A DNA stretch of 64,000 nucleotides from Spartobacteria bacterium (GTDB lineage Bacteria; Verrucomicrobiota; Verrucomicrobiia; Chthoniobacterales; UBA10450): contig PNAA01000031.1 in NCBI GenBank assembly GCA_003169975.1, positions 42,242 through 106,241 of the forward strand. The letters run 5' to 3'. The notes under the pieces were generated by a model, which did no database searches, was not told the DNA's origin, and saw only the letters and a program-made list of their open reading frames with translations. Shown here one piece after another: positions 1 to 64,000 of this stretch (position 1 is its first letter; each line of letters opens with the position of its first letter). The translations under genes were made by a program, and so were the position numbers.

Positions 1-611
1 GGCAGCAAGGTCGCCGTGTGAAGGTCGCGCGCGGTGTTGAGGCTGCCCGTGACAGTCCAGGTCCCGCTCGAAGAATCGTACAGCTCCGCGCTCGCGGTAA
101 GGTTGTTAGTGCCATCAACTCCCCCTGCCACGAGCACCAGGCCGTTGGGCAGCAAGGTCGCCGTGTGACCAGCGCGTGCGGTGTTGAGGTTGCCCGTAAC
201 AGTCCAGGTCCCGCTCGCCGGATCGTACAGTTCCGCGCTCGCGGAAGCGATTACACTGCTATCACGTCCCCCTGCCACCAGCACCATGCCGTTGGGCAGC
301 AACGTGGCCGTGTGCAAATAGCGTGCGATGTTGAGGTCGCCGGTGAGACTCCAGGTTCCGCTCGAAGAATCGTACAGTTCCGCGCTCGCGGTAAGGTTGT
401 TACTGCTATCAAATCCCCCGGCCACCAGCACCAGGCCGTTGGGCAGCAAGGTCGCCGCGTGCTCAGCGCGTGCGGTACTGAGGCTGCCGGTATTCTCAAA
501 ACCACCTGGAGCGCCCGCGCACGGCTGCACGAGCAGCAGCCCCGCGCCGAGAAAAAGCGTTCCGCGCAATGCGCAAACAATGAGGATTGACGACAGAGGA
601 AACTTTTTCAT
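1..611 (-). CDS. Secreted kelch-repeat protein, C-terminus beyond the left edge
   Basis: The minus strand reads open from an ATG at 611 off the left edge. The protein begins with a signal peptide (MKKFPLSS, then a hydrophobic stretch ending near LLLVQPCAGA). It then carries repeats of about 55 residues built on HTATLLPNGLVLVAGG and SAELYDSSSGTWTVTG, the signature of kelch/galactose-oxidase-type beta-propeller blades; four repeat starts are visible. Such proteins are exported, and their ligands are usually unknown. An in-frame upstream ATG about 60 nt earlier is possible but would put polar sequence before the signal peptide. The near-identical DNA repeats also give plus-strand ORFs, which I treat as shadows. 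Confidence 0.85.
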   Translation of the reverse strand, partial: MKKFPLSSILIVCALRGTLFLGAGLLLVQPCAGAPGGFENTGSLSTARAEHAATLLPNGLVLVAGGFDSSNNLTASAELYDSSSGTWSLTGDLNIARYLHTATLLPNGMVLVAGGRDSSVIASASAELYDPASGTWTVTGNLNTARAGHTATLLPNGLVLVAGGVDGTNNLTASAELYDSSSGTWTVTGSLNTARDLHTATLL

Positions 612-1064
612 GGCTTTTGTGCTCTTGCGGTGAGGCGACGCGGAGGACGGCGATGAAATGTTCAGCTTCATCCTTCGATAAGGTCCGCACGACGATGGCT
701 TCGTGATATCTCTCGATTCGTGTCTCTTCGCTCTCATGGTTTGCGATCCTCGGATTTCAACGTGTGGCATTAGTGGCTTGTCGGAAACATAATCAGTCTG
801 ATTCGGCGAAATTGACCCGGCGAAAAAAGAATTGGATCGCGGAGAGAGATTGCCTGGCGCAGCAAATCCGAGCCAGACACCCATCGAAATGGGGCAACAA
901 TCTAATGCAGGGGAAATGATCCATTTAGACGCCTTACCGACCGTTCTAGAAGTCTTTTTCCGTTGTGTCGAGAATTAATTCAAGGCGCTCTCAATCATAC
1001 CGGCGACGCCGAACCGACAGGCGAGGTGCGCGCTCTCCTATTTGCAGCCGCCTTCTCACCAGGG
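612..1064. other. Intergenic region without a recognised gene
   Basis: About 450 nt lie between the kelch gene start and the end of the serine hydrolase gene. Both flanking genes are on the minus strand, so this holds the kelch promoter. The stretch 740-960 is more AT-rich than its surroundings. No tRNA, repeat or convincing ORF was seen. Confidence 0.5.
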
Positions 1065-2201
1065 CTATCGATAAAGCGCGTCAACCATGCGGAGAGACTT
1101 CTCGTTAGGCAAGGGCTTCTGCTCCATCTGGTTCATCACGTAAGCGAAGCCGAGGTTGTTCTCCGGGTCGGCGAAGGCGTGGCTGCCGCCTGCTCCGGGA
1201 TGACCGAAAGCCAGGGGCGAGGGACCAAAGATATGCCGGCCGGCGGCGGGCGGGTCTTTCATGAAGCCAGCCGAAAACGCCGTCGGGATTTCGAAGACTC
1301 GATCGATACCGGCCGTGAGTGTGGTTGTCATTTGCGCGATTGTGTGGCGCGAGAAGAAACGACGGCCGCCGAGTTCGCCGCCGTTGGCCAGCATGGCGTA
1401 AAACTTGGCCAGCGAAGTCGCGCTGCCGATTCCGCCAAACGAAACGAACGAGCGCGCGCGGTTCTCCGCGGTGTTCATCGCGCTGACCACGTTCAGGCCG
1501 CGCGGCGAGGTGAACGCTTTCCTCTGGAGCGTGCCGGGCGTGGCCAGCGCCCGGTAGAACGGTTCCGCCGCCGCCGAAGCCCTGGCTGCGTAGATGGTCG
1601 CGACCCGGTCATTCTCCTCGGCCGGTAACCCGATCCAGATGTCGAGACTGAGCGGTTCGGCGAAGACCTTGCGCCAATAAACTCCGATCGTGCGGGAATC
1701 GATTCGCCGCACGAGCTCGTCGAGCAGAAAACCAAAAGTGCGCGCGTGATAGCCGTGCGCCGTGCCGGGTGGCCAGAGCGGCTTCTGTTTCTCCAATGCC
1801 CTAACGACCGAGGGGTAATCGACGACCTCGACCGATTCGTCGAACGCGGCCAGGCCCGCCTGGTGCGAAAGCAACTGTGCGAGCGTGATCTCGCCCTTCC
1901 CGCCCTGGGCGAACTCCGGCCAGAATTCCGCGACCCGCCGCTCCAACCCGATACCGCGCTCCTGAAGGACGTGCAACAAACACGCGCTGCCGAGACCCTT
2001 GGTCGCCGACCAGAAGAGCACGATTGTATCCTCGGTCCAAGGTGTTTCGCGCTGGCCGTCGCGGAAACCGCCGTGCAGCTCGAGCAGCGGCTCGCCGCGC
2101 TGCCAGATCGAGACCGCCGCACCCAGCTCACCCAAGCGGGAAAAATTTTCCTCGAAAAGCGGTTTGATCCGCGCCGCCAAATCTTCCGCGCGGGTCGCCA
2201 T
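1065..2201 (-). CDS. Serine hydrolase of the beta-lactamase/EstB (class C-like) family
   Basis: About 378 residues from the ATG at 2201 (MATRAEDLAARIKPLFEENF). The SxxK catalytic motif of the beta-lactamase/penicillin-binding fold is visible as SATK in IVLFWSATKGLG near residue 67. LLSHQAGL follows, and a late GHPGAGGSHAFADP corresponds to the third active-site strand (HxG in place of KTG). These features fit carboxylesterase/D-aminopeptidase-like members rather than a true resistance enzyme. There is no signal peptide, so it is probably cytoplasmic. A longer in-frame reading from 2306 starts at a non-ATG codon inside the neighbouring gene and is less likely. The substrate cannot be told from sequence. 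Confidence 0.85.
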   Translation of the reverse strand: MATRAEDLAARIKPLFEENFSRLGELGAAVSIWQRGEPLLELHGGFRDGQRETPWTEDTIVLFWSATKGLGSACLLHVLQERGIGLERRVAEFWPEFAQGGKGEITLAQLLSHQAGLAAFDESVEVVDYPSVVRALEKQKPLWPPGTAHGYHARTFGFLLDELVRRIDSRTIGVYWRKVFAEPLSLDIWIGLPAEENDRVATIYAARASAAAEPFYRALATPGTLQRKAFTSPRGLNVVSAMNTAENRARSFVSFGGIGSATSLAKFYAMLANGGELGGRRFFSRHTIAQMTTTLTAGIDRVFEIPTAFSAGFMKDPPAAGRHIFGPSPLAFGHPGAGGSHAFADPENNLGFAYVMNQMEQKPLPNEKSLRMVDALYR

Positions 2202-2227
2202 CAGACCTTGCTGCCTAACGAGCGACT

Positions 2228-2635
2228 TCAGTAGTCGCGGACGTAAGGATATTTCGATTCGTTCCCCAGCTCCGGCGGAAACTCGCTGTAACCGCGATGG
2301 ATCCACGGGATATCGCTGCGCAGAACGGGCAGATAGGTGTCCTTGTAAACCGGGAACGGCCAGAGCAGCACCTCGTAAAATCCCGCTCCGAAGCGGGCAA
2401 AGGCGCGTCCCGTTCCCCGGACGACGCCATAGCTGGCGGCTGCGGAATTACCTTCCTCACTGTTCACTTTGCCGATCGTCACCGGAATTTCCGCCCAGCC
2501 GAAAACCATGTTGGAAAGGCCGCGCGCGAGCTTGCGTGTCGGGCCGTGATCCGCCGCGGGCGGATCCTGGATATCGGCCCACGCACTGGTGGCAAAACCG
2601 GCGAGGCAAAGCGTAACGAGGAGGCGTTTCATCAT
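2228..2635 (-). CDS. Exosortase system-associated protein, TIGR04073 family
   Basis: About 135 residues with a signal peptide (MMKRLLVTLCLAGFATSAWA). The family core is visible as KLARGLSNMVFGWAEIPVTI, a glycine-rich middle, and GAGFYEVLLWPFPVYKDTY. TIGR04073 proteins are small exported proteins found in genomes with exosortase sorting systems; their biochemical role is unknown. Two adjacent ATG codons (2635 and 2632) could serve as start. A longer reading to 2920 would overlap the terC end on the same strand and lacks the signal peptide at its start. No exosortase is in this window. Confidence 0.8.
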   Translation of the reverse strand: MMKRLLVTLCLAGFATSAWADIQDPPAADHGPTRKLARGLSNMVFGWAEIPVTIGKVNSEEGNSAAASYGVVRGTGRAFARFGAGFYEVLLWPFPVYKDTYLPVLRSDIPWIHRGYSEFPPELGNESKYPYVRDY

Positions 2636-2679
2636 GCGGCGCGAGTAAACCGATTCAGGCCCACAATTGCAACATTTGT

Positions 2680-3609
2680 TTATCGCTTCGGCGGAGCCGG
2701 CCGGGTTTTGCTCGCCGATAAAGAGGCGAGAATGGTCACGAGGAGGATGGCAGCGATAATCAGAAGCGAAAGCCAGTTCGACGTGTGGACCCAGCGGGCG
2801 GCGATCATCTTCGAGCCGACAAAACAAAGGATGATCGCCAAGCCGAAGCGGAGGTAAACGAAGCGCGTGACCAGATTCGCGAGCAGGAAATAGAGCGAGC
2901 GCAGGCCGAGGATCGCGCAAATGTTCGAGGTGTAGATAATGAAGGTGTCCTGCGTGATCGCGAGCACGGCGGGTATCGAGTCGACGGCGAAGATCAGGTC
3001 CATCACGTCGATGACGATGAGGACGAGCGCGAGGGGCGTGAGCATGCGCCGGCCGCCAACGAGCGCGATGAATTTCGGGCCGTGATAATCGTTCGTCACC
3101 GGCAGCAACCGGCGCGCGCTTTTCAGGACGAAATTGTTGTCGAGATCGAGCTGCTGGGTTTTCTGGCGGAGCATGCGCAGACCGGTGATGAGGAGAAAGG
3201 CGCCGAAGAGATAGAGGACGAAATGAAAGCGCGCGACGAGCGCCACGCCGATCCAGATCATCAGGCCCCGCATCACGATCGCGCCGAGGATTCCCCAGAT
3301 GAGGACGCGATGCTCATACTGCGGCGGCACCCGGAAATAGGCGAAGATGAGGACGAAGACGAAGATGTTATCGACGCTCAACGAGTACTCGATCAGGTAA
3401 CCGGTGAAGAAATCGATCCCCTGATCGGAGCCCTGCCAGAAAAAGACAATCAGGTTGAAGCCGAGCGAGAGCGCGATCCAAGCCAGGCTACGCCGGACTG
3501 CGCTCTGCAGGCTGATCGTGTGCGGGCCCCGGAAACTCAGGAGGTCGACCGCGAGCGCGGCGAGAACACCGAGATGGAAGGCGACCCAAAACCAGATGTT
3601 GATCGGCAC
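2680..3609 (-). CDS. TerC/Alx-family integral membrane protein
   Basis: 309 residues with about eight or nine hydrophobic segments. Family hallmarks include SLSVDNIFVFVLIFAYFRVP (acidic residue in a membrane helix), HRVLIWGILGAIVMRGLMI, and VIDVMDLIFAVDSIPAVLAI with a second intramembrane acidic pair. TerC/Alx proteins are inner-membrane proteins linked to manganese export and tellurite resistance. The length fits the family. It sits upstream of the TIGR04073 gene on the same strand with a 44-nt gap, possibly one transcript. The plus-strand ORF over it is a shadow. Confidence 0.92.
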   Translation of the reverse strand: MPINIWFWVAFHLGVLAALAVDLLSFRGPHTISLQSAVRRSLAWIALSLGFNLIVFFWQGSDQGIDFFTGYLIEYSLSVDNIFVFVLIFAYFRVPPQYEHRVLIWGILGAIVMRGLMIWIGVALVARFHFVLYLFGAFLLITGLRMLRQKTQQLDLDNNFVLKSARRLLPVTNDYHGPKFIALVGGRRMLTPLALVLIVIDVMDLIFAVDSIPAVLAITQDTFIIYTSNICAILGLRSLYFLLANLVTRFVYLRFGLAIILCFVGSKMIAARWVHTSNWLSLLIIAAILLVTILASLSASKTRPAPPKR

Positions 3610-3714
3610 GCGGCGCTAGGTTTCCACGGGTGAAGTGACGGGGCAACCGCGAAACAGCCGGCGCGGTGGTTTGCGCGCGGGCAGCGGGTCGTGCATCATA
3701 AACCTGAACATCTT

Positions 3715-5598
3715 ATGGACGCAGAGCTGCAAAAGTTGGTGGACGCCGGGAAGCTAACGACCGCAGGTGCGGCCCAACTCGAACGACTCAAACCCAGCGC
3801 CTTCTGTCTCCATAAAAGCTGGGGGTTCGGCCGCGTCGCCGATTGGAACCTCCTCCTCAATCAGATCGTGATCGACTTCGAAAAGAAGAAGGCGCACCCG
3901 ATGCAACTGCAGTACGCGGGAGAAAATCTGACGCCGATCCCGGCGGAACATTTCCTCGCGCAAAAGGCGAGCGACCTGCCCGGCCTCAAGCAGCGGCTCA
4001 AGGAAAATCCCACCGCCGCGATGCGGAACATTCTCGAGAGCCTCGGCGGCAAAGGGACCCAGACCCAGATCAGCGGTTGGTTGGTAGGCGATGTTTTCAC
4101 CGAGCCGGAATTCAAGCGCTGGTGGGACTCGACGAAGAAGCTGCTCAAGAAGGAAGGCCACTTTCTTATCCCGACGAAGAAGAACGACCCGATCGAGCTG
4201 CGCTCCGCCCCGGTCTCGCGCGCCGATGATTTGCTCACCTCTTTCAATCAAGCGCGCCAGCCGAAGGAACAGGCTGCCGCGCTCGATCAGGTGATCAAGC
4301 TGCGCGACGAATTCGCGGATCCGGAAAAACAACTGCAACCGGTGATCGACGCGATCGAGAACACGGCGCGGCGGAACCAGCGGCTCAATCCCGCGATGGC
4401 CTTCGAGTTTGTCATCGCTCGCGACGATCTGCGCCAGCACGAGCCCAAACTGCGCAGCTCGATTCCCGACCTCACGCTCGAGCGATTGATCGTCGAAGAA
4501 GAGCCGCGCCTGGCCGCCATCCTGCCGAAACTCCCTTCCGCCAAAGAACGCCGCGTCCTGCACGCTCTGCCCGCCGCCCTGGGTGAGCGCTGGACCGCGC
4601 GCGCCCTGCAACTCATGCAGGGAAACAACGCCCGGCTCGTGGCCTCGATGGCCAAAGTCTTCGCGGAAGCCGGTAAACAAGCGGAGCTGCACAGCGCCCT
4701 CGATCGGAGCCTGCGGGAACATTCCGCGACGAGCGAAATGCTTTACTGGCTTTGCAAAAGCCGCGCCGAATGGCTGGAACTGATCAACCCCGAATTGCTC
4801 AGCGCCATCCTCTCGGCCTGCGAGCGCGATCAGCATAACGAGAGCAACAGCCGCAGCACGCGGCTGCGCGATCTCCTCCTTTCCGATCGCGCGTTGATCC
4901 CCGACATCTTTGCCGGCGCGGAGCTCAGCCTCGCGCGCGATGCCATGCGCCGTCTCATGCTCAGCCCGGTCTTCGATGAGTTGACCAAGCGCTCCCTCAT
5001 GGCGCGGATCATCAAACTTTACCCCGATCTGCAAAGCCTCGTCAGCAGGGAGCAGACGGAGGAGAAGAGCGAAGCGCTCGTCGTCTCCTGGAGCAGCCTG
5101 CAGAAACGCAAAGCCGAGCTCGAGGAGCTGGTGAACAAAAAAATCCCGGAGAACAGCAAGGAGATCGGGGTGGCCCGTTCCTACGGCGACCTGCGCGAGA
5201 ATTTCGAATTCAAAGCCGCCAAGGAAATGCAAGCCGTCCTCATGCGCCGCAAGTCCGAGCTGGAGCGCGCGCTACACCTCGCTCGTGGGACCGCTTTCGA
5301 GAATCCCGATACGAGCCAGGTCTCGATCGGCACGGTGGTCACCCTCCGCGAAACCACGAGTGGCCGCGAAGAGACTTACACCATCCTTGGGGCGTGGGAT
5401 GGCGATCCGGAGCGCGCCATCATTTCCTACCAGACGGCGATTGGGCAGGCATTGTTAGGCCGGCGCCGCGATGAGATCGTGGAACTGAATGCCGAAGAGG
5501 ATACCGGGCGTTACGCGATCGTCGCGATCGCACCCGCCCCGGTCGACGAAGTCCCGGCCGATCCGGAGTTACTGGAGCCGGTTGCTTCGGACCGGTAG
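3715..5598 (+). CDS. greA: GreA-like transcript cleavage factor with long N-terminal extension
   Basis: About 627 residues from the ATG at 3715; a GTG at 3691 would add eight residues. The C-terminal ~160 residues form a GreA/GreB module: a coiled coil (SSLQKRKAELEELVNKKIPE, ARSYGDLRENFEFKAAKE) with the acidic residues at the hairpin tip that serve transcript cleavage, then the FKBP-like domain ending AIGQALLGRRRDEIVEL. The first ~460 residues are helical with no domain I can name. Ordinary GreA is about 158 residues, but long fused forms are known in Chlamydiae and relatives, which supports a PVC-group host. It is a single gene, followed 55 nt later by kdsA. Confidence 0.85.
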   Translation: MDAELQKLVDAGKLTTAGAAQLERLKPSAFCLHKSWGFGRVADWNLLLNQIVIDFEKKKAHPMQLQYAGENLTPIPAEHFLAQKASDLPGLKQRLKENPTAAMRNILESLGGKGTQTQISGWLVGDVFTEPEFKRWWDSTKKLLKKEGHFLIPTKKNDPIELRSAPVSRADDLLTSFNQARQPKEQAAALDQVIKLRDEFADPEKQLQPVIDAIENTARRNQRLNPAMAFEFVIARDDLRQHEPKLRSSIPDLTLERLIVEEEPRLAAILPKLPSAKERRVLHALPAALGERWTARALQLMQGNNARLVASMAKVFAEAGKQAELHSALDRSLREHSATSEMLYWLCKSRAEWLELINPELLSAILSACERDQHNESNSRSTRLRDLLLSDRALIPDIFAGAELSLARDAMRRLMLSPVFDELTKRSLMARIIKLYPDLQSLVSREQTEEKSEALVVSWSSLQKRKAELEELVNKKIPENSKEIGVARSYGDLRENFEFKAAKEMQAVLMRRKSELERALHLARGTAFENPDTSQVSIGTVVTLRETTSGREETYTILGAWDGDPERAIISYQTAIGQALLGRRRDEIVELNAEEDTGRYAIVAIAPAPVDEVPADPELLEPVASDR

Positions 5599-5653
5599 AC
5601 GCCGCGCGGCCCCGCGGCATTCGGTTTGGACTTGAGGAAAGTTTTTCGCGAGA

Positions 5654-6484
5654 GTGGGCGCGCTCGTGAAACCAAAACTCCTGACCATAGGCCCGGTTGT
5701 GCTCGGCGGAAAAACGCCGGTTTTCATCCTCGGGCCGTGCGTGATCGAGTCCGAGAAGTTCGTGAGGCGAATGGCGCGCAAGATCGCCGCGGCCTGCGCC
5801 GCGGAAAAATTGCCCTTTCTTTTCAAGGCCTCCTACGACAAGGCGAACCGCACCTCGGTGCGCTCCTATCGGGGAATCGGGGCGCGCGAAGGCTGCGCCC
5901 TGCTCGCGGAGATCGGACGCGAGATCGGGATGCCGGTGACGACGGACGTCCATTCGCCTAACGAGGCGGCCATCGCCGCGGAATTCATCGACGTGCTGCA
6001 AATCCCGGCATTCCTCTGCCGACAGACGGACCTGATTCAGGCTGCGGCGGAAACCGGCCGGGTGGTGAATGTGAAGAAGGGACAATTCCTCGCGCCGTGG
6101 GATGTGCGCAATATCGCGGAGAAGCTTCGGGCATTCGGCGCGCAGAAGTTTTTCTTCACCGAGCGCGGAACGACCTTCGGCTACAACAATCTCGTGGCCG
6201 ACATGCGCTCGCTCGCCTGGCTGCGCGCGGCCGGCTATCACGTGATCTTCGATGCGACGCACTCGGTGCAGCGCCCCGGTGGCGCGGGCGACGCGACTTC
6301 CGGGGACGCCGCACTCGCTCCCGTGCTCGCGCGGGCCGCGCTCGCCGCCGGGTGCGATGGTATTTTCATGGAGGTGCACGAAAATCCGTCGCACGCGCTC
6401 TCCGATGGGCCGAATCAGGTTCCGCTAAAGGATTTGCCGAAGCATCTGCGCATGTTAAAAGCTATTCATGCTGCCGTGTCGTAG
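5654..6484 (+). CDS. kdsA: 3-deoxy-8-phosphooctulonate synthase (Kdo8P synthase)
   Basis: About 276 residues from a GTG start. The enzyme condenses phosphoenolpyruvate with arabinose 5-phosphate to make Kdo8P for the LPS inner core. Diagnostic segments are FILGPCVIES, FKASYDKANRTS, PVTTDVHSP, IPAFLCRQTDL, VNVKKGQFLAPW, FTERGTTFGYNNLV and IFMEVHENPSHALSDGPNQV. The length matches the family. The stop overlaps the start of the next gene by 17 nt, and three lpt genes follow, so Kdo synthesis and LPS export are co-transcribed. A GTG 12 nt downstream is an alternative start. Confidence 0.95.
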   Translation: MGALVKPKLLTIGPVVLGGKTPVFILGPCVIESEKFVRRMARKIAAACAAEKLPFLFKASYDKANRTSVRSYRGIGAREGCALLAEIGREIGMPVTTDVHSPNEAAIAAEFIDVLQIPAFLCRQTDLIQAAAETGRVVNVKKGQFLAPWDVRNIAEKLRAFGAQKFFFTERGTTFGYNNLVADMRSLAWLRAAGYHVIFDATHSVQRPGGAGDATSGDAALAPVLARAALAAGCDGIFMEVHENPSHALSDGPNQVPLKDLPKHLRMLKAIHAAVS

Positions 6485-7013
6485 CGGGTCCCGCCTCTTC
6501 CGCGGGACGCGCCTGAGTTTTCTCTTGTTGCTCGTGGGCAGTTGCGCCGCCTCCGCCGGCGATCGCAAGCACCGGAAGCCGACCCCGACGCCCGCGGCCG
6601 AAACGCAGAAAGAGGATCTCGGCTTGAAAAACATCCCGCTTACCGTCGGGCACGAAGCGAAGGGTCTGGTCCTGCCGAACTACGATCTTGAGGGGCATCT
6701 GCTCGGCCGGTTTGAAGCCGCCACCGCCGCGCGTCTTGATGAAAATCATGTCCGCTTTTCGAACCTGAAGATGCTGACGTTCGACGCGAAAGAGCAGCCC
6801 GATTTCAACGTCGACATGACCGACGCTACCCTCAATCTCGAAACGCGGGTGATCGAATCCAAACAGCGGACCAAAATCACGCGCGCCGATTTCGAGATCG
6901 CTGGTGACGCCATGACGTTCAGCACCGTGACCCACCAGGGAACGCTCACCGGCAATGTGCACATGACCATTTTCAACCAGAAGGAAATTGCCGGCGGGGC
7001 CGCGAAACCATGA
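6468..7013 (+). CDS. lptC: LptC-like LPS export periplasmic protein
   Basis: 181 residues: a hydrophobic N-terminal segment (LSFLLLLVGSCAASAG) serving as signal anchor or lipoprotein signal, a proline/threonine-rich linker, then a beta-rich domain (GRFEAATAARLDENHVRFSN and following) resembling LptC/OstA-fold repeats. LptC joins the LptBFG transporter to the LptA bridge. Direct similarity to E. coli LptC is weak, so the call rests largely on position between kdsA and lptA-lptB. The start overlaps kdsA by 17 nt and the stop overlaps lptA in an ATGA, indicating translational coupling. Confidence 0.72.
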   Translation: MLPCRSGSRLFRGTRLSFLLLLVGSCAASAGDRKHRKPTPTPAAETQKEDLGLKNIPLTVGHEAKGLVLPNYDLEGHLLGRFEAATAARLDENHVRFSNLKMLTFDAKEQPDFNVDMTDATLNLETRVIESKQRTKITRADFEIAGDAMTFSTVTHQGTLTGNVHMTIFNQKEIAGGAAKP

Positions 7014-7645
7014 AAGGGAGATTGACCGTGGCGATGGCTCTCGCGCTGCTGACGACCAGCCGGGTCGGCGCGCAGGAGGCCGCCCACGCCGCGGAGGCCC
7101 GCCCGAAACCCCAGGCTTCACCGGCGCTCGCCGCGACGGATGCAAACGGTCAGCCGATCACGACCCAGATCTACGCGGACGAAACATCGTTCAATACCGA
7201 GAAACGCATCGGTGTCTTCACCGGCCACGTCCGAGTTTTCGATCCGCGTTTTAACATTCAATCGGACAGGCTGACGGCCTTTATTCACAAGGAGGAGGGC
7301 GAAGGCCTCGAGAAAGCGATTGCCGAAGGCAACGTCGGCGTGGTCCGCGACCGGCCCGATCCGAAAGGCGGTCCGCCCTCGAAGTCGGTCGGGCTTTCGG
7401 AGAAGGCGGTCTACACTTCATCGGATGGAAATGTCGAGTTGACCGGCAGCCCGCGGGTGCAGGAAGGTTTGGATACGCACATCGCGACGAGTCCCGCCAC
7501 GGTCATGGTGCTGAGCCAGGACGGCCATCTCACCACTCACGGCCCGAGCCGCACCGAGATCCGGCAGGACGCGAACGCGAAGGGGTCGCCTTCCCCGACA
7601 CCGACCCCGAAGCCGGTGCGGAAAAAACGGGTGAAAAAGGTATGA
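7010..7645 (+). CDS. lptA: LptA/OstA-type LPS transport protein
   Basis: 211 residues with an N-terminal signal peptide (MKGRLTVAMALALLTTSRVGA). The OstA_N-like domain runs from about residue 50: TQIYADETSFNTEKRIGVFT, GHVRVFDPRFNIQSDRLTAF, then AEGNVGVV and GNVELTGSPRV, the repeated beta-jellyroll pattern of LptA. The C-terminus is proline/lysine-rich (KPVRKKRVKKV). LptA bridges inner and outer membranes during LPS transport. It overlaps both neighbours by 4 nt (ATGA), so lptC-lptA-lptB are coupled. Confidence 0.82.
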   Translation: MKGRLTVAMALALLTTSRVGAQEAAHAAEARPKPQASPALAATDANGQPITTQIYADETSFNTEKRIGVFTGHVRVFDPRFNIQSDRLTAFIHKEEGEGLEKAIAEGNVGVVRDRPDPKGGPPSKSVGLSEKAVYTSSDGNVELTGSPRVQEGLDTHIATSPATVMVLSQDGHLTTHGPSRTEIRQDANAKGSPSPTPTPKPVRKKRVKKV

Positions 7646-8433
7646 TCACTTCGCACGAGCCGTCCCTCGCCGCCCCGGCCGCGGGGATAGCGCTTCAGCC
7701 TGACGAACACAAGGAAGTGCTGCTGACCGACGACCTGGTCAAAATCTACGGCGGCCGGGCGGTCGTGAACGGGATCAAACTGGAAGTCGGGCAGGGCGAG
7801 ATCGTCGGTTTGCTCGGGAAAAACGGCGCCGGGAAAACGACCACCTTTTACATGATCGTCGGTCTCGTTAGGCCAAACAGCGGCCGGGTCATCTTCTCCG
7901 GCACGGACGTGACCAACTACCCGATGTACAAGCGCGCCCGGCTCGGAATGGGCTATCTGCCGCAGGAGGAATCGATCTTCCGTAAAATGACGGTGGAGCA
8001 AAACATCCTCGCCATTCTCGAGACGATGCCCTTGAGCAAAAAAGAGCGCCGCCATCGCTGCGATGAATTGCTCCATCAGTTTGGCATCGAGCGGATCGCG
8101 AAAAACACCGCGCTCACCCTGAGCGGCGGCGAGAAACGCCGCCTCACGATCGCTCGCTCCCTCGTCACCCGGCCAAAATTACTCATGCTCGACGAGCCCT
8201 TCAGCGGCGTCGATCCGATCGCGGTCTACGACGTGCAGCAACTGGTCGTCAACCTGCGCAAGTCCGGCCTCGCCATTCTCATCACCGACCACAACGTGCG
8301 CGAGACCCTCTCCATTGTGGATCGCGCCTACCTCATCGACGAAGGCCGCGTCGTGAGCGAGGGCACGAAAGATTTTCTGATTAACGATCCGATCAGCCGC
8401 CAGCTTTATCTCGGCGAGCGCTTTCGGATGTAA
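7642..8433 (+). CDS. lptB: LPS export ABC transporter ATP-binding protein LptB
   Basis: 263 residues including a ~25-residue N-terminal extension. Walker A is GLLGKNGAGKTTTFYMIVGL; the Q-loop and LptB hallmark is GMGYLPQEESIFRKMTVEQN; the signature is LSGGEKRRLTIAR; Walker B is LLMLDEPFSGVDPIAV; the switch histidine is in ILITDHNVRETL. These segments are nearly invariant in LptB and separate it from other ABC ATPases. It powers LPS extraction with LptF/LptG, which are not in this window. The hpf gene follows 15 nt downstream. Confidence 0.96.
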   Translation: MITSHEPSLAAPAAGIALQPDEHKEVLLTDDLVKIYGGRAVVNGIKLEVGQGEIVGLLGKNGAGKTTTFYMIVGLVRPNSGRVIFSGTDVTNYPMYKRARLGMGYLPQEESIFRKMTVEQNILAILETMPLSKKERRHRCDELLHQFGIERIAKNTALTLSGGEKRRLTIARSLVTRPKLLMLDEPFSGVDPIAVYDVQQLVVNLRKSGLAILITDHNVRETLSIVDRAYLIDEGRVVSEGTKDFLINDPISRQLYLGERFRM

Positions 8434-8448
8434 ACCAAAGGAGCTGTC

Positions 8449-9024
8449 ATGCAAACCGCCAACGCCCATCCCACCGTCAAAGTCACCGGCCGCCATCTCG
8501 CGATCACCGATGCGATCAACGAGTACGCCACGCGCAAGATCGAAGGGCTGCACCTCGATTACCCGAAAATCATCGAGGCCCACGTCATTCTCGGCGTGGA
8601 AAAATACCGGCACTGGGCCGAGGTCGTGCTCATTTGTTCGAATCACATCACGATCGAGGCCTGCGAGGAGACCAGCGACCTCTACGCGGCGATCGATGCT
8701 GTGATGGACAAAATCGCGCGGCAGATGCGCAAATATAAGACGCGCCTCCTGCGCCGGCATCGCCCGCGCAAGGAAGAGATCCGGCACCTCGAAGAACAGA
8801 TTCTGCATCCCGAGCCGGTCGAGGAGGACGAACATCACGAGCACGCCGTGATCCGGACGGAGCGTTATCCGGTGAAGCCGATGTTTGTCGACGAAGCGGT
8901 GCTCCAGCTGGAGATGTCGGCGCGGCAGTTCATGGTCTTCATGAACGCACGGAACTCGCGGGTAAACGTGCTCTATCGGCGCAAGAGCGGCGATTTTGGG
9001 CTCATCGAGCCAACGTTAGGCTAA
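8449..9024 (+). CDS. hpf: Ribosome hibernation promoting factor, long form
   Basis: 191 residues. The N-terminal S30AE/RaiA domain (VKVTGRHLAITDAINEYATR, basic RQMRKYKTRLLRRHRP) binds the decoding region of the 30S subunit. The C-terminal domain (VKPMFVDEAVLQLEMSARQF, NVLYRRKSGDFGLIEP) is the dimerisation domain of long HPF that drives 100S ribosome formation. A strong Shine-Dalgarno (AAAGGAG) sits about 7 nt before the ATG. Last gene of the kdsA-lpt operon; hpf next to lptB is a common arrangement. The stop follows directly on a CGTTAGGC motif. Confidence 0.95.
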   Translation: MQTANAHPTVKVTGRHLAITDAINEYATRKIEGLHLDYPKIIEAHVILGVEKYRHWAEVVLICSNHITIEACEETSDLYAAIDAVMDKIARQMRKYKTRLLRRHRPRKEEIRHLEEQILHPEPVEEDEHHEHAVIRTERYPVKPMFVDEAVLQLEMSARQFMVFMNARNSRVNVLYRRKSGDFGLIEPTLG

Positions 9025-9048
9025 AAATCCCGGCTGGCCGCGCCGCGA

Positions 9049-9921
9049 TCAGGCGCCGAGCGCCGGATACGCCGGCAGGACGGACCTCTCCATCCCCATC
9101 TCGAAGGTGGGAAATTTGGGCTGCCAGCCAAGCGCGCGCAGGCGCCGGTTCGAGACGCGCTTGTTGCTCGCGCCGCGTTTTCGCCCGGCGGGTCGGTCGA
9201 CGAGGGCGGGGAGCGGACGATGCAATTTGGCCGCGAGCCATTCGTAACACGCCCGTTGCGTCATCGGCTCGTTGTCCGTCACGTTGACGATCCCCGCGGT
9301 TGTTCGGGATTCGTTAGGCACATTGACGAGGAGAAAGAGCGCCGCCGCGATATCGTCGCGGTGCGTTTGATTGAGATAACGCTCCCCGCCGGCCTCGATG
9401 CGCGCCTCGCCGGAGAGAAATTTGCGGAGTAACGCGGAGCGGCCCGGGCCGTAAATTCCCGCGAGCCGGGCGACCAGCCCGCCTTTTTGCCTAACGAATT
9501 CTTCGGTCTGGCGCAGGATCCTTCCGGTTTCGTGCGCCGGTTCCGCCGCGCTCTCTTCGTCGACCCATTCTCCACCGGTCTGGGCGTAAACCGAGGTGCT
9601 GCTCGTGTAAACGAAAGTGCGCGGCTGCAGCGTAGCGAGAAGATTTTCGTTGCCCGCCAGGTAAACGCGTCGGTAACTTTCCGGCCCGCCACCGCCGGAG
9701 CTGGCACAATGAATCACGGCGTCGTACGCGCTCGCCGCCACCTTGACCGCCGCGCGCTCGGCGATGTCGACGGCGCGGACGGGATAGGGCTTGCCCGCCA
9801 GGCGCCGCGCGGACTCCGGCGAATGTGTCCAGCCTTCCACTTCCCATCCCGCGGCGTGAAACAGATCGGCTGTCGCCACTCCGACATAGCCGCAGCCGGC
9901 AATCAAAACGCCCGGCCTCAC
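9049..9921 (-). CDS. NAD(P)-dependent SDR/epimerase-family protein
   Basis: 290 residues from a GTG start. The Rossmann motif is VLIAGCGYVGVATADLF (GxGxxG type), followed by HCASSGGG, FVYTSSTSVYAQTGG and ARLAGIYGPGRSALL, as in extended short-chain dehydrogenases resembling YeeZ. The usual YxxxK is not obvious (SVYAQTG stands in its place), so catalytic competence is uncertain. The start overlaps the scpA stop in a GTGA, showing coupling to scpA upstream. Substrate unknown. Confidence 0.8.
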   Translation of the reverse strand: MRPGVLIAGCGYVGVATADLFHAAGWEVEGWTHSPESARRLAGKPYPVRAVDIAERAAVKVAASAYDAVIHCASSGGGGPESYRRVYLAGNENLLATLQPRTFVYTSSTSVYAQTGGEWVDEESAAEPAHETGRILRQTEEFVRQKGGLVARLAGIYGPGRSALLRKFLSGEARIEAGGERYLNQTHRDDIAAALFLLVNVPNESRTTAGIVNVTDNEPMTQRACYEWLAAKLHRPLPALVDRPAGRKRGASNKRVSNRRLRALGWQPKFPTFEMGMERSVLPAYPALGA

Positions 9922-10643
9922 GTCGCGACCGCCGCGATCTCGATTTCCTCAAACGTGTCGCTTTGCATCGCGCGGACCTGTTTCAGCCGGATCAGCTCGA
10001 GGAGGGCGAGAAAAGTGACGACGATTTCAACCCGGGAAGCCATCTGCGCGAACAGGTCCGAAAAACGCACGGACCGGCCGCCGGCGAGACTCTGCAGAAT
10101 CCGCTCGATCTTGTCCGAGACGGTAAAACGCTCGCCGAACATTTCGCGCAAATCGTCCTGCGCCTGGAGCCGCTTGATCACGTTTTGAAAGGCGTTGATC
10201 AGCTGGAAAATTCCCACTTCGCCGAGATGCAAGGGCGCGATTTCCGGCACGACGCCATCGCCGATTCGCGCAAAAATCCGCTCCTGCTCCAGCTCGCGCG
10301 ATTGCAAGTGCGCGGCCGCTTCCTTGAACTTCTTGTATTCGATTAACTGGCGGATCAAATCCCAGCGCGGGTCATCCTCATCGACATCCTCCTCCGGCGG
10401 CTGTTGGTCGGCCGGGAGCAGGCTGCGGCTCTTCAGGTAAATCAGGTTCGCCGCCATGACCACGAACTCGCCCGCGACATCGATGTTCAGCTCCTTGAAG
10501 GCCTGGAGATATTCCAGGTATTGCTGGGTGATTCGCTCGAGCGAGATGTCGTAGATATCGAGCTCGTCGCGCTTGATCAGGTAAAGCAGGAGATCGAGCG
10601 GCCCCTCGAAAATTTCGAGCCGAACTTTGTATTCGGTTTCCAT
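9918..10643 (-). CDS. scpA: Segregation and condensation protein A
   Basis: About 241 residues from the ATG at 10643 (METEYKVRLEIFEGPLDLLL), the canonical ScpA N-terminus that binds the SMC head. LIKRDELDIYDISLERIT, EFVVMAANLIYLKSRSLLP and the C-terminal winged helix (VVTFLALLELIRLKQV) are all typical. ScpA is the kleisin of the SMC-ScpAB condensin that organises the chromosome. An upstream in-frame start at 10682 would overlap mazG. Its partner scpB is not in the window. The start lies next to a CGTTAGGC copy that also supplies the mazG stop. Confidence 0.93.
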   Translation of the reverse strand: METEYKVRLEIFEGPLDLLLYLIKRDELDIYDISLERITQQYLEYLQAFKELNIDVAGEFVVMAANLIYLKSRSLLPADQQPPEEDVDEDDPRWDLIRQLIEYKKFKEAAAHLQSRELEQERIFARIGDGVVPEIAPLHLGEVGIFQLINAFQNVIKRLQAQDDLREMFGERFTVSDKIERILQSLAGGRSVRFSDLFAQMASRVEIVVTFLALLELIRLKQVRAMQSDTFEEIEIAAVAT

Positions 10644-10645
10644 CG

Positions 10646-11476
10646 TTAGGCCAGATCCGGCTCGGTCTTCACCCGGCTCCAAATTTCGTCGAGCGCCGCG
10701 AGATCGACGGCGCCGAGCTGCTTGCCTTGCGCTTGCAGCTCGCGCTCCAGCGCGTGAAAGCGGGCGATGAACTTCTCCGTCGCCGCGGCCAGCACGGTCT
10801 CGGCGTCGAGCTCATTCTTGCGCACGAGATTCACGACCGCGAAGAGAAGATCGCCCAGCTCATCGGCCATCGCGGCGGCGTCCCGCGCGGCGATGGCTTC
10901 CTTTGCTTCCCGAAGTTCTTCATCGACCTTCGCGACGACGTCCGCGATCTCCTGCCAATCAAACTTAACCCGCGCGGCTTTGGTCTGCGCTTTCTGGGCC
11001 AGCATCAGGGCCGGCAATGCTCTCGTTAGGCCAGCAAAATAAGGCATGTCTCCCGCGCTTTTTTCCGCGCGCTTGATCGCGTCCCATTGTCGTAGGACGG
11101 CGCCGGTGTCGCGCGCCTCGCTCTCGCCGAAAACGTGCGGGTGCCGCCGGACCAATTTGTCGCCGATCTCGCGCGCCACGTCCTCGATCGTGAAGCGACC
11201 CTCTTCGCTCGCGATCTGGGCGTGGATCACCACCTGCAAAAGCAAATCGCCCAGCTCTTCGCGCAGATTCGCGTCGTCGCCAGTCCGGATCGCGTCCGCG
11301 ACTTCGTAGGCTTCCTCGAGCAGGCCCGGGACCAGGCTGGCATGCGTTTGTTCGCGATCCCAGGGGCAACCGTCGGGTGCGCGCAGCCGGCGCATGATTT
11401 CGCAGAGGCGCTCAAAACCCGGGCTGACTGGCTGAAGATCGATCGCAGTGGCTTCCACGTCTTCTCCATCAACCAT
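10646..11476 (-). CDS. mazG: Nucleoside triphosphate pyrophosphohydrolase MazG
   Basis: 276 residues with two MazG domains. The first has LRAPDGCPWDREQTHASL, LLEEAYEVADAI and LREELGDLLLQVVIHAQIAS, giving the metal-binding ExxE...ExxD set; the second repeats it as VDEELREAKEAIAARD and MADELGDLLFAVVNLVRK. The enzyme hydrolyses NTPs to NMP and pyrophosphate as a house-cleaning or stringent-response function. The length is typical. Its TAA stop is part of a GCCTAACGA motif; scpA begins 2 nt later, so the two are probably co-transcribed. Confidence 0.94.
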   Translation of the reverse strand: MVDGEDVEATAIDLQPVSPGFERLCEIMRRLRAPDGCPWDREQTHASLVPGLLEEAYEVADAIRTGDDANLREELGDLLLQVVIHAQIASEEGRFTIEDVAREIGDKLVRRHPHVFGESEARDTGAVLRQWDAIKRAEKSAGDMPYFAGLTRALPALMLAQKAQTKAARVKFDWQEIADVVAKVDEELREAKEAIAARDAAAMADELGDLLFAVVNLVRKNELDAETVLAAATEKFIARFHALERELQAQGKQLGAVDLAALDEIWSRVKTEPDLA

Positions 11477-11498
11477 CAGTCAGCCACCGGCAACCGTT

Positions 11499-12212
11499 TC
11501 AGATGCGCCAGAGCGAACGATGGCTGCCGAACTCGGAGATTTCGCCGGAGGTTTTTTTCCCGACGTAAATCGTGATGCCGATCACACTGGCGAGCGTGCC
11601 GACGAAAATAATCGCGACGAGCCAGGACGGAATGTGACCGACGCGCAGCGCGCGATAAAACGCCGGGATGCCATCGATCGGCTCTTTCGCGTGGATGAAG
11701 ATTTTCATTACCCAGGCGATCATGATGAGAATGAAAATGAAAACGTAGTTGCGTTTCAATCGCCGCCCGACCGCCTCGAGTTTTCCGATCTTGAACGAGG
11801 GCAGGATCAAATCCTCGCAGACCAGTTTTTTCCATTCGCCCTGCAGCAGGTTGCGATTCTCCATGATCATCGGGACGAGGAAATGCGCCTCAAGCATGCG
11901 GACCCGCGCGCGGAAAGCATCGTAAAAACGATAACGGCGCGCCTCGATCCAGAGCATGATCCAGACGATCGCGAGATTAAAAAAGAAGATGAGGTGCGGC
12001 ACGCCGGCGTTGGAAAACGCGATTGTGATGATGGCCGTGCTGCTCGTCACCGCCCAGTTGGTGGTCGTGTCCAGCCGGGTCCGCCAGACCATGATGCGGC
12101 TGAGCTCGCCGCGGTAAAAATGCGACATCGCGTTGACATAGCCCTGGTCGTAGAGGCCGCTCTGAGCGGAGAGCGTCGATTCGTCGGTCGGTCCGTGAGT
12201 TTCGTTCGCCAC
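11499..12212 (-). CDS. DUF2270 membrane protein
   Basis: 237 residues from a GTG start. Recognisable DUF2270 pattern: HFYRGELSRIMVWRTRLDTT, TNWAVTSSTAIITIAFSNAG, HLIFFFNLAIVWIMLWIEAR and RRYRFYDAFRARVRMLE. Two hydrophobic segments lie in the first half, and two more flank a polar stretch near residues 155-215. Function is unknown for the family. It is divergent from the PTS IIA gene and 22 nt upstream of mazG on the same strand. Confidence 0.82.
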   Translation of the reverse strand: MANETHGPTDESTLSAQSGLYDQGYVNAMSHFYRGELSRIMVWRTRLDTTTNWAVTSSTAIITIAFSNAGVPHLIFFFNLAIVWIMLWIEARRYRFYDAFRARVRMLEAHFLVPMIMENRNLLQGEWKKLVCEDLILPSFKIGKLEAVGRRLKRNYVFIFILIMIAWVMKIFIHAKEPIDGIPAFYRALRVGHIPSWLVAIIFVGTLASVIGITIYVGKKTSGEISEFGSHRSLWRI

Positions 12213-12273
12213 GATTCGGTTGCATGATTCGACTTCTGCGCGGCACGCGTCAATCTATCAATTCATTCCTTCA

Positions 12274-12732
12274 ATGATCTCACCCTTGCTCGACGCTCTG
12301 CTCGATCCAAAACACGTGGCCCTCGAACTGCGCGGCGCAAGCGCGGGGGAGGCCGTCTGGGAAATCGTGGAGCTGCTACGCGACAGTGGCGAACTGCCCA
12401 AGCCGAAGGAGTTTTTCGAAGCGGTCATGGAGCGCGAGCAAAAAAGCTCGACCGTGGCGAATGGCGGAGTCGCCTTCCCGCATGCGCGCACTCAACTGGT
12501 CGATCAAATTCTCCTCGGGATCGGCCGAAGCCGGAAGGGGGTCGTCTTTGGTGAAAGGAAAGACCTGGTGCACCTCATTTTCGTCATCGCCGTGCCGCAA
12601 CAGATGGTGAACGACTATTTGATCTGCGTCGGCGCGCTGGCCCGGCTGGTCCGCAACGACGGCACGCGGCAGGCGCTTCTGGCCGCCTCAACGCCGGCCG
12701 AATTCTTCGACCGGATGCGCCACGAGCCTTGA
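12274..12732 (+). CDS. PTS EIIA (type 2, PtsN/fructose-like) domain protein
   Basis: About 152 residues from the ATG at 12274 (MISPLLDALLDPKHVALELR). The phosphorylatable histidine is in GGVAFPHARTQL, the EIIA-2 motif normally seen as (I/V)A(I/V)PH. It is a stand-alone EIIA domain with no EIIB/EIIC partner nearby, which favours a regulatory role of the PtsN kind over sugar uptake; that is inference. Its 3' end overlaps the convergent glycosyltransferase gene by 45 nt. Its stop is close to a CGTTAGGC copy at 12735. Confidence 0.85.
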   Translation: MISPLLDALLDPKHVALELRGASAGEAVWEIVELLRDSGELPKPKEFFEAVMEREQKSSTVANGGVAFPHARTQLVDQILLGIGRSRKGVVFGERKDLVHLIFVIAVPQQMVNDYLICVGALARLVRNDGTRQALLAASTPAEFFDRMRHEP

Positions 12733-13455
12733 GTCGTTAGGCACGGGCCGGCGCTCGCGATAGTACCAGCGATGCAGGCGCACGGGCGAAAAGCCGCACT
12801 TGTAGAGGATGATGAAAAGCCCGTTCTGGATCGAGGTGCGCCACGGGCCGCGGCGCAGATGCCGCCGGGTGGAGGATTCGACCGGAGGATCGAGCACCGC
12901 CACTTTGCCGGCGCGGCGCAGCCGCCGGGAAAACTCCATGTCCTCCATCAACGGGATGGGCGCGAAGCCGCCCAGCGCGCGAAAGGTTTCGCGCCGCACG
13001 AAGAGGGATTGATCGCCAAAGAAGCTGCCGCCGTGGCGGGTTAAAAAGCGGGCCACCCTCTCGAACCAGATCAGCTGGGGATGGCGACCATCGAACTTGC
13101 GATAGAACGCGCCGCCGATGACGGCTGGATCGCGCAGCGCCTGCCCCAGGGCCGCGACGTGCGCTACGGCCAGAATCGAATCGGCGTGATGAAAAATCAG
13201 CACGTCGCCGGTGGCTCTTTCCGCCGCGAGATTCATCTGCGCGCCGCGGTTTGGTTGCGCGGCGGCCAGATAGATTCCCCCGGCGGCCTGGACGGACTCC
13301 GCGGCGGCGGGCTGCGGGGAGGCGTCCGCCACGATCACCTCGTGGAAGGCGTTCAGCCTAACGAGGGCGGGCAGGAGCCGGGCGAGATTGGCGTGATCGT
13401 TCCAGGCCGGGATGATCACGCTGAGCCGCAACGAAGCGGTCGCCCGATCGTTCAC
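12688..13455 (-). CDS. Family 2 glycosyltransferase, TIGR04283-like
   Basis: 255 residues. GT-A fold motifs: LSVIIPAWNDHANLARLLPA, EVIVADASPQP, GDVLIFHHADSIL (the DxD-equivalent acidic site, in the HADS form typical of TIGR04283 proteins), GGFAPIPLMEDMEFSRRLRR (acceptor-site ED). There is no membrane anchor. It shares a 4-nt overlap with the rhomboid-like gene upstream. Members are annotated as arsenosugar-biosynthesis-type glycosyltransferases, but the substrate here is unproven. Confidence 0.88.
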   Translation of the reverse strand: MNDRATASLRLSVIIPAWNDHANLARLLPALVRLNAFHEVIVADASPQPAAAESVQAAGGIYLAAAQPNRGAQMNLAAERATGDVLIFHHADSILAVAHVAALGQALRDPAVIGGAFYRKFDGRHPQLIWFERVARFLTRHGGSFFGDQSLFVRRETFRALGGFAPIPLMEDMEFSRRLRRAGKVAVLDPPVESSTRRHLRRGPWRTSIQNGLFIILYKCGFSPVRLHRWYYRERRPVPNDSRLVAHPVEEFGRR

Positions 13456-14300
13456 GGAGACTTCTTCAAGAGCCGGTTGCGCGCCCGATCCAGCGCGCGC
13501 CGCTCGCTCGCCGTCAGGCTGCCGATGCCGGACTGCGAGATTTTATCGAGTAGGGGGTCGATCGATTCATAGACATCATCCTCCGGCTCGACGGTTCGGC
13601 GGCCGGTCTCGCGTGGCAGGACATGGAACTTCTGTTTTCGCCGAAAGAGACGCGATACTCCTTCAGAGAATGCGCTCTGAAAGGCAGATGGGTCAGGCTT
13701 CTGGATGAGCCGGATGTAGAGGAAGGAAGTGAGGCACATTCCCCAAAGCACCGTGAGGAAACCCCATTGGTGAGCGGGAAGATATTGCATCGAGGCGAGG
13801 ACGAGACCCGCGAAGGCGAGCCATTTCAGAGTCACCCAACCAAACAGTTCAACCCCGGGGTAAAGCGTCGCGAAGGCGATGAACAGCCCGACTGTGATCT
13901 CGTACGAGCCCGCGTAGGTCCACTGCACCCCGGCTGCGCTCCAGAGCATCATGACCAATGGAGGCACGAGCAACAAAAGCCCGATGAGTTGCAGATAGCG
14001 CCGGCGACCAAGAAATTTTTCGACTTCAACGCCCGACCAGTAGAGGAAGAGAATGTTGAAAATGAAAAAGAACGAAGCCTGTTGAATCAGAATACAGGTC
14101 AGTGGTTGCCAGATGGCGCCGTGCAGAAAGGCAGAGGAGCGAAAGGCGAATGGTGTCAGATCCCAGCCTGCGGATTCCGCGATGACGGTGCCGAACATTC
14201 CCACCACGAAGAGGGCGGCGATTAGCGTGGTGATCCGGACCGGGTAACGACCCATCCAGCCCACCGGCTGGTAGTCATCCGATTTCACGACGCCGAACAT
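13452..14300 (-). CDS. Rhomboid-like membrane protein with DUF6576-like tail, catalytic serine not seen
   Basis: About 282 residues from the ATG at 14300 (MFGVVKSDDYQPVGWMGRYP). Around six hydrophobic segments fall between residues 20 and 190. FLHGAIWQPLTCILIQQASF and NILFLYWSGVEVEKFLGRRR match the L1 and helix-2 region of rhomboids. The place of the catalytic GxSG reads YAGSYEITVGLFIAF, with no clear GxSG, so this may be an inactive pseudoprotease. The C-terminus has ISQSGIGSLTASERRALDRA, resembling the short module (DUF6576) often attached to rhomboids. It overlaps the glycosyltransferase by 4 nt. Confidence 0.7.
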   Translation of the reverse strand: MFGVVKSDDYQPVGWMGRYPVRITTLIAALFVVGMFGTVIAESAGWDLTPFAFRSSAFLHGAIWQPLTCILIQQASFFFIFNILFLYWSGVEVEKFLGRRRYLQLIGLLLLVPPLVMMLWSAAGVQWTYAGSYEITVGLFIAFATLYPGVELFGWVTLKWLAFAGLVLASMQYLPAHQWGFLTVLWGMCLTSFLYIRLIQKPDPSAFQSAFSEGVSRLFRRKQKFHVLPRETGRRTVEPEDDVYESIDPLLDKISQSGIGSLTASERRALDRARNRLLKKSP

Positions 14301-14346
14301 GCCGATAGTAAACGGCGCAGCCCCAGAGAGCGCAAGCACGCTTGCG

Positions 14347-14426
14347 TGTAGCGGCGGGCCGTGTCGGCCGCCCTGAGGACCCTACTGCACTGGGCAAAGT
14401 CTGCGGGCGACACGCCCGCCGCTACA
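14347..14426. repeat. Intergenic inverted repeat upstream of PEPCK
   Basis: Two arms, 14347-14366 (TGTAGCGGCGGGCCGTGTCG) and 14408-14426 (CGACACGCCCGCCGCTACA), are complementary apart from one bulged base, with a ~41-nt spacer. This looks like a dispersed palindromic unit or MITE-type repeat between the rhomboid-like gene start and pckG, not a simple terminator. No second copy is in the window. Confidence 0.7.
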
Positions 14427-14503
14427 GCGCGGCGGGATTTTTTTCTTGGCCTACCGGCTGAAGCGTTCAAATTAACACTTCGCTCGCGGTCGCGGGCCAG
14501 ACT

Positions 14504-16315
14504 ATGGAAAATATCGCTCCTGCCATTTCGCCGCCCAGTGGCATGGGTGAAAACAAACCAGCCAACAAGGCGGTGCTCGATTGGGTGCACGAGGTCGAAC
14601 TTCTCACGCAGCCGGAGAACGTTTTCTGGTGCGACGGAAGCGAGGCGGAGAACGATTATCTGCTCGGCGAAGGCTGTCGGCAGGGAGTCCTGCTGAAACT
14701 TAACCAGGAGAAGAAGCCCGGTTGCTACCTGCATCGTTCCAACCCCAACGATGTCGCCCGGGTTGAACAATTCACTCTCATTTGCGCGCCGACGAAAGAA
14801 GAAGCCGGTCCGACCAACAACTGGGCCGAACCTGCGACCATGTACGGCAAACTGCACGGCATGCTGAAGGGCGCGATGCGAGGACGGACGATGTACGTCG
14901 TGCCTTACATCATGGGACCGCCGGAGTCGCCCCTGGCCAAGATCGGTTTTGAAATCACCGACTCGATCTATGTCGTCCTGAGCATGCGAATCATGACGCG
15001 GATGGGCGCGCAGGCCTCCGCGCGACTCGGGGAGAAGCCCGATGCGGAATTCAATCGCGGCGTGCATTCGCTCCTCGACATCAATCCGGAGCGCCGCTTC
15101 ATCTGCCATTTTCCACAGGACAACACGATCATCTCCGTTGGCTCCGGTTACGGCGGGAACGTCCTCCTGAGCAAAAAATGCCTCGCCTTGCGGATTGCCT
15201 CCTACCTCGCGAAAAAGCAGGGCTGGCTCGCCGAGCACATGCTCATCCTTGGCGTCGAATCGCCGGACGGAAAAAAACATTACGTCGCGGCGGCCTTCCC
15301 GAGCGCGTGCGGGAAGACGAATTTCGCGATGCTCATTCCGCCGCCTCATTTTGCCGGCTGGAAAATCACCACCGTCGGCGACGACATCGCGTGGATGCAA
15401 ATCGGGCGGGACGGCCGGCTCTACGCGGTCAATCCGGAGAACGGCTATTTCGGCGTCGTGCCCGGCACGAGCTACAAATCGAATGCCAACGCGATGCGTT
15501 CCATCGAGCGGGACACGCTCTTTACGAACGTCGCCCTAACGAGTGACGGCGATGTCTGGTGGGAAGGGAAGGATGGTGACCCGCCGGCGGCGGCGATCGA
15601 CTGGCGCGGTCGACCGTGGACCCCGGCATCGAAGGAAAAGGCGGCCCATCCCAACAGCCGTTTCGCCGTTCCGATGCGCAATAATCCGGTGCTCGATCCT
15701 GAAGTCGACGACCCGGCCGGGGTCCCGATCAGCGCCCTCATTTTCGGCGGGCGCCGGAGTAACACGATGCCGCTCGTTTTTCAGGCCGCCGACTGGAACC
15801 ACGGGGTTTATGTCGGAGCGACGATGGCCTCGGAGACGACGGCGGCCGCCACCGGCGCGGTTGGCCAGGTGCGGCGCGATCCGATGGCGATGCTCCCCTT
15901 TTGCGGCTACAACATCGGCGATTATTTCCGGCACTGGCTCAAGACGGGGCCGCGCCTCACGAATCCGCCGCTGATTTTCCATGTCAACTGGTTCCGCAAG
16001 GACGCGGCCGGAAAATTTCTCTGGCCCGGCTTTGGCGACAACATGCGAGTTTTGCAATGGATCATCGATCGCTGCGCGGGCCGCGGCGGGGCGGGGGAAA
16101 GCCCGATCGGCAGCGTGCCGCGCCCGGAGGATCTCGATCTCGCAGGGCTGGAAGGCGTCTCGCCGGAAATGATGCGCGCGCTGCTGGCGGTAAATCCGGA
16201 CGAATGGGCCAGGGAGCTGGCGGGGCAGGGAATTTTTTTTGAATCGCTCCAGCCCTACGTGCCGGAAGAGTTGCTCGACGAGCACAGGGAACTGGCCGGG
16301 CGCCTTGGTCGTTAG
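14504..16315 (+). CDS. pckG: Phosphoenolpyruvate carboxykinase (GTP)
   Basis: 603 residues, full length for GTP-type PEPCK. The kinase loop is AAFPSACGKTNFAMLIPP with the reactive cysteine; PGTSYKSNANAMRS, VTIGDD-equivalent TTVGDDIAWMQI, FGGRRSNTMPLVFQA and GYNIGDYFRHWL are also present. It converts oxaloacetate and GTP to phosphoenolpyruvate, GDP and CO2 in gluconeogenesis. It stands alone between two intergenic palindromic repeats. The TAG stop lies inside a CGTTAGGC motif at 16310. Confidence 0.97.
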   Translation: MENIAPAISPPSGMGENKPANKAVLDWVHEVELLTQPENVFWCDGSEAENDYLLGEGCRQGVLLKLNQEKKPGCYLHRSNPNDVARVEQFTLICAPTKEEAGPTNNWAEPATMYGKLHGMLKGAMRGRTMYVVPYIMGPPESPLAKIGFEITDSIYVVLSMRIMTRMGAQASARLGEKPDAEFNRGVHSLLDINPERRFICHFPQDNTIISVGSGYGGNVLLSKKCLALRIASYLAKKQGWLAEHMLILGVESPDGKKHYVAAAFPSACGKTNFAMLIPPPHFAGWKITTVGDDIAWMQIGRDGRLYAVNPENGYFGVVPGTSYKSNANAMRSIERDTLFTNVALTSDGDVWWEGKDGDPPAAAIDWRGRPWTPASKEKAAHPNSRFAVPMRNNPVLDPEVDDPAGVPISALIFGGRRSNTMPLVFQAADWNHGVYVGATMASETTAAATGAVGQVRRDPMAMLPFCGYNIGDYFRHWLKTGPRLTNPPLIFHVNWFRKDAAGKFLWPGFGDNMRVLQWIIDRCAGRGGAGESPIGSVPRPEDLDLAGLEGVSPEMMRALLAVNPDEWARELAGQGIFFESLQPYVPEELLDEHRELAGRLGR

Positions 16316-16323
16316 GCAGATTC

Positions 16324-16460
16324 GTCATCCCGAGCGCAGTCGAGGGATCCCGCGGCGCAACTTGCAGGTTACGATCACGGTGATCTCTTCAACCGTTCGG
16401 TGCTACCTGCAAGTTACGCCACGGGATCCTTCGACTCCACTGCGCTCCGCTCAGGATGAC
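16324..16460. repeat. MITE-like nested palindromic repeat
   Basis: An outer pair (GTCATCCCGAGCGCAGTCGA near 16324 and its imperfect complement ending GGATGAC at 16460) encloses an inner perfect 11-bp pair, AACTTGCAGGT at 16359-16369 and ACCTGCAAGTT at 16405-16415. The GTCATCCCGAGCG/GGATGAC type occurs as a dispersed intergenic repeat in many environmental bacteria. It sits between the convergent pckG and glycosylphosphotransferase genes and could also stop transcription from both sides. Confidence 0.75.
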
Positions 16461-16487
16461 CGGACGGAACCATTAGGCAACTTGCCC

Positions 16488-17888
16488 TCAGTAGGCCGAG
16501 GGCGGCGGCACGAAGAGCTGGGCGATGGTGCGCGCGATGATGCCGCACTCCAGCGTCATGTTCCAGTTTTCGAGATACTCGATGTCGCAGGCGACGCGAT
16601 TCTCGATGTCTTTGCTGGTTTGCGCTTCGCCCCGAAAACCGCGCACCTGCGCGAGACCAGTGATCCCCGGCTTGACGAGGGTGCGCACCTGATAGTTCGC
16701 CATCAGCTGCGAAAACTGTTCGTTATGCTCGAGCAAGTGCGGCCGCGGACCGACGACACTCATGTCGCCGCGGAGCACATTCCAAAACTGCGGGATCTCG
16801 TCGATGCTCAGTTTGCGAAACCATTTGCCTAACGGATAGACGCGCTCGTCTTCGGAAGTCGCCTGCCGCGCGAGGTCCGGATTCTCCGGGTGCATGGTGC
16901 GGAATTTCCAGATCTCGAAGCGCCGGTTTTGAATCCCGGCACGGACCTGTTTGTGGAAAAGCGGCCCGGGCGATTGCAGCCGTTGCGCGAGCCAGACGAG
17001 CACGGCGAGAGGCGGAAAAATGAACAGCATGATCGGGAGCGCGAGCGCGTAATCGATTGTCCGTTTGACTCCGCGATTAAACGGATTCTCGAGCGGCTCC
17101 TCCCGCAAGCCGATGAAGTGAAACCCATCGTCATCGAAATGGGTCACCGGATGGCGCAGTTTTTCCTCCAGGTCGCTCACGATCAAAAGCCGGACGCCGA
17201 GCTGGTCGCAGGTCGCGATGAGATTGCGGCTCCGTTCGTCGAACTGCGGGAACTCCAGCAGGATCACCTGCGTCACTTCATGTTCCTGGATCGCACTCCG
17301 GAAACAGTCCAAGCCTCCGAGCACGGGAATCCTTTCCGCGGTGTATTCCAGCGGTTCCTCACAGATGATGCCCACCGTGCGCAAACCCAGCTCGGCCTTG
17401 CGCCGCAGCCAGCCGCGCAATTGCGCGGCTTTGGCGCTCGAGCCGACGAGCAACGTCTTCTCTTCCCGGCGAAACATTCCGCGGGCGAGAAACTCGGGCA
17501 GAAAGTGATGCGAGAAGAGGAGCGCGATGTAGAGCCAGGGGAGGAAGTTGAAGAAGAAAAGTCGCGAAATGAAAGAGTCCTTGGTCGCGACGAGATAAAA
17601 GACGAGCACCCCGACACTGGCGAAGGTCTGGCGCAGAGCGAGGCGATGCTGGAGGAGGAGTTCACTCTGGAGAAAATATTTCTTCGAGCCCTCCCGGCTG
17701 AGGGATTCCCCCAGCATCCCGATGAAGAGCATCGCGCAATAGATGCTGTAGCGGCGCCAGGTGAGCTCCGCGCCGGGCGAGTAAAACGTCACCATCACCC
17801 AGACGCCCAACCAGAAGAGCGCGACCACGATCGCGATCTGGCAAAGCAGAAAAACGCGATACAATCCTTGCGTTCGCTGGGTGACCAT
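16488..17888 (-). CDS. Polyprenyl glycosylphosphotransferase (exopolysaccharide initiating transferase)
   Basis: 466 residues. Several N-terminal transmembrane helices (about residues 10-130), then a nucleotide-binding-like domain (LLVGSSAKAAQLRGWL). The C-terminal bacterial sugar transferase domain begins KRTIDYALALPIMLFIFPPL and contains FEIWKFRTM, LSIDEIPQFWNVLRGDMSVV and GPRPHLLEHN, the WbaP/CpsE-type catalytic block. The enzyme transfers a sugar phosphate to undecaprenyl phosphate to start a polysaccharide repeat. It diverges from the O-antigen ligase-like gene, suggesting a joint role in surface polysaccharide. Confidence 0.93.
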   Translation of the reverse strand: MVTQRTQGLYRVFLLCQIAIVVALFWLGVWVMVTFYSPGAELTWRRYSIYCAMLFIGMLGESLSREGSKKYFLQSELLLQHRLALRQTFASVGVLVFYLVATKDSFISRLFFFNFLPWLYIALLFSHHFLPEFLARGMFRREEKTLLVGSSAKAAQLRGWLRRKAELGLRTVGIICEEPLEYTAERIPVLGGLDCFRSAIQEHEVTQVILLEFPQFDERSRNLIATCDQLGVRLLIVSDLEEKLRHPVTHFDDDGFHFIGLREEPLENPFNRGVKRTIDYALALPIMLFIFPPLAVLVWLAQRLQSPGPLFHKQVRAGIQNRRFEIWKFRTMHPENPDLARQATSEDERVYPLGKWFRKLSIDEIPQFWNVLRGDMSVVGPRPHLLEHNEQFSQLMANYQVRTLVKPGITGLAQVRGFRGEAQTSKDIENRVACDIEYLENWNMTLECGIIARTIAQLFVPPPSAY

Positions 17889-18027
17889 GGTTATCGACTG
17901 GAGGTTAAGACGGCGGCGGGCGCGGTTGAGGAATCGATCAATCGATCCTCAGGAGAGATACTGATTCGCTGCATTGGAGAGCGCAAGTTTGTCATGCCAA
18001 TTCCACTTCATCGCAACTAGACGATCG

Positions 18028-20406
18028 ATGCAACCTGCCGAGTCCCCGCGACCCCCCAGATCGAGCACCAGCAACGCCGCCGCCGCCTGGACGGCGCTCG
18101 CCTTGCCCTTGCTCGTGGTGCTGGCCGCGTTTCTCGGCGGCGCCACGCAACGCTGGAGCGAGGCGATCGTCATCGGCTCTTTCGCGCTCCTGCTCCTCGC
18201 CCGGCCGCCGCGCTTTTCGCTCGGGCCGTTCCTGAACACGGCCGCCCTCCTTTTCCTCGCGCTGGCGGCGGTCGCTTTTCTTCCGGCGCGCTGGTTTTTC
18301 ACGCCCGCCTGGCGCGTTGCCCTAACGAAGGATTTTGGCGTGCAACTCGCTTCCACCGTCAGCCCGCAGCCCTGGTTGACGCTCGATGGCCTGCTGCTGT
18401 TGATCGCCGGGCTGGCCTGGATTTACTACGTCGCGACGCTCGACGCTCATCTCCGCGACGTGCGACGCGCGGCCCGCGCTTTCTCCGGCGGCATCATCGC
18501 GCTGGCCGGGCTTTGCATTTATCTGCATCTCACGCATCACACCCTGCCCTTCTGGCATAACGAACGGAACTTCGGGCCGTTCCCAAATCGCAACCAGACC
18601 GGCGACCTCTTCGGCATCTCCACGCTCCTCGTGCTCGCCTGTCTGCAGGATGATTTCCGGCGCGGTCACAAACGCTGGATTATCTGGCTCGCCGGCGTTG
18701 GCGTCCTGATCGCTGCGCTCATCCTCGACTTTTCGCGCGCCGGCGTTCTCATTCTCGTGCTCGGCTCGGTGGCCTGGCTGGCGCGGCTCGCGCTCCGCAA
18801 GTGGTCGGGCGCCGGAATCGCGGTCGCGACCTCGCTTCTCCTGGTGCTCTTCGCCGGGCTGCTCATTTTCGGCGGCGAAACGATCGAGCGTTTTCCTCTG
18901 CGCCTCGGGAGCGAAGGCGCGGTCACCTCCGATTATCGCTGGCTGATTTTTCGCGACGCCGGGACGATGATCCATTCCTCACCCTGGTGCGGTGTGGGGC
19001 TCGGGAATTTCGAGAGCGTGTTTGCGCTCTTTCGTGATATCTCTCGCGGCGAAACCCGCTCGCTCCATCCGGAAAGCGACTGGCTCTGGGTCGCGGCGGA
19101 GATGGGTTGGCTGGCGCTCGCCCTCATTTTCGCGTCTGCGGTCGTGTTCGTGAGGCGCGTGTTTCCCTTGCGGGAAGGGACCAACCAGCGGCTGCGCTAC
19201 GCCGCGCTCGTCGGTGCGCTACTTTTCGCGCTGCACGGATTCGTCGACGTCTCCGGTCACCGCTTCGCGACTTTCCTCGCCGGGACACTGCTCCTCGGTC
19301 TCGCGCAGTTTCGTCCCCCGCCGACGGCACCGAGTCGTTGGCCGCCGATCCTGTTTCGTCTCGTCGGTCTGTTGCTCGCGGTCGTGAGTGTCGCCTGGTT
19401 TTTCGCCTGGCAGCGCACTTTGCTCGTGCCGGGATTCATCGGGATGGAGAAGGCGAAGGAGGCCGCCACCGTGGCCAATCGTGGCCACCGTTTCGATGAA
19501 GCGATCGCCTTCGCCGATCGCGGCTTGGAATGGGCGCCGCTCGATTGGCAGCTCTACTTCGTCCGCGCGATTGCGCGCATCGGCGCGCGCCAGCCGCCCG
19601 CGGCGGCGCTCGAGGATTTCCGGCGGGCGCGTTTCCTCGAGCCGAGCGCCTACCAGTTGCCCTACGAGGAAGGGAAAGCCTGGCTCGGCGCGCAGCCGAT
19701 TCTGGCGCTGACGGCCTGGCGCGAGGCATTGCAACGGGAGGGCGCGGAATCAGCCCGAATCTATTCCCGCATGCTGGGTGATGCCGAGAACTTTGATCCC
19801 GCGGTGCGCGAAGGGCTGCGCGAGTATGCACTCGATTATCCCGCCCTGACGATCAATTACCTGGAGTCCGTGCACGGAGCGCGTTTCGAATTCGCGCTGC
19901 ACGAGGTGCTCGCTCGCGACCCTGCGCTCAAGCAGTTCAGCTCCGCGCAAAAGACGCGGCTTTTCGCGCTTTGGTCGGGCCAGGAGTCGCTCGCTGAGCT
20001 TTTGCAGGCAGTCGCGACCCATCCCGAGTGGCTGGAGTTCGCCTGGCCAGGGATCGCCCGCTATCATGCCGGCCGCCAGGAGTTCGAAGCAGCATGGCAA
20101 CTCGTCAAGCAGCATGCGCCGGAGCCCTCGCTCCCGCAGGCGGGCAAGGATGAGCCCATGCCGCAGCTCGAGCGGAGATTCTATGCCAGCGCGAACGATT
20201 ACGCCGCCGGTTTCGCCCTCTTCCGGGCGCAGATGGCCGCGGGCAAAATCGACGACGCGCTCGCCACCGCGCGGCATTGCACCGCGCAAGCGGAGGCTCC
20301 GGCCTATTTCCTTTTCCTCCAGGCCGAAGCCTGGGCGGCCAGGAAAAATTGGGAGCGCGCCTGGCAATCGTGGGAGGAGTACCAGGCGGCGAGCGTGCGG
20401 CGGTAG
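18028..20406 (+). CDS. O-antigen ligase-like (Wzy_C) membrane protein with TPR-like C-terminus
   Basis: About 792 residues from the ATG at 18028. Roughly eleven hydrophobic segments fill residues 20-470. The Wzy_C-type region includes RNFGPFPNRNQTGDLFGIST and later GVGLGNFESVFALFRD plus HPESDWLWVAAEMGWLALAL, a pattern shared by O-antigen ligases and polymerases. Residues ~490-790 are helical with TPR-like spacing. It probably acts in polymerising or ligating surface polysaccharide with the divergent glycosylphosphotransferase. An upstream non-ATG start at 17974 is unlikely. Confidence 0.82.
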   Translation: MQPAESPRPPRSSTSNAAAAWTALALPLLVVLAAFLGGATQRWSEAIVIGSFALLLLARPPRFSLGPFLNTAALLFLALAAVAFLPARWFFTPAWRVALTKDFGVQLASTVSPQPWLTLDGLLLLIAGLAWIYYVATLDAHLRDVRRAARAFSGGIIALAGLCIYLHLTHHTLPFWHNERNFGPFPNRNQTGDLFGISTLLVLACLQDDFRRGHKRWIIWLAGVGVLIAALILDFSRAGVLILVLGSVAWLARLALRKWSGAGIAVATSLLLVLFAGLLIFGGETIERFPLRLGSEGAVTSDYRWLIFRDAGTMIHSSPWCGVGLGNFESVFALFRDISRGETRSLHPESDWLWVAAEMGWLALALIFASAVVFVRRVFPLREGTNQRLRYAALVGALLFALHGFVDVSGHRFATFLAGTLLLGLAQFRPPPTAPSRWPPILFRLVGLLLAVVSVAWFFAWQRTLLVPGFIGMEKAKEAATVANRGHRFDEAIAFADRGLEWAPLDWQLYFVRAIARIGARQPPAAALEDFRRARFLEPSAYQLPYEEGKAWLGAQPILALTAWREALQREGAESARIYSRMLGDAENFDPAVREGLREYALDYPALTINYLESVHGARFEFALHEVLARDPALKQFSSAQKTRLFALWSGQESLAELLQAVATHPEWLEFAWPGIARYHAGRQEFEAAWQLVKQHAPEPSLPQAGKDEPMPQLERRFYASANDYAAGFALFRAQMAAGKIDDALATARHCTAQAEAPAYFLFLQAEAWAARKNWERAWQSWEEYQAASVRR

Positions 20407-20414
20407 TTCTTGTC

Positions 20415-20478
20415 GCCGGGGGCGGTGACCCCGGCTGGGACCAAGAAATCGCCCTCGCCGGGCGGGGTCAACGACCCC
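20415..20478 (+). terminator. Two GC-rich hairpins after the ligase-like gene
   Basis: GCCGGGG at 20415-20421 pairs with CCCCGGC ending at 20435, and GGGGTC at 20464-20469 pairs with GACCCC at 20473-20478. No strong T-run follows either hairpin, so the terminator role is tentative; they may be a short duplicated repeat (both carry CCCCGGCT). Confidence 0.4.
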
Positions 20479-20515
20479 GGCTCCAAGTCATCTTCTTCTT
20501 GCCATCGGCGGGACG

Positions 20516-20860
20516 ATGCGGAAAGCTCCCTCCGCAATGTCGGCCAATGACGACCAACGGTTTTACTCGTTAGGCCGGATTTGCCTGGCCGCGCTCCTCG
20601 CCCTGGCGCTCGTCACCGCCGCCCTGCTCAGTGCTTCGCCCGGGTGGCACGAGCGCCTGCACCCCGACGCCGCCACGACCCATCTTTGCCTGGTCACGCT
20701 TTTCGCTGCCGGCCACTGCGCAGCCGCGACGACCGCGCCGGTTTGCGTCTTGCCGGACGCGCTCCCCCTTCCGGCCAGTCTACCGCGGCCAGTCGCCCCG
20801 TCTCTTTCGACCGCGCACTTCTTCTCGCGCCTCGAGCACGCGCCGCCGGCGCTCGCCTAA
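20516..20860 (+). CDS. Small membrane protein with His/Cys motif upstream of the porin-znuAB genes
   Basis: About 114 residues; ATG at 20516 or 20537. One hydrophobic segment (LGRICLAALLALALVTAALL) is followed by SPGWHERLHPDAATTHLCLV and FAAGHCAAATTAPVCVLP, with His and Cys residues that could bind metal. It resembles small proteins seen beside metal transport genes (DUF2946-like in layout), but I do not recognise a firm family. Its TAA stop is inside GCCTAACGA at 20855. Being directly upstream of the porin and znuA suggests a role in metal uptake; this is inference. Confidence 0.6.
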   Translation: MRKAPSAMSANDDQRFYSLGRICLAALLALALVTAALLSASPGWHERLHPDAATTHLCLVTLFAAGHCAAATTAPVCVLPDALPLPASLPRPVAPSLSTAHFFSRLEHAPPALA

Positions 20861-21002
20861 CGATTGGATTGACCGCGCCTTCGCGCGGCAGCGTCGCTCG
20901 CGCGTTCCGCGCGGCGCTGAATCCAAAACGCGCCGAACGCATTCATTCGTGTTTGGAGTAATCCGGCCGGAACCGCCGGATCTCAGCAGATGGAGATCAA
21001 GT

Positions 21003-22562
21003 GTGAAAAAATTATTTATCGTCGTGGCGGCGCTGGGGGCGCAGGCTGCAGCCTTTGCCCAGAGCCCGTCACCGGCGTCTTCGCCTAACGACGTCGAAGT
21101 TTTGCGCCAGCAGGTCCAGGCCCTGACCGAAACGGTGAAGGCCCTGCAGCAACAGGTGAAGGAGCAACAGGACACGCTCGCGAAAATGAGCCCGGAACCA
21201 GGCGCGCTGCCGGCCAACCAAACCACCGCGGCCTCCCCGCCGCCCGCGGCGAGCGCCCCACCGCTCTTCCCCACCTCCGACCAATCCGTTGTCGCCTCGG
21301 CGCCAGCACCGGCTCCGCCCGCCGCACCCGTGAATGGCGCCTTCCCCACGACTGACGCCTCGGTCACGACTTCCACCGAGACCATCTCTTCCACTGGCGC
21401 CGGCGCTTCGCTCACCGCGCCGATCACCATCGCAGGCGGAGGAAAGACCTACATGAACATCTCATTCGACGGCCAGTTTTCGCTCGCCTACTCGAGTGAT
21501 CGCAATCTCGCTCAACTCGAAACCGGCGACCACGATCCGCAGCAGCGCGGGTTCAGTGCGCGCAACCTGGAACTTGCGCTCGATGGAGCGGTCGATCCCT
21601 ATTTCGAAGGGTTCGCCAATATCGTTTTCAAGCTCAACAACGACAACGAGACCGAGATTGAAGTGGAAGAAGCTTTCATGCAGACGACCGACCTGCCGTG
21701 GGGGTTGCAGGTCAGGGGCGGGCAGTTCTTCTCGGCCTTTGGCCGGATCAACCCGACCCATCCCCACACCTGGGATTTCGCCGACGACTCGCTCGTCCAT
21801 GGGCGCTTCCTTGGGTCCGACGGGCTGCGCGGGGTCGGCGCGCAAATCTCTTGGACGGTGCCGGTCTCCTGGTATTCGCAGTTTATTTTCGGAGTGCAGA
21901 ACGGGCGCGGCAATACCGGCTACTCGTTCCGCAACCCGGGCGACAATGGCGTGTTCTACGGTCGCCTAACGACCGATCGGGAGGCGCGCGGGTTGCAGGA
22001 TTTTGTCTACGTGCCGCGCTGGGAAAACTCGGTCGATCTGAGCCCGACGCAGACTGTCCTGGCGGGCGTTTCCGGAGCGTTCGGCTCGAACGAGACCGGC
22101 GCCAACGCGCGCACGCAGATTTACGGGGTCGATCTTCTCTACAAATGGAAATCGCCGCGCGCGGAAGGCGGATTTCCCTTCGTGAAATGGCAGAGCGAGG
22201 CGATGTATCGCCGCTTCGAAGCCGGCCGCGGCGTCGATGATTTATTCCCGGTCGCGGAGACGTTCCACGATTGGGGGATGTACTCACAGATCATCTGGGG
22301 TTTCAAGAAAGGGTGGACCGCCGGCCTGCGCGGCGACTATCTGCACATGCAGGATTCGGCCTTCACCAACGATCCCGATCGCCAAAGCCGCTCGCGAGTC
22401 TCAGGCGACATGACCTGGTATCCGACCGAGTTTTCGAAAATTCGTCTGCAGTACAACCACGATTTCCTGGAGGCGAACGATTTTCTCGCGGCAGGCGAGG
22501 CGGATTCCCTTTTCCTCCAGTTCGAATTCATTCTCGGCGCGCATGGCGCCCACAAATTCTGA
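21003..22562 (+). CDS. Outer-membrane porin-like protein, metal-uptake associated
   Basis: About 519 residues from GTG at 21003, preceded by GGAG about 7 nt upstream and starting with a signal peptide (MKKLFIVVAALGAQAAAFAQ). Residues ~28-60 form a coiled coil (VEVLRQQVQALTETVKALQQ), then a Pro/Ala/Thr linker, then a beta-rich barrel ending in aromatic FILGAHGAHKF, typical of outer-membrane proteins. Similar proteins lie next to zinc ABC genes in other genomes, and znuA follows 4 nt after the stop. A longer open frame from 20631 overlaps the previous gene and is rejected. Confidence 0.82.
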   Translation: MKKLFIVVAALGAQAAAFAQSPSPASSPNDVEVLRQQVQALTETVKALQQQVKEQQDTLAKMSPEPGALPANQTTAASPPPAASAPPLFPTSDQSVVASAPAPAPPAAPVNGAFPTTDASVTTSTETISSTGAGASLTAPITIAGGGKTYMNISFDGQFSLAYSSDRNLAQLETGDHDPQQRGFSARNLELALDGAVDPYFEGFANIVFKLNNDNETEIEVEEAFMQTTDLPWGLQVRGGQFFSAFGRINPTHPHTWDFADDSLVHGRFLGSDGLRGVGAQISWTVPVSWYSQFIFGVQNGRGNTGYSFRNPGDNGVFYGRLTTDREARGLQDFVYVPRWENSVDLSPTQTVLAGVSGAFGSNETGANARTQIYGVDLLYKWKSPRAEGGFPFVKWQSEAMYRRFEAGRGVDDLFPVAETFHDWGMYSQIIWGFKKGWTAGLRGDYLHMQDSAFTNDPDRQSRSRVSGDMTWYPTEFSKIRLQYNHDFLEANDFLAAGEADSLFLQFEFILGAHGAHKF

Positions 22563-22566
22563 TCCT

Positions 22567-23475
22567 ATGAAAAAAATCAAGCTTCTCTGCGGCAGCGGCG
22601 CGCTCTTCGCGGCGCTCCTCCTTTCGGCCCAGGCCAAAATCAACGTCGTCGCGACGCTGCCCGATTACGGCTCGATCGCGCGCGAAATTGGCGGCGCCAA
22701 CGCCGAGGTCACAGTGCTCGCGAAACCGACCGAAGATCCGCATTTTGTCGATGCGCGGCCAAGTTTCGTCGTCAAACTGCGTCAGGCCGACGTGCTGATC
22801 GACGGCGGCGCGGAACTCGAAATCGGCTGGTTGCCGCCGCTCCTGCAAAACGCGCGCAATCCGAAGGTCGAGGCGGGCCAGCCCGGGCGGGTGGAGGCGT
22901 CGGAGGGGATTCGGTTGATGGAAGTGCCGGCGCAATTAACGCGCGCGGCCGGCGACGTGCACGCGATGGGCAATCCGCATTTCATGGTCGATCCGATCAT
23001 CGCCAAGGCGGTCGCGCAACATATCGCGAATGCCTTCGCCGCGGTCGATCCCGCGCACGCGGCCGACTACCAGGCAAACGAGAAGAAGTTTGAGGCGACG
23101 ATCAATGCCAAACTCCAGGAGTGGGGCGCCAAGTTGCTCCCGTACCGCGGACAGAGTCTGGTCGCGTATCACGATTCCTGGGTGTATTTCGCGCATCGCT
23201 TCGGGTTTAACGTCAACATCTTCCTCGAGCCAAAACCGGGGATTCCGCCCTCGCCGTCGCATCTCGCGGAGGTGATCGCGCAGATGAAGGCGCAGAAGAT
23301 CAAGGCGATCATCGTCGAGCCGTATCACAACCGAAAAATCGCCGAGAAAGTCGCCGAATCGACCGGGGCGAAGGTGGTTGATTTTGCCCAGTTCCCGGGC
23401 GCGCTGCCCGATACGGATACCTACGTGAAGCTGATCGACGCACTCGTTAACCGCCTCGCCGCCGCGCTGAAGTAG
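22567..23475 (+). CDS. znuA: Metal (zinc/manganese) ABC transporter substrate-binding protein
   Basis: 302 residues with signal peptide (MKKIKLLCGSGALFAALLLS). Cluster A-I solute-binding features: VATLPDYGSIAREIGG, the metal ligand His in TEDPHFVDARPS, GNPHFMVDP, LVAYHDSWVYFAHRFG, and the acidic ligand near FPGALPDTDTYVKLI. There is no His-rich loop, so zinc versus manganese cannot be settled. It is tightly spaced after the porin and 2 nt before the permease gene. Confidence 0.9.
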   Translation: MKKIKLLCGSGALFAALLLSAQAKINVVATLPDYGSIAREIGGANAEVTVLAKPTEDPHFVDARPSFVVKLRQADVLIDGGAELEIGWLPPLLQNARNPKVEAGQPGRVEASEGIRLMEVPAQLTRAAGDVHAMGNPHFMVDPIIAKAVAQHIANAFAAVDPAHAADYQANEKKFEATINAKLQEWGAKLLPYRGQSLVAYHDSWVYFAHRFGFNVNIFLEPKPGIPPSPSHLAEVIAQMKAQKIKAIIVEPYHNRKIAEKVAESTGAKVVDFAQFPGALPDTDTYVKLIDALVNRLAAALK

Positions 23476-23477
23476 CC

Positions 23478-24296
23478 ATGTGGGAAGTCATGTTCTGGCC
23501 CGTCGTTGCCTGCGTCCTGTTGCCCTGGCTGCTCGTCTATCTCGGGCTCCATGTCGTGCAGCGGGGTATTATCTTCATCGATATCGCGATGGCGCAAATG
23601 GCTTCGTTAGGCATCTGCGTCGCGGTGCTCCTCCACTTGAACCTGGAAAGCTGGCCGGCTTTCCTCATCGCGCTCGGCTTCACTTTGCTCGGCGCCGCCA
23701 TTTTCTCCGTCACGGGCAAACGCACGAGCCAGATTCCGCAAGAGGCGGTCATCGGTATCAGCTACGTGGTGGCGGCGGCGGCGGCGGTGCTTCTCCTGAG
23801 CCGCGCGGCGGAAGGCGACGAGGAAATCAAGAACATGCTCATCGGGAATATCCTGCTCGTCAGTCCGATCGACGTTTGGAAATGTTTCGGGCTCTTTCTC
23901 TTCGTCGGCGTCGTGCACTTCGTGCTGCGCCGCTCGTTCCTGCTCGTCTCCTTCGAGCGCGACGCGGCCTATGAACGCGGCCTGCGGGTGCGCTGGTGGG
24001 ATTTCCTGTTTTATGCGCTCTTCGGTCTGGTCGTGACCAGTTTTGTGCGCATCGCCGGCGTGCTGCTCGTTTTCTCTTATTTGATCGTGCCGGCGGTCTG
24101 CGGCATCAGTCTCGCCCGATCGTTAGGCAAACGCCTCCTCATCGGCTGGTTCGTCGCCCTCGCGGGTGGCGTCGCCGGGTTATTCCTCTCCTTTCAGGGG
24201 GACCTGCCGTCGGGCGCGGCGATCGTTTGCACCTTCGGCCTGCTCCTCATCCTCATCGGGTCCGCGAGCCTGCTCCTTCGTCGCCGGTCGGGTTGA
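23478..24296 (+). CDS. znuB: Metal ABC transporter permease (ZnuB family)
   Basis: 272 residues with eight or nine hydrophobic segments. Family motifs are RGIIFIDIAMAQMASLGICV, GISYVVAAAAAVLLLSRAAE and FVRIAGVLLVFSYLIVPAVC. It forms the membrane channel for the znuA-encoded binding protein. No ATPase (ZnuC) gene is present in this group, so the energising subunit must be encoded elsewhere. Two SLG-encoding TCGTTAGGC motifs lie within it (23605, 24121). Confidence 0.9.
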   Translation: MWEVMFWPVVACVLLPWLLVYLGLHVVQRGIIFIDIAMAQMASLGICVAVLLHLNLESWPAFLIALGFTLLGAAIFSVTGKRTSQIPQEAVIGISYVVAAAAAVLLLSRAAEGDEEIKNMLIGNILLVSPIDVWKCFGLFLFVGVVHFVLRRSFLLVSFERDAAYERGLRVRWWDFLFYALFGLVVTSFVRIAGVLLVFSYLIVPAVCGISLARSLGKRLLIGWFVALAGGVAGLFLSFQGDLPSGAAIVCTFGLLLILIGSASLLLRRRSG

Positions 24297-24349
24297 TCCT
24301 CCCTTGCGCGCACTTCCGTTCCGCGCATAGATACTGCTCCCTACAAATC

Positions 24350-25048
24350 ATGAAACAGCGGCTCGCCATTCTTTTCCTTTGCAGCGCCTTTTGCGCGGCC
24401 ACGGCCCAGGCGCAGCAGCGCGAATACATTGTCCTCGTGGGCGGCCCGTCGCTCCACATCTGGGAGCAGTACAAAGGTCCCATCGCGCACGATCATTGGT
24501 GGGCGAATTTCGTTCATTCGGCGCGGGTCCGGACCGAGCAGTTGCGCGCCCAGCTTGGCCCCGACGCGATGATCACCTGGCTGGTCTACAAACCGGGCTA
24601 CGTCGATCGCGGCGTGCAGGAAAAACAGGATCTGATCGCGAACATCAACACTGTGCGCGACAAGTTTCATCTCAACCTGGTCTACTTCGACCGCGGCGGT
24701 GACGTGATCAATTATCTGAACGACGGGCACCCGCGGAACCAGATCAAGATTTCGGGCTTCGAATATTTTGGCCACTCGAACAAAGCCTGTTTTCTTTTCG
24801 ACTACAGCAACGTCGTCGACAGCGCGTCGAAAGCGTGGCTACACGAAACGGAGTTGAAGAAAATCGACCGGCGCGATTTTGCGCGCGACACCTACGTCAA
24901 GAGCTGGGGTTGCCACACCGGGGAGAGCATGAGCCAGCTCTGGCGTGAAGCGACTGGCACGCGGATGTGGGGTGCGGTCGGCAAAACCGATTACTCGACC
25001 GGCGAATTGCCCGCGCTCTCGTCGGCCGGCGGCAAGTGGGTGAACTGA
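24350..25048 (+). CDS. Secreted protein of unknown function
   Basis: 232 residues, start ATG at 24350 with signal peptide (MKQRLAILFLCSAFCAATAQA). The mature part opens REYIVLVGGPSLHIWEQYKG and includes YFDRGGDVINYLNDG, ISGFEYFGHSNKACFLFDYS and SWGCHTGESMSQLW. The paired GHS and GCHTGES segments suggest a His-Cys dyad as in caspase-like or cysteine hydrolases, but I cannot place it in a family. It follows znuB by 53 nt on the same strand. Confidence 0.7.
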   Translation: MKQRLAILFLCSAFCAATAQAQQREYIVLVGGPSLHIWEQYKGPIAHDHWWANFVHSARVRTEQLRAQLGPDAMITWLVYKPGYVDRGVQEKQDLIANINTVRDKFHLNLVYFDRGGDVINYLNDGHPRNQIKISGFEYFGHSNKACFLFDYSNVVDSASKAWLHETELKKIDRRDFARDTYVKSWGCHTGESMSQLWREATGTRMWGAVGKTDYSTGELPALSSAGGKWVN

Positions 25049-25292
25049 GCGTGTAGACGCTCGCTCTGTCCGAGCCGGAGGCTGCGGCCGTGCACCCGGC
25101 TCGTACGTTGCGTCTGGCATCGATGTTTTCCCCTGCGCATCCCAGAGAGAGGCGTCTCCAGATGCGGCCCTCGGGTCCACCGAGCTCCGTGGAATAATCC
25201 GCCTCAAGTCTCCTCGTAAGTCTCGAAGACGGACCCAGCGCGCTCGCTCGATTTCCTTGGCGGCTCCAGCCGCCGCGATTTACGGTCGCAAC

Positions 25293-25823
25293 GTGGCGGC
25301 GCTCGACTTCGAAAAGCTCGTGGAAGATTTTTACATGCCGCTCTATCGCTTCGCGCTCTCGCTCAGCCGCCAGGAATCCGACGCGGCCGATCTCACCCAG
25401 CAGACTTTTTTTCTCTGGGCCTCGAAGGGTCATCAACTGCGCGACGCGTCGAAGGTCAAGACCTGGCTCTTCACCTCGCTTTACCGGGAATTTCTCGGCC
25501 GCAAACGGCAGCAGGACCGTTTTCTCGAATCCGAGAACAATCCGGAGGCGATCGCCGCGCAAACCGTCCCGGCATCGGTTGTGGAGCAACTCGATGGCGA
25601 CATTGTGCACCGCGCGCTTCTCGCGCTCGAAGAGATTTACCGCGCGCCGCTCACGCTTTTTTACCTGCAGCAACATTCCTACAAAGAGATCGCCGAAATC
25701 CTCAAAGTGCCGATCGGGACCGTGATGTCGCGCATTTCGCGCGGCAAAGAGCGGCTGCGCCAGGCGCTCGCCGACAGCGCTGGCCTAACGAAAGAAAACC
25801 AGGGAGGAAATGCGCATGGATGA
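25293..25823 (+). CDS. RNA polymerase ECF-type sigma factor
   Basis: About 176 residues from GTG at 25293; a TTG at 25257 would extend it. Region 2 is visible as FYMPLYRFALSLSRQESDAA, DLTQQTFFLWASKGHQLR and KTWLFTSLYREFLGRKRQQ; region 4 as LTLFYLQQHSYKEIAEILKV, PIGTVMSRISRGKERLRQAL. It directs RNA polymerase to a stress or envelope regulon. The next gene starts within its last codons (ATGGATGA overlap), as in sigma/anti-sigma pairs. A 244-nt gap precedes it and may hold an autoregulated promoter. Confidence 0.92.
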   Translation: MAALDFEKLVEDFYMPLYRFALSLSRQESDAADLTQQTFFLWASKGHQLRDASKVKTWLFTSLYREFLGRKRQQDRFLESENNPEAIAAQTVPASVVEQLDGDIVHRALLALEEIYRAPLTLFYLQQHSYKEIAEILKVPIGTVMSRISRGKERLRQALADSAGLTKENQGGNAHG

Positions 25824-26562
25824 GCAAGAGGCGCGATTGATTCTCCAGGCGTATAGCCCGGGCGAGGCGAATAAAGGCGATCCGCATTTCGATGAGGCGC
25901 TGAAAGAAGCGGCCCGGAACCCGGCGCTCGCGCGCTGGTTTGCGGAGGAGCAGGCATTTGATCGCGCGCTGGCGGCACATCTCGACACGATGCCCGCCCC
26001 GTCTGGTTTGAAGACCCGCATTCTGGCGCAAGCCACGCCACCCGCGACGGCCGGGAGTTCACGCTGGATCATTGGCCTGGCTGGCGTCGCCGGGCTCCTT
26101 TTTCTCCTCGTGCAAGTCGTTAGCCTGTGGCGTGCTCCCGCGTCCGGTGCGGCCGCATTGCCGGATTACGCGCGTGAGATGACAAGCTTTGTTCAGCTGC
26201 CGCCGCCGCTCGAGATGGAGAGCCAGAACCTCGGCGCGATCAAGAATTGGCTCGCGCAAAAGGAGGCGCCTCCGATGGATGTCCCACCGCACCTCGCCGC
26301 GCTTCAGCCGGTTGGTTGCCGGGTCCTCTCGTTCCGCGGCCACGACGTGACGCTGATCTGTTTCCACCGTAATGGGAACCAACTCGCGCACCTCTTCGTG
26401 GTCGATCGGGCGGCCTTCCCCGAGCTGAAGTCGGGGGCGGCCCCGGTCTTTGCCCGCGAGGGCGAGTGGACGACGGCGAGTTGGATGGAAAAGGACCGCG
26501 TCTACATGATCGCGGTGCAGGGCGATCGCGCGGCGGTGCAGCGCTACCTGCCAAACGCCTAA
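25816..26562 (+). CDS. Putative anti-sigma factor, single-pass membrane protein
   Basis: About 248 residues; ATG at 25816 with GGGAGGAA 8 nt upstream, preferred over ATG 25810. The cytoplasmic N-terminal ~85 residues are helical (DEQEARLILQAYSPGEANKG), then one membrane segment (WIIGLAGVAGLLFLLVQVVS) and an exported domain with CRVLSFRGHDVTLICFHRNG, similar to DUF3379-type anti-sigma proteins. Translational coupling to the sigma gene supports the role. Its TAA stop lies in GCCTAACGA at 26557. Confidence 0.78.
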   Translation: MDEQEARLILQAYSPGEANKGDPHFDEALKEAARNPALARWFAEEQAFDRALAAHLDTMPAPSGLKTRILAQATPPATAGSSRWIIGLAGVAGLLFLLVQVVSLWRAPASGAAALPDYAREMTSFVQLPPPLEMESQNLGAIKNWLAQKEAPPMDVPPHLAALQPVGCRVLSFRGHDVTLICFHRNGNQLAHLFVVDRAAFPELKSGAAPVFAREGEWTTASWMEKDRVYMIAVQGDRAAVQRYLPNA

Positions 26563-26688
26563 CGAGCGGCGAAGCGCTGCTCTTCCTCGGCCACCGTGGC
26601 AGGCCGAGAAAATGAGCCGTCCCATCGCCAACGCGATGAAGCTGGCGGCGAAACGATTTTCAGTGCTCATCGGAGAAGAAATTCCCGT

Positions 26689-27318
26689 TCAAAGAAGGTT
26701 TGCGGCCCTTTCAATTGCCTTGAGCCCTTCGGCCGTAAGCCCGCCCCTTCTTTTGCCACAGAGACGCTCTTTCGTCTCTGGTTGTTGCAGTAACTCTTCA
26801 AACTTCTCGCGGATCTGTTTTTCCGACTTCTCTGTTTCCAGCTTTAACCGTTCGTGCTCGATTTGCAGCCGCTCCGCGCTGTGATCGCCCTTCCGCAGCT
26901 CCACGATGTCGCTGCACATTTCACGCAGCAGACGCCAACCTTCGCGGCCTCCGGTTTCCGCGATCCGCCGCGCCGCCACGGCATAACGGGCGACCAGAAA
27001 GTGCGCCAGCGTGTCGGTGAGCGGGGCGCGACCCTCGCCGGTCCATTCTGCTGCATCTTCGCCGAGTCGCCCGGCGATTTCCATCGCCTCCTGCTGCGCC
27101 TGCCAGTCGCGATAGCCGCCCTGTTTCCATTCGGAGAGATTTTGCTCCCGGATCGATTTGCCGCCAAACTCCGCCGCTACGATGGCCTGCACTTCGGGTA
27201 ATCCATTGAGCCAAGCCACGAGCTTCTTTCCCGGTTCGCCCTCGTCCAGGCGGCGGTTTAATTCCTGCCGCATCGCGCGCGGCAGACGGGCGATTTTTCC
27301 TTTTCGAGTTCCTTTCAT
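26689..27318 (-). CDS. Helical protein of unknown function, paralogue of the next gene's product
   Basis: About 209 residues from ATG 27318 (MKGTRKGKIARLPRAMRQEL); a TTG at 27408 overlapping the previous stop is an alternative. The N-terminal third (LNRRLDEGEPGKKLVAWLNG) looks like a helix-turn-helix or terminase-small-subunit-like module. The middle (VARYAVAARRIAETGGREGW, VELRKGDHSAERLQIEHERL) matches the adjacent gene 27405-27854. It is highly charged and coiled-coil-like towards the C-terminus. No named function; phage or mobile-element origin is possible. It marks the start of a less GC-rich accessory stretch. Confidence 0.6.
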   Translation of the reverse strand: MKGTRKGKIARLPRAMRQELNRRLDEGEPGKKLVAWLNGLPEVQAIVAAEFGGKSIREQNLSEWKQGGYRDWQAQQEAMEIAGRLGEDAAEWTGEGRAPLTDTLAHFLVARYAVAARRIAETGGREGWRLLREMCSDIVELRKGDHSAERLQIEHERLKLETEKSEKQIREKFEELLQQPETKERLCGKRRGGLTAEGLKAIERAANLL

Positions 27319-27404
27319 GGTCGGATTTAGCCGGATTTGGTCGGATTCGGTCGGAGCAGTCACTCGTTCCACGCGGGCTGTGGCGACTGAGGAAGTGTTT
27401 TGGT

Positions 27405-27854
27405 TCAATCCTTTGGTGGCACTTGTTCGCGCGGATCAAACGGGTGGCGGACTGATTCCCTGAGCGCGTCGAAGGCCGCCTTGGCCTTAGGATGGTGCTC
27501 CACATAGGTAAGCAGCGTCTCCAACCCGATGATAACCTTGCGTTTCCATTTCAAGTCCGCGTGTCGCGAAGCGACCTCGAGCCGCTCGCGTTCGATTTTA
27601 AGCCGCTCGGCATTCTGGTCGCCGCGGCGCAGGAGAGCAGTGTCATGAATAAAAGCGCGCAGCGCCTTCACTCGCGGCTCGCCTTCCAGACCGGCGAGTT
27701 GTTCGCTTGCAGCAACCGCGTACTGAGCCGCGAGCCATCTCGTCAGATAATCGGCAACCGGACCGTGCAGAGCCGCCTCCAGAGTTACGGCTTCGACCGC
27801 CATCCCGAGGAGCGTTCTGTGCGTTTTCTCAAACTCCGACTTCATCTTTCTCAT
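27405..27854 (-). CDS. Helical protein of unknown function, paralogous partner
   Basis: About 149 residues. Its centre (AAQYAVAASEQLAGLEGEPR, LLRRGDQNAERLKIERERLE) aligns residue by residue with the gene just downstream (VARYAVAARRIAE..., LRKGDHSAERLQIEHERLK), showing a tandem duplication of one helical domain. It lacks the partner's N-terminal basic module. The exact start among GTG 27857, ATG 27854 and ATG 27845 is unclear. Function unknown. Confidence 0.55.
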   Translation of the reverse strand: MRKMKSEFEKTHRTLLGMAVEAVTLEAALHGPVADYLTRWLAAQYAVAASEQLAGLEGEPRVKALRAFIHDTALLRRGDQNAERLKIERERLEVASRHADLKWKRKVIIGLETLLTYVEHHPKAKAAFDALRESVRHPFDPREQVPPKD

Positions 27855-27858
27855 CACC

Positions 27859-28050
27859 TCACCGGTACCTCCCGCGAATATATTGGTTGTAATACGCGCC
27901 CATCGACAATGCGTTCATCAACTCGTGGAACACCGACTCGGGGACGCCGGGATGATCGTAAATGCGCCCGCTATGAAACTCGACGCCGAGCGTGTGGCCG
28001 TCACAACCCATGGCGCGGACGGCGGACGAACTGATCGCTACGAGTGTCAT
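27859..28050 (-). CDS. KTSC domain protein
   Basis: 63 residues from ATG 28050: MTLVAISSSAVRAMGCDGHT, then LGVEFHSGRIYDHPGVPESV and a tail with NALSMGAYYNQYIRGRY. This is the whole KTSC domain, a short domain found alone or near nucleic-acid-processing genes; the biochemical role is uncertain. Only 5 nt separate its stop region from the next helical gene, so the three may form a small accessory operon. Confidence 0.75.
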   Translation of the reverse strand: MTLVAISSSAVRAMGCDGHTLGVEFHSGRIYDHPGVPESVFHELMNALSMGAYYNQYIRGRYR

Positions 28051-28322
28051 ACCGTTATCGAACGGCGGGAGGCGTTGCGGAATCTCCCGAACGCTTCGTG
28101 AAGCATGACATGCCGCAATCAATTCGCCTAACGAAGGCAATGATCTCAGGTGGCAACGAACGCTATGGCCTTGATCGGCCGTCAAAAGATTACAAACCCA
28201 ATAGACGTCGACTTCCTGGGGTTGTCCAGTTCTTTGTTACGATGAACCATGACGACTGGCATTTTCGCGTCCGGCAACGCTGATTGCTTGCCATTGTTCG
28301 TTTTGCGAAGCTAATTTCTGCC

Positions 28323-29797
28323 GTGCCCGCGAAACCGTCTGCGCTCATCGATTCACGCGTCATCTACTGCGGCGACAACCTCGAACAACTGCGCAAACTG
28401 CCCGACGGCTGCGTTGATCTCATCTACATCGACCCGCCGTTTAATTCGAACCGCAACTACGAAGTCTTTTGGGGCGAGACGAGCGCAGCTTCGAAGACCG
28501 CCACGAATCGACCAAAGCTTACATCGAGTACATGCGCCCGCGCTGCGTCGAACTACACCGCGTGCTCAAGAAAACCGGCAGCTTCTATTATCACTGCGAT
28601 TGGCACGCCAGCCATTACGTCAAAGTGATGCTCGACCAGATTTTCGGGGAGAATCAATTCGAAAATGAGATCGTCTGGAAGAGATATGGCGCCCACAGCA
28701 ATTCCAAGGGCTACGGCGCCGTTCATGACGTGATTTTTTATTACGGCGGTGGCGAAAGGTTGACGTTCAATCGGCAGTTCGAGCCCTACGAGTCGGAATA
28801 CGTTGAGGAGCGATTTCGGTTGCAAGACCCGGACGGCCGACGATGGGCGGAGCAGAATCTGAACAATCCGGCGGTGCGCCCGAATCTAACGTATGACTTC
28901 AAGGCAAGAAATGGAATTACCTACAAATCTCCAGCCAATGGCTGGAAATTCACAAAGGAAAGAATGGCAGAACTCGATGCTGCTGGCCGTCTACACTATC
29001 CAAGAAAAACAGGCGGAAGACTTCGGCTAAAGAATTACCTGGATGAAATGCCCGGAGTACCGATCTCGGACGTCTGGACGGATGTAAGCGTCATCGGTGG
29101 GACCAGCCCGGAGCGGCTTGGTTATCCTACCCAGAAGCCCCTAAAGCTTCTTGAGCGAATCATCGCAATCAGTAGCAACGAGAACGACATAGTAATAGAT
29201 GCTTTTTGCGGTTGTGGAACTGCACTTGTCGCCGCGCAGAAGCTGAAACGTCAATGGATTGGAATCGACATTTCACCGACTGCCTGTCGTGTGATGGCCC
29301 AACGGCTGAAGAAGGACTGCGGGCTGAAGGAAGACGAGAAGCTGCAACAAATCGGGCGCGGCTTCGTGGTGCGCGATCTACCGAAAACCGAAGCGGAACT
29401 GCGCAAATATCCGCCGTTCGAATTTGAGAATTGGGCCGTTGTTGCACTCGGCGGCACGAAGAACGCGCGGCAAGTTGCCGACATGGGTATTGATGGCCGC
29501 ATCTATCCCGTCACCGCAATGCCAGAGCGACGGGGCGCACGGACCGGCGAAATGGACTTCATGGACGAGTGGTTCCCGATTCAGGTAAAGCAGAAAGACA
29601 AAGTCGGCCGTCCTGACATCGACGCCTTCGAAGCCGTCATGATCCGCGAGGAACGCAAGCTGGGTTACTTCGTCGGCTTTGACTTCACCGGCGACGCGCT
29701 GTTTGAGATCGATCGGTTTCGACGGAAAGAAGGCCGGGAGATCAAGCCGCTGGCCGTACGGGAGATTTTGGACCAAGAATTACCGGTTAAGTCGTGA
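28323..29797 (+). pseudogene. Frameshifted DNA methyltransferase with C-terminal Mrr-like nuclease domain
   Basis: The N-terminal part is read in one frame (SRVIYCGDNLEQLRKLPDGC, VDLIYIDPPFNSNRNYEVFW, catalytic DPPF). From about 28480 the reading continues one frame over (RSFEDRHESTKAYIEYMRPR, TGSFYYHCDWHASHYVKVML) to GDAFCGCGTALVAAQ-type motif I. Motif IV before motif I is the beta-class (type III Mod-like) order. The last ~130 residues contain VADMGIDGRIYP and DEWFPIQVKQKDKVGRPDID, resembling the D...QxK nuclease core of Mrr-type enzymes. One net frameshift separates the parts; whether biological or a sequencing error cannot be told. If corrected, the protein would be about 490 residues. 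Confidence 0.82.
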
Positions 29798-29997
29798 GCT
29801 CATAGGTTTGCAAGCTTTAGGAATGGAATCGCTCTGTCAAAAAAATGATGCCTGCCCCCTGTCTGACTCTATTGTCCTTCTAAGATGATGCCGCCGCGAT
29901 CTTGCGACTTGCTTTGGACAATTAACCGTTAAGATGTTCCTCGCCTCTCAAATGTCACGAAGCATCGAGCGACCTCTTTTCTCCCCTTTATTGACCT
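29798..29997. other. Intergenic region with short repeat similar to 31715-31770
   Basis: This 200-nt stretch holds GGAATCGCTCTGTCAAA near 29824-29840, which recurs with small changes as GGATTCGCTCCGTCAAA near 31729-31745 after the next gene. The two copies flank the membrane protein gene in the same orientation. They may be remnants of mobile-element edges. Nothing else recognised. Confidence 0.4.
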
Positions 29998-31656
29998 GTG
30001 CATCGAAGACTAGCTAATACGGCGAGGCTTTTACCGTCGGTCTTCGCTGTTTGTCGATGGGCCGCAATCGGATTGATCTTCGGCTGGGCGATCTGGTTGC
30101 GATTTCGCCTGCCACTCGAGCCCATTACCGTTCCCGATACTTGGGGTTACCTCTCGCCAGCGATGGGCAAGCTGATCGGGACGGGCTGGACGCATCATCT
30201 GCGCAATTACTTATACCCAGGATTCCTGTTTCTAATACTTCGAGCCTTCGCTGATTTCCGCGCTATCACGGTTGCGCAGCATCTGCTTGGAGTAGCGGCG
30301 GGCGGGGTGTTTTTGCTGGTCTGGCGACGAGTGCGTGCTTTTGCGATGATGCCACGCCTGCCTACGCAGATCTATACGGCAACTGGGTTAATTGCGGTAT
30401 CGATTTATCTTTTTGCGCGACAGCCGATGGCCTATGAGACGGATATCCGGCCGGAAGGAATCGTCTCGTTTCTGGTGATGCTCAACATGTGGCTCATCGT
30501 GGAGTTTGCTTGGCGCTGTTGGGTGCACCGGACGGAACCATTGCCGGTGGGACTGGGAGTCGCCGCGGTGGCCAGCGCGGTGGTCTTGGGCTTGGCCAAG
30601 CCAAGCTTTGCGATCGCAGCGGTCGGGAGCCTCGCGCCGGTGGCGGCTTCGCTCTTCAGTCGGTTTCGCTTCCGAGATGAGATCGCCTTGGTCTGCGGAT
30701 CGGCGGCCGCCGCTTTACTCCTTCTAGTGCCGGAACAATTCCTGGCGCGGGGCGATGAATCTAGCGAGACGTTTTTGCCGACGGAGTTGTTCATGATTCA
30801 CGCGGGCATAATCCGCGACCAAATGGCGGCCGATGTGGCCTCCGGCGCCCCGGTCCCGTATCCGATAAATTGGATACGTCAGGTACACGAATTGTTGGAC
30901 CGGGAGATTGCGAAAGCCGCTTTAGACCGGACCTACCCGACGTTAGGTTACAACCCGGATTACCTGATGTACAATCCTGATTCCTTCAATGTGCGGATGC
31001 GGAAGGAGTATGGTGATGACTTTCGGGGATTATGCGACTTTTATCGCTTCTATTACGCGCGAGCGTGGAGACAACAGCCCCGTCGGATGCTGGAGAAGAT
31101 CAGACGGCAGATGCTCGTGTTTTACGCGCCCGCCTGTCCTGCCTACCGCGACTGGAACACGCGGCCAATCGCGAATGAGTACGCGAAGAGCCTCGCGTCT
31201 TTGACGATCGCAAATTCGGGAGTCGTCTCGGCCGCCTACCGGCCGCTCGCGAGATTTATCGCGCGGACCAAGGAACTGGCAGCGACGGGTCTGGTGCTGC
31301 GCGTGCCTCGGGGGATACGCGACTGCGAGCGGCGTCTTTCGCGTAGCTATTTGCTTTGTTTGATAACCGCTGCAGCGATCGCGGCTGGGGTGCTCGTTCA
31401 TCCAGGACTGCGGCGACGACTTGGGCTAATCGCAGCTCTCGTGATGTTTTTCTCCTGGTACAACTTCGGCAATTGCATCGAAATCGCAGTCATCCACACC
31501 CTCGACGTCGGACGGTATGACACAACGCAATTGATCTTCACGGTCTTGGCACAGTTCGCATCTTTTTTACTGATCGCTGAGTTCACGTTTCAGGCTAGCG
31601 CGTCGTTGCGCGGCAAGATCCGAAGCGCTCATCGCTCGGATCCGCACCTAACTTGA
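29998..31656 (+). CDS. Polytopic membrane protein, possible GT-C-type glycosyltransferase
   Basis: 552 residues from a GTG start. About ten hydrophobic segments; an early lumenal-facing PITVPDTWGYLSPAMGKLIG and LRNYLYPGFLFLILRAFADF precede further helices, and a ~150-residue soluble region lies near residues 260-420. The PDTWGY and Asp/Glu positions near the first loop recall GT-C mannosyl/arabinosyltransferase architecture, but I cannot assign a family. It sits alone in the accessory region, flanked by short direct repeats. Confidence 0.6.
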   Translation: MHRRLANTARLLPSVFAVCRWAAIGLIFGWAIWLRFRLPLEPITVPDTWGYLSPAMGKLIGTGWTHHLRNYLYPGFLFLILRAFADFRAITVAQHLLGVAAGGVFLLVWRRVRAFAMMPRLPTQIYTATGLIAVSIYLFARQPMAYETDIRPEGIVSFLVMLNMWLIVEFAWRCWVHRTEPLPVGLGVAAVASAVVLGLAKPSFAIAAVGSLAPVAASLFSRFRFRDEIALVCGSAAAALLLLVPEQFLARGDESSETFLPTELFMIHAGIIRDQMAADVASGAPVPYPINWIRQVHELLDREIAKAALDRTYPTLGYNPDYLMYNPDSFNVRMRKEYGDDFRGLCDFYRFYYARAWRQQPRRMLEKIRRQMLVFYAPACPAYRDWNTRPIANEYAKSLASLTIANSGVVSAAYRPLARFIARTKELAATGLVLRVPRGIRDCERRLSRSYLLCLITAAAIAAGVLVHPGLRRRLGLIAALVMFFSWYNFGNCIEIAVIHTLDVGRYDTTQLIFTVLAQFASFLLIAEFTFQASASLRGKIRSAHRSDPHLT

Positions 31657-31761
31657 GCGCGGGAAATCAAATCCTGACACGAAGTAATCTTTCGCAGCGA
31701 GGCGGACCGGCGGTTTCTCTCAGTAATGGGATTCGCTCCGTCAAATAGCGATTCCTGACCT

Positions 31762-32136
31762 CTATTCCCTTCCCCGGTTCATTCTTGACGGCGTCATTCC
31801 ACATTTAGATTTGCGTAGACTGTAATGTTTGAAGGGCATGACATCACGCACCTGATCGAGCAAGTTTTTGAGTTTGCCTTGCGCGGCAGGACCGGACAGG
31901 ATAGGCGACATGAATCCGTGTTCAATGGGCGGCTCTGTCGGCGACAAGGGAATTAGGCGAAAAATTTCCGCCACTTTCTCGTTAGGCTTATGAAGGCTCG
32001 CCGCCATCGCAATCGTAAGAGTATTGGCCTTTGCTGCGCTTTCATCCGCGCATTTGGCAGTTTTGGATCCCACCTCGACAAAATACTGTTGTGAAGTCTG
32101 ATCCGATCCGCTATACTTTCGCCCTTTAGCCGTCAA
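31762..32136 (-). CDS. Hypothetical small protein
   Basis: 124 residues beginning MTAKGRKYSGSDQTSQQYFV; no signal peptide, no membrane segment and no recognised motif. It diverges from the secreted protein gene at 32161 with only 24 nt between starts, which is tight for two promoters. It carries a GCCTAACGA copy (HKPNEKV), as many real core genes here do. It may be a genuine small gene or a chance ORF. Confidence 0.35.
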   Translation of the reverse strand: MTAKGRKYSGSDQTSQQYFVEVGSKTAKCADESAAKANTLTIAMAASLHKPNEKVAEIFRLIPLSPTEPPIEHGFMSPILSGPAAQGKLKNLLDQVRDVMPFKHYSLRKSKCGMTPSRMNRGRE

Positions 32137-32160
32137 CTAGATCAACAACGCCTGCAATTT

Positions 32161-33039
32161 ATGAGTAACACACCACGTCTTACAGCGCATCTTGTCGCCA
32201 TCATTCTGTCCGGTATTTGCGCTTGCCTCGGCACAACCGCGGCAGCGTTCAGTTTTACACGTGGCCACATTTACAGCACCAATTACTTCTCACTCGACAT
32301 TATGGAGTACGACTCCTCTGGTAACTTCATCGATTCCATCACCCTGCCCTCCAGGCTGGGAAGTGAAACTCGCGGCATCGCCTTCGGGCCCGACAATCTG
32401 CTTTACGTCACGATGGTGCGTGGCTCGGGCTTTGCCGTATGTGCTTTGGACAGCACCGGCGCGGTTCAGCAAATGTACCGGAACACTCCTGTCTATGTCG
32501 CGGGCAATCTCAGCTTCGGCAAAATCGCAATCGATCACACATTCATCTATGTGGCCGGTCAGGATGAGCTGGTCAGGTTCAGATTGGGTAAGCCGCGCTC
32601 CGGACGCTCGATTTACACGAACAACCAGGTCTTCGATGCCAAAGTGCTTCCGAGTGGGAACCTCTTCGTTGCATCCGCCTACGCGATCGACGAGATCACC
32701 AATCAGGGGACCTTGGTCCGTCACATTATCTTGTCCGGCGGTCCGTCTTTTGTCGACGTCCGCGGCGTCGAGTACGATCCTGCTACCGACGAGCTCTTCG
32801 TCACGGAACTTGGCTATACCGACTTTTTCTTCCAACTGATGCGGATCAACGCTTCGACAGGTCAATTCGAGCAAAGCGTTACTTTCAGCTATGCCGATGA
32901 CCTTTTCCTCTCGGAGTCGAACACACTGCTGGTAGGAAGCAGAACGGACACACCGCGCGTTTACAGCGAGGACTTAGCCCAGACCGGCACGATCGGGACA
33001 GCCCAACGCATGTTTGTCACCCAATACACCGGCCCCTAA
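32161..33039 (+). CDS. Secreted beta-propeller-like (NHL/SMP-30-type) protein
   Basis: 292 residues with signal peptide (HLVAIILSGICACLGTTAAA). Repeats of the kind LDIMEYDSSGNFIDSITLPS, GIAFGPDNLLYVTMVRGS, GVEYDPATDELFVTELGY indicate a beta-propeller with streptogramin-lyase/NHL style blades. Catalysis or ligand is unknown. It is convergent with the similar secreted protein at 33259-34428; a perfect palindrome lies between them. Confidence 0.7.
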   Translation: MSNTPRLTAHLVAIILSGICACLGTTAAAFSFTRGHIYSTNYFSLDIMEYDSSGNFIDSITLPSRLGSETRGIAFGPDNLLYVTMVRGSGFAVCALDSTGAVQQMYRNTPVYVAGNLSFGKIAIDHTFIYVAGQDELVRFRLGKPRSGRSIYTNNQVFDAKVLPSGNLFVASAYAIDEITNQGTLVRHIILSGGPSFVDVRGVEYDPATDELFVTELGYTDFFFQLMRINASTGQFEQSVTFSYADDLFLSESNTLLVGSRTDTPRVYSEDLAQTGTIGTAQRMFVTQYTGP

Positions 33040-33065
33040 TTTTCCGGCCAGCCGGAGTGATTTGC

Positions 33066-33103
33066 CATGCTACCTGGAAAGCCCGGAAGGTGCCAGGTAA
33101 CAT
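33066..33103. repeat. Inverted repeat in convergent intergenic region
   Basis: CATGCTACCTGG and CCAGGTAACATG form an imperfect hairpin with a ~14-nt loop shortly after the stop of the 32161-33039 gene. A transcription-ending or mRNA-stabilising role is possible. Confidence 0.4.
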
Positions 33104-33164
33104 GAAAGCAGTCGGTTGGATCGACACGGTTCGGCGCACGGCCCATGCTTTCGCGCGTGGGAAT

Positions 33165-33190
33165 GTGGGGTCGCATCGATGCGACCCCAC
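33165..33190. terminator. 26-bp perfect palindrome between convergent genes
   Basis: The sequence GTGGGGTCGCATC at 33165-33177 is followed at once by its exact reverse complement to 33190, centred on ATCGAT. It lies between two convergent genes and would form a strong hairpin on either strand, so a bidirectional terminator is the simplest reading. There is no T-run. Protein binding is an alternative. Confidence 0.6.
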
Positions 33191-33258
33191 TCTCCGCGCT
33201 GAACCCCCTTCGCGGTGCAATTCGCCGTCGCGCAAGGCGCGAAGGTGAGCGCGAGGGA

Positions 33259-34428
33259 TCAATAGCTGAAGGACTGAATTTGGGTCAGGCCAGGACCACC
33301 AATGACGAATCCGGTACGCTTGCTCGGATGGAGCCCAATGAACACGTTGAATATGTTCGCGAAGTCCAGGCCATTGATTGATTCGATGAAGTTGCCATGG
33401 ACGTCGTAGACGTGAACACTGCTCCCGCTGGAGGCCGTGCTGGAATTCGGCTGCGCGACGAGGAAGAGTTTATTCACCGCATCGAACTCCACATCCGCGC
33501 CGCTGTAGTATTGATTCGGCGCATTAGGCAGCGTTTGGGTCGAGCCGACGTGAGTGGCGAGGCTGTAAAACTCTACGCTGAAGTCGATCTCTGTCGTAGT
33601 GCAGGCCGTGCCGGTGGCGGGGTCGACCGCGAGGCCGTTGACATCGCCTAAACCGACACTGGTAAACTTGCTGAAAGTGCCAGTGGCGAGATCGACGGTC
33701 GCGATCCAGCCCGGGACAAATGGGTTGCCCAGCTGGGGGGCACCCAGCACAGCCTGATTGGTGGCACTGTCGTAGGCCAAAGCGGGGTTGCCGCTGGTGA
33801 AATTGTCGTCCGTGATCGTGACGACCGGCCCGAAGGTGTTGGCGGCGACGTTCGAGCTGAAGACAAACGGCTGGAAGTTGCCTGTGGTATCGTCGGCGAA
33901 GACCGCGACATTGTCGGTTCCCTGGTTGCGGCTGACGCTACTGACGAGATGCCCGGCGTCGACCGGCGGCGTCCATTTGCCGGTGATCCGGTTGCGGCGC
34001 AACGGATCGAGGATGGGAAACGTGCGGGTGATCTCGAACAGACCCACTGAGTGCTCGCGCTCGACGAGCCCGACGGAGCGACCGACCACGCCCAAGATGA
34101 GGAAATCATCGTGCGTTTGGGTTTCCTGGACCACTTTGATGATGGCGCCGGTCGTTTGGTCGAACGTCTCGATCGCGGCGAGCACCTTGCCGCCGGACAG
34201 ATCCTGCGCTTCGGCAAGCACGCCTTCGTTGCCGGTCTCGTCGACACCGAACCCGAAGATTTGCCCGCCAAACATGCTCTGCACGATGACGGAATCGTAT
34301 GGCACCGCGGCCGCCGAGGAAGCCGCTTCGGCCAGACTAACGATAACTCCCGGACAGAAAAGGATGAACAGCGTGGAAGAGGCTAGCGAACGGAAAGAGC
34401 ACCGGACCGAATACCGATTTGCTTTCAC
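33259..34428 (-). CDS. Secreted beta-propeller-like protein
   Basis: About 389 residues from GTG at 34428, giving a signal peptide (SSTLFILFCPGVIVSLAEA). Repeats such as NPALAYDSATNQAVLGAPQL, DVNGLAVDPATGTACTTTEI and GADVEFDAVNKLFLVAQPNS show about 45-residue blades, and the end YDVHGNFIESINGLDF resembles the start of blades in the convergent gene 32161-33039. Function unknown. A TTG start at 34464 would add 12 polar residues. Confidence 0.68.
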   Translation of the reverse strand: MKANRYSVRCSFRSLASSTLFILFCPGVIVSLAEAASSAAAVPYDSVIVQSMFGGQIFGFGVDETGNEGVLAEAQDLSGGKVLAAIETFDQTTGAIIKVVQETQTHDDFLILGVVGRSVGLVEREHSVGLFEITRTFPILDPLRRNRITGKWTPPVDAGHLVSSVSRNQGTDNVAVFADDTTGNFQPFVFSSNVAANTFGPVVTITDDNFTSGNPALAYDSATNQAVLGAPQLGNPFVPGWIATVDLATGTFSKFTSVGLGDVNGLAVDPATGTACTTTEIDFSVEFYSLATHVGSTQTLPNAPNQYYSGADVEFDAVNKLFLVAQPNSSTASSGSSVHVYDVHGNFIESINGLDFANIFNVFIGLHPSKRTGFVIGGPGLTQIQSFSY

Positions 34429-34728
34429 AAGCAGATTATTCTTCGGCCCACAACCGAAAGGCAAGCGAAAATGGGTAGCGATTCAATTACGCGAAGCGAC
34501 CGAGGCGCGTACTTTCCGCTCGACTCCCCCGGCTCGCTCGGGAGCCGTTGTCGGCGGTTGCGGGAGCTTCCCGGGGGTGGGGTAATTGGGGTCGCGTCTT
34601 TAAAACGAGTTGCCGCATGCGGTGCGGACTATGGCAAAATCGCCCGCGCGCAAGTCGCAGGACCGGGCTGTCTCTGGATTCCTTCCTGGGAGCATAGGCG
34701 GGCCGCCGGTGCTTCCCGGAGGAAAATT

Positions 34729-36939
34729 CTATCGCGCGGTGCTGGCCGTTTTCGGACCGTTCGTTAATTGCACGAGATCGTTGAGGATATTCAACGTCTC
34801 GTCACGCTCCGGATCGATCGCCGCGGCCTTGGTGTCGTCACCATCCGCCGGGTCGGAGCCCGCGTCGCCCTCGTCATCCGTATCCGGCGCGACTTCCGGC
34901 GCGACTTTTGGTCCGCCGCCTTTGTTTTTCGCTTCGGCAATTTTTCCGGGATACATGATCAGCTCCAATTTGGGGCTGTCGATCGTTTCGAGCGTGAGCC
35001 GGTAAATGCTTGGTTCTTCCTGATTGCGCGCAAGCCGCTCTTTAGAGCGGGTTTCTTTGCGCAACTTCTCCTCGTCGGTCTCTTGGCGGCGCACGTTTTC
35101 GTTCAAGGAAATCCGGTTGTCATCGAGCTTCTTGCGCAGGCTCGCCATGTCGTCCATCACGTAATGGAATTCCGGATCAGCCGCGACCCGGACGGCGGAG
35201 CGGGCTTTGAGCTCATCAAGGAAGAGCGAGTGCGTATCCGACCACTTGGTGAACTTGGCCGGCGGCACTTCATCGTAGGGCAGGGCATTTTTCAAGGCGC
35301 CCTCGCCGAACTCCGGCAGATCGGTCAACGTCGGGAGGACAATGTCGGAGGCGACGCCATGGAGTTGGGTCGAGCCGCCCGCGACGCGGTAGAACTTTTG
35401 AATCGTTAACTTGAGCGCGCCATCGTCCGGCGAATGGGTGCCGAGGAGCGAAGTGAAGCGGCCAATTTCCAGGATCGTCTGCACCGTTCCCTTACCGAAA
35501 GTGCTCTTGTCGCCGACGATCACGGCGCGGCCATAATCCTGCAGCGCCGCCGCGAAAATCTCACTCGCCGACGCGCTCTGCCGACTCGTCAGGACGACCA
35601 GCGGCCCGTCGTAGGCGATCCCCGGATCCGGGTCGGTCGAAATGATGACGCGCTCATTGGCGCCCTTGGTCTGGACGATCGGACCGGATTTGATAAAGAG
35701 GCCGGTAAGCGAAATCGCTTCCTCGAGGGAGCCGCCGCCGTTGCGACGCAAGTCGATCACAAGGCCGTTGATTTTTTCCGCCTTCAGCCGTTTCAGGAGC
35801 GCGAGCACATCCTTCGTGGTGCTCTTCTTGTGCGAATCCATGTCGGCATAAAACGACGGGAGCGTGAGCCAGCCGAGCTTCACTGGGTCGCCGTTGCGGT
35901 TCTTCTTGATGATGATGTCGGCGCGCGCTTCCTGGTCTTTGAGCTTAATCTCGTCGCGCACCAGCTCGACCGTCTTGCGCTGGGCCGGATCGGCCGCGCT
36001 CGCCGGAATCACAAGGAGACGAACCTTGGTCCCTTTTTTGCCGCGAATCTGATCCACCACTTTGTCGAGCCGCATATCGCGGACATCGACGAAATCCTTC
36101 GCGCCTTGCGCGACCGAAGTGATCCGATCGCCGACTTTCAAGCGACCGCTGGTTTGCGCCGGACCGCCCGGGACGAGGCTCTCGATCTTGGCGTAGCCAT
36201 CTTCGCTCCGCAGCATCGCGCCGATCCCGACCAACGACAGCCCCATGTTGATGCTGAAGTTCTTCAAATCGGATGCGCTCAGGTACTCCGAGTGCGGATC
36301 GTAGGCCTGCGCGAGCGCATCGAGGAAGAGCTTCACCTGCTCGTCGTTATCCTCCTCGTGGATGTTGCGCAGGATGCGACCGTAGCGCCGCTCGACCACT
36401 TTCGGGCCGGGCTCGACCGGATGCTCGGCCAGTTTTTCCTGGAGCAGCTCGTTCTCGACCCGCTTCCGCCAGAGATCGTCGGCTTCCGCATCGTCCTTCG
36501 GCCAAGGCGCTTTTTGGCGGCTCAGCAGGAGCGTTTCGTCCGACTTGAAGTCCATCGGCTTCTTGAGCAGCTCCTTGATCTTGGCCACCCGATCTTCCAC
36601 CCGCTTTTGGAAAACGGCGAAGATTTCATGCGCCGGCTTGAGGTTCCCGAGCAGGATATCGTCGTCCAGCGTGGTGCCGTATTTCGCGGTGAAGGCATCG
36701 ATGTCCTTCTGGGTGAAAAAGAGGTGGCTGAAATCCAGGATCTCGAGGTAACCGGTGAGCAACTTGCGCGAGACCTCGTCGTCCAGCGGATGGTGGGTGT
36801 AGTGGCCTTCCTCGAGAAGGCGGCCGACGGAGAGCCCGATCTGGTCGGAATCCGACTTCGCACGAGCGGGTTGCGCGGCCAGAGCGACGACGAGCAATCC
36901 GGGCAGCAACGCAACAGAACGACGAATGAGAAATTTCAT
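34729..36939 (-). CDS. prc: Carboxy-terminal processing (tail-specific) protease, S41 family
   Basis: About 736 residues from ATG 36939 with signal peptide (LIRRSVALLPGLLVVALAAQ). An N-terminal Prc-type domain (EEGHYTHHPLDDEVSRKLLT) precedes a PDZ domain (IGAMLRSEDGYAKIESLVPG) and the S41 protease core: LVIDLRRNGGGSLEEAISLT, the serine in SRQSASASEIFAAAL and the lysine in VGDKSTFGKGTVQ. A DUF3340-like tail follows and ends acidic. It is a periplasmic protease that trims or degrades envelope proteins. The long plus-strand ORF opposite is a shadow. Confidence 0.95.
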   Translation of the reverse strand: MKFLIRRSVALLPGLLVVALAAQPARAKSDSDQIGLSVGRLLEEGHYTHHPLDDEVSRKLLTGYLEILDFSHLFFTQKDIDAFTAKYGTTLDDDILLGNLKPAHEIFAVFQKRVEDRVAKIKELLKKPMDFKSDETLLLSRQKAPWPKDDAEADDLWRKRVENELLQEKLAEHPVEPGPKVVERRYGRILRNIHEEDNDEQVKLFLDALAQAYDPHSEYLSASDLKNFSINMGLSLVGIGAMLRSEDGYAKIESLVPGGPAQTSGRLKVGDRITSVAQGAKDFVDVRDMRLDKVVDQIRGKKGTKVRLLVIPASAADPAQRKTVELVRDEIKLKDQEARADIIIKKNRNGDPVKLGWLTLPSFYADMDSHKKSTTKDVLALLKRLKAEKINGLVIDLRRNGGGSLEEAISLTGLFIKSGPIVQTKGANERVIISTDPDPGIAYDGPLVVLTSRQSASASEIFAAALQDYGRAVIVGDKSTFGKGTVQTILEIGRFTSLLGTHSPDDGALKLTIQKFYRVAGGSTQLHGVASDIVLPTLTDLPEFGEGALKNALPYDEVPPAKFTKWSDTHSLFLDELKARSAVRVAADPEFHYVMDDMASLRKKLDDNRISLNENVRRQETDEEKLRKETRSKERLARNQEEPSIYRLTLETIDSPKLELIMYPGKIAEAKNKGGGPKVAPEVAPDTDDEGDAGSDPADGDDTKAAAIDPERDETLNILNDLVQLTNGPKTASTAR

Positions 36940-37129
36940 AAAGTGGGAAAAAAGGCTCGCAGAAATCGATTTGAAAGCAAGGTGCTTGAGTGGTCCACAA
37001 ATCCCGGAAGTGAAGAGTGAGACAGCCGACCAGGGAGAAGATTCAAATTTAGATTCGGATGCGGGCACACCTGAGCGCTGCAATTTCCGTTCCCGCTGGC
37101 GGGGAGCGTGTTAGTTTCCGCTCTTCGTC

Positions 37130-37225
37130 TTCCGTTCGTGCTCGTGATCGTAATCGTGCTCGAAAACCAACTTGCGTCGTGGGCTTCGATTACGAGCACG
37201 ATCACGAGCAGGAGCACGAGGAAGA
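37130..37225. repeat. GAGCACGAT-type intergenic inverted repeat
   Basis: A run built on TCGTGCTCGTGATCGTAATC at about 37135-37165 is answered by ATTACGAGCACGATCACGAG at about 37188-37208. The units are short (CGTGCT/AGCACG) and shuffled, so pairing is possible in several registers. It lies between divergent prc and the hydrolase gene and may affect transcription of either. Confidence 0.6.
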
Positions 37226-37237
37226 GGGAAACGCGCC

Positions 37238-37852
37238 ATGATCAACTACCAGGCTTTCACCGGCGGAATCTTCGAGACAAACTGCTATGCCGTTGAGGCG
37301 CCGGAGGGCTGGATCCTGTTCGACGCCCCGGACGGCGCCTGCGACTGGCTGGTCGGGCAAGGAATCGAATTGCGGCTCCTTCTCCTCACCCACGGGCACA
37401 TCGATCACATCCAGGACGTGGCGAAGATCAAGCGTCGCTTCCATTGCCCGCTCGGGGTCCATCCCGACAGCGCCCCGATGATCTCCGAGCCCGATTTCTT
37501 TCGCGATTACGGCTTCCAATTCGAGATCGAGCCGGTGCAGCCTGATTTGCTGATCGAGGCGACGCCCTCCCGGGATTTTCTTGGGATGAACTTCGAGGTG
37601 CTCGAAGTGCCGGGGCATTGCCCGGGTAGTCTCTGTTTTTTCTCGCGCGAAAACGAGCTGCTCATCGGGGGCGACGTTTTGTTCGCCGGCGGCGTGGGCC
37701 GCTGCGATTTGCCGGGCGGGGACGGCGACCTGCTTTTCGCCGGCATCCGGGAAAAACTCTACTCGTTAGGCGAGAACGTCACCGTGCTGCCCGGCCACGG
37801 TCCCTCGACCACGATCGGCGCGGAGCGGCGCAGTAATCCGTTCGTGCGATAG
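37238..37852 (+). CDS. Metallo-beta-lactamase-fold hydrolase (glyoxalase II-like)
   Basis: About 204 residues from ATG 37238 (MINYQAFTGGIFETNCYAVE). The metal site is THGHIDHIQDV (HxHxDH), with the later His in EVLEVPGHCPGSLCFF, Asp in ELLIGGDVLFAGGVG and His in TVLPGHGPST. Layout and length match the small glyoxalase II-like hydrolases. Likely a cytosolic thioester or related hydrolase; the substrate is unproven. It carries a TCGTTAGGC (SLG) motif at 37763. Confidence 0.88.
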   Translation: MINYQAFTGGIFETNCYAVEAPEGWILFDAPDGACDWLVGQGIELRLLLLTHGHIDHIQDVAKIKRRFHCPLGVHPDSAPMISEPDFFRDYGFQFEIEPVQPDLLIEATPSRDFLGMNFEVLEVPGHCPGSLCFFSRENELLIGGDVLFAGGVGRCDLPGGDGDLLFAGIREKLYSLGENVTVLPGHGPSTTIGAERRSNPFVR

Positions 37853-37894
37853 TTGTAACCTGGGCGCCCCGGCCCGGGCGCACATCGACCATCT

Positions 37895-37975
37895 AGACAG
37901 GATTAACAGGATTGACTGGATTAACGAAAAGGCTGCGTGCCCGACTCCTAAAATCCTGCATAATCCTGTCTCGTT
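37895..37975. repeat. AGACAGGATTAACAGGATT-type inverted repeat
   Basis: AGACAGGATTAACAGGATT near 37896 and AATCCTGCATAATCCTGTCT near 37953-37972 are near-perfect complements around a ~38-nt spacer. This AATCCTGT type of dispersed repeat is seen in many bacterial intergenic regions. It lies between the hydrolase gene and the convergent autotransporter-like pseudogene. Confidence 0.6.
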
Positions 37976-38000
37976 TCCAACCCGCGATAAGTGGTACTAG

Positions 38001-39385
38001 CTACGGCACGACCGTCAGCGTGAGATCGTTCCCGTCGCCGCCTTCGTAGCTGGCCTGGAAGTTGTTGCCATTGACAGTCAGGATCACGCCGTCGGGCAGG
38101 TTGGCGAAGGTGCCAGTGATCGGCGTCGCGGCCGTGTTGCTGATCGCCGTAAAGGTGAGGCCTTGCTTCAATCTGCCCTGGGCCGTGCCCTGGAAGGCAA
38201 AGCTTCCTCCGTTGATCGTCACCCCGTTGGCGACCACCCTATCCGTCTTCGCCTTGTTCTTCTTGGCTTTAAAGGTGTAGGTGTAAGTTGCATCGGATTG
38301 AAAGATTAGGCTGCTTTGCAGTGTAAGAGTTGCCTGTTTGCTGCCCCCCGCGGCCGGGGCGAGAAAGGCCCCCGCGCCGCTACCTGTTCCTATTGTCACT
38401 GCGCCAGCGATGATCCCACCGCCGCTCAGGTCGCCAGTGTTCACTTTTACAGCGCCCGTGCCAGTGGCCAAGCCGGTGGTATTGCTCACGAGCAACGTGC
38501 CGGCGTTTACTGCGCTAACTCCTGTGTAAGCGTTCGCTCCGCTCAGGATCAGCGTGCCCGTACCTATCTTAGTCAATGAGCCGCTATTTTGGATTACTCC
38601 GCTAAAGGTCGTGCTCAAGTTGTTGCCGCCGATCATCAGGTTCTTATTTGCGCCGAGAAGGACCTGGCCATCGCCTTCCAATGATCCTAAGGCTAACATG
38701 CCATTATGTTGGCTGATGTCCAAACTGCCGTTACCGAAGAGTTCTATCCGGGCCGTACCGCCTTTGGAATTACTCAAAAATTGGATCGAGCCGCCACCCC
38801 CGCCGTTGACGCCGCCATTCGCAATCAAGGTGGCATTACCGGCGGTGGAGACATCGTCGATCAGAGTGATGCCCCCGCCCGCCCCGCTCACTATGGCTCC
38901 CTCTGCGGTAATAACTGATCGCTAGCCGTCGCCATGCCGGAGGGGAACCAAGTAAGACCGCCACTCGCGCCATTTACTAGTCCGGCCTCGTTCGTGATCG
39001 TGGCTGTAGCCGCCGTCAAAGCGTCGTAGAAAAAGAGTTCGCCGCCACCCGCTCCGCTCGCTACTCCTCGTTGGTTAAAAAAAGTCGCGCTGCCAGCGCT
39101 AATGATGAACTGCACATTGCCGGTGCTAGCGCCCGCAAATGCGCCACCCTCATTCGTAAAAATGGTAGAGTTACCTGCACTCCCACCCATGAATTGAAAC
39201 CCTCCAGAGAGTTTCCCGTTTCGTCCACCCCCGCCAGAAAATTTTGCGGCACGCTTGAGTTATTCGTAAGACCGCCATTGCCAATCGTGAAAAATTGCCC
39301 GGCCGGACAAGTAATCGTATAGGCGCTGGCGCCCACATTAAATGTCAACGAAAAGACGATGATAGGTTGCGAGAGGGAAATCGCG
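38001..39385 (-). pseudogene. 3' part of an autotransporter-like secreted protein, interrupted by the IS element
   Basis: Read on the minus strand, the segment starts at the target site (SLSQPIIVFSLTFNVGASAY) and carries repeats of the autotransporter-associated beta-strand type: SATFFNQRGVASGAGGG, GTGTLILSGANAYTGVSAVN, AGTLLVSNTTGLATGTGAVK, ending YEGGDGNDLTLTVVP. Two frame changes, near 39195 and near 38920, break the frame (GGFQFMGGSAG and VITAEGAIVSGAG are off frame from their neighbours). The 5' part lies at 42418-42644 across the transposon. The gene is therefore split and further decayed. Confidence 0.85.
39378..39385. repeat. Target site duplication, left copy (AAATCGCG)
   Basis: AAATCGCG directly precedes the left inverted repeat and is repeated at 42410-42417 directly after the right one. 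Eight bp fits IS1-family insertions (8-10 bp). Confidence 0.9.
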
Positions 39386-39405
39386 GGTAGTGTATCATTT
39401 TGAAA
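39386..39405 (+). repeat. Left terminal inverted repeat of the IS1-type element
   Basis: GGTAGTGTATCATTTTGAAA; begins with GG as IS1-family ends do. It pairs with the right end, one mismatch in 20. Confidence 0.9.
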
Positions 39406-39510
39406 ACTTGAGGCGCACCGGATTTTGATGGATATTCGTCGTCTGGTTCTTTTTCTAATCGGCACCATTTTTGATTTGTACACGGTTCAATTCGTGCTTT
39501 TGTCCTGATC

Positions 39511-39786
39511 ATGCCAGCGAAAATCGGCGATGCTGTTTTGGTCGAATGGGAGGATTCGTACGGTTGCTCCTCGACGTGGCAAGATATTCCCGAAGAGGGT
39601 GAGCCGCACGCATTGCGCTGCAAATCTCTCGGCTGGATCACCGGCCAGAGCGGAAAATGTCTTGTAATCGTGCCGCATCTCGCTCAGAACGGCGACGTAA
39701 ATATAAAGCAAGGCTGCGGGGATATGACGATCCCCGCAGCCGCTATTCTCAGAATCACGAGGATTCCGTTACGCAAGGGGTCTTAG
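39511..39786 (+). CDS. Small conserved-looking protein carried by the IS element
   Basis: 91 residues from ATG 39511: GDAVLVEWEDSYGCSSTWQD, then CKSLGWITGQSGKCLVIVPH and GCGDMTIPAAAILRITRI. Beta-rich, cytosolic, no signal peptide. Similar short proteins are scattered in phage and plasmid contexts, but I know no function. Its 3' end overlaps the convergent 45-residue gene by 4 nt. Confidence 0.6.
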   Translation: MPAKIGDAVLVEWEDSYGCSSTWQDIPEEGEPHALRCKSLGWITGQSGKCLVIVPHLAQNGDVNIKQGCGDMTIPAAAILRITRIPLRKGS

Positions 39787-39920
39787 CGCCCCTTGCGTTT
39801 CCCTCCTGTGGCTCTGTCTCTCAGATCGGAACCCGCTACACTTTTGACTTTCGCCGGAGTGCGTTTGTTCCTGAGAAGCTGAGACGCTTCCCGAGCAACT
39901 CTTTTAGAAGTTCGTGGCAT
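39783..39920 (-). CDS. 45-residue basic protein downstream of the transposase
   Basis: MPRTSKRVAREASQLLRNKR, then TPAKVKSVAGSDLRDRATGG and a basic end. A strong Shine-Dalgarno (GGAGG, in AAAGGAGGTGTAAAAATG) lies in the last codons of the transposase gene, supporting translation. It resembles small basic proteins with an ASKVLR...AKSVAASAL pattern that accompany mobile elements. DNA or RNA binding is a guess from its charge. Confidence 0.65.
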   Translation of the reverse strand: MPRTSKRVAREASQLLRNKRTPAKVKSVAGSDLRDRATGGKRKGR

Positions 39921-39922
39921 TT

Positions 39923-40786
39923 TTACACCTCCTTTCCTGTTTGCTGCTTTCGTGCGTCGTCTGAATCGAGCAACGCGACAATTTCGCCGATCTCCCAAAC
40001 GTGATCGGCAACGCCTGCTTCCATCGCTGGCGTGACACGGAGAGATTGATGGATGCGGCAAAAATTGTAATACATGAAGTGAAGCGCCACGGAATGTTCG
40101 TGGTTTTCCAGTTTCTTCGAGAACGCATTCGTTAGGCGTGTAAAGCGGCGATTGGCCATCCGCATCGTGAGGTTTTGGCGTTCGGCAAAGCTCGTGGAAA
40201 TGTGGTTAAAATCGGGCTTGCCAGTGATGACTCCCTTGCGAGCGCCCATGCAGATTGCGGGGCTGTAGCGCACTTCTGAGCCCTCTGGCGTCGCACCGTA
40301 AATCTTAACGAGCATCGCGTAATCGATGTCCGCTCCGAAAGCATCCTCGACTGCGGTCAAATAGGCGCGGTGGCCATCGGTGGTCAGTTGAACGCGATTC
40401 GCCAGACGTTCGGCGAGATCGTGCATAAAGTGATAAGCAGCGCCCGCGTCCCGAGTGCCGATATACCAGCAAGGAACCAGTTTTGTTTCGGCATCGATCG
40501 CGGCCCACGTCCAAACGTCACCCGCACCCTTGGCCTTCATTTCGACCGTGCAATTCTTCTCTTTGGCATAGCAGAAACTCCACGCCTCGTCGGCCTGGAG
40601 GCGGCGGCATTTCAGGTTGCGGAAAACTTCATCTTGGTAACGGGCGCACGCAGCCCCGGCTTCACAGAACAGTTTCACGACGGTATTAATTGCCGAATCC
40701 GTCAGACGAGCCGTCGCTCGGATGGAATTGCCCTCGCAAAGGCAATGGAGGATGTGGGCGCGCTTATATTCCGAAAGCTTGTTTAT
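39923..40786 (-). CDS. IS1-family transposase, normal start codon apparently mutated
   Basis: About 287 residues if read from the codon at 40784-40786. An HTH region (NKLSEYKRAHILHCLCEGNS, IRATARLTDSAINTVVKLFC) precedes the DDE core: RLQADEAWSFCYAKE, VQLTTDGHRAYLTAVEDAFG and FAERQNLTMRMANRRFTRLT. All three acidic residues are present. Relatives begin MNKL, but here the codon before NKL is ATA; upstream in frame are only CTG and a TGA. An internal GTG at 40678 would lose the HTH. The element may be inactive, or use a non-standard start. Confidence 0.88.
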   Translation of the reverse strand: MNKLSEYKRAHILHCLCEGNSIRATARLTDSAINTVVKLFCEAGAACARYQDEVFRNLKCRRLQADEAWSFCYAKEKNCTVEMKAKGAGDVWTWAAIDAETKLVPCWYIGTRDAGAAYHFMHDLAERLANRVQLTTDGHRAYLTAVEDAFGADIDYAMLVKIYGATPEGSEVRYSPAICMGARKGVITGKPDFNHISTSFAERQNLTMRMANRRFTRLTNAFSKKLENHEHSVALHFMYYNFCRIHQSLRVTPAMEAGVADHVWEIGEIVALLDSDDARKQQTGKEV

Positions 40787-40933
40787 TGCTTGATAATGAT
40801 ATATTTGCTTAAGCAGTCAATTAAAATCGTCATTTTTGGCTAAATTTTGTGCTTTTATTTGGCTCCAAATATCTTTTATGTCAAAAATCCTCCGTTTATT
40901 GACATATCCGCGGAACGATGTCAAATTGCGAGC

Positions 40934-42109
40934 ATGGACATTTCCAAGTTTACTGAGTCTCGCACCGGGGCGATCATTCCGATCAGCGTTTCGGCGAAAG
41001 GCCTATTGCCAGTTGCGGACCGAGCGTTCGTTCCCCAGCCTTTGCCTCCGGCTTGTGGGTTTGATGTAGGCCTTTGGCCGCTCTTGAACGATGCGTCGAG
41101 GGCACTTGGCGAGTTAGACGGGGTGGCAAGGAATCTTGAGAATCCTGGCCTGTTCTTGAAACCCCTACAGCGCCTGGAATCACTGACATCATCGCGACTT
41201 GAGGGCACTTTCGCCACGGCTCAGGAGCTGATGTTGTTCGAGTTGAATCCAAAAGAGCCCACAAACTCCTCGGATCAATCGGGCGCATGGCAGGAAGTCG
41301 CAAACTATCACTTGGCCCTCACGCAAGGGTGCAGTCTCTTTAACGAACTACCAGTTTGCCTCCGTGTAATCAAAGAGATTCACAAAACCCTGCTCTCAGG
41401 CGTAAGGGGTGGGTCAAAGAATCCCGGGGAGTTTCGTACTCATCAGGTTCACCTTGGCTCTAATAGGAGATACATTCCCCCTCCTCCAGATGAAATGCTA
41501 AAATGTCTATATGATTTAGAGGCTTACTTGAACGATGATTCGGCTTCCCTTTCTCCGCTCGTTAAGTGCATGGTGTCGCACTATCAGATAGAAGCCATAC
41601 ATCCGTTTTCGGATGGCAACGGTCGCGTAGGGCGGGTATTGTTGTCTTTAATGATTTATAGATGGTGCAACCTAACCATGCCCTGGTTGTATATGAGTCA
41701 GTACTTTGAACGGCACAAGGATGAGTATATCGACAAAATGTTCAATGTTAGCGCCAACGGAGATTGGTCGGCTTGGATTGAGTTTTGCTTGCGCGGGGTT
41801 ATTGAACAGTCAAAGAAGGGAGTTTCCTTGTGCGACGACCTTAGGAAACTAAGAAAGGAAATGCATGGCAGGGTGGAACATTCCAGAGGGGGCAGAATCC
41901 ATCCAATTATTGAAGGCCTATTCGAGTCACCTTTCGTGCGGGTCGTAGATCTGGCGGCAAAATTCGATGTTCGTTATATGACGGCCAAAGCTGACGTATC
42001 TTATCTTGCTTCCATCGGGATACTCAGCGATCTGCCGAATATGAAAGTAAAGACCCTTTATTCCCCCGAAATATTTCGCAGGGCCTACATGGAAGATGAG
42101 GGGTTTTAG
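40934..42109 (+). CDS. Fic family protein
   Basis: About 391 residues from ATG 40934 (MDISKFTESRTGAIIPISVS). The Fic motif is IHPFSDGNGRVGRVLLS, complete with catalytic His. An N-terminal inhibitory-helix motif is visible in LTSSRLEGTFATAQE (S/TxxxEG), placing it with self-inhibited forms. The C-terminus (VVDLAAKFDVRYMTAKADVS) looks like a winged helix. Such proteins usually AMPylate a target. It is a passenger of the IS1-type element, on the strand opposite the transposase, with AT-rich upstream sequence. Target unknown. Confidence 0.92.
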   Translation: MDISKFTESRTGAIIPISVSAKGLLPVADRAFVPQPLPPACGFDVGLWPLLNDASRALGELDGVARNLENPGLFLKPLQRLESLTSSRLEGTFATAQELMLFELNPKEPTNSSDQSGAWQEVANYHLALTQGCSLFNELPVCLRVIKEIHKTLLSGVRGGSKNPGEFRTHQVHLGSNRRYIPPPPDEMLKCLYDLEAYLNDDSASLSPLVKCMVSHYQIEAIHPFSDGNGRVGRVLLSLMIYRWCNLTMPWLYMSQYFERHKDEYIDKMFNVSANGDWSAWIEFCLRGVIEQSKKGVSLCDDLRKLRKEMHGRVEHSRGGRIHPIIEGLFESPFVRVVDLAAKFDVRYMTAKADVSYLASIGILSDLPNMKVKTLYSPEIFRRAYMEDEGF

Positions 42110-42345
42110 TCCTTCTTCGACCATCTGGCCGAGGCGGCTTTCTTGCCGATTTCCGAGAGCTGTTTTGGGCTTAGGTTGCGTGCGCGAGCCTTTCCGCCTT
42201 TCAAACCGCCAAGCCGTCCAAGCGCGACCGCAGCGGGATTCTTCTCGCGCTCCGGTTCCACCGCAGGCGCTTGTCCGGTAAGCTGCCGCACGATCGAAAA
42301 CGCCTTTTCATTGATGTCCTGCTTCTTGCCTGAGCGATTTGGCAT
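42106..42345 (-). CDS. 79-residue conserved basic protein
   Basis: MPNRSGKKQDINEKAFSIVR, QLTGQAPAVEPEREKNPAAV, ALGRLGGLKGGKARARNLSP, then EIGKKAASARW. This family is common in bacteria as a short ORF (GRLGGLKGGKAR...KKAA.ARW) of unknown function. It overlaps the convergent fic gene by 4 nt and lies just inside the right end of the element. Confidence 0.75.
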   Translation of the reverse strand: MPNRSGKKQDINEKAFSIVRQLTGQAPAVEPEREKNPAAVALGRLGGLKGGKARARNLSPKQLSEIGKKAASARWSKKD

Positions 42346-42389
42346 CGCTCAGATTCGCATATCCAAAAGCGGAAATCAAAACTTCCTGA

Positions 42390-42409
42390 TTTCAAACTGA
42401 TACACTACC
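42390..42409 (-). repeat. Right terminal inverted repeat of the IS1-type element
   Basis: Plus strand TTTCAAACTGATACACTACC, complement of the left end with one mismatch. Confidence 0.9.
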
Positions 42410-42417
42410 AAATCGCG
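42410..42417. repeat. Target site duplication, right copy (AAATCGCG)
   Basis: Identical to 39378-39385 and directly abutting the right inverted repeat. Confidence 0.9.
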
Positions 42418-42644
42418 GTTATGCTTGACGTGTTAAAGGTTGCTATATCGGACCCGGCATTCGGAACACAATCGCCACCCGCGCAGCTCCAATTGCTCGC
42501 AGTGCTCCAGTCGCCATTAACCGGCGTGGGCTTCCATATTGCGCTGCCCCAGACAATAAGGCCAGAGGAAATAGTGAAACCGCTCGCTGAATCGTTTTGC
42601 ATTGGGACGAAAGGTCGCGATCCTAACAGGAGAGGATTAGTCAC
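42418..42644 (-). pseudogene. 5' part of the split autotransporter-like gene
   Basis: Read on the minus strand: WKPTPVNGDWSTASNWSCAG, GDCVPNAGSDIATFNTSSIT, then AI at the target site. W..GDWSTASNW...VPN..DIATF is the usual N-terminal repeat of these Verrucomicrobial autotransporter-like proteins, and it joins directly to SLSQPIIVF at 39385. The signal peptide is best read in another frame (QRAVSLFPLALLSGAAQ), hinting at a further frameshift, or a GTG at 42644 may be the start. Confidence 0.75.
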
Positions 42645-42778
42645 GTTCCCCCTGGGTCATTGAGTCGTTTCGCGGTCGGTTGTGAAAACATCCCCGCGAT
42701 GGCGTTCATTTGCGTAGTGAGTTTTTCTCCAAGAGGATTGTCGCTGAGTTCGATCGATCGGCTGATTGATTCCTTCAC
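42641..42778 (-). CDS. Possible 45-residue ORF linking two genes by GTGA overlaps
   Basis: Starts at a GTG overlapping the antiporter stop (GTGA) and ends at a TGA overlapping the GTG that opens the autotransporter fragment. Translation: VKESISRSIELSDNPLGEKL, TTQMNAIAGMFSQPTAKRLN, DPGGT. No known domain. The double overlap is suggestive but could be chance. Confidence 0.3.
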   Translation of the reverse strand: MKESISRSIELSDNPLGEKLTTQMNAIAGMFSQPTAKRLNDPGGT

Positions 42779-43965
42779 GTGTCTTCGACCGATTGAATCG
42801 CGAGTCTGCGGCGATAAAGGCGACCCCAGGCGTGCATCGCGTCTTTCGTCGGCTGGAAAAATGTCTGCGCGAAAAGCGTGGGCACAAACGCGCTCAGGAT
42901 AACTACGGTCACGAGGATGGTGTACTGACGCTGGTCGATGATCTTGTTTTGGAACCCAAAGAGCGCGGAAATCGTGCCGAAGGTTAGGCCGGTCGCCATG
43001 AGAAGCGTGGTGTAGGTGGCTTCGCGCCGGGTCATGAAGTGCATTCGCGCAAGTGGCCAGACCCCGACGATCTTTGTCACCATTTTGAGGAACAGCAGAC
43101 CGGCGACAATCGCGAGAGCAGGCCAGAGAGCGGGAAGGGAGACGTAGAGGCCGGCGCGGATAAAATAGAAAGGAGTAAACATTGCGAACGCGATGGTGCG
43201 CATGCGATGGACCAGGGTTTTGTCGCGCAGAAACACGCCTGCCACCACCAGTCCCACGAGATACGCGGGCAGGACCGCTTCGCTCTTCGCGGCAGTGGCG
43301 AGGCCGCCGAGAAAGAACAAAACAAAAAAGATGAACTTCACCTCCGGTTCGCTGACCCGCGACGCTCCGAGACGGTCGATCATGGATTTGGTCCAGACCG
43401 GCATAAACCAAAGCACGACACACATGACGGCGACGAAGACAACCAGCCACACATTGAAGTTTGCGAAGAGTCCGCCGAGCGCGAGCACGGTCCCAAGGTC
43501 GGTGATGAAGCAGGCGGCAAGAATCATTTTCCCCATCGCCGTGTCGCTGTATCCGCCTTCAATCATGACGGCGTAAACGACCGCCGCCGAAGTCGTAGAA
43601 AGCGCGATGCCCGCGATCTGCGCCTGATGAAGCGACCAGCCGAGGACAAATTGGGCGAAGAGCCAGACGACCGCGAAAGGCACTGCGAACGAGATGAAGC
43701 CGATAAGTGCACTCGCGCGCAAATTTTCCTTGAGCGAGCGCGGGTCAATTTCGGCTCCGGCGAGAAACGTCAATACGCCGCTGCCCAGCATCGCTAGAAA
43801 GCCGATCCACTCGTTGTTCGCCTGAAGATGGAAAAAATTTCCGGCGAGGACACCGACGAAAATCTCAATCAGCGCGACAGAAATTCCGGCCCAGATCGAG
43901 ACGAGACTCGCGACCAGGGCGAGGCCCATCCAAACGGCAGCGACAAACCAGATGTTTTGAAGCAT
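42775..43965 (-). CDS. Cation:proton antiporter, CPA2/Na+-H+ exchanger family
   Basis: 396 residues and about twelve hydrophobic segments. GSGVLTFLAGAEIDPRSLKE and GIALSTTSAAVVYAVMIEGG, then LAACFITDLGTVLALGG with the intramembrane TDL motif, are typical of CPA2 exchangers. It begins 5 nt after the DUF190 gene and is the third gene of the fluoride-riboswitch operon. Antiporters of this type occur under fluoride riboswitches, so it may help with fluoride-related ion or proton stress; this is inference from context. Confidence 0.88.
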   Translation of the reverse strand: MLQNIWFVAAVWMGLALVASLVSIWAGISVALIEIFVGVLAGNFFHLQANNEWIGFLAMLGSGVLTFLAGAEIDPRSLKENLRASALIGFISFAVPFAVVWLFAQFVLGWSLHQAQIAGIALSTTSAAVVYAVMIEGGYSDTAMGKMILAACFITDLGTVLALGGLFANFNVWLVVFVAVMCVVLWFMPVWTKSMIDRLGASRVSEPEVKFIFFVLFFLGGLATAAKSEAVLPAYLVGLVVAGVFLRDKTLVHRMRTIAFAMFTPFYFIRAGLYVSLPALWPALAIVAGLLFLKMVTKIVGVWPLARMHFMTRREATYTTLLMATGLTFGTISALFGFQNKIIDQRQYTILVTVVILSAFVPTLFAQTFFQPTKDAMHAWGRLYRRRLAIQSVEDT

Positions 43966-43970
43966 GGCTC

Positions 43971-44318
43971 TTACTCCGCCTCCGGTCGTTCGTGGCGGTA
44001 ATGAATGACTTTGATTTTCTCGAGGGTGACGAGTCCGCCACCAATCATCTCTTCGAGGTCCGGCAGAAAGGCGTTCACCTTTTCCTCGCTGTCGACGATC
44101 TCGATCACAATCGGCAGATCCATCGAAAGGCGTAGAATCTTGGCGGTGTGAATCCGACTGGCGGCGCCGAAGCCCATCGGGCCGCGCAGGACGGTAGCGC
44201 CCGCCAGGTGCCGCTCGCGTGCTTTCATGACAATGGCTTCGAAGAGCGGCTGATGATGCCAGCGGTCGCTTTCGCCGATGAAAATGCGGAGCAGCATTGC
44301 GTCTTTGGGGATTTGCAT
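43971..44318 (-). CDS. DUF190 protein
   Basis: About 115 residues from ATG 44318, with AGGAGG 8 nt upstream inside the crcB end. MQIPKDAMLLRIFIGESDRW, GATVLRGPMGFGAASRIHTA, LPIVIEIVDSEEKVNAFLPD and GGLVTLEKIKVIHYRHERPE are characteristic of DUF190, a PII-like ferredoxin-fold protein that often accompanies crcB. Probably a regulator or sensor of the channel or antiporter. A partial, decayed copy lies at 44858-45052 on the other strand. Confidence 0.92.
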   Translation of the reverse strand: MQIPKDAMLLRIFIGESDRWHHQPLFEAIVMKARERHLAGATVLRGPMGFGAASRIHTAKILRLSMDLPIVIEIVDSEEKVNAFLPDLEEMIGGGLVTLEKIKVIHYRHERPEAE

Positions 44319-44326
44319 GGTTCCTC

Positions 44327-44716
44327 CTATGGTTTGCTGATCAGGGTGACGGAAAAGTGTCCTAGCCACACGGCGAGGAGACAAAGTGCGAATGAAGCGA
44401 TTGAGTTCGCTGTCGCACGAAACCACTCGCCATCTTGTGCGAGCGCGAGTGTTTGCAGACTAAATGACGAGAAGGTGGTGTAACCGCCGCAAACACCGAT
44501 CATGAAGAATATTCGGAACGAGGGACTCACGAGCCACCGTCCTTCCGGGTCGGTCAGCGCGGCGAACGCACCGATAATAAGGGACCCGGTGACATTAACC
44601 GCCAACGTGCCAAACGGGAATGTCTGACCATAACGCTCCGCCACGATTCCAGAAATCCAAAAACGCGCAACGCTCCCGATCGCCCCACCCAAACCGACCC
44701 AGATGTAACTGAGCAT
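44327..44716 (-). CDS. crcB: Fluoride channel CrcB/Fluc
   Basis: About 129 residues from ATG 44716. GLGGAIGSVARFWISGIVAE, FPFGTLAVNVTGSLIIGAFA and IGVCGGYTTFSSFSLQTLAL are the CrcB signature segments, with the pore Asn (LAVNVTGS) and phenylalanine-box residues (TTFSSFS). It is a dual-topology four-helix membrane channel exporting F-. Shine-Dalgarno AGGAG lies 7 nt before the ATG and is the target of the upstream riboswitch. First gene of crcB-DUF190-antiporter. Confidence 0.96.
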   Translation of the reverse strand: MLSYIWVGLGGAIGSVARFWISGIVAERYGQTFPFGTLAVNVTGSLIIGAFAALTDPEGRWLVSPSFRIFFMIGVCGGYTTFSSFSLQTLALAQDGEWFRATANSIASFALCLLAVWLGHFSVTLISKP

Positions 44717-44722
44717 AATAAA

Positions 44723-44817
44723 ACTCCTGTCTACGCATGGCTGCGCCAACAGGAGTCATTAGCGCCGAATCGGTCGGGCGGTTTTCCCTTTTCGCGGGAG
44801 GGCAAACTCCATTGCCC
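44723..44817 (-). promoter_or_regulatory. Fluoride (crcB motif) riboswitch with Shine-Dalgarno-sequestering platform
   Basis: On the minus strand, GGGCAATGGAGTTTGCCC (44817-44800) is the aptamer P1/P2 start, AACCGCC lies in the middle, and GCTAATGACTCCTGTTGG (to 44746) is the conserved 3' part (ATGACTCCT). The consensus is well known for the crcB motif. Downstream, ACTCCTGT (44756-44749) is fully complementary to ACAGGAGT (44730-44723), which contains the crcB Shine-Dalgarno. Fluoride binding would hold the first strand in the aptamer and free the ribosome site, an ON switch at translation; the switching is inferred from pairing. Confidence 0.92.
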
Positions 44818-44857
44818 AGTAATTAGCTACTTCAAAATTGTGGCGAAACAAGCGGCA

Positions 44858-45052
44858 AGATCGTGCGCCGGAAATTCTGTGGCTTTTTCGATGGATCTGC
44901 CGATGGTGATCGAAATCGTCGACACGGAGGAGAAAGTGAAGACATTCCTCCCATTCCTCGACGAGATGATGGGCGGCGGGCTCGTTACCCTGGAGAAGAT
45001 CAAGGTCATCCATTACCGCGACGGATCGAAAAGCGACGCCGAGTTGGCCTAA
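44858..45052 (+). pseudogene. Decayed DUF190 gene fragment
   Basis: The plus strand reads SMDLPMVIEIVDTEEKVKTF, LPFLDEMMGGGLVTLEKIKV, IHYRDGSKSDAELA, very close to the C-terminal half of the intact DUF190 protein on the opposite strand. Before SMDLP the homologous AKILWL segment is in another frame, with extra T residues near 44885. The N-terminal half is missing. The fragment lies directly upstream of the riboswitch, in divergent orientation, so a former duplicate or inverted operon is likely. Its stop is in GCCTAACGG at 45047. Confidence 0.75.
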
Positions 45053-45109
45053 CGGATCCGCCCGCGATCTGACAACCTGCGGGAAACATTTAGTGTCTGC
45101 TAAATTCAT

Positions 45110-45610
45110 ATGATCAAAAAAAACCAACTTATCCTGACCTTGGTCGCGACTCTTCTGGGACTGTGCCTGACGAGTTTTGCGACCGATCCAGAGCCGACTC
45201 CGATGGCCGCGCCGGGCTGGCAGTTGCAGGATCTCGAGGGCAAATCGGTCAAGCTCTCCGATTTCAAAGGGAGAGTCGTGGTGCTGAACTTCTGGGCCAC
45301 CTGGTGCGGGCCGTGCCGCGAGGAAATTCCCGACCTCGTCTCATTGCAAAAACAGTACGCGACCCAGGGCCTCGTCGTGCTCGGGATTTCGATGGATGCA
45401 GGCGGCCCGACGCGGGTCGCAGGTTTCGCGAAAAAGATGGAGATCAACTATCCGATCGTCATGGGCGACGCGAAAGTCTCCGCAGCCTATGGCGGCATCC
45501 GGGTGCTGCCGACCACCTTCATCATCGATCGAAAGGGCAATGTGGTGGATGGTCTGGAAGGTGCGACGGATCGCGCCGGGCTCGAAGCCAAGATCAAGCC
45601 GGTCCTATAA
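45110..45610 (+). CDS. TlpA/ResA-like thioredoxin-fold protein, exported
   Basis: 166 residues with a signal peptide or anchor (NQLILTLVATLLGLCLTSFA). The redox centre is VVLNFWATWCGPCREEIPDL, followed by LVVLGISMDAGGP and the cis-proline region RVLPTTFIIDRKGNVVDGLE, as in TlpA/ResA proteins. It probably keeps periplasmic thiols (for example of cytochrome or cell-envelope substrates) reduced. A second thioredoxin-like gene follows 36 nt later. Confidence 0.92.
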   Translation: MIKKNQLILTLVATLLGLCLTSFATDPEPTPMAAPGWQLQDLEGKSVKLSDFKGRVVVLNFWATWCGPCREEIPDLVSLQKQYATQGLVVLGISMDAGGPTRVAGFAKKMEINYPIVMGDAKVSAAYGGIRVLPTTFIIDRKGNVVDGLEGATDRAGLEAKIKPVL

Positions 45611-45646
45611 CCCCGGGCGGGCCAGGGGAAGAATCTCAAAACGAAA

Positions 45647-46135
45647 ATGAATCGCGTGCTGGCCTCGATTACGCTCGGGTTGCTTTGCGTCGCGTGTCAG
45701 CGGAATGAAAGCGCCCAGCCCGCGGAAGCGGCGGCGGCGAAGCCGCCCTGGCTGACGAACTACGCGGCGGCGCGGGCGCAGGCCCGTGCGGAAAACAGAA
45801 TGCTGCTGATCAATTTCACCGGCTCCGATTGGTGCCCGCCCTGCATCCTGCTGCACCGCCAGATCTTGTCGCAACTGGAGTTTGCCGATTACGCCGCCTC
45901 ACATCTCGTGCTCCTCGAAGTGGATTTCCCGCACACCAAAGCCCAGAGCGATGCGCAAAAAGCGGCCAACGAAAATCTGGCGAACCAATACGGAATCTAC
46001 GGCTTCCCGACCGTCATCGTCCTCGACTCGAGCGGGAAAAAGATCGGCGAACTCGGTTACATGCGCGGCGGCGCAGAGCCTTTCATCACCGCGATCGAGA
46101 AACTGCGCGGAGCAGACGCGACGACCACGCCGTAG
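45647..46135 (+). CDS. Thioredoxin-like protein with WCPPC motif, exported
   Basis: 162 residues; N-terminus MNRVLASITLGLLCVACQRN, which may be a lipoprotein signal (cysteine at residue 17). The active site is LLINFTGSDWCPPCILLHRQ, and the cis-proline region is YGIYGFPTVIVLDSSGKKIG. This matches the thioredoxin_7/DsbD-gamma-like group. Placed between the TlpA-like gene and the subtilase gene, all on the same strand with short gaps. Confidence 0.88.
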   Translation: MNRVLASITLGLLCVACQRNESAQPAEAAAAKPPWLTNYAAARAQARAENRMLLINFTGSDWCPPCILLHRQILSQLEFADYAASHLVLLEVDFPHTKAQSDAQKAANENLANQYGIYGFPTVIVLDSSGKKIGELGYMRGGAEPFITAIEKLRGADATTTP

Positions 46136-46137
46136 AG

Positions 46138-47508
46138 ATGAAAGATACGATCAAGATCAGTGAAGAGGGGGCAGGAATCGTGGAGCCTCAAACTCTGGTA
46201 TGTCCGATCTGCGACCGTGCTGTGCAGGGCGAACTATTTTCGATCGCGGCGCTGCCGGACGGTCTGCAATCGATCATCATCCCGAACGCGGGGACAACGG
46301 ACGACGGCAGGGTCTGCGGCCGCTGTATCGAACTATTCGATCGGGCGCGGCGACAGATCGAAGCACACGCCCGGGTCTTTGAGCAGAACGACTTTGTCCT
46401 GCCCACCCCCTTGCGCATGGACGCGGACGAGAGGTTCACCGGCCGGGGCGTGACGATCGCATTTCTTGACTCCGGATTTTATTCGCACCCCGATTTGACC
46501 CAGCCGACCAATCGCATTCTCGCGTATCACAGCATCTTTGCGGAGGAAGGGGACGAGACTTCGCTCGAAACAAATGACGTGGCCAGTTGGCACGGCATGA
46601 TGACCTCGGTGGTCGCGGCCGGAAACGGTGGACTCGCGGAAGGCTTCTACCGCGGCATAGCCTCGGACGCCAACGTGGTCCTCGTCAAGATTGGCCGGAC
46701 CGGCCGCATCAGTGAGGACGAGATTCAAAGGGGACTGGAATGGGTCCTGGACCACGTGGAAGAACACCAGGTGCGAGTGATCAATATCTCAGCCGGCGGC
46801 GACTTTGAAGGCAACTACCTGACGACTCCCTTGTCACAGGCAGTGGAGCGTTGTGCGCGCGCCGGCGTGACCGTGGTCTGCGCTGTGGGCAACGCTGGCC
46901 AGGTGCCGGGTCATCCGGTGCTGCCGCCCGCGAGCGCTCCTTCGTGCATCGCCGTGGGGGGATTGAATGATCAGAACTCGCTCGACCGGGCGCGGCGCGG
47001 CATGTATCGCTCGTCTTATGGGCCTACGATTGATGGGCTGCAAAAGCCCGAAGTGATTGCTCCGGGAATCTGGGTCGCGGCGCCCATTTTGACGGATACG
47101 CCGACCGCTGAAGAAGCTGAGTTGTATTCAATGCTGGATGCGGCTGCCGATGAAGATCTGCGCGCTCTGATTGCGAGCCGGTCTGGGCTGGATAAAGATC
47201 TGGACGAGTCGAGTTCGTTGCCACTTCACCTCGTGCGACAGTTGATCTCGGTCAAATTGCGCGAAGGCAACGTGATCAATCAGCACTACAAATATGTTGA
47301 CGGGACTTCATTCGCGGCGCCGATTGTCTCTTCGATCATCGCCTGCATGTTGGAAGCGAATCCGCGTCTGAGTCCTCAGAAAATCAAGCGCATTCTCATC
47401 GACACGGCCGAACGCGTTCCGGGAGTGGAAGTCGATCGCCAGGGCTGGGGCGTGGTTTCGGCGCGGCGGGCAGTGGAGCTGGCACTGGCCTTGCGCGGCT
47501 CTGCCTAG
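46138..47508 (+). CDS. Subtilase (S8) with N-terminal zinc-ribbon-like CxxC pairs
   Basis: 456 residues from ATG 46138, 2 nt after the thioredoxin gene. No signal peptide. Residues ~22-62 hold CPIC and CGRC pairs, like a zinc ribbon. The S8 domain follows with Asp in VTIAFLDSGFYSHPDL, His in VASWHGMMTSVVAAGNGG, the oxyanion Asn in VVCAVGNAGQV and Ser in YVDGTSFAAPIVSSI. A ~70-residue insert (TPTAEEAELYSMLDAAADED) precedes the serine. An intracellular protease is implied; the target is unknown. Confidence 0.9.
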   Translation: MKDTIKISEEGAGIVEPQTLVCPICDRAVQGELFSIAALPDGLQSIIIPNAGTTDDGRVCGRCIELFDRARRQIEAHARVFEQNDFVLPTPLRMDADERFTGRGVTIAFLDSGFYSHPDLTQPTNRILAYHSIFAEEGDETSLETNDVASWHGMMTSVVAAGNGGLAEGFYRGIASDANVVLVKIGRTGRISEDEIQRGLEWVLDHVEEHQVRVINISAGGDFEGNYLTTPLSQAVERCARAGVTVVCAVGNAGQVPGHPVLPPASAPSCIAVGGLNDQNSLDRARRGMYRSSYGPTIDGLQKPEVIAPGIWVAAPILTDTPTAEEAELYSMLDAAADEDLRALIASRSGLDKDLDESSSLPLHLVRQLISVKLREGNVINQHYKYVDGTSFAAPIVSSIIACMLEANPRLSPQKIKRILIDTAERVPGVEVDRQGWGVVSARRAVELALALRGSA

Positions 47509-47711
47509 AAGGCCGGTGACGAATTTCTCGAGCGCCGCTTCGTGCGAAAATTTCAAAGCAACTGGCGGTCCGTCCCCACAACGAGACGTGGGGAAGACTG
47601 CTCGATAACAACCGCCGCGCAGAATTGGCTCCGCAAACGAAATAGTGGCGTGCGTGCTGGACCGGCGCCGCGGATAAAACGTTGAACGCCCCAGAAAAAT
47701 TGGTAACGAAA

Positions 47712-49130
47712 ATGAAAACAATCGCAGTGCTCGGTGGTGGCTCAGCCGGTTTCACGGCCGCCCGGATCGCGTCGGAAAACGGCGCGCGGGTCCTGTTTTT
47801 CATGGGGGACAATGCCGACCATGCGTCGCTCTGTGTGAACGCCGGGTGCATGCCGTCGAAGGCGCTCTTCGAGCCAATCGATGCGATGCATCACGCGAAG
47901 CAACATGGCTGGCTGGAGGTGAAACCAAAACAGCCTGACGAATATCTCGCGCAAATCGTCCGCTGGAAGGATCAGGAGATCGAAGAATTCCGGACCTACC
48001 GGCAAAAGGCCATCCGCGAACACGCGAGCGACACGTTTCAAATTATCCGCGCCAACGCTTCGTTCATGAACCGCCACGAATTGGTGAGCGCGGGGCAGCT
48101 CTACACCTTCGACGCCGCCATCATCGCGACCGGTTCGGTCACGACCATCCCGCGAATCGAGGGGCTCGATCCGTCCGCGGAAGGTGTCTGGACGAGCGAC
48201 GATATTTTGCACAACCCCCGCATCCCGAAGTCACTCGCGATCATCGGGGCCGGCGCGATCGGGCTGGAGTTTTCCCTGCGTTACGCACGGCTCGGATCGG
48301 AGGTCACCATGTTTTCGAATAAAGCGATCCTCCCGCGTTATCCGGCGCAGTTCGGTGAACGTCTCCGCCTGATTTACGAGCACGAAGGCATCCGTGTTTT
48401 CACACGACGGCAGGTGACGCGGATCGCGCGTGACGAGTCGGGGCGCTTCGTGATTGCGAGCGACGGCGCGGAATCCAAGGCGCCAATCGTGGCCGAGAAA
48501 ATTCTTCTCGCAACCGGAAGACGCCCGGCGCTGCACGAGCTCAATTTGGAGGCGGCGGGCGCGGAGCTGAATCCGAAAGGGCGGCTCGAGATTGGCGACG
48601 ACATGCGGGTCAAAGGTTCGTCCCACCTCTTTGCCGCGGGCGACGTCGCCGGATTGCGCATGGTCGTCCATCACGCGCACATCGAAGCCGGCATCGCGGC
48701 CGAGAACGCCTGCGGCGATGGCCACCGCGAGTGGACCAAGCGCTCCAATATCGAGGTCATCTTTTCCGATCCGGAGTTCGCTTTCGCCGGATCCAAACCG
48801 GCGCAGGCCGAGAGCGAAGGCGGCCAGCTCATCAGTGCCTCCGCCGAAAGCCGGGACATCGGCAAGCTCCACCTGGCGGGCGATGATTTTGGTTTCGGTG
48901 AATTTTGGGCGGATGCGCGGAACGCGCGTCTCGTGAGCGCCGGCCTTCTCTGCAGCGACGCGAGCAATCTGATCCATTTACCGGCTTACGCGATCGATCA
49001 CGAGCACACGATTTACCAGCTCGAGGATGCGGAATACTACCATCCGACGAAGATCGAGATCATCTCCGAGATCGGCGACACGCTTTGCCGGAAACTGGGT
49101 GGTCATCCCTTCGCTCGCGCTGAGGAGTAG
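47712..49130 (+). CDS. Pyridine nucleotide-disulfide oxidoreductase (lipoamide dehydrogenase/mercuric reductase family)
   Basis: About 472 residues from ATG 47712 (TTG 47682 is an alternative). FAD-binding GGGSAGFTAARIASENGARV, redox disulfide in CVNAGCMPSKALFE, NAD-binding LAIIGAGAIGLEFSLRYARL, and FAD site HLFAAGDVAGLRMVVH. The usual C-terminal His-Glu pair reads YYHPTKIEIISE, so substrate range may differ from lipoamide dehydrogenase. Next to two thioredoxin-like genes, it could feed a thiol pathway. The 203 nt before it hold no recognised gene. Confidence 0.88.
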   Translation: MKTIAVLGGGSAGFTAARIASENGARVLFFMGDNADHASLCVNAGCMPSKALFEPIDAMHHAKQHGWLEVKPKQPDEYLAQIVRWKDQEIEEFRTYRQKAIREHASDTFQIIRANASFMNRHELVSAGQLYTFDAAIIATGSVTTIPRIEGLDPSAEGVWTSDDILHNPRIPKSLAIIGAGAIGLEFSLRYARLGSEVTMFSNKAILPRYPAQFGERLRLIYEHEGIRVFTRRQVTRIARDESGRFVIASDGAESKAPIVAEKILLATGRRPALHELNLEAAGAELNPKGRLEIGDDMRVKGSSHLFAAGDVAGLRMVVHHAHIEAGIAAENACGDGHREWTKRSNIEVIFSDPEFAFAGSKPAQAESEGGQLISASAESRDIGKLHLAGDDFGFGEFWADARNARLVSAGLLCSDASNLIHLPAYAIDHEHTIYQLEDAEYYHPTKIEIISEIGDTLCRKLGGHPFARAEE

Positions 49131-49170
49131 GTCGTGTTGCGTCCGCGCTCACCTCGGACGCGGCGCGAAA

Positions 49171-49262
49171 GGACAAAGGACATCCAGCGTTTTCGCTCGA
49201 GGCCCTTATTGTCCGCGAGTCTCCTCACGAGCCTTCCGGGAGTCGGTTAGGACGACTCCCGG
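49171..49262 (-). ncRNA. Three-hairpin 3' element, copy A
   Basis: Begins 23 nt after the stop of the 49286-53002 gene. Read on the minus strand: stem CCGGGAGTCG/CGACTCCCGG (49262-49236), then CGTGAG-GAGA-CTCGCG (49229-49214, GNRA loop), then a degenerate third hairpin. Here the third hairpin has lost the GGGCATCCAGCG symmetry of the other copies, though GGACAA/TTGTCC can pair around it. Confidence 0.7.
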
Positions 49263-49285
49263 AGACGATAGTTAGGCGGACCTGG

Positions 49286-52200
49286 TTACGGGATACTGTG
49301 GCCTTTGTTGGTCTTGGCTATATTAACGTCCACAGTCTTGATCCTGCCGTCGGCGTTGAGATCCTCGCGGAAGTTGGCGCTCGTCACGGGCTGGTTCACT
49401 TGACTTTGAACCAGCGTCTGATCGGGCTTGCCAACCAATCGACTGGCGTCTGCGTCACCCACGAGGAAACCAAACGGAACGTCTCCGTGCGGTTGTCCGT
49501 CGCCGTTGATATTCTCCGTATGCAGAGTCACAACCTCCGCCGTGGTAACACCGGTGAGTTGGGCCGTCATGCTGTTGCCACTGAATGTAATGGCTCCTAC
49601 CGTGGCCGTCCCGCTTAGGACCGTAACCTCGCCCGATGTGACCGGGGCGTCGAAGGTAAAGACTGCGTTGTAAGTCGTGGCGCTACGATCTTCCACCCCG
49701 GATACACCAGTCAGGGGCATGTCGATGTCGAAGGTACCGGCCGCACCGTGGGCCAGGCGCGAGGCCGCGCTCACGAGATTTACTGTCGGGTTGGTGCATG
49801 CGAAGATTTCCATCGAGCTCACCGGGGTGCTGGGCGCGTAGCCGCCGGCGAGCCAAATCTTGGTCGTGCCGTCGGTATCGGTCGGGAAGTTGCGCCGCGC
49901 GGTCGCGAACGGCGGAATCGTAGTGGCTGACCAACTGTTAGCAACTGGATCATAGACGTCCACCTCATTGGAGGGGTTGGGAGCAACTCTCCCGCCGCCC
50001 ATCACCAACATCTTGCCGTTGAAGTTAAGCGCCCGCGTCTCGCCTGTGGCCCGCGGGATGGCTGCGATCGTGCCGATGGTGTTCGTGCCAGGGTTGAAGC
50101 TGAACGAGTTGGTGGTGTCGATCACCACGCCCCCGGAGTAATCTGATGCCCCCGCCAGGTAGATGACGCCACCGATGGTGCACGTGGGTGCGTACATGAC
50201 CCCTTCCGGCGTGTTTACTTTCTGTGTCCACTTCGCGCCTGCCCCAGCCCTAGGATCAAACTGCCATATCTGGTTGGTGGAAGCGACGTTGATGCTGAAC
50301 CCGCCCAGGATATAGAGCTTGTTGCCAGTTACGGCGAAGCCACCAGGCAGGATTGTGCCTACCAAATCGCCAGGCCAGTTGTCTGAAGAGGTGAGACTGC
50401 CTATCGTGTCGGCGACCGGGTTATAGAAGAACACGCGCGCGGTGGCTGTCGTCCCTCCGGCCGCGGAGCCGCCTACGCAGTAGATGTATGGCGTTCCACC
50501 GACCGTGAGCACACCACAAGCCATGTTGTTCACCTCGTTATCGGGATAAGTGGCCGACTTGGTGGTCCAGGTGTTCGTGCCTGGATTATATTCGAACGGG
50601 TGCACGAAATCGTCGCCCGCCGTATCGGAACTGCGTCCACCCATTGCATAAAACCTGCCATTGGCCGGGAAATAGACGCCAACCGAGCGGACCGCGACAC
50701 TCGGCATGTCCGGACCCGCTGACCACGTGCAAGAATTCCCCTCGACGGTGTAATCCCCGGAGAAGGCCGCGTTAGGATTGCAACCCCCAGCGGTGATCGC
50801 CCCGGCGGCAATGCTCGCTGTCATGCTTCCCCCGAAATTGATATTCAGCGTGAAATGGGCAGTCGTATTCCCGTTGATAAGGGTAACATTTGTCACGGTG
50901 GCGCCCACACTGCCGGTCAGCGTCAGATCGCTTGTTTGGACTGAAGTTGGATCGACGGCTTGGTTAAAGTTCACGTCATACGTATATGTGCCTGGCGCCG
51001 GCGGAGAGAAGGTGCCGCCGACGGGTGGGTTGGTCGTAGTCACCTGTAGCGGCGCGGTGGCGTAACAGAACGTGCAGGTGAAATCCAAATTCGGCATATT
51101 GTCCGAAGCGCGGTTGAACGCGCCAGCGGGTATATGCATCGTCTGGGTGCCCGGCGCTGTCACCGGAGTACTCGTATAGTGGAATGTTATTGTGGTCGTG
51201 CCCGTCGTGTAACTGACGGTGTTCGCCGCGATCCCATTGACCGTGAAATCGCTCGGTTGGAGAGTCGCCCGCTTCACTGAGTCGGTCACGTTGACCACGA
51301 AATCAGTTGGCTGGGTGAAGATCACGCTGGCGCAGGCGGGGGTCGTGCTGGTAACGGAAAAGCCCACCAGTTCCCTGTCGGTGAAGGTATTCTGCTGGGA
51401 TTGGCCGCTGATGGTCACGCGCCCGTCCACCCATGAAGTGAGGTGCTTGGTGGCCAACGCGGTGCCGTAGTCGTAGTCGCCTGCATACGTCGCTTGGACG
51501 TTACCGTCGGGTTGGCCGGGGAGCGGGGTGACAACGTCCGAGAGCATATCGTCAGGCAACCAGGTTACGCCGTTATCGTTGGACTTGCGCGACCACATCC
51601 GGTAGCACGGAACGGCTGGATTACCATAGGTGCAGCTGGCACTCTCGCGCCCGTCATACCATGTCGCCAGGAGGGTGCCGGTCGGGCTCACCGAGATGTT
51701 GGGCTGCCACTGCGGACGTGTCGTGGTATCGCTGTTCAACTTGAACGGCGCGCTAAAGGTCACACCGCCGTCCGTCGAGCGGATATAGTAGACGTCGCCC
51801 GCATCGCTGCCGGAGCCTTGCTGGGCATAGACCAGGTGAACCACGCCGTTGTAGGCGGCAGGCTCACCCCAGCCCTCGTGCCGCCAATAGCCGCCGTTAT
51901 CCAGAAACATGCAGGCGAAGTAACCGACTGCGGTGACGCCCGGTCCGGGAAAACCAGGGCCGGTATAGGTGTTGGTCCAGGTCACGCCGCCGTCGGTGGA
52001 CTTGAAGATGAGGTTGTTGTTGGTGTGGGGGAAGCCACCGCCGCCTTCGTTCATGCCCGCGACGTAGACGACCCCGTTGCCCGAAAGATCACCGGTGATC
52101 TGGACGTCGCGGATGAACGGGGTGCCGCTGGTGAGCTGTGTGGAGGTCCAAGTGACACCGTCGTCGGAGTGGGTGACGAAGAGGGCGCCGGCCCCGACAT

Positions 52201-53002
52201 TGAAGTCGTTCCAGGAAACATACATCCGCCCATAGTGTGGGCTGGCCGGGTTATTGTCGGCCCAGCCAGACTCGCGATCGTCGCTGATGCCGTTGTGAAC
52301 GCAAGCACCAACCGACCAGGTGTTGCCGCCGTCAATGGATTTCCAGGAGCCGATGCCCTGTCCGCCGCAGCCCGTAGCGAGAAAAATTCCAAAGAAGGCG
52401 CTGGTAGGTTTGTTGTAGAGAACAACCGGGTCGCCAAAGTTCGTCCCGTGGCCACTGGCGAAGGGGCTGGGCGTGAGGCGCGTGAAGGTCAGGCCGCCGT
52501 CCGAGGAGACTGATCCGCCGGCGTAATTGCTCGGGGCGGTTCGGGAATCGTTGTAGGCGACGAAGATCTGGTTGGGGTTATCCGGGTTGGCCGTAGTGTA
52601 GGTCTCCGACTGGGTAACGGCGGGAAAAGTCTCGGGGCCTGTGACCAGGTCGACGTCGGCGCCGCCATACGCCAGGGGCGCCAACAGTTCTTGGGTAATC
52701 GGGTAAGATTCGCCGAAAGGCGAAGGTGAGCCGCCCTCTGCCTGGCCGCAGTAAATCATGATCGCTCCGGCCCGCAGGTTTTCCTGCAGGTCGATGCCTA
52801 GCGCCTGAATCTGAGAACAGTCAAACCCGGCAGGGACGAGCGGGTCGACGGAGGTGGTGGTGGCGCCGTATTGCTGCTGCGCTTGCGCAGAGGACTGGCC
52901 AAAGCTCAGCAAGCCCAGAAAGACGCCGGTCAAAACTAAGAACAGGCCGATTAGGACGCGCAGATTAAAGAAGGCAGATTGTGAAACGGATGGCTTTTTC
53001 AT
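49286..53002 (-). CDS. Large secreted protein: sialidase-like propeller, kelch repeats, dockerin-like end
   Basis: 1,238 residues. N-terminal export segment: SQSAFFNLRVLIGLFLVLTG. Residues ~95-560 hold BNR/Asp-box repeats (SSDGGLTFTRL, STDGGVTWTNTY, SRKSNDNGVTW) as in sialidases; ~565-800 beta-sandwich repeats; ~815-1080 kelch repeats (GGRSSDTAGD, FEYNPGTNTWTTK). The end has SRLAHGAAGTFDIDMPLTG, then dockerin-like EF-hand loops DADASRLVGKPD and DLNADGRIKTVD, closing KGHSIP. Likely surface or extracellular glycan-related; enzymatic activity is unproven. A long plus-strand ORF opposite is a shadow. Confidence 0.88.
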   Translation of the reverse strand: MKKPSVSQSAFFNLRVLIGLFLVLTGVFLGLLSFGQSSAQAQQQYGATTTSVDPLVPAGFDCSQIQALGIDLQENLRAGAIMIYCGQAEGGSPSPFGESYPITQELLAPLAYGGADVDLVTGPETFPAVTQSETYTTANPDNPNQIFVAYNDSRTAPSNYAGGSVSSDGGLTFTRLTPSPFASGHGTNFGDPVVLYNKPTSAFFGIFLATGCGGQGIGSWKSIDGGNTWSVGACVHNGISDDRESGWADNNPASPHYGRMYVSWNDFNVGAGALFVTHSDDGVTWTSTQLTSGTPFIRDVQITGDLSGNGVVYVAGMNEGGGGFPHTNNNLIFKSTDGGVTWTNTYTGPGFPGPGVTAVGYFACMFLDNGGYWRHEGWGEPAAYNGVVHLVYAQQGSGSDAGDVYYIRSTDGGVTFSAPFKLNSDTTTRPQWQPNISVSPTGTLLATWYDGRESASCTYGNPAVPCYRMWSRKSNDNGVTWLPDDMLSDVVTPLPGQPDGNVQATYAGDYDYGTALATKHLTSWVDGRVTISGQSQQNTFTDRELVGFSVTSTTPACASVIFTQPTDFVVNVTDSVKRATLQPSDFTVNGIAANTVSYTTGTTTITFHYTSTPVTAPGTQTMHIPAGAFNRASDNMPNLDFTCTFCYATAPLQVTTTNPPVGGTFSPPAPGTYTYDVNFNQAVDPTSVQTSDLTLTGSVGATVTNVTLINGNTTAHFTLNINFGGSMTASIAAGAITAGGCNPNAAFSGDYTVEGNSCTWSAGPDMPSVAVRSVGVYFPANGRFYAMGGRSSDTAGDDFVHPFEYNPGTNTWTTKSATYPDNEVNNMACGVLTVGGTPYIYCVGGSAAGGTTATARVFFYNPVADTIGSLTSSDNWPGDLVGTILPGGFAVTGNKLYILGGFSINVASTNQIWQFDPRAGAGAKWTQKVNTPEGVMYAPTCTIGGVIYLAGASDYSGGVVIDTTNSFSFNPGTNTIGTIAAIPRATGETRALNFNGKMLVMGGGRVAPNPSNEVDVYDPVANSWSATTIPPFATARRNFPTDTDGTTKIWLAGGYAPSTPVSSMEIFACTNPTVNLVSAASRLAHGAAGTFDIDMPLTGVSGVEDRSATTYNAVFTFDAPVTSGEVTVLSGTATVGAITFSGNSMTAQLTGVTTAEVVTLHTENINGDGQPHGDVPFGFLVGDADASRLVGKPDQTLVQSQVNQPVTSANFREDLNADGRIKTVDVNIAKTNKGHSIP

Positions 53003-53232
53003 AAGTTTTGAACGGCTTCATTAGGATTGTTGAGGTTCTAATTATTTTGTTGGTTTTGCTCCCCCAATTTCGATGCTTGCGAATACAAGGAAGATTTGTC
53101 AATGAGTTTAACCTTATAATTCTGAAAGGCAGCTGTTGGGCGGTTCACTCCAGTCATCTGGAAACGACATGAAGAATGGCGAATTTCGCCCGTTTATCGA
53201 AGCGTCGAACAAGTGGGGGATTGGAACGACTA

Positions 53233-53691
53233 TCAACCCGTGAGGCGAATCGCCTTGAATGTGCCGTTCTTGGATGGTCTGGCTTTGGGGTCTTTGGGGT
53301 CCTGATCGAGGGGAAAGAAGATGGATTCTCCCGCAATCGAGCCCCCCGTTCCGAATTTCCCTTTCAATACCAATGTTCCGGCGTCGCGCCCGACGTTGCC
53401 GAGCGGAAATTCCACCGAACCTGAGAAGATCACGGAGCCTGCATCGCCCTGGGTCCACCTTGCCTCCGAGGGCCCGGCGCCCCCCCAGAATTTCGATTGT
53501 GGATCAAGGAGCAGGAAGGAGCCTTTCCCAGACTCTCGCGCCTCAAAGCGCAATGAACGGCTCTCGCCATTGCTGAACGTGACGTCCACTTTCCAATTGC
53601 CGATGACGTTCGAAGACTGCACCTTGGACAAGCCAACGCCGAATATTTGGGCGCATACGATCAAAATCAATGCCGGTTTTGGTGTCACCAT
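53233..53691 (-). CDS. Small secreted beta-rich protein, copy 1
   Basis: 152 residues from ATG 53691 with signal peptide (PALILIVCAQIFGVGLS). NVIGNWKVDVTFSNGESRSL, GKGSFLLLDPQSKFWGGAGP, VEFPLGNVGRDAGTLVLKGK and PKARPSKNGTFKAIRLTG. About 85% identical to 56113-56568, so the two come from a local duplication. Beta-sandwich or lipocalin-like shape is a guess. It lies between the two sialidase-type genes, just downstream of hairpin element B. Confidence 0.8.
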   Translation of the reverse strand: MVTPKPALILIVCAQIFGVGLSKVQSSNVIGNWKVDVTFSNGESRSLRFEARESGKGSFLLLDPQSKFWGGAGPSEARWTQGDAGSVIFSGSVEFPLGNVGRDAGTLVLKGKFGTGGSIAGESIFFPLDQDPKDPKARPSKNGTFKAIRLTG

Positions 53692-53788
53692 TGCCGCCTG
53701 CTTCCTCGCGTTTAGGATTGGTTCAATGTGTTCCGCTTGGCGACTGAGATCAAGACAGGGACCGCAGTCGCTCGCGCCGCCAGAAAGC

Positions 53789-53874
53789 ACAAAGGGCATC
53801 CAGCGTTTCGCTGAATGCCCTTCGTTCGCGAGTTGCCTCACGAGCCACCAGGAGTCGGATTGAACGACTCCCGG
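53789..53874 (-). ncRNA. Three-hairpin 3' element, copy B
   Basis: Begins 58 nt after the stop of the 53933-55837 gene. Minus strand: CCGGGAGTCG/CGACTCCTGG (one G-U), CGTGAG-GCAA-CTCGCG (53842-53827, GNRA loop, one G-U), and AAGGGCATTCAGCG/CGCTGGATGCCCTT (one U-G) followed by TTGTGCTTTC. Three pairs that are A-C mismatches on the plus strand become G-U on the minus strand. Confidence 0.78.
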
Positions 53875-53932
53875 AAGCAAACTGGCTAGCTCTCTTACGG
53901 GATAGATTAACCCTTGTGGCGCAAGTCAGCTA

Positions 53933-55837
53933 TTAAGGAATGACAACGTTGACTGTGTTCGAGCAACCGCCGCCGTCCGTTTCACACACCTGGTAGGCGT
54001 GTGTCGTCCCACTCGCGTTGCTAAGTTTGTCTCTGGTGGTTCCATCGTCTGCTGTCGTCTGAATGACGGTGCCGTCCCGCATGACGTTGATGTTGCCGTC
54101 GTTCTCGGCCGGACTCCATTTTAGCGTGACTCTTGATTTAGTTCCCCGAGTTTGCGCGCTTCCCGTAAGCACAATGTTCTCACCACCACCGCCCGAGGTT
54201 GCCTCGCTGTCGGTGAAGGTATCCTGCTGGGATTGGCCGCTGATGGTCACGCGCCCGTCATCCCATGAAGTGAGGTGCTTGGTGGCTATCGCGGTGCCGT
54301 AGTCGTAGTCACCCGCGTAGGTCGATTGGACGGTCCCGTCAGGTTGGCCGGGGAGCGGGCTGACAACGTCCGAGAGCATTGCATCAGACGACCAAGTTGC
54401 GCCGTTATCGGTGGACTTGCGCGACCACATTGCGTAGCACGGAACGGCCGGGTTACCCTTGCTGCAGGCCGCGCTGTCGCGTCCGTCATACCACGTCGCC
54501 AAGAGCGTGCCGGCCGGGCTCACCGAAATGTTGGGCTGCCACTGAGGACGGGTCGTGGAATCGGAGTTCAACTTGAACGGCGCGCCAAAGGTCACGCCGC
54601 CATCGGTCGAGCGGATGTAATAGACGTCGCCAGCATCACTGCCGGCGCCGTGCTGGGCATAGACCAAGTGAACCACGTTGTTGAAGGTAGCAGGCTCACC
54701 CCAGCCCTCGTGCCGCCAGTAGCCGCCGGCGTCGGAAAACATGCAGGCGAAGTAACCGACAGCGATGACGCCCGGTCCGGGAAAGGCGGGGCCGGTATAG
54801 GTGTTGGTCCAAGTGTTGCCGCCGTCGGTGGACTTGTAGATGTGGTTGATGTTGTTGTGCGGGAAGCCACCGCCGCCTTCGTCCATGCCGGCGATGTACA
54901 CGTCGCCTGTGACCGGGTCACCGGTGATCTGGACGTCGCGGATGAATGGGCTGCCGCTGGTGATCTGTCGCGCGTTGGTCCAAGTCAATCCGTTGTCGGT
55001 GGAGTAGCGGAGGAAGAGGGCGCCGCCCCCGACATTGAAGTCGTTCCAGGAAACGTACATCCGCCCGTAGAATGGGCTGCTCGGGTTGTTGTCGGACCAG
55101 CCAGACTCGCGATCGTCACTCGAGCCGGTGTGAACGCAAGCACCAACCGCCCAGGTGGCGCCGCCGTCAGTGGACTTCCAAGCTCCGATGCCCTGTCCAC
55201 CGCAGCCCGTAGCGAGAAAAATTCCAAAGAAAGTGCTGGTAGGTTTGTTGTAGAGAGTAACCGGGTCGCCAAAGTTCGTCCCGTGTCCACTTGCGAAGGG
55301 GCTTGGGTTGAGGCGCGTGAAGGTCATGCCGCCGTCCGTGGAGAATGATGCACCGGAGTAGTTGGCGCTGGCGGTTCGGGAATCGTTGTAGGTGACGACG
55401 ATCTGGTTGGGGTTATCCGGGTTGGCCAGGGTGTACGTCTCCGACTGAGTAGGATGGGTTATGCTGTCGGTGCCGGTGATCAGGTCAACGTCCGCGCCGC
55501 CAAAGAGGGGCGCCAGCAGTTCCTGGACAAACGAGGAAGAATCGCCGGAATCCGTAGGAGAGCCTCCCTGCGCTTCGCCGCAGTAAATCGCAATGGCTCC
55601 TGCACGGAAGTTTTCTTGCTTGTCGATGCCAAGATTGTGAATGCTGGAACAGTCAAACAGGGCAGGGACGAGAGGGTCGATGGGCTTCGTGGCAGCGTAA
55701 GTCCTCGACTGCGCTTGCGCGGAGAACTGGCCAAAGCCCAGCACCCCCAGAAACACGCCGGCCAGGGCTAAAAACAGCCCGGTTAAGACGCGCAGATTAA
55801 AGAAGGCGGATTGTGAAGTGGTTTTCTTTTTTTTCAT
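53933..55837 (-). CDS. Large secreted sialidase-like protein with Fn3-like tail
   Basis: About 634 residues from ATG 55837 (MKKKKTTSQSAFFNLRVLTG). The first ~555 residues are strongly similar to residues 1-565 of the 49286-53002 product, with the same Asp-box repeats (STDGGMTFTRL, STDGGNTWTNTY, STDNGATWSSD). It then diverges: instead of kelch and dockerin-like parts it ends with a short Fn3-like domain (SRVTLKWSPAENDGNINVMR, YQVCETDGGGCSNTVNVVIP). Secreted; probably glycan-directed by fold, untested. Confidence 0.87.
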   Translation of the reverse strand: MKKKKTTSQSAFFNLRVLTGLFLALAGVFLGVLGFGQFSAQAQSRTYAATKPIDPLVPALFDCSSIHNLGIDKQENFRAGAIAIYCGEAQGGSPTDSGDSSSFVQELLAPLFGGADVDLITGTDSITHPTQSETYTLANPDNPNQIVVTYNDSRTASANYSGASFSTDGGMTFTRLNPSPFASGHGTNFGDPVTLYNKPTSTFFGIFLATGCGGQGIGAWKSTDGGATWAVGACVHTGSSDDRESGWSDNNPSSPFYGRMYVSWNDFNVGGGALFLRYSTDNGLTWTNARQITSGSPFIRDVQITGDPVTGDVYIAGMDEGGGGFPHNNINHIYKSTDGGNTWTNTYTGPAFPGPGVIAVGYFACMFSDAGGYWRHEGWGEPATFNNVVHLVYAQHGAGSDAGDVYYIRSTDGGVTFGAPFKLNSDSTTRPQWQPNISVSPAGTLLATWYDGRDSAACSKGNPAVPCYAMWSRKSTDNGATWSSDAMLSDVVSPLPGQPDGTVQSTYAGDYDYGTAIATKHLTSWDDGRVTISGQSQQDTFTDSEATSGGGGENIVLTGSAQTRGTKSRVTLKWSPAENDGNINVMRDGTVIQTTADDGTTRDKLSNASGTTHAYQVCETDGGGCSNTVNVVIP

Positions 55838-55892
55838 AACGTGTGAATGACGGAGTTGGATTTTGGATGTTTGTAATCTGAGCATTGGTTTT

Positions 55893-55912
55893 GGGTAAAT
55901 TTATTTTCACCC
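55893..55912. promoter_or_regulatory. Inverted repeat GGGTAAA...TTTTCACCC upstream of the 53933-55837 gene
   Basis: GGGTAAATTTATTTTCACCC lies about 55 nt upstream of the start codon. It matches the type found at 59047-59065 and 61799-61814 before two other genes of the array. A shared operator or a leader hairpin is possible. Confidence 0.45.
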
Positions 55913-56112
55913 TATTTCAATGGTAGCGAAATTAAGGAAGATCTGTCACGGGGTTTAACCTTACAATTTCGAAAGGTGCTTCTTCCGGTACTCCCTTTGG
56001 TTTGTGGACAGCTTCAGTCGCTTCTCGAGAACGGCCGATACTAAAGGCGTAGGCCAACCATTGCGATGGCCGCTGTTGGCTCGCTGCGGCGGAGGGGGGA
56101 TTTGAACGATGA

Positions 56113-56568
56113 TCAACCCGTGAGACGAATCGCTTTGAACGTGCCGCTCTTTGACGGCCTGGCTTTGGGGTCTTTTGGGTCTTGATCGGGGGGAAAGAAT
56201 TTAGCCTCTCCGGTTATCGAGCCGTCTGTTCCAAATTTCCCGTTCAACACCAATGTTCCCGCGTCGCGTCCGACGTTGCCGAGAGGAAATTCCACCGCGC
56301 CCGAGAACATCACGGAGCCGTCATCGCCCTGGGTCCACTTGGCCTCCGAGGGTCCGGCGGCCCCCCAGAACCTCGATCCTGGATCAAGCAGCAGGAAAGA
56401 GCCCTTCCCGGAACCTCGGGCCTCAAAGCGCAATGAACGGCTCTCGCCATTCCTGAAGGTGATTTCCACTTTCCAACTGCCGATGAAGTTCGAAGACTGC
56501 ACTTGGGACAAGCCAACGCCGAACATTTGGGCCAATACGATTAAAATCAATGCTGGTTTTGGTGCCAC
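56113..56568 (-). CDS. Small secreted beta-rich protein, copy 2
   Basis: 151 residues, apparently from GTG 56568 (its paralogue uses ATG one codon earlier). Signal peptide PALILIVLAQMFGVGLS, then NFIGSWKVEITFRNGESRSL, LLLDPGSRFWGAAGP and KARPSKSGTFKAIRLTG. Close copy of 53233-53691. It follows hairpin element C and precedes the 53933-55837 gene, mirroring the layout around copy 1. Confidence 0.8.
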   Translation of the reverse strand: MAPKPALILIVLAQMFGVGLSQVQSSNFIGSWKVEITFRNGESRSLRFEARGSGKGSFLLLDPGSRFWGAAGPSEAKWTQGDDGSVMFSGAVEFPLGNVGRDAGTLVLNGKFGTDGSITGEAKFFPPDQDPKDPKARPSKSGTFKAIRLTG

Positions 56569-56737
56569 AATCTGCCGCCTCCCGTCACTTTACCTTATCC
56601 CCAATGTGTTCCGCTCGGCGGCTGAGATCAATACGCGACCTTAGAGAGCAGCAAAGTTGTAAATTCCGGCCAGGGCGCTTCGGGCTAACGAACAAGTCGC
56701 GTCGAGCAAACGCCTGTCGTTTGGGCCGCCAGAAAGC

Positions 56738-56827
56738 ACAAAGGGCATCCAGCGCTTTCGCTGGATGCCTTTGCCGCCCGCGAGTTTCCTCGCGAGCCAT
56801 CCGGGAATCGGTTAGGACGACTCCCGG
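56738..56827 (-). ncRNA. Three-hairpin 3' element, copy C
   Basis: Begins 28 nt after the stop of the 56856-59015 gene. Minus strand: CCGGGAGTCG/CGATTCCCGG (one G-U), CGCGAG-GAAA-CTCGCG (56794-56779, GNRA loop) and a 14-bp hairpin on CATCCAGCG/CGCTGGATG. Best-preserved middle stem of the four copies. Confidence 0.78.
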
Positions 56828-56855
56828 AGGCAATATTACATGGTTAATTCCGCCC

Positions 56856-59015
56856 TTACGGCAGGATCTTGCCCTTGTTGGGCTTCACCAGCTTCCCATC
56901 CCTGGCATTGATTACGCCGTCAAGGTTAAGGTCGCTGCGGAAGTTCGAGCTGGTTACGGCCTGGCCATTCTGGCTCTTGATCGTGCTTGAATCGGGCTGA
57001 TCAACAATACGATTGGCGTTCACATCGGCGTTGAGGAAGCCGAACGGAACCGATCCATCATTTGGATTGCCGTCTCCGTTGATGTTGCTCAACTGAATGG
57101 TCACGTTCTGCGCCGTCGCTACTCCCGTCAGAGCCACACTCATGGTGTTGCCGCTGAAGGTGATCGCTCCCACCGTGGCGGTGCCAGAAACAACCGCCGC
57201 CGAACCAGAGGTCACCGGACCGCTGAAGGTAAAGACGGCGTTGTAGGTGCTTGCGACCCGGTCTTCATCTCCCGACTGACCGGTCAACGGCATATTGATG
57301 TCGAAGGTACCGGCAGGTCCGTGGGTCAGGCGCGAGAGCGCGCTGGTCAGAGTCACACCCGTAGTGCCGCCGCAGTTGGGAAACTTGAAGTTGGCGATTT
57401 GCGTGCGCCAGTTAAACGAGCTGGTCGACGCATAGTATTCCTGGGTATACCAGAAAGTGCAGTCGTCCACCGGATCGATCGTCATGTCGCTGTAGTCACC
57501 CCAGCGATTGGAGGTGTCGGTCTGCGCGCCCGTGCCATCAATGATGTGCGCTTCACCCTGAGGCAGGGTGTTGATCGGATCGGTCGAGAGCCGGCCGGTG
57601 TAGCGGATCTGCGGGAAGATCGTCGCGTCGGAAGCACTGAAGCCGAGAGCCATATCGCCTTTCTTATCCATCGCGATACTGCCCATCCAGCGCCAGGTCG
57701 TGTCCGGCTGGTAGGTGCTGTCCTGGAAGGTCGTCACCGGGCCCGCCGTGACCCCGCGCAGTTCGAACCAGCGAATGCCGCCGACGTTGTTGGACCTGAC
57801 TGTCCAATTGCCGACCAAAGATTCGTGGTCGCCCATATTGCGGTAAGCCAGACGGAACATCAGGCGGTCGGCGAGGTTGTCCAGGTAGTTAGAGGAACTC
57901 ACCCCAAGCTCCGGAACGAGGGCAGTGAGTACACTCCAGCCCGCCGCGGGCGACGAACCGAACAGCGTCAGGGTGGAGTTGGTCGGGACAGTGAAATCCA
58001 CATGGAAGTGATAGACGCGATACGTAGCGGGGCTGTTGTCCGGCAAGAAGACCAGTGAGTCTGGTGCGCCGGCTGGCGGCAGCGTCGAACCATCGAGGTC
58101 GGCTGGCAACCAGGGCGGAAACGAGGGCCCCAAGGTCGGGAAGGTGATCAAGGTGGCTGGCATACCTGCGAGCATTTTCGTGCGATCAAACGCCCAGGCC
58201 TGCGGCCCGAGATAGGCGGTGCCGGACGAATTGAACACGTTCATCGTCATGTAGTAGGCATCCGGCCAAACCGCGATCTTCGGGTAATCGAAGAGCGCAT
58301 TGGTTCCCAAGGGGAAGTCGTAGCGGTTCCAGGTACCAGTGGCGTCGCTGCTCGTGGAGACTGCGATACACTCATCATGCAGGCCATTGGCGAACTGGCT
58401 GATCAGCCAGCGATTCGCGATCTGATCATAGAGCATGACCGGGTCACCCTCGCCGGCGGTCTGGCAGACGCCGCCAAAACCTGTCCAAACAGATTCAATG
58501 CTGGCCGGGCCGAGCAAGGAAGCGCCGGTCGTTTTATCAAAGACCTGGTAGCCTTCGTTCACGATCTGCACGTATTGCGTTGCACCCACTTCGCCGTCGG
58601 TATCAGGCGGAGCGCAGTTGCAAATGACACCCGGGAACGGAATGCCGGCAAAATTGAGGATCGGCGACGGAATGCTCGGCGCCAGTTGGCCAAGCAAGGA
58701 TTTCGTTTGCACGACCTGGTCAGGCATGTCCTTGTGCTGACCGGTCCAGACTTTCCAGTTGGCCGCCGCTTCGTGCTCTTGCACTCTCTGGACTGGCCAG
58801 GGTTCGACATCACGCATCGCCGGTGAGACGTCGTTGTGAGCCGAGTACATGACGATTGGTTTAGGACTTTGATTCGCTCCTGCCGCGACGGCAGTTGAGC
58901 TTGAGTAGATACTCAACGCGAGGAGCGCCAGAAAGACGCCGACGGAGCTGAGAACGAATCCGAGTAAGACGCGCAAGTTAAAGAACGCGTCTCTAGAAGC
59001 TGACCTTTTTTGCAT
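56856..59015 (-). CDS. Large secreted protein with dockerin-like end, type C
   Basis: 719 residues. Export segment SRDAFFNLRVLLGFVLSSVG. The core (residues ~115-560) contains FPGVICNCAPPDTDGEVGAT, QYVQIVNEGYQVFDKTTGAS, WTGFGGVCQTAGEGDPVMLY and RWGDYSDMTIDPVDDCTFWY, a repeat-poor propeller-like domain I cannot name. The end has SRLTHGPAGTFDINMPLTG and dockerin-like loops DVNANRIVDQPD and DLNLDGVINARD. Partner of 59537-61753 by tandem duplication, about 60% identical. Confidence 0.85.
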   Translation of the reverse strand: MQKRSASRDAFFNLRVLLGFVLSSVGVFLALLALSIYSSSTAVAAGANQSPKPIVMYSAHNDVSPAMRDVEPWPVQRVQEHEAAANWKVWTGQHKDMPDQVVQTKSLLGQLAPSIPSPILNFAGIPFPGVICNCAPPDTDGEVGATQYVQIVNEGYQVFDKTTGASLLGPASIESVWTGFGGVCQTAGEGDPVMLYDQIANRWLISQFANGLHDECIAVSTSSDATGTWNRYDFPLGTNALFDYPKIAVWPDAYYMTMNVFNSSGTAYLGPQAWAFDRTKMLAGMPATLITFPTLGPSFPPWLPADLDGSTLPPAGAPDSLVFLPDNSPATYRVYHFHVDFTVPTNSTLTLFGSSPAAGWSVLTALVPELGVSSSNYLDNLADRLMFRLAYRNMGDHESLVGNWTVRSNNVGGIRWFELRGVTAGPVTTFQDSTYQPDTTWRWMGSIAMDKKGDMALGFSASDATIFPQIRYTGRLSTDPINTLPQGEAHIIDGTGAQTDTSNRWGDYSDMTIDPVDDCTFWYTQEYYASTSSFNWRTQIANFKFPNCGGTTGVTLTSALSRLTHGPAGTFDINMPLTGQSGDEDRVASTYNAVFTFSGPVTSGSAAVVSGTATVGAITFSGNTMSVALTGVATAQNVTIQLSNINGDGNPNDGSVPFGFLNADVNANRIVDQPDSSTIKSQNGQAVTSSNFRSDLNLDGVINARDGKLVKPNKGKILP

Positions 59016-59046
59016 ATATATGTTTTGCTTGTGATTTAGACTGACC

Positions 59047-59065
59047 GGGTAAAGTTGTTTTACCC
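59047..59065. promoter_or_regulatory. Inverted repeat GGGTAAAGTTGTTTTACCC before the 56856-59015 gene
   Basis: A 7-bp arm pair (GGGTAAA/TTTACCC) around GTTGT, 32 nt upstream of the start codon. Similar repeats precede two other genes of the array. Confidence 0.5.
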
Positions 59066-59427
59066 GCTGTCGAGCCTATCTAAGTGGTGACCTAATTACC
59101 ACAGTTATATTATATATGGCTGGTTCGTAATCACTCGGTCATGCAATTATCATTTTTAACCTCGAGAGAATAGGATTGGAGTCAGAGGTATCGCATTGCA
59201 CGGCTTGTGGTAGCTGCGGCAGCAGACAGAGCAATACTGCGCGGAAGATGCGTCAGTTAACGATCCCGCTTCACTGACCGCCGGAGGAAACGGCAATGCG
59301 CCGCCTCTCCCAGGACCCAGGTCGCGCGTTGTTCGTTATGGTGGGGTGAAATAGGGAAGCGCTACGGAACCCCAGAGAGCGGAGCGAGTTTGGAAATCAA
59401 AAGGGCGGGTCGTTCCTCCGAAAGCAC

Positions 59428-59513
59428 AAAGGGCATCCAGCTAACTACTGGATGCCCTTGCGCTCGCGAGCTTTCTCACGAGCCTTCCGGAAGTCGGATG
59501 GGACGACTTCCGG
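59428..59513 (-). ncRNA. Three-hairpin 3' element, copy D
   Basis: Begins 23 nt after the stop of the 59537-61753 gene. Minus strand: CCGGAAGTCG/CGACTTCCGG, a compensated change relative to the CCGGGAGTCG/CGACTCCCGG of copy A; CGTGAG-AAAG-CTCGCG; and AAGGGCATCCAG-TAGTTAG-CTGGATGCCCTT. Stems kept while loops differ. Confidence 0.78.
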
Positions 59514-59536
59514 AGGCGATAGTTATTCTAAACCGG

Positions 59537-61753
59537 TTACGGGATAGAGTGGCCTTTGTTAGCTTTGGCTATGCCAACGTCGGCGTTCTTGATCCGGCCA
59601 TCTGCGTTGAGATCTTCGCGGAAGTTGGCGCTCGTCACCGGCTTGTTGATTTGGCCTTGTACGAGCGTCACATCTGGCTTGGCAACCGTTCGGTTGGCAT
59701 CGGCGTCGCCCACCAGGAAGCCAAACGGAACGTCTCCATGGTTCTGGCCGTCGCCATTAATGTTTGACGTCCGCAGGGTGACCACTTCCGCGCTGGTAAC
59801 ACCTGTGAGTTGTGCCGTCATGCTGTTGCCGCTGAATGTGATCGCTCCCACCGTGGCAGTGCCGCTTAGGACAGTGACCTGGCCCGATGTGACAGGAACG
59901 TTGAAGTCGAAGACAGCGTTGTAAGTGGTCGCGCTGCGATCTTCAACTCCAGATGTACCAGTTAGAGGCATATTAACGCTGAAGGTCCCGGCTGGACCAT
60001 GAGTGAGCCGGGATTCTGCGGTCAGCAGGGTAGCACCTCCACCGCCGCCGCAAGTGCTAAACTTGAAGTTGAGGATGCGGGTGCGCCAGTTAAACGAGCT
60101 GTTCGTCGAATAGTATTCCTGGGTATACCAGAAAGTGCAGTCGTCCACCGGATCAACCTGCATGGCGCTGTAATCGCCCCAGCGGTTGCTCGTGTCGGTT
60201 TGGCTGCCCGTGCCATTAAAGGCATCGTTCTCACCAGTCAGGGTGCCCAAAGGATCGGTCGAGGCGCGAAACGCGTAGTGGATCTGAGGATTGATGGTAG
60301 CGCTGGAGGCGCTAAAGCCGATCGCCAAATCTCCCGACTTATCCATCGCGACACTGCTCATCCAACGCCAGGTCGTGTCCGGCTGATAGGTGGCCTCCTG
60401 ATTGGTCGTGCCACTGGCTCCGCCCAGGTTTTTGAGCTCAAACCAGCGCGGGGCTGCTACCCCGCCTGAGAGCACCGTAAAGTTTGACACCCACGATTCG
60501 TTCGGCGAAGTCGGGGTACCAAAATTCCGATAGGCCAGCCGGTACATCAGGCGGTCGCCAATGGCATCCAGCCAGTTACTGGAACTTTGTCCAAGCTCTG
60601 GAACACAGGAGCGCGTGGTCGTGCAGATGAAGGTGAAGGGCGCTGCCGTCGGACCCGTAAACATGGTAAAGGTCGGGCCCGTGCCGAAAGGCACGCCGAC
60701 GCTGTAATGCCAGTACCGGTAGTGGCCGGCATTGTTGCCGGTGGTGTCTGGGAACTCCAGGAAGGTATTCGGAGCGCCGGCCGGCGGCATGTTCATCCCG
60801 TCGAAGTCGGAGGGGATTAGGGGGTCCTCGTTACTTGCTGGCGAACCGACGACGCCCGGACTGATAATGGTCGCTGCCGTGCCGGCCAACATCTTCGTGC
60901 GGTCCATGGCGAGCGGCTGCGTGCCGAGGTAAGCCGTGCCGGTCGAGTTGAATACGTTGAACGTCATATAGTAAGCATCAGGCCAGCTGGATAGCTTGGG
61001 ATAGTCGTAAAAGTTGGCGCCGAATGGGACGAGATTGAACTGATAGCGATTCCATGTGCCGGTGGCAGAGTTCGTGGTGGAAACGGCAACGCACTCGTTG
61101 TTTGGGACGGAACCAACGACCGCGAATTGGCTGATGACCCAGCGGTTGGCCAACTTGTCATAGAGCACGACCGGGTCGCCGGAGCCGCCGGTTTCGCAAA
61201 CACCGCCAAAGCCAGCCCAGACCGACCGGATGCTCGCTGGTCCAAGGACTGAATTACCGGTGGTCTTGTCAAAGACCTGGTAGCCTTCGTTCACGATCTG
61301 CACGTATTGCGTCGCGCCCACCGCGCCATTGGTATCGGGCGGGGCGCAATTACAGACGACGCCCGGGAAAGGGATGCCGTCAAAGTTAAGACCAGGGACT
61401 ACACTGGCCAGCAGATTGGCCATGAAGCTCTTTTGGACGACCGTGTCAGGTCGGCTTCCACTGTCGCGAACAATGCCAACCTTCGGGTTTTCGGGAGCCT
61501 CGTGTTCACGAGCAGGTGGGAGAGCCCAGGTTGCCATTTCGCTCAGGGGCGCTGAAACGTCGTTCTGAGATGAGTGAACGACAACCCAATGGGGTTGCCA
61601 TATTTGTGCCTGTTGCTGAGCTGCGAGGACGGACGCCCCAGGATAAAGGCCAAAACCAACGAGCGCCAGAAAGACGCCGACGGAGCCAAGAACTAGTCCG
61701 AGTAAGACGCGCAAATTAAAGAAGGCGTCTCGAGAAGCTGATCGTTTTTTCAT
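59537..61753 (-). CDS. Large secreted protein with dockerin-like end, type C paralogue
   Basis: 738 residues. Export segment SRDAFFNLRVLLGLVLGSVG. Core segments FPGVVCNCAPPDTNGAVGAT, IVNEGYQVFDKTTGNSVLGP and RWGDYSAMQVDPVDDCTFWY match the neighbouring gene. It ends with SRLTHGPAGTFSVNMPLTGT, dockerin-like DADANRTVAKPD and DLNADGRIKNADVG, and KGHSIP, identical to the end of the 49286-53002 product, so the C-terminal module has been exchanged among array members. Confidence 0.86.
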   Translation of the reverse strand: MKKRSASRDAFFNLRVLLGLVLGSVGVFLALVGFGLYPGASVLAAQQQAQIWQPHWVVVHSSQNDVSAPLSEMATWALPPAREHEAPENPKVGIVRDSGSRPDTVVQKSFMANLLASVVPGLNFDGIPFPGVVCNCAPPDTNGAVGATQYVQIVNEGYQVFDKTTGNSVLGPASIRSVWAGFGGVCETGGSGDPVVLYDKLANRWVISQFAVVGSVPNNECVAVSTTNSATGTWNRYQFNLVPFGANFYDYPKLSSWPDAYYMTFNVFNSTGTAYLGTQPLAMDRTKMLAGTAATIISPGVVGSPASNEDPLIPSDFDGMNMPPAGAPNTFLEFPDTTGNNAGHYRYWHYSVGVPFGTGPTFTMFTGPTAAPFTFICTTTRSCVPELGQSSSNWLDAIGDRLMYRLAYRNFGTPTSPNESWVSNFTVLSGGVAAPRWFELKNLGGASGTTNQEATYQPDTTWRWMSSVAMDKSGDLAIGFSASSATINPQIHYAFRASTDPLGTLTGENDAFNGTGSQTDTSNRWGDYSAMQVDPVDDCTFWYTQEYYSTNSSFNWRTRILNFKFSTCGGGGGATLLTAESRLTHGPAGTFSVNMPLTGTSGVEDRSATTYNAVFDFNVPVTSGQVTVLSGTATVGAITFSGNSMTAQLTGVTSAEVVTLRTSNINGDGQNHGDVPFGFLVGDADANRTVAKPDVTLVQGQINKPVTSANFREDLNADGRIKNADVGIAKANKGHSIP

Positions 61754-61798
61754 GTAGATGATTTCTGTTTTGTGTAGTGAGTTGTAGTTGTACTAAGC

Positions 61799-61814
61799 GG
61801 TAAAACGTTTTACC
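61799..61814. promoter_or_regulatory. 16-bp palindrome GGTAAAACGTTTTACC upstream of the 59537-61753 gene
   Basis: Perfect palindrome 46 nt before the start codon; same type as at 59047-59065 and 55893-55912. About 50 nt further upstream lies ATTGTAAGGATAAAC (minus strand), which recurs before the two sialidase-type genes as AATTGTAAGGTTAAAC and AATTATAAGGTTAAAC, each about 105-130 nt from its start. Confidence 0.5.
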
Positions 61815-62002
61815 TGTTATGGAGTCTATCAAAACGGCGCGTCGATTGTCACGATGTTTATCCTTACAATTTGGTCATACTACCTTCTCGAACACGCGGT
61901 TGGGTGCTCGTCTTGCGACGTCCTGCCCGTTCGGCAGAGGGCCGTTCTTGAGCAAGCCGTCTTGCTCTCTGGGGCCCGCGGAGAGGCGTTGAAACAACGC
62001 TT

Positions 62003-62470
62003 TCAGCGCGCCACGGGAATCGCCAGGAGAATCCCGGCGAGAAGAAAAGTCAGCGCGGCCGACAACAGGCAAAACGGGCAAAAGGCGTGCAAAACGAAGG
62101 CCTGCAAGTAGAGGAAGTACAACGACGCGATAAACATCGATGCGACGACGACGATGAGAAAACGTCGCACCCTCGTGTAGCCGGAAACGAAGAGGATTGC
62201 CAGGCTAAAGACCGTGAAGTAAGCCACCGCTCCGAAGGCGGCAGTCGGAATTCCATGGATCGTGGCATAGACACTTCCGAGCACGGTCGAACAACCGATC
62301 CTCGAGCCGCAGACGGCATCGTCTCCCGTTAGGTGAGCGACGGTAAGAAAGGTGGCGTCGGCCAGGCCAAGGAGAGCGATGAAAGCCAGAATCCAGTAAA
62401 ATACCATCGGGGGCCGAGCTTCGGTGGACGGCGATCCTTTACCCAGCCCATTTTTCGTCTTGTTCGCCAC
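62003..62470 (-). CDS. Vitamin K epoxide reductase (VKOR) family protein
   Basis: 155 residues with four or five membrane segments. The loop cysteines are in GDDAVCGSRIGCSTVLGSVY and the redox CxxC is in HAFCPFCLLSAALTF. Bacterial VKOR reoxidises a DsbA-like partner using quinone. It lies 2 nt after the DsbA-family gene on the same strand, so the two form an oxidative protein-folding unit. Secreted proteins with paired cysteines are encoded next door. Confidence 0.92.
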   Translation of the reverse strand: MANKTKNGLGKGSPSTEARPPMVFYWILAFIALLGLADATFLTVAHLTGDDAVCGSRIGCSTVLGSVYATIHGIPTAAFGAVAYFTVFSLAILFVSGYTRVRRFLIVVVASMFIASLYFLYLQAFVLHAFCPFCLLSAALTFLLAGILLAIPVAR

Positions 62471-62472
62471 GG

Positions 62473-63144
62473 TCAGGAATTCTTCTTTGCCGCGAGGGCT
62501 TCTTCAATCAATGCCTGCAGTTTTTCGAAGGTAAAGAGCGTCTTCACCTCGCGCCCATTGATATAAAGAGTGGGTGTGTTTTTCACCCCTCGGGCGGCAC
62601 CGGCGTCTGCATCGGAAATCACGCGCGTCTGCACTTCCGGGCTCTGAAGATCCGCCCGAAACCGCTCGACATCGAGTCCGAGCGAATTGGCGTAAGCGCC
62701 GAAAAAGTAGGCGGGGTTCGTCGCCTTGCTCCAGATCGGCTGATATTGATAAAGCATGTCGTGCATTTCCCAAAAGTGCCCCTGCAAACCGGCCGCCTCG
62801 GCCGCCCTGGCGGCGTCCACGGCGTGGTTATGCATGGCTAGAGGGAATTCATGAAAAACGATCCGCAGCTTGCCGGCATACTGTTTCTGCAGGTCATCGA
62901 TGGCCTGCGAGGTAACGGCACAGGAGGGACACTGGAAATCGCCATAAATCTCGAGCGTCACCGGCGCCTCCCGCGGGCCCCGGACGTGCAGCGACGGATC
63001 CTCTTTTTCATCGGCTGGCGTGGGCGTCGCGGCGACCGCGGTCACGGGAGCGGGCCGCACCTTCACCCGGTAGACCGTCGTCGCGATCCCCACCGTCAGG
63101 AGCGCGACCAGCGCGATGATGATGAAGGGGAGAGAGCGTCTCAT
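62473..63144 (-). CDS. DsbA-family disulfide oxidoreductase (thioredoxin_4 type)
   Basis: 223 residues with N-terminal membrane anchor (LPFIIIALVALLTVGIATTV). Active site in TLEIYGDFQCPSCAVTSQAI (CPSC), followed by the helical insert and cis-proline KNTPTLYINGREVKTLFTFE. It introduces disulfides into exported proteins and is reoxidised by the adjacent VKOR. Divergent from ileS across a 180-nt gap. Confidence 0.92.
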   Translation of the reverse strand: MRRSLPFIIIALVALLTVGIATTVYRVKVRPAPVTAVAATPTPADEKEDPSLHVRGPREAPVTLEIYGDFQCPSCAVTSQAIDDLQKQYAGKLRIVFHEFPLAMHNHAVDAARAAEAAGLQGHFWEMHDMLYQYQPIWSKATNPAYFFGAYANSLGLDVERFRADLQSPEVQTRVISDADAGAARGVKNTPTLYINGREVKTLFTFEKLQALIEEALAAKKNS

Positions 63145-63323
63145 GGCAGGCGAGGATTCGTCGACATTGGTGGCGACTCTAATCGCATCTTCGCCGGCAC
63201 AAAATAAAAAAGAAGGTCCGTGTCTGCGCTCGACGATGGTTAGGCGGCAATTCTGGGCGATCGCCGGGCGGCCCGTCCCTGCGTTGCTTTTCCGGGGGTG
63301 AATGTTAGCGTCGCCGCTCCGCG

Positions 63324-64000
63324 ATGAGCCAAAATTACAAGGAGACCCTCAACCTGCCGAAAACGGATTTTCCGATGAAAGCCGGGCTGGCGACGCGCGA
63401 GCCGGAGATCCTCAAATCGTGGCAGGAGACACGCCTCTACGAGCAAATCCAGACGGCGCGGTCCGGGGCGGAGCTCTTCGTCCTGCATGATGGCCCGCCC
63501 TTTGCCAACGGCGACGTGCACATGGGGACGGCGCTCAATAAAATTCTTAAGGATCTGGTCGTGAAATCGAAAACCATGGCCGGTTTCCGCGCACCCTTTG
63601 TGCCGGGCTGGGATTGCCATGGTTTGCCGATCGAATACAAGGTGGTGAAGGAAACGCGCGGCCTCTCGCCACTCGAGGTGCGGCAACGCTCCGAGGCGTT
63701 CGCGCGAAGATTCATCGACATCCAGCGCGAGCAATTCAAGCGGCTCGGCGTTTTGGGCGATTGGGAACATCCTTACCTAACGATGAACCCGGCCTACGAA
63801 GCCGAAATCCTGCGCGCCTTCGCCATCTTCGTCGAGCACGGCCTGGTTTACGAATCAATGAAGCCGGTCTTTTGGAGCACGGGCGCGCAGACCGCCCTGG
63901 CCGAGGCCGAGGTCGAATATCAGGACCGCGAAGACACCGCGGTCTACGTGAAGTTTCCGATCGTTACCGGCGCGCTCGCGGGCCAGGCCAGCATCCTTAT
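63324..64000 (+). CDS. ileS: Isoleucyl-tRNA synthetase, 5' part; continues past the right edge
   Basis: At least 225 residues visible from ATG 63324 ([20 protein letters not shown]). [20 protein letters not shown] contains the HIGH-equivalent HMGT, and [20 protein letters not shown] is the conserved IleS segment; [20 protein letters not shown] leads towards the editing domain. Charges tRNA-Ile. No T-box-like leader was recognised in the 180 nt upstream. Confidence 0.95.

Follow-up and report, generated by a model that had tools for sequence, protein, structure and literature searches.

In two sister genera of soil Verrucomicrobia, a small set of genes for secreted proteins is followed by a genuine RNA element that has apparently not been described before, the core of which is a hairpin (H1) of 10-13 bp carrying a 7-nt loop. 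In the window (the whole 64,000-nucleotide stretch of a Spartobacteria bacterium genome that was analysed), direct reading and alignment identified four copies of ~100 nt, all on the minus (mRNA) strand and each 3′ of a large secreted-protein gene, where a preliminary description had placed them (Table 1). The order on the mRNA is stop codon, a spacer of 22-57 nt, H1, H2 and H3. The short spacer was part of that description, which gave 23-58 nt; measured to the H1 stem it is 22, 57, 27 and 22 nt in copies A, B, C and D, respectively.

Table 1. Features of the window (positions in the whole stretch)
Feature	Position	Strand	Remarks
Fluoride riboswitch (crcB RNA motif, RF01734)	44743-44825	-	38.2 bits vs gathering score 34
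Element copy A, full-element model match	49167-49266	-	model trained on window copies among others
H3 terminator-like hairpin, copy A	49176-49207	-	stem imperfect
H2 hairpin, copy A	49213-49230	-	loop GAGA
H1 hairpin, copy A	49235-49263	-	11 bp; 7-nt loop TCCTAAC at 49246-49252
Gene upstream of copy A	49286-53002	-	secreted; BNR + Kelch repeats; dockerin-like tail
Reading frame between genes	53233-53685	-	~150 aa; DNA ~85% alike with 56113-56568
Element copy B, full-element model match	53783-53878	-	model trained on window copies among others
H3 terminator-like hairpin, copy B	53792-53822	-
H2 hairpin, copy B	53826-53843	-	loop GCAA
H1 hairpin, copy B	53847-53875	-	loop TTCAATC, a standard tRNA T-loop sequence
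Gene upstream of copy B	53933-55837	-	secreted BNR-repeat protein; Fn3-like tail; start set at signal-peptide Met
Reading frame between genes	56113-56568	-	~150 aa; DNA ~85% alike with 53233-53685
Element copy C, full-element model match	56732-56831	-	model trained on window copies among others
H3 terminator-like hairpin, copy C	56741-56772	-
H2 hairpin, copy C	56778-56795	-	loop GAAA
H1 hairpin, copy C	56800-56828	-	loop TCCTAAC
Gene upstream of copy C	56856-59015	-	secreted; no Pfam domain; dockerin-like tail
Element copy D, full-element model match	59420-59517	-	model trained on window copies among others
H3 terminator-like hairpin, copy D	59429-59459	-
H2 hairpin, copy D	59464-59481	-	loop AAAG
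H1 hairpin, copy D	59486-59514	-	loop TCCCATC; compensated GC->AU pair
Gene upstream of copy D	59537-61753	-	secreted; no Pfam domain; dockerin-like tail

Structure and covariation of the element

Folding of the mRNA strand gave energies of -55.6 to -65.5 kcal/mol and z-scores of -5.9 to -9.9 for the four copies, and none of 200 shuffled sequences folded equally well. The plus-strand fold was weaker in three copies and approximately equal in copy C. H1 of copy A reads CCGGGAGTCG-TCCTAAC-CGACTCCCGG, and the arms of H3 are AAGGGCATCCAGC...GCTGGATGCCCTTTGTGCTTTC.

The compensated pair reported for copy D is real and is the sole change affecting both sides of a pair among the four copies, which on their own therefore make a thin case. 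The relatives make the covariation case strong. By statistics that are not tree-aware and that draw on copies in part related through gene duplication, 96.7% of the cells in 22 H1 sequences are paired, both-sided changes occur in 6 of the 11 pairs and the covariation score is 0.257 (slid controls, 0.03-0.10; score reached by 0/500 shuffles), while the complete element, aligned from 11 copies in five genomes (G000, G001, G002, G003 and G005), shows both-sided changes in 12 of 32 pairs (5, 2 and 5 in the three helices) and a score that again no shuffle reached (0/500). Covariation statistics had been proposed as a check in the preliminary description, and all three helices covary once the relatives are added.

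The same description had drawn the functional strand from an excess of G-U pairs over A-C mismatches. On the mRNA strand G-U outnumbers A-C by 10 to 1 in the window copies (sign test, p = 0.006 by cells and 0.035 by distinct pair types) and by 26 to 6 across the 11 copies from five genomes (p = 0.0003 and 0.005, respectively). The position in copy C that was said to run the other way was also found, as an A-C pair at the base of H3. For H1 alone the ratio is just 7:3, so the strand evidence for this hairpin comes mostly from its fixed orientation and its asymmetric loop.

The H2 loop is of the GNRA type in three of the four window copies, as had been described, and AAAG in the fourth. H2 is nevertheless optional: in several relatives (L110, L121, L112) it is absent or differs, which rules out the whole three-hairpin unit as a conserved family. 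H3 is a G+C-rich hairpin followed in most copies by a T-rich, though degenerate, tail (TTTGTGCTTTC), and it is terminator-like by score in window copies C and D. These features suggest an ordinary intrinsic-terminator hairpin, most simply the terminator itself. The three-hairpin form with which the description began thus gives way to a core consisting of H1.

Distribution and gene context

A BLAST search of the window's own genome identified two further H1 copies (C9 and C12) behind other secreted-type genes, and a third (C59) came from a covariance-model search. In a protein scan of genome contigs, the copy-D gene had its closest homologues in soil Chthoniobacterales-type Verrucomicrobia, relatives on which the placement of the organism rests, and H1 was found behind homologous genes at L013, L016 (twice), L021 and L050. 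The last of these lies on a contig filed under another organism and has the same arrangement of gene and H1, with the stop codon visible in the sequence. Close homologues of the copy-D gene were also seen on contigs filed as Actinobacteria, Chloroflexi and Bradyrhizobium MAGs (L025, L027, L050, L066 and others), reflecting either mis-binning or transfer.

Related genomes were searched with three covariance models, R1 (197 relatives), R2 (213 genomes of the order) and R3 (207 genomes of the order). Homologues were found in other genomes, with convincing copies confined to the window's genus (five genomes, G000-G004) and one genome of the sister genus (G005), at 3-7 copies per genome. Because all three models were trained on copies that they later matched, only matches outside the training set count as independent finds; examples are G005:C179, G005:C253 and G000:C59 for R1 and G002:C391:10759 for R3. 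In a 387-genome sample of the phylum that included G000, R2 found convincing copies in G000 only, together with one weak match past a stop codon whose loop, GCCATTC, lacks the loop signature. The R1 and R2 matches outside the two genera (L116-L118, L137-L140, L143-L145 and L225, as read) were mostly dismissed, since they overlap reading frames, lack the loop signature or lie at chance level. Two genomes, G209 (L144) and G140 (L143), have T-loop-like loops with weak scores, and R3 gave weak matches in other families (E 2e-4 to 0.01).

No family in Rfam 15 matches the element at its gathering threshold, and the sub-threshold matches are weak and unrelated. Plasmids and viral contigs yielded no match to the element, and a limited literature search found no paper on structured RNAs of Verrucomicrobia or on Udaeobacter UTRs. 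The outcomes named in advance as speaking against an RNA element, namely a lack of covarying homologues elsewhere or a match to a known terminator or repeat family, did not occur, because homologues covary in other genomes and Rfam holds no matching family.

In all 22 assessable copies of the clade, H1 lies in the sense orientation 10-57 nt past the stop codon of a secreted-type gene; the copy G005:C295, too near a contig end, was left out of this count. The N-termini of most encoded proteins resemble signal peptides and fall into more than one type (those of G003C46 and G005C179 are uncertain, as the true start is ambiguous). At the C-terminus the proteins differ: some carry a dockerin-like tail, the tail may instead be Fn3-like, L110 has yet another and L127 has none, so H1 is not a by-product of one coding tail, and a tie of the element to a single C-terminal domain is ruled out. 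Nor does the element mark secreted-protein genes in general: the own genome has 28 matches to the dockerin-like tail, and with the 3′ sequences of most of them read, 6 have an intact H1. The sole gene with an Fn3-like tail in this genome, gene B, has H1.

One paralogue (L168, G000:C14 near 11404) carries what looks like a decayed H1, CCCCGGGGGTTCGTGCGATCGTCATTCCCGGA, behind a dockerin-like tail resembling those of copies A and D, indicating that the element can be lost. Tails very similar to those of C9 and C12 occur on G000:C13 (L171) and G000:C48 (L173, L174) with no H1 behind them; downstream of the stop codon these loci agree with C9/C12 for ~12 nt (TAATTAGAAAGG) and then diverge, as if duplicated copies had been cut at that point.

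The window genes form a tandem array of secreted-protein genes (49286-61753), each with an element. In G002 a tandem array of similar genes and elements (L153, L221) ends beside the reductase-type gene that also adjoins the window's array, so the array is shared within the genus; it is a shared array that expands and contracts. The N-termini of the four window genes are alike and signal-peptide-like (M-K-K-x-S-x-S-x-A-F-F-N-L-R-V-L...), and this start occurs eight times in the genome, with the four strong matches all lying in the array. The two reading frames between the genes (Table 1) have no match in Pfam or NCBIfam.

Likeness of the H1 loop to the tRNA T-arm

The H1 loop and its closing pair follow the pattern G-[U1 Y2 C3 N4 A5 W6 C7]-C. 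U1, A5 and the closing G-C pair are invariant in the 22 H1 sequences and C3 is present in all but one; the loop of a diverged copy, G002:C391:10759, reads CUUCAC and departs from the signature. The invariants of the tRNA T-arm are G53, U54, C56, A58 and C61, and the T-stem plus the acceptor stem measure 12 bp. The element thus shares with the T-arm a G-C-closed heptaloop in which positions 1, 3 and 5 are U, C and A and position 7 is mostly C, as well as a helix near the length of the T-stem and acceptor stem together, and the loop of copy B is the standard G-UUCAAUC-C. In contrast to tRNA, position 2 is mostly C rather than U or pseudouridine, position 4 is often a pyrimidine, D-arm, anticodon arm and CCA are lacking, and the hairpin sits in an mRNA 3′ UTR.

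The fetched DNA contains 310 distinct hairpins that have a loop of 7 nt and >=9 pairs. The pattern G[UNCNANN]C occurs in 19 of them, of which 18 are H1 copies and the other (L143) was itself fetched by the H1 model; none of the ~290 unrelated 7-nt-loop hairpins in the same DNA carries the signature, a match that constitutes a strong lead rather than proof because the comparison was made after the loop had been seen. Judged from its sequence, the H1 loop may adopt a T-loop fold with a U1-A5 reverse-Hoogsteen pair. Eukaryotic tRNA enzymes modify T-loop-like sites in mRNAs (GUUCNANNC, m1A and related), which like H1 are hairpins with G-U-Y-C-N-A-N-N-C; those sites, however, are eukaryotic and mostly in 5′ UTRs, whereas the second U is mostly C in the element (PMC9916637).

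Possible functions

The structure is evident from the sequence, and how it acts we infer. We favour, with roughly even confidence, a clade-specific cis-acting structured 3′-UTR RNA in which a T-loop-type hairpin before the terminator sets a shared decay or processing fate for mRNAs. H3 would end transcription, and H1, together with H2 where present, would then constitute a stable fold just inside the 3′ end of the mRNA. This fold would slow 3′-to-5′ exonucleases, and a trans factor, perhaps one normally handling tRNA T-arms, would recognise H1 through its loop. Secreted-protein mRNAs with H1 would thereby have a common decay or processing fate. As a cis element at the 3′ end of the mRNA, H1 would act by way of its loop, its stability or the two together. 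None of the results bears on localisation, a further role raised in the preliminary description. The fixed position and orientation of H1 downstream of stop codons, despite several unrelated C-termini, are consistent with this model.

A less likely alternative is that the element is a composite terminator only, in which H3 terminates, H1 and H2 are inherited stable stems conferring at most exonuclease resistance, and the loop has no partner. Such a reading agrees with the terminator-like scores of H3 in two window copies, the very stable stems and the presence of several copies within tandem-duplicated arrays. Stability alone, however, leaves unexplained both the constrained, asymmetric loop and the near-constant, compensated stem sequence. 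Unlike an intrinsic terminator, H1 and H2 have no T-run, so H1 is not a terminator, and H1 persists where a clear H3 is lacking (G003C46, G005C179 and C59), so it is not just part of one. The view of the preliminary description that this is more than a plain terminator is upheld by a strand-specific, covarying 3′-UTR RNA structure. We find it highly improbable that the conserved object is instead a palindrome at the DNA level, whether a REP-like mobile repeat, a protein-binding dyad or a recombination site. The dyad of 27 bp is near-perfect, DNA dyads too are preserved by compensatory change, and REPs, whose definition includes a high copy number, have been reported from the verrucomicrobium O. 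terrae (PMC3733652). The element resembles REP/REPIN palindromes in being short and extragenic, but it is present in only 3-7 copies per genome, has a single orientation and a single position after stop codons, bears a conserved asymmetric loop and an excess of G-U over A-C, is absent from the plasmids and viral contigs searched, and shows no signs of mobility.

Two further readings were considered. In one, H1 mimics the stack of T-arm and acceptor stem, and RNase P cuts near its base, splitting the coding part from the terminator end. The T-arm invariants in the loop and a helix of 10-13 bp, near the 12 bp of tRNA, would suit such a substrate. According to a review, RNase P gauges the stack of T-stem and acceptor stem and requires a T-loop or a loop resembling it, whereas the D-loop is dispensable (PMC4919913). 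Against this, no copy has CCA behind the 3′ strand of H1 (a 3′ RCCA next to the helix is helpful, though not always required), and the helix length is not fixed at 12; we regard RNase P processing as improbable. The other reading, which appears to us decidedly improbable, is that of a regulatory RNA formed by the 3′ UTR itself or released from it. The C-rich loop (UCCU) of this RNA would pair with sequences of the Shine-Dalgarno type, located either in its own gene, as in icaR, or in other mRNAs. A UCCU core does occur within the UCCUAAC loop of many copies, and 3′-UTR to 5′-UTR pairing and 3′-UTR-derived sRNAs are known in bacteria (PMC3868564, PMC5502269). The complementary core TAGGA, however, does not occur in the upstream stretch (300 nt at most) of any of the 23 genes examined, leaving pairing with the gene's own Shine-Dalgarno sequence or 5′ UTR unsupported; moreover, loop positions 1, 3 and 5 are kept rather than UCCU, which is itself not kept because position 4 varies. 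The element resembles the regulatory 3′ UTRs of icaR and others in that an RNA structure lies between the stop codon and the terminator, but its loop showed no complementarity to its own 5′ region, and it is conserved as a family across several genes and two genera.

Returning to the favoured 3′-UTR element, a factor that handles tRNA T-arms would be the most specific testable idea for its partner. The candidates may include RNase P, an enzyme that modifies T-arms or a protein that binds T-loops. A full tRNA-mimicry code, in which the T-arm-like hairpin puts secreted-protein mRNAs under such a factor and so gives them a shared fate, we regard as rather unlikely. The covariance model offers a direct route to more copies and to the choice of loop mutants. 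To our knowledge, few bacterial 3′-UTR structures are so well conserved that families can be recognised, and little is known about gene regulation in soil Verrucomicrobia. If the T-loop reading is true, the element would represent natural mimicry of the tRNA T-arm at the 3′ ends of bacterial mRNAs, linked here to secreted proteins of these soil bacteria.
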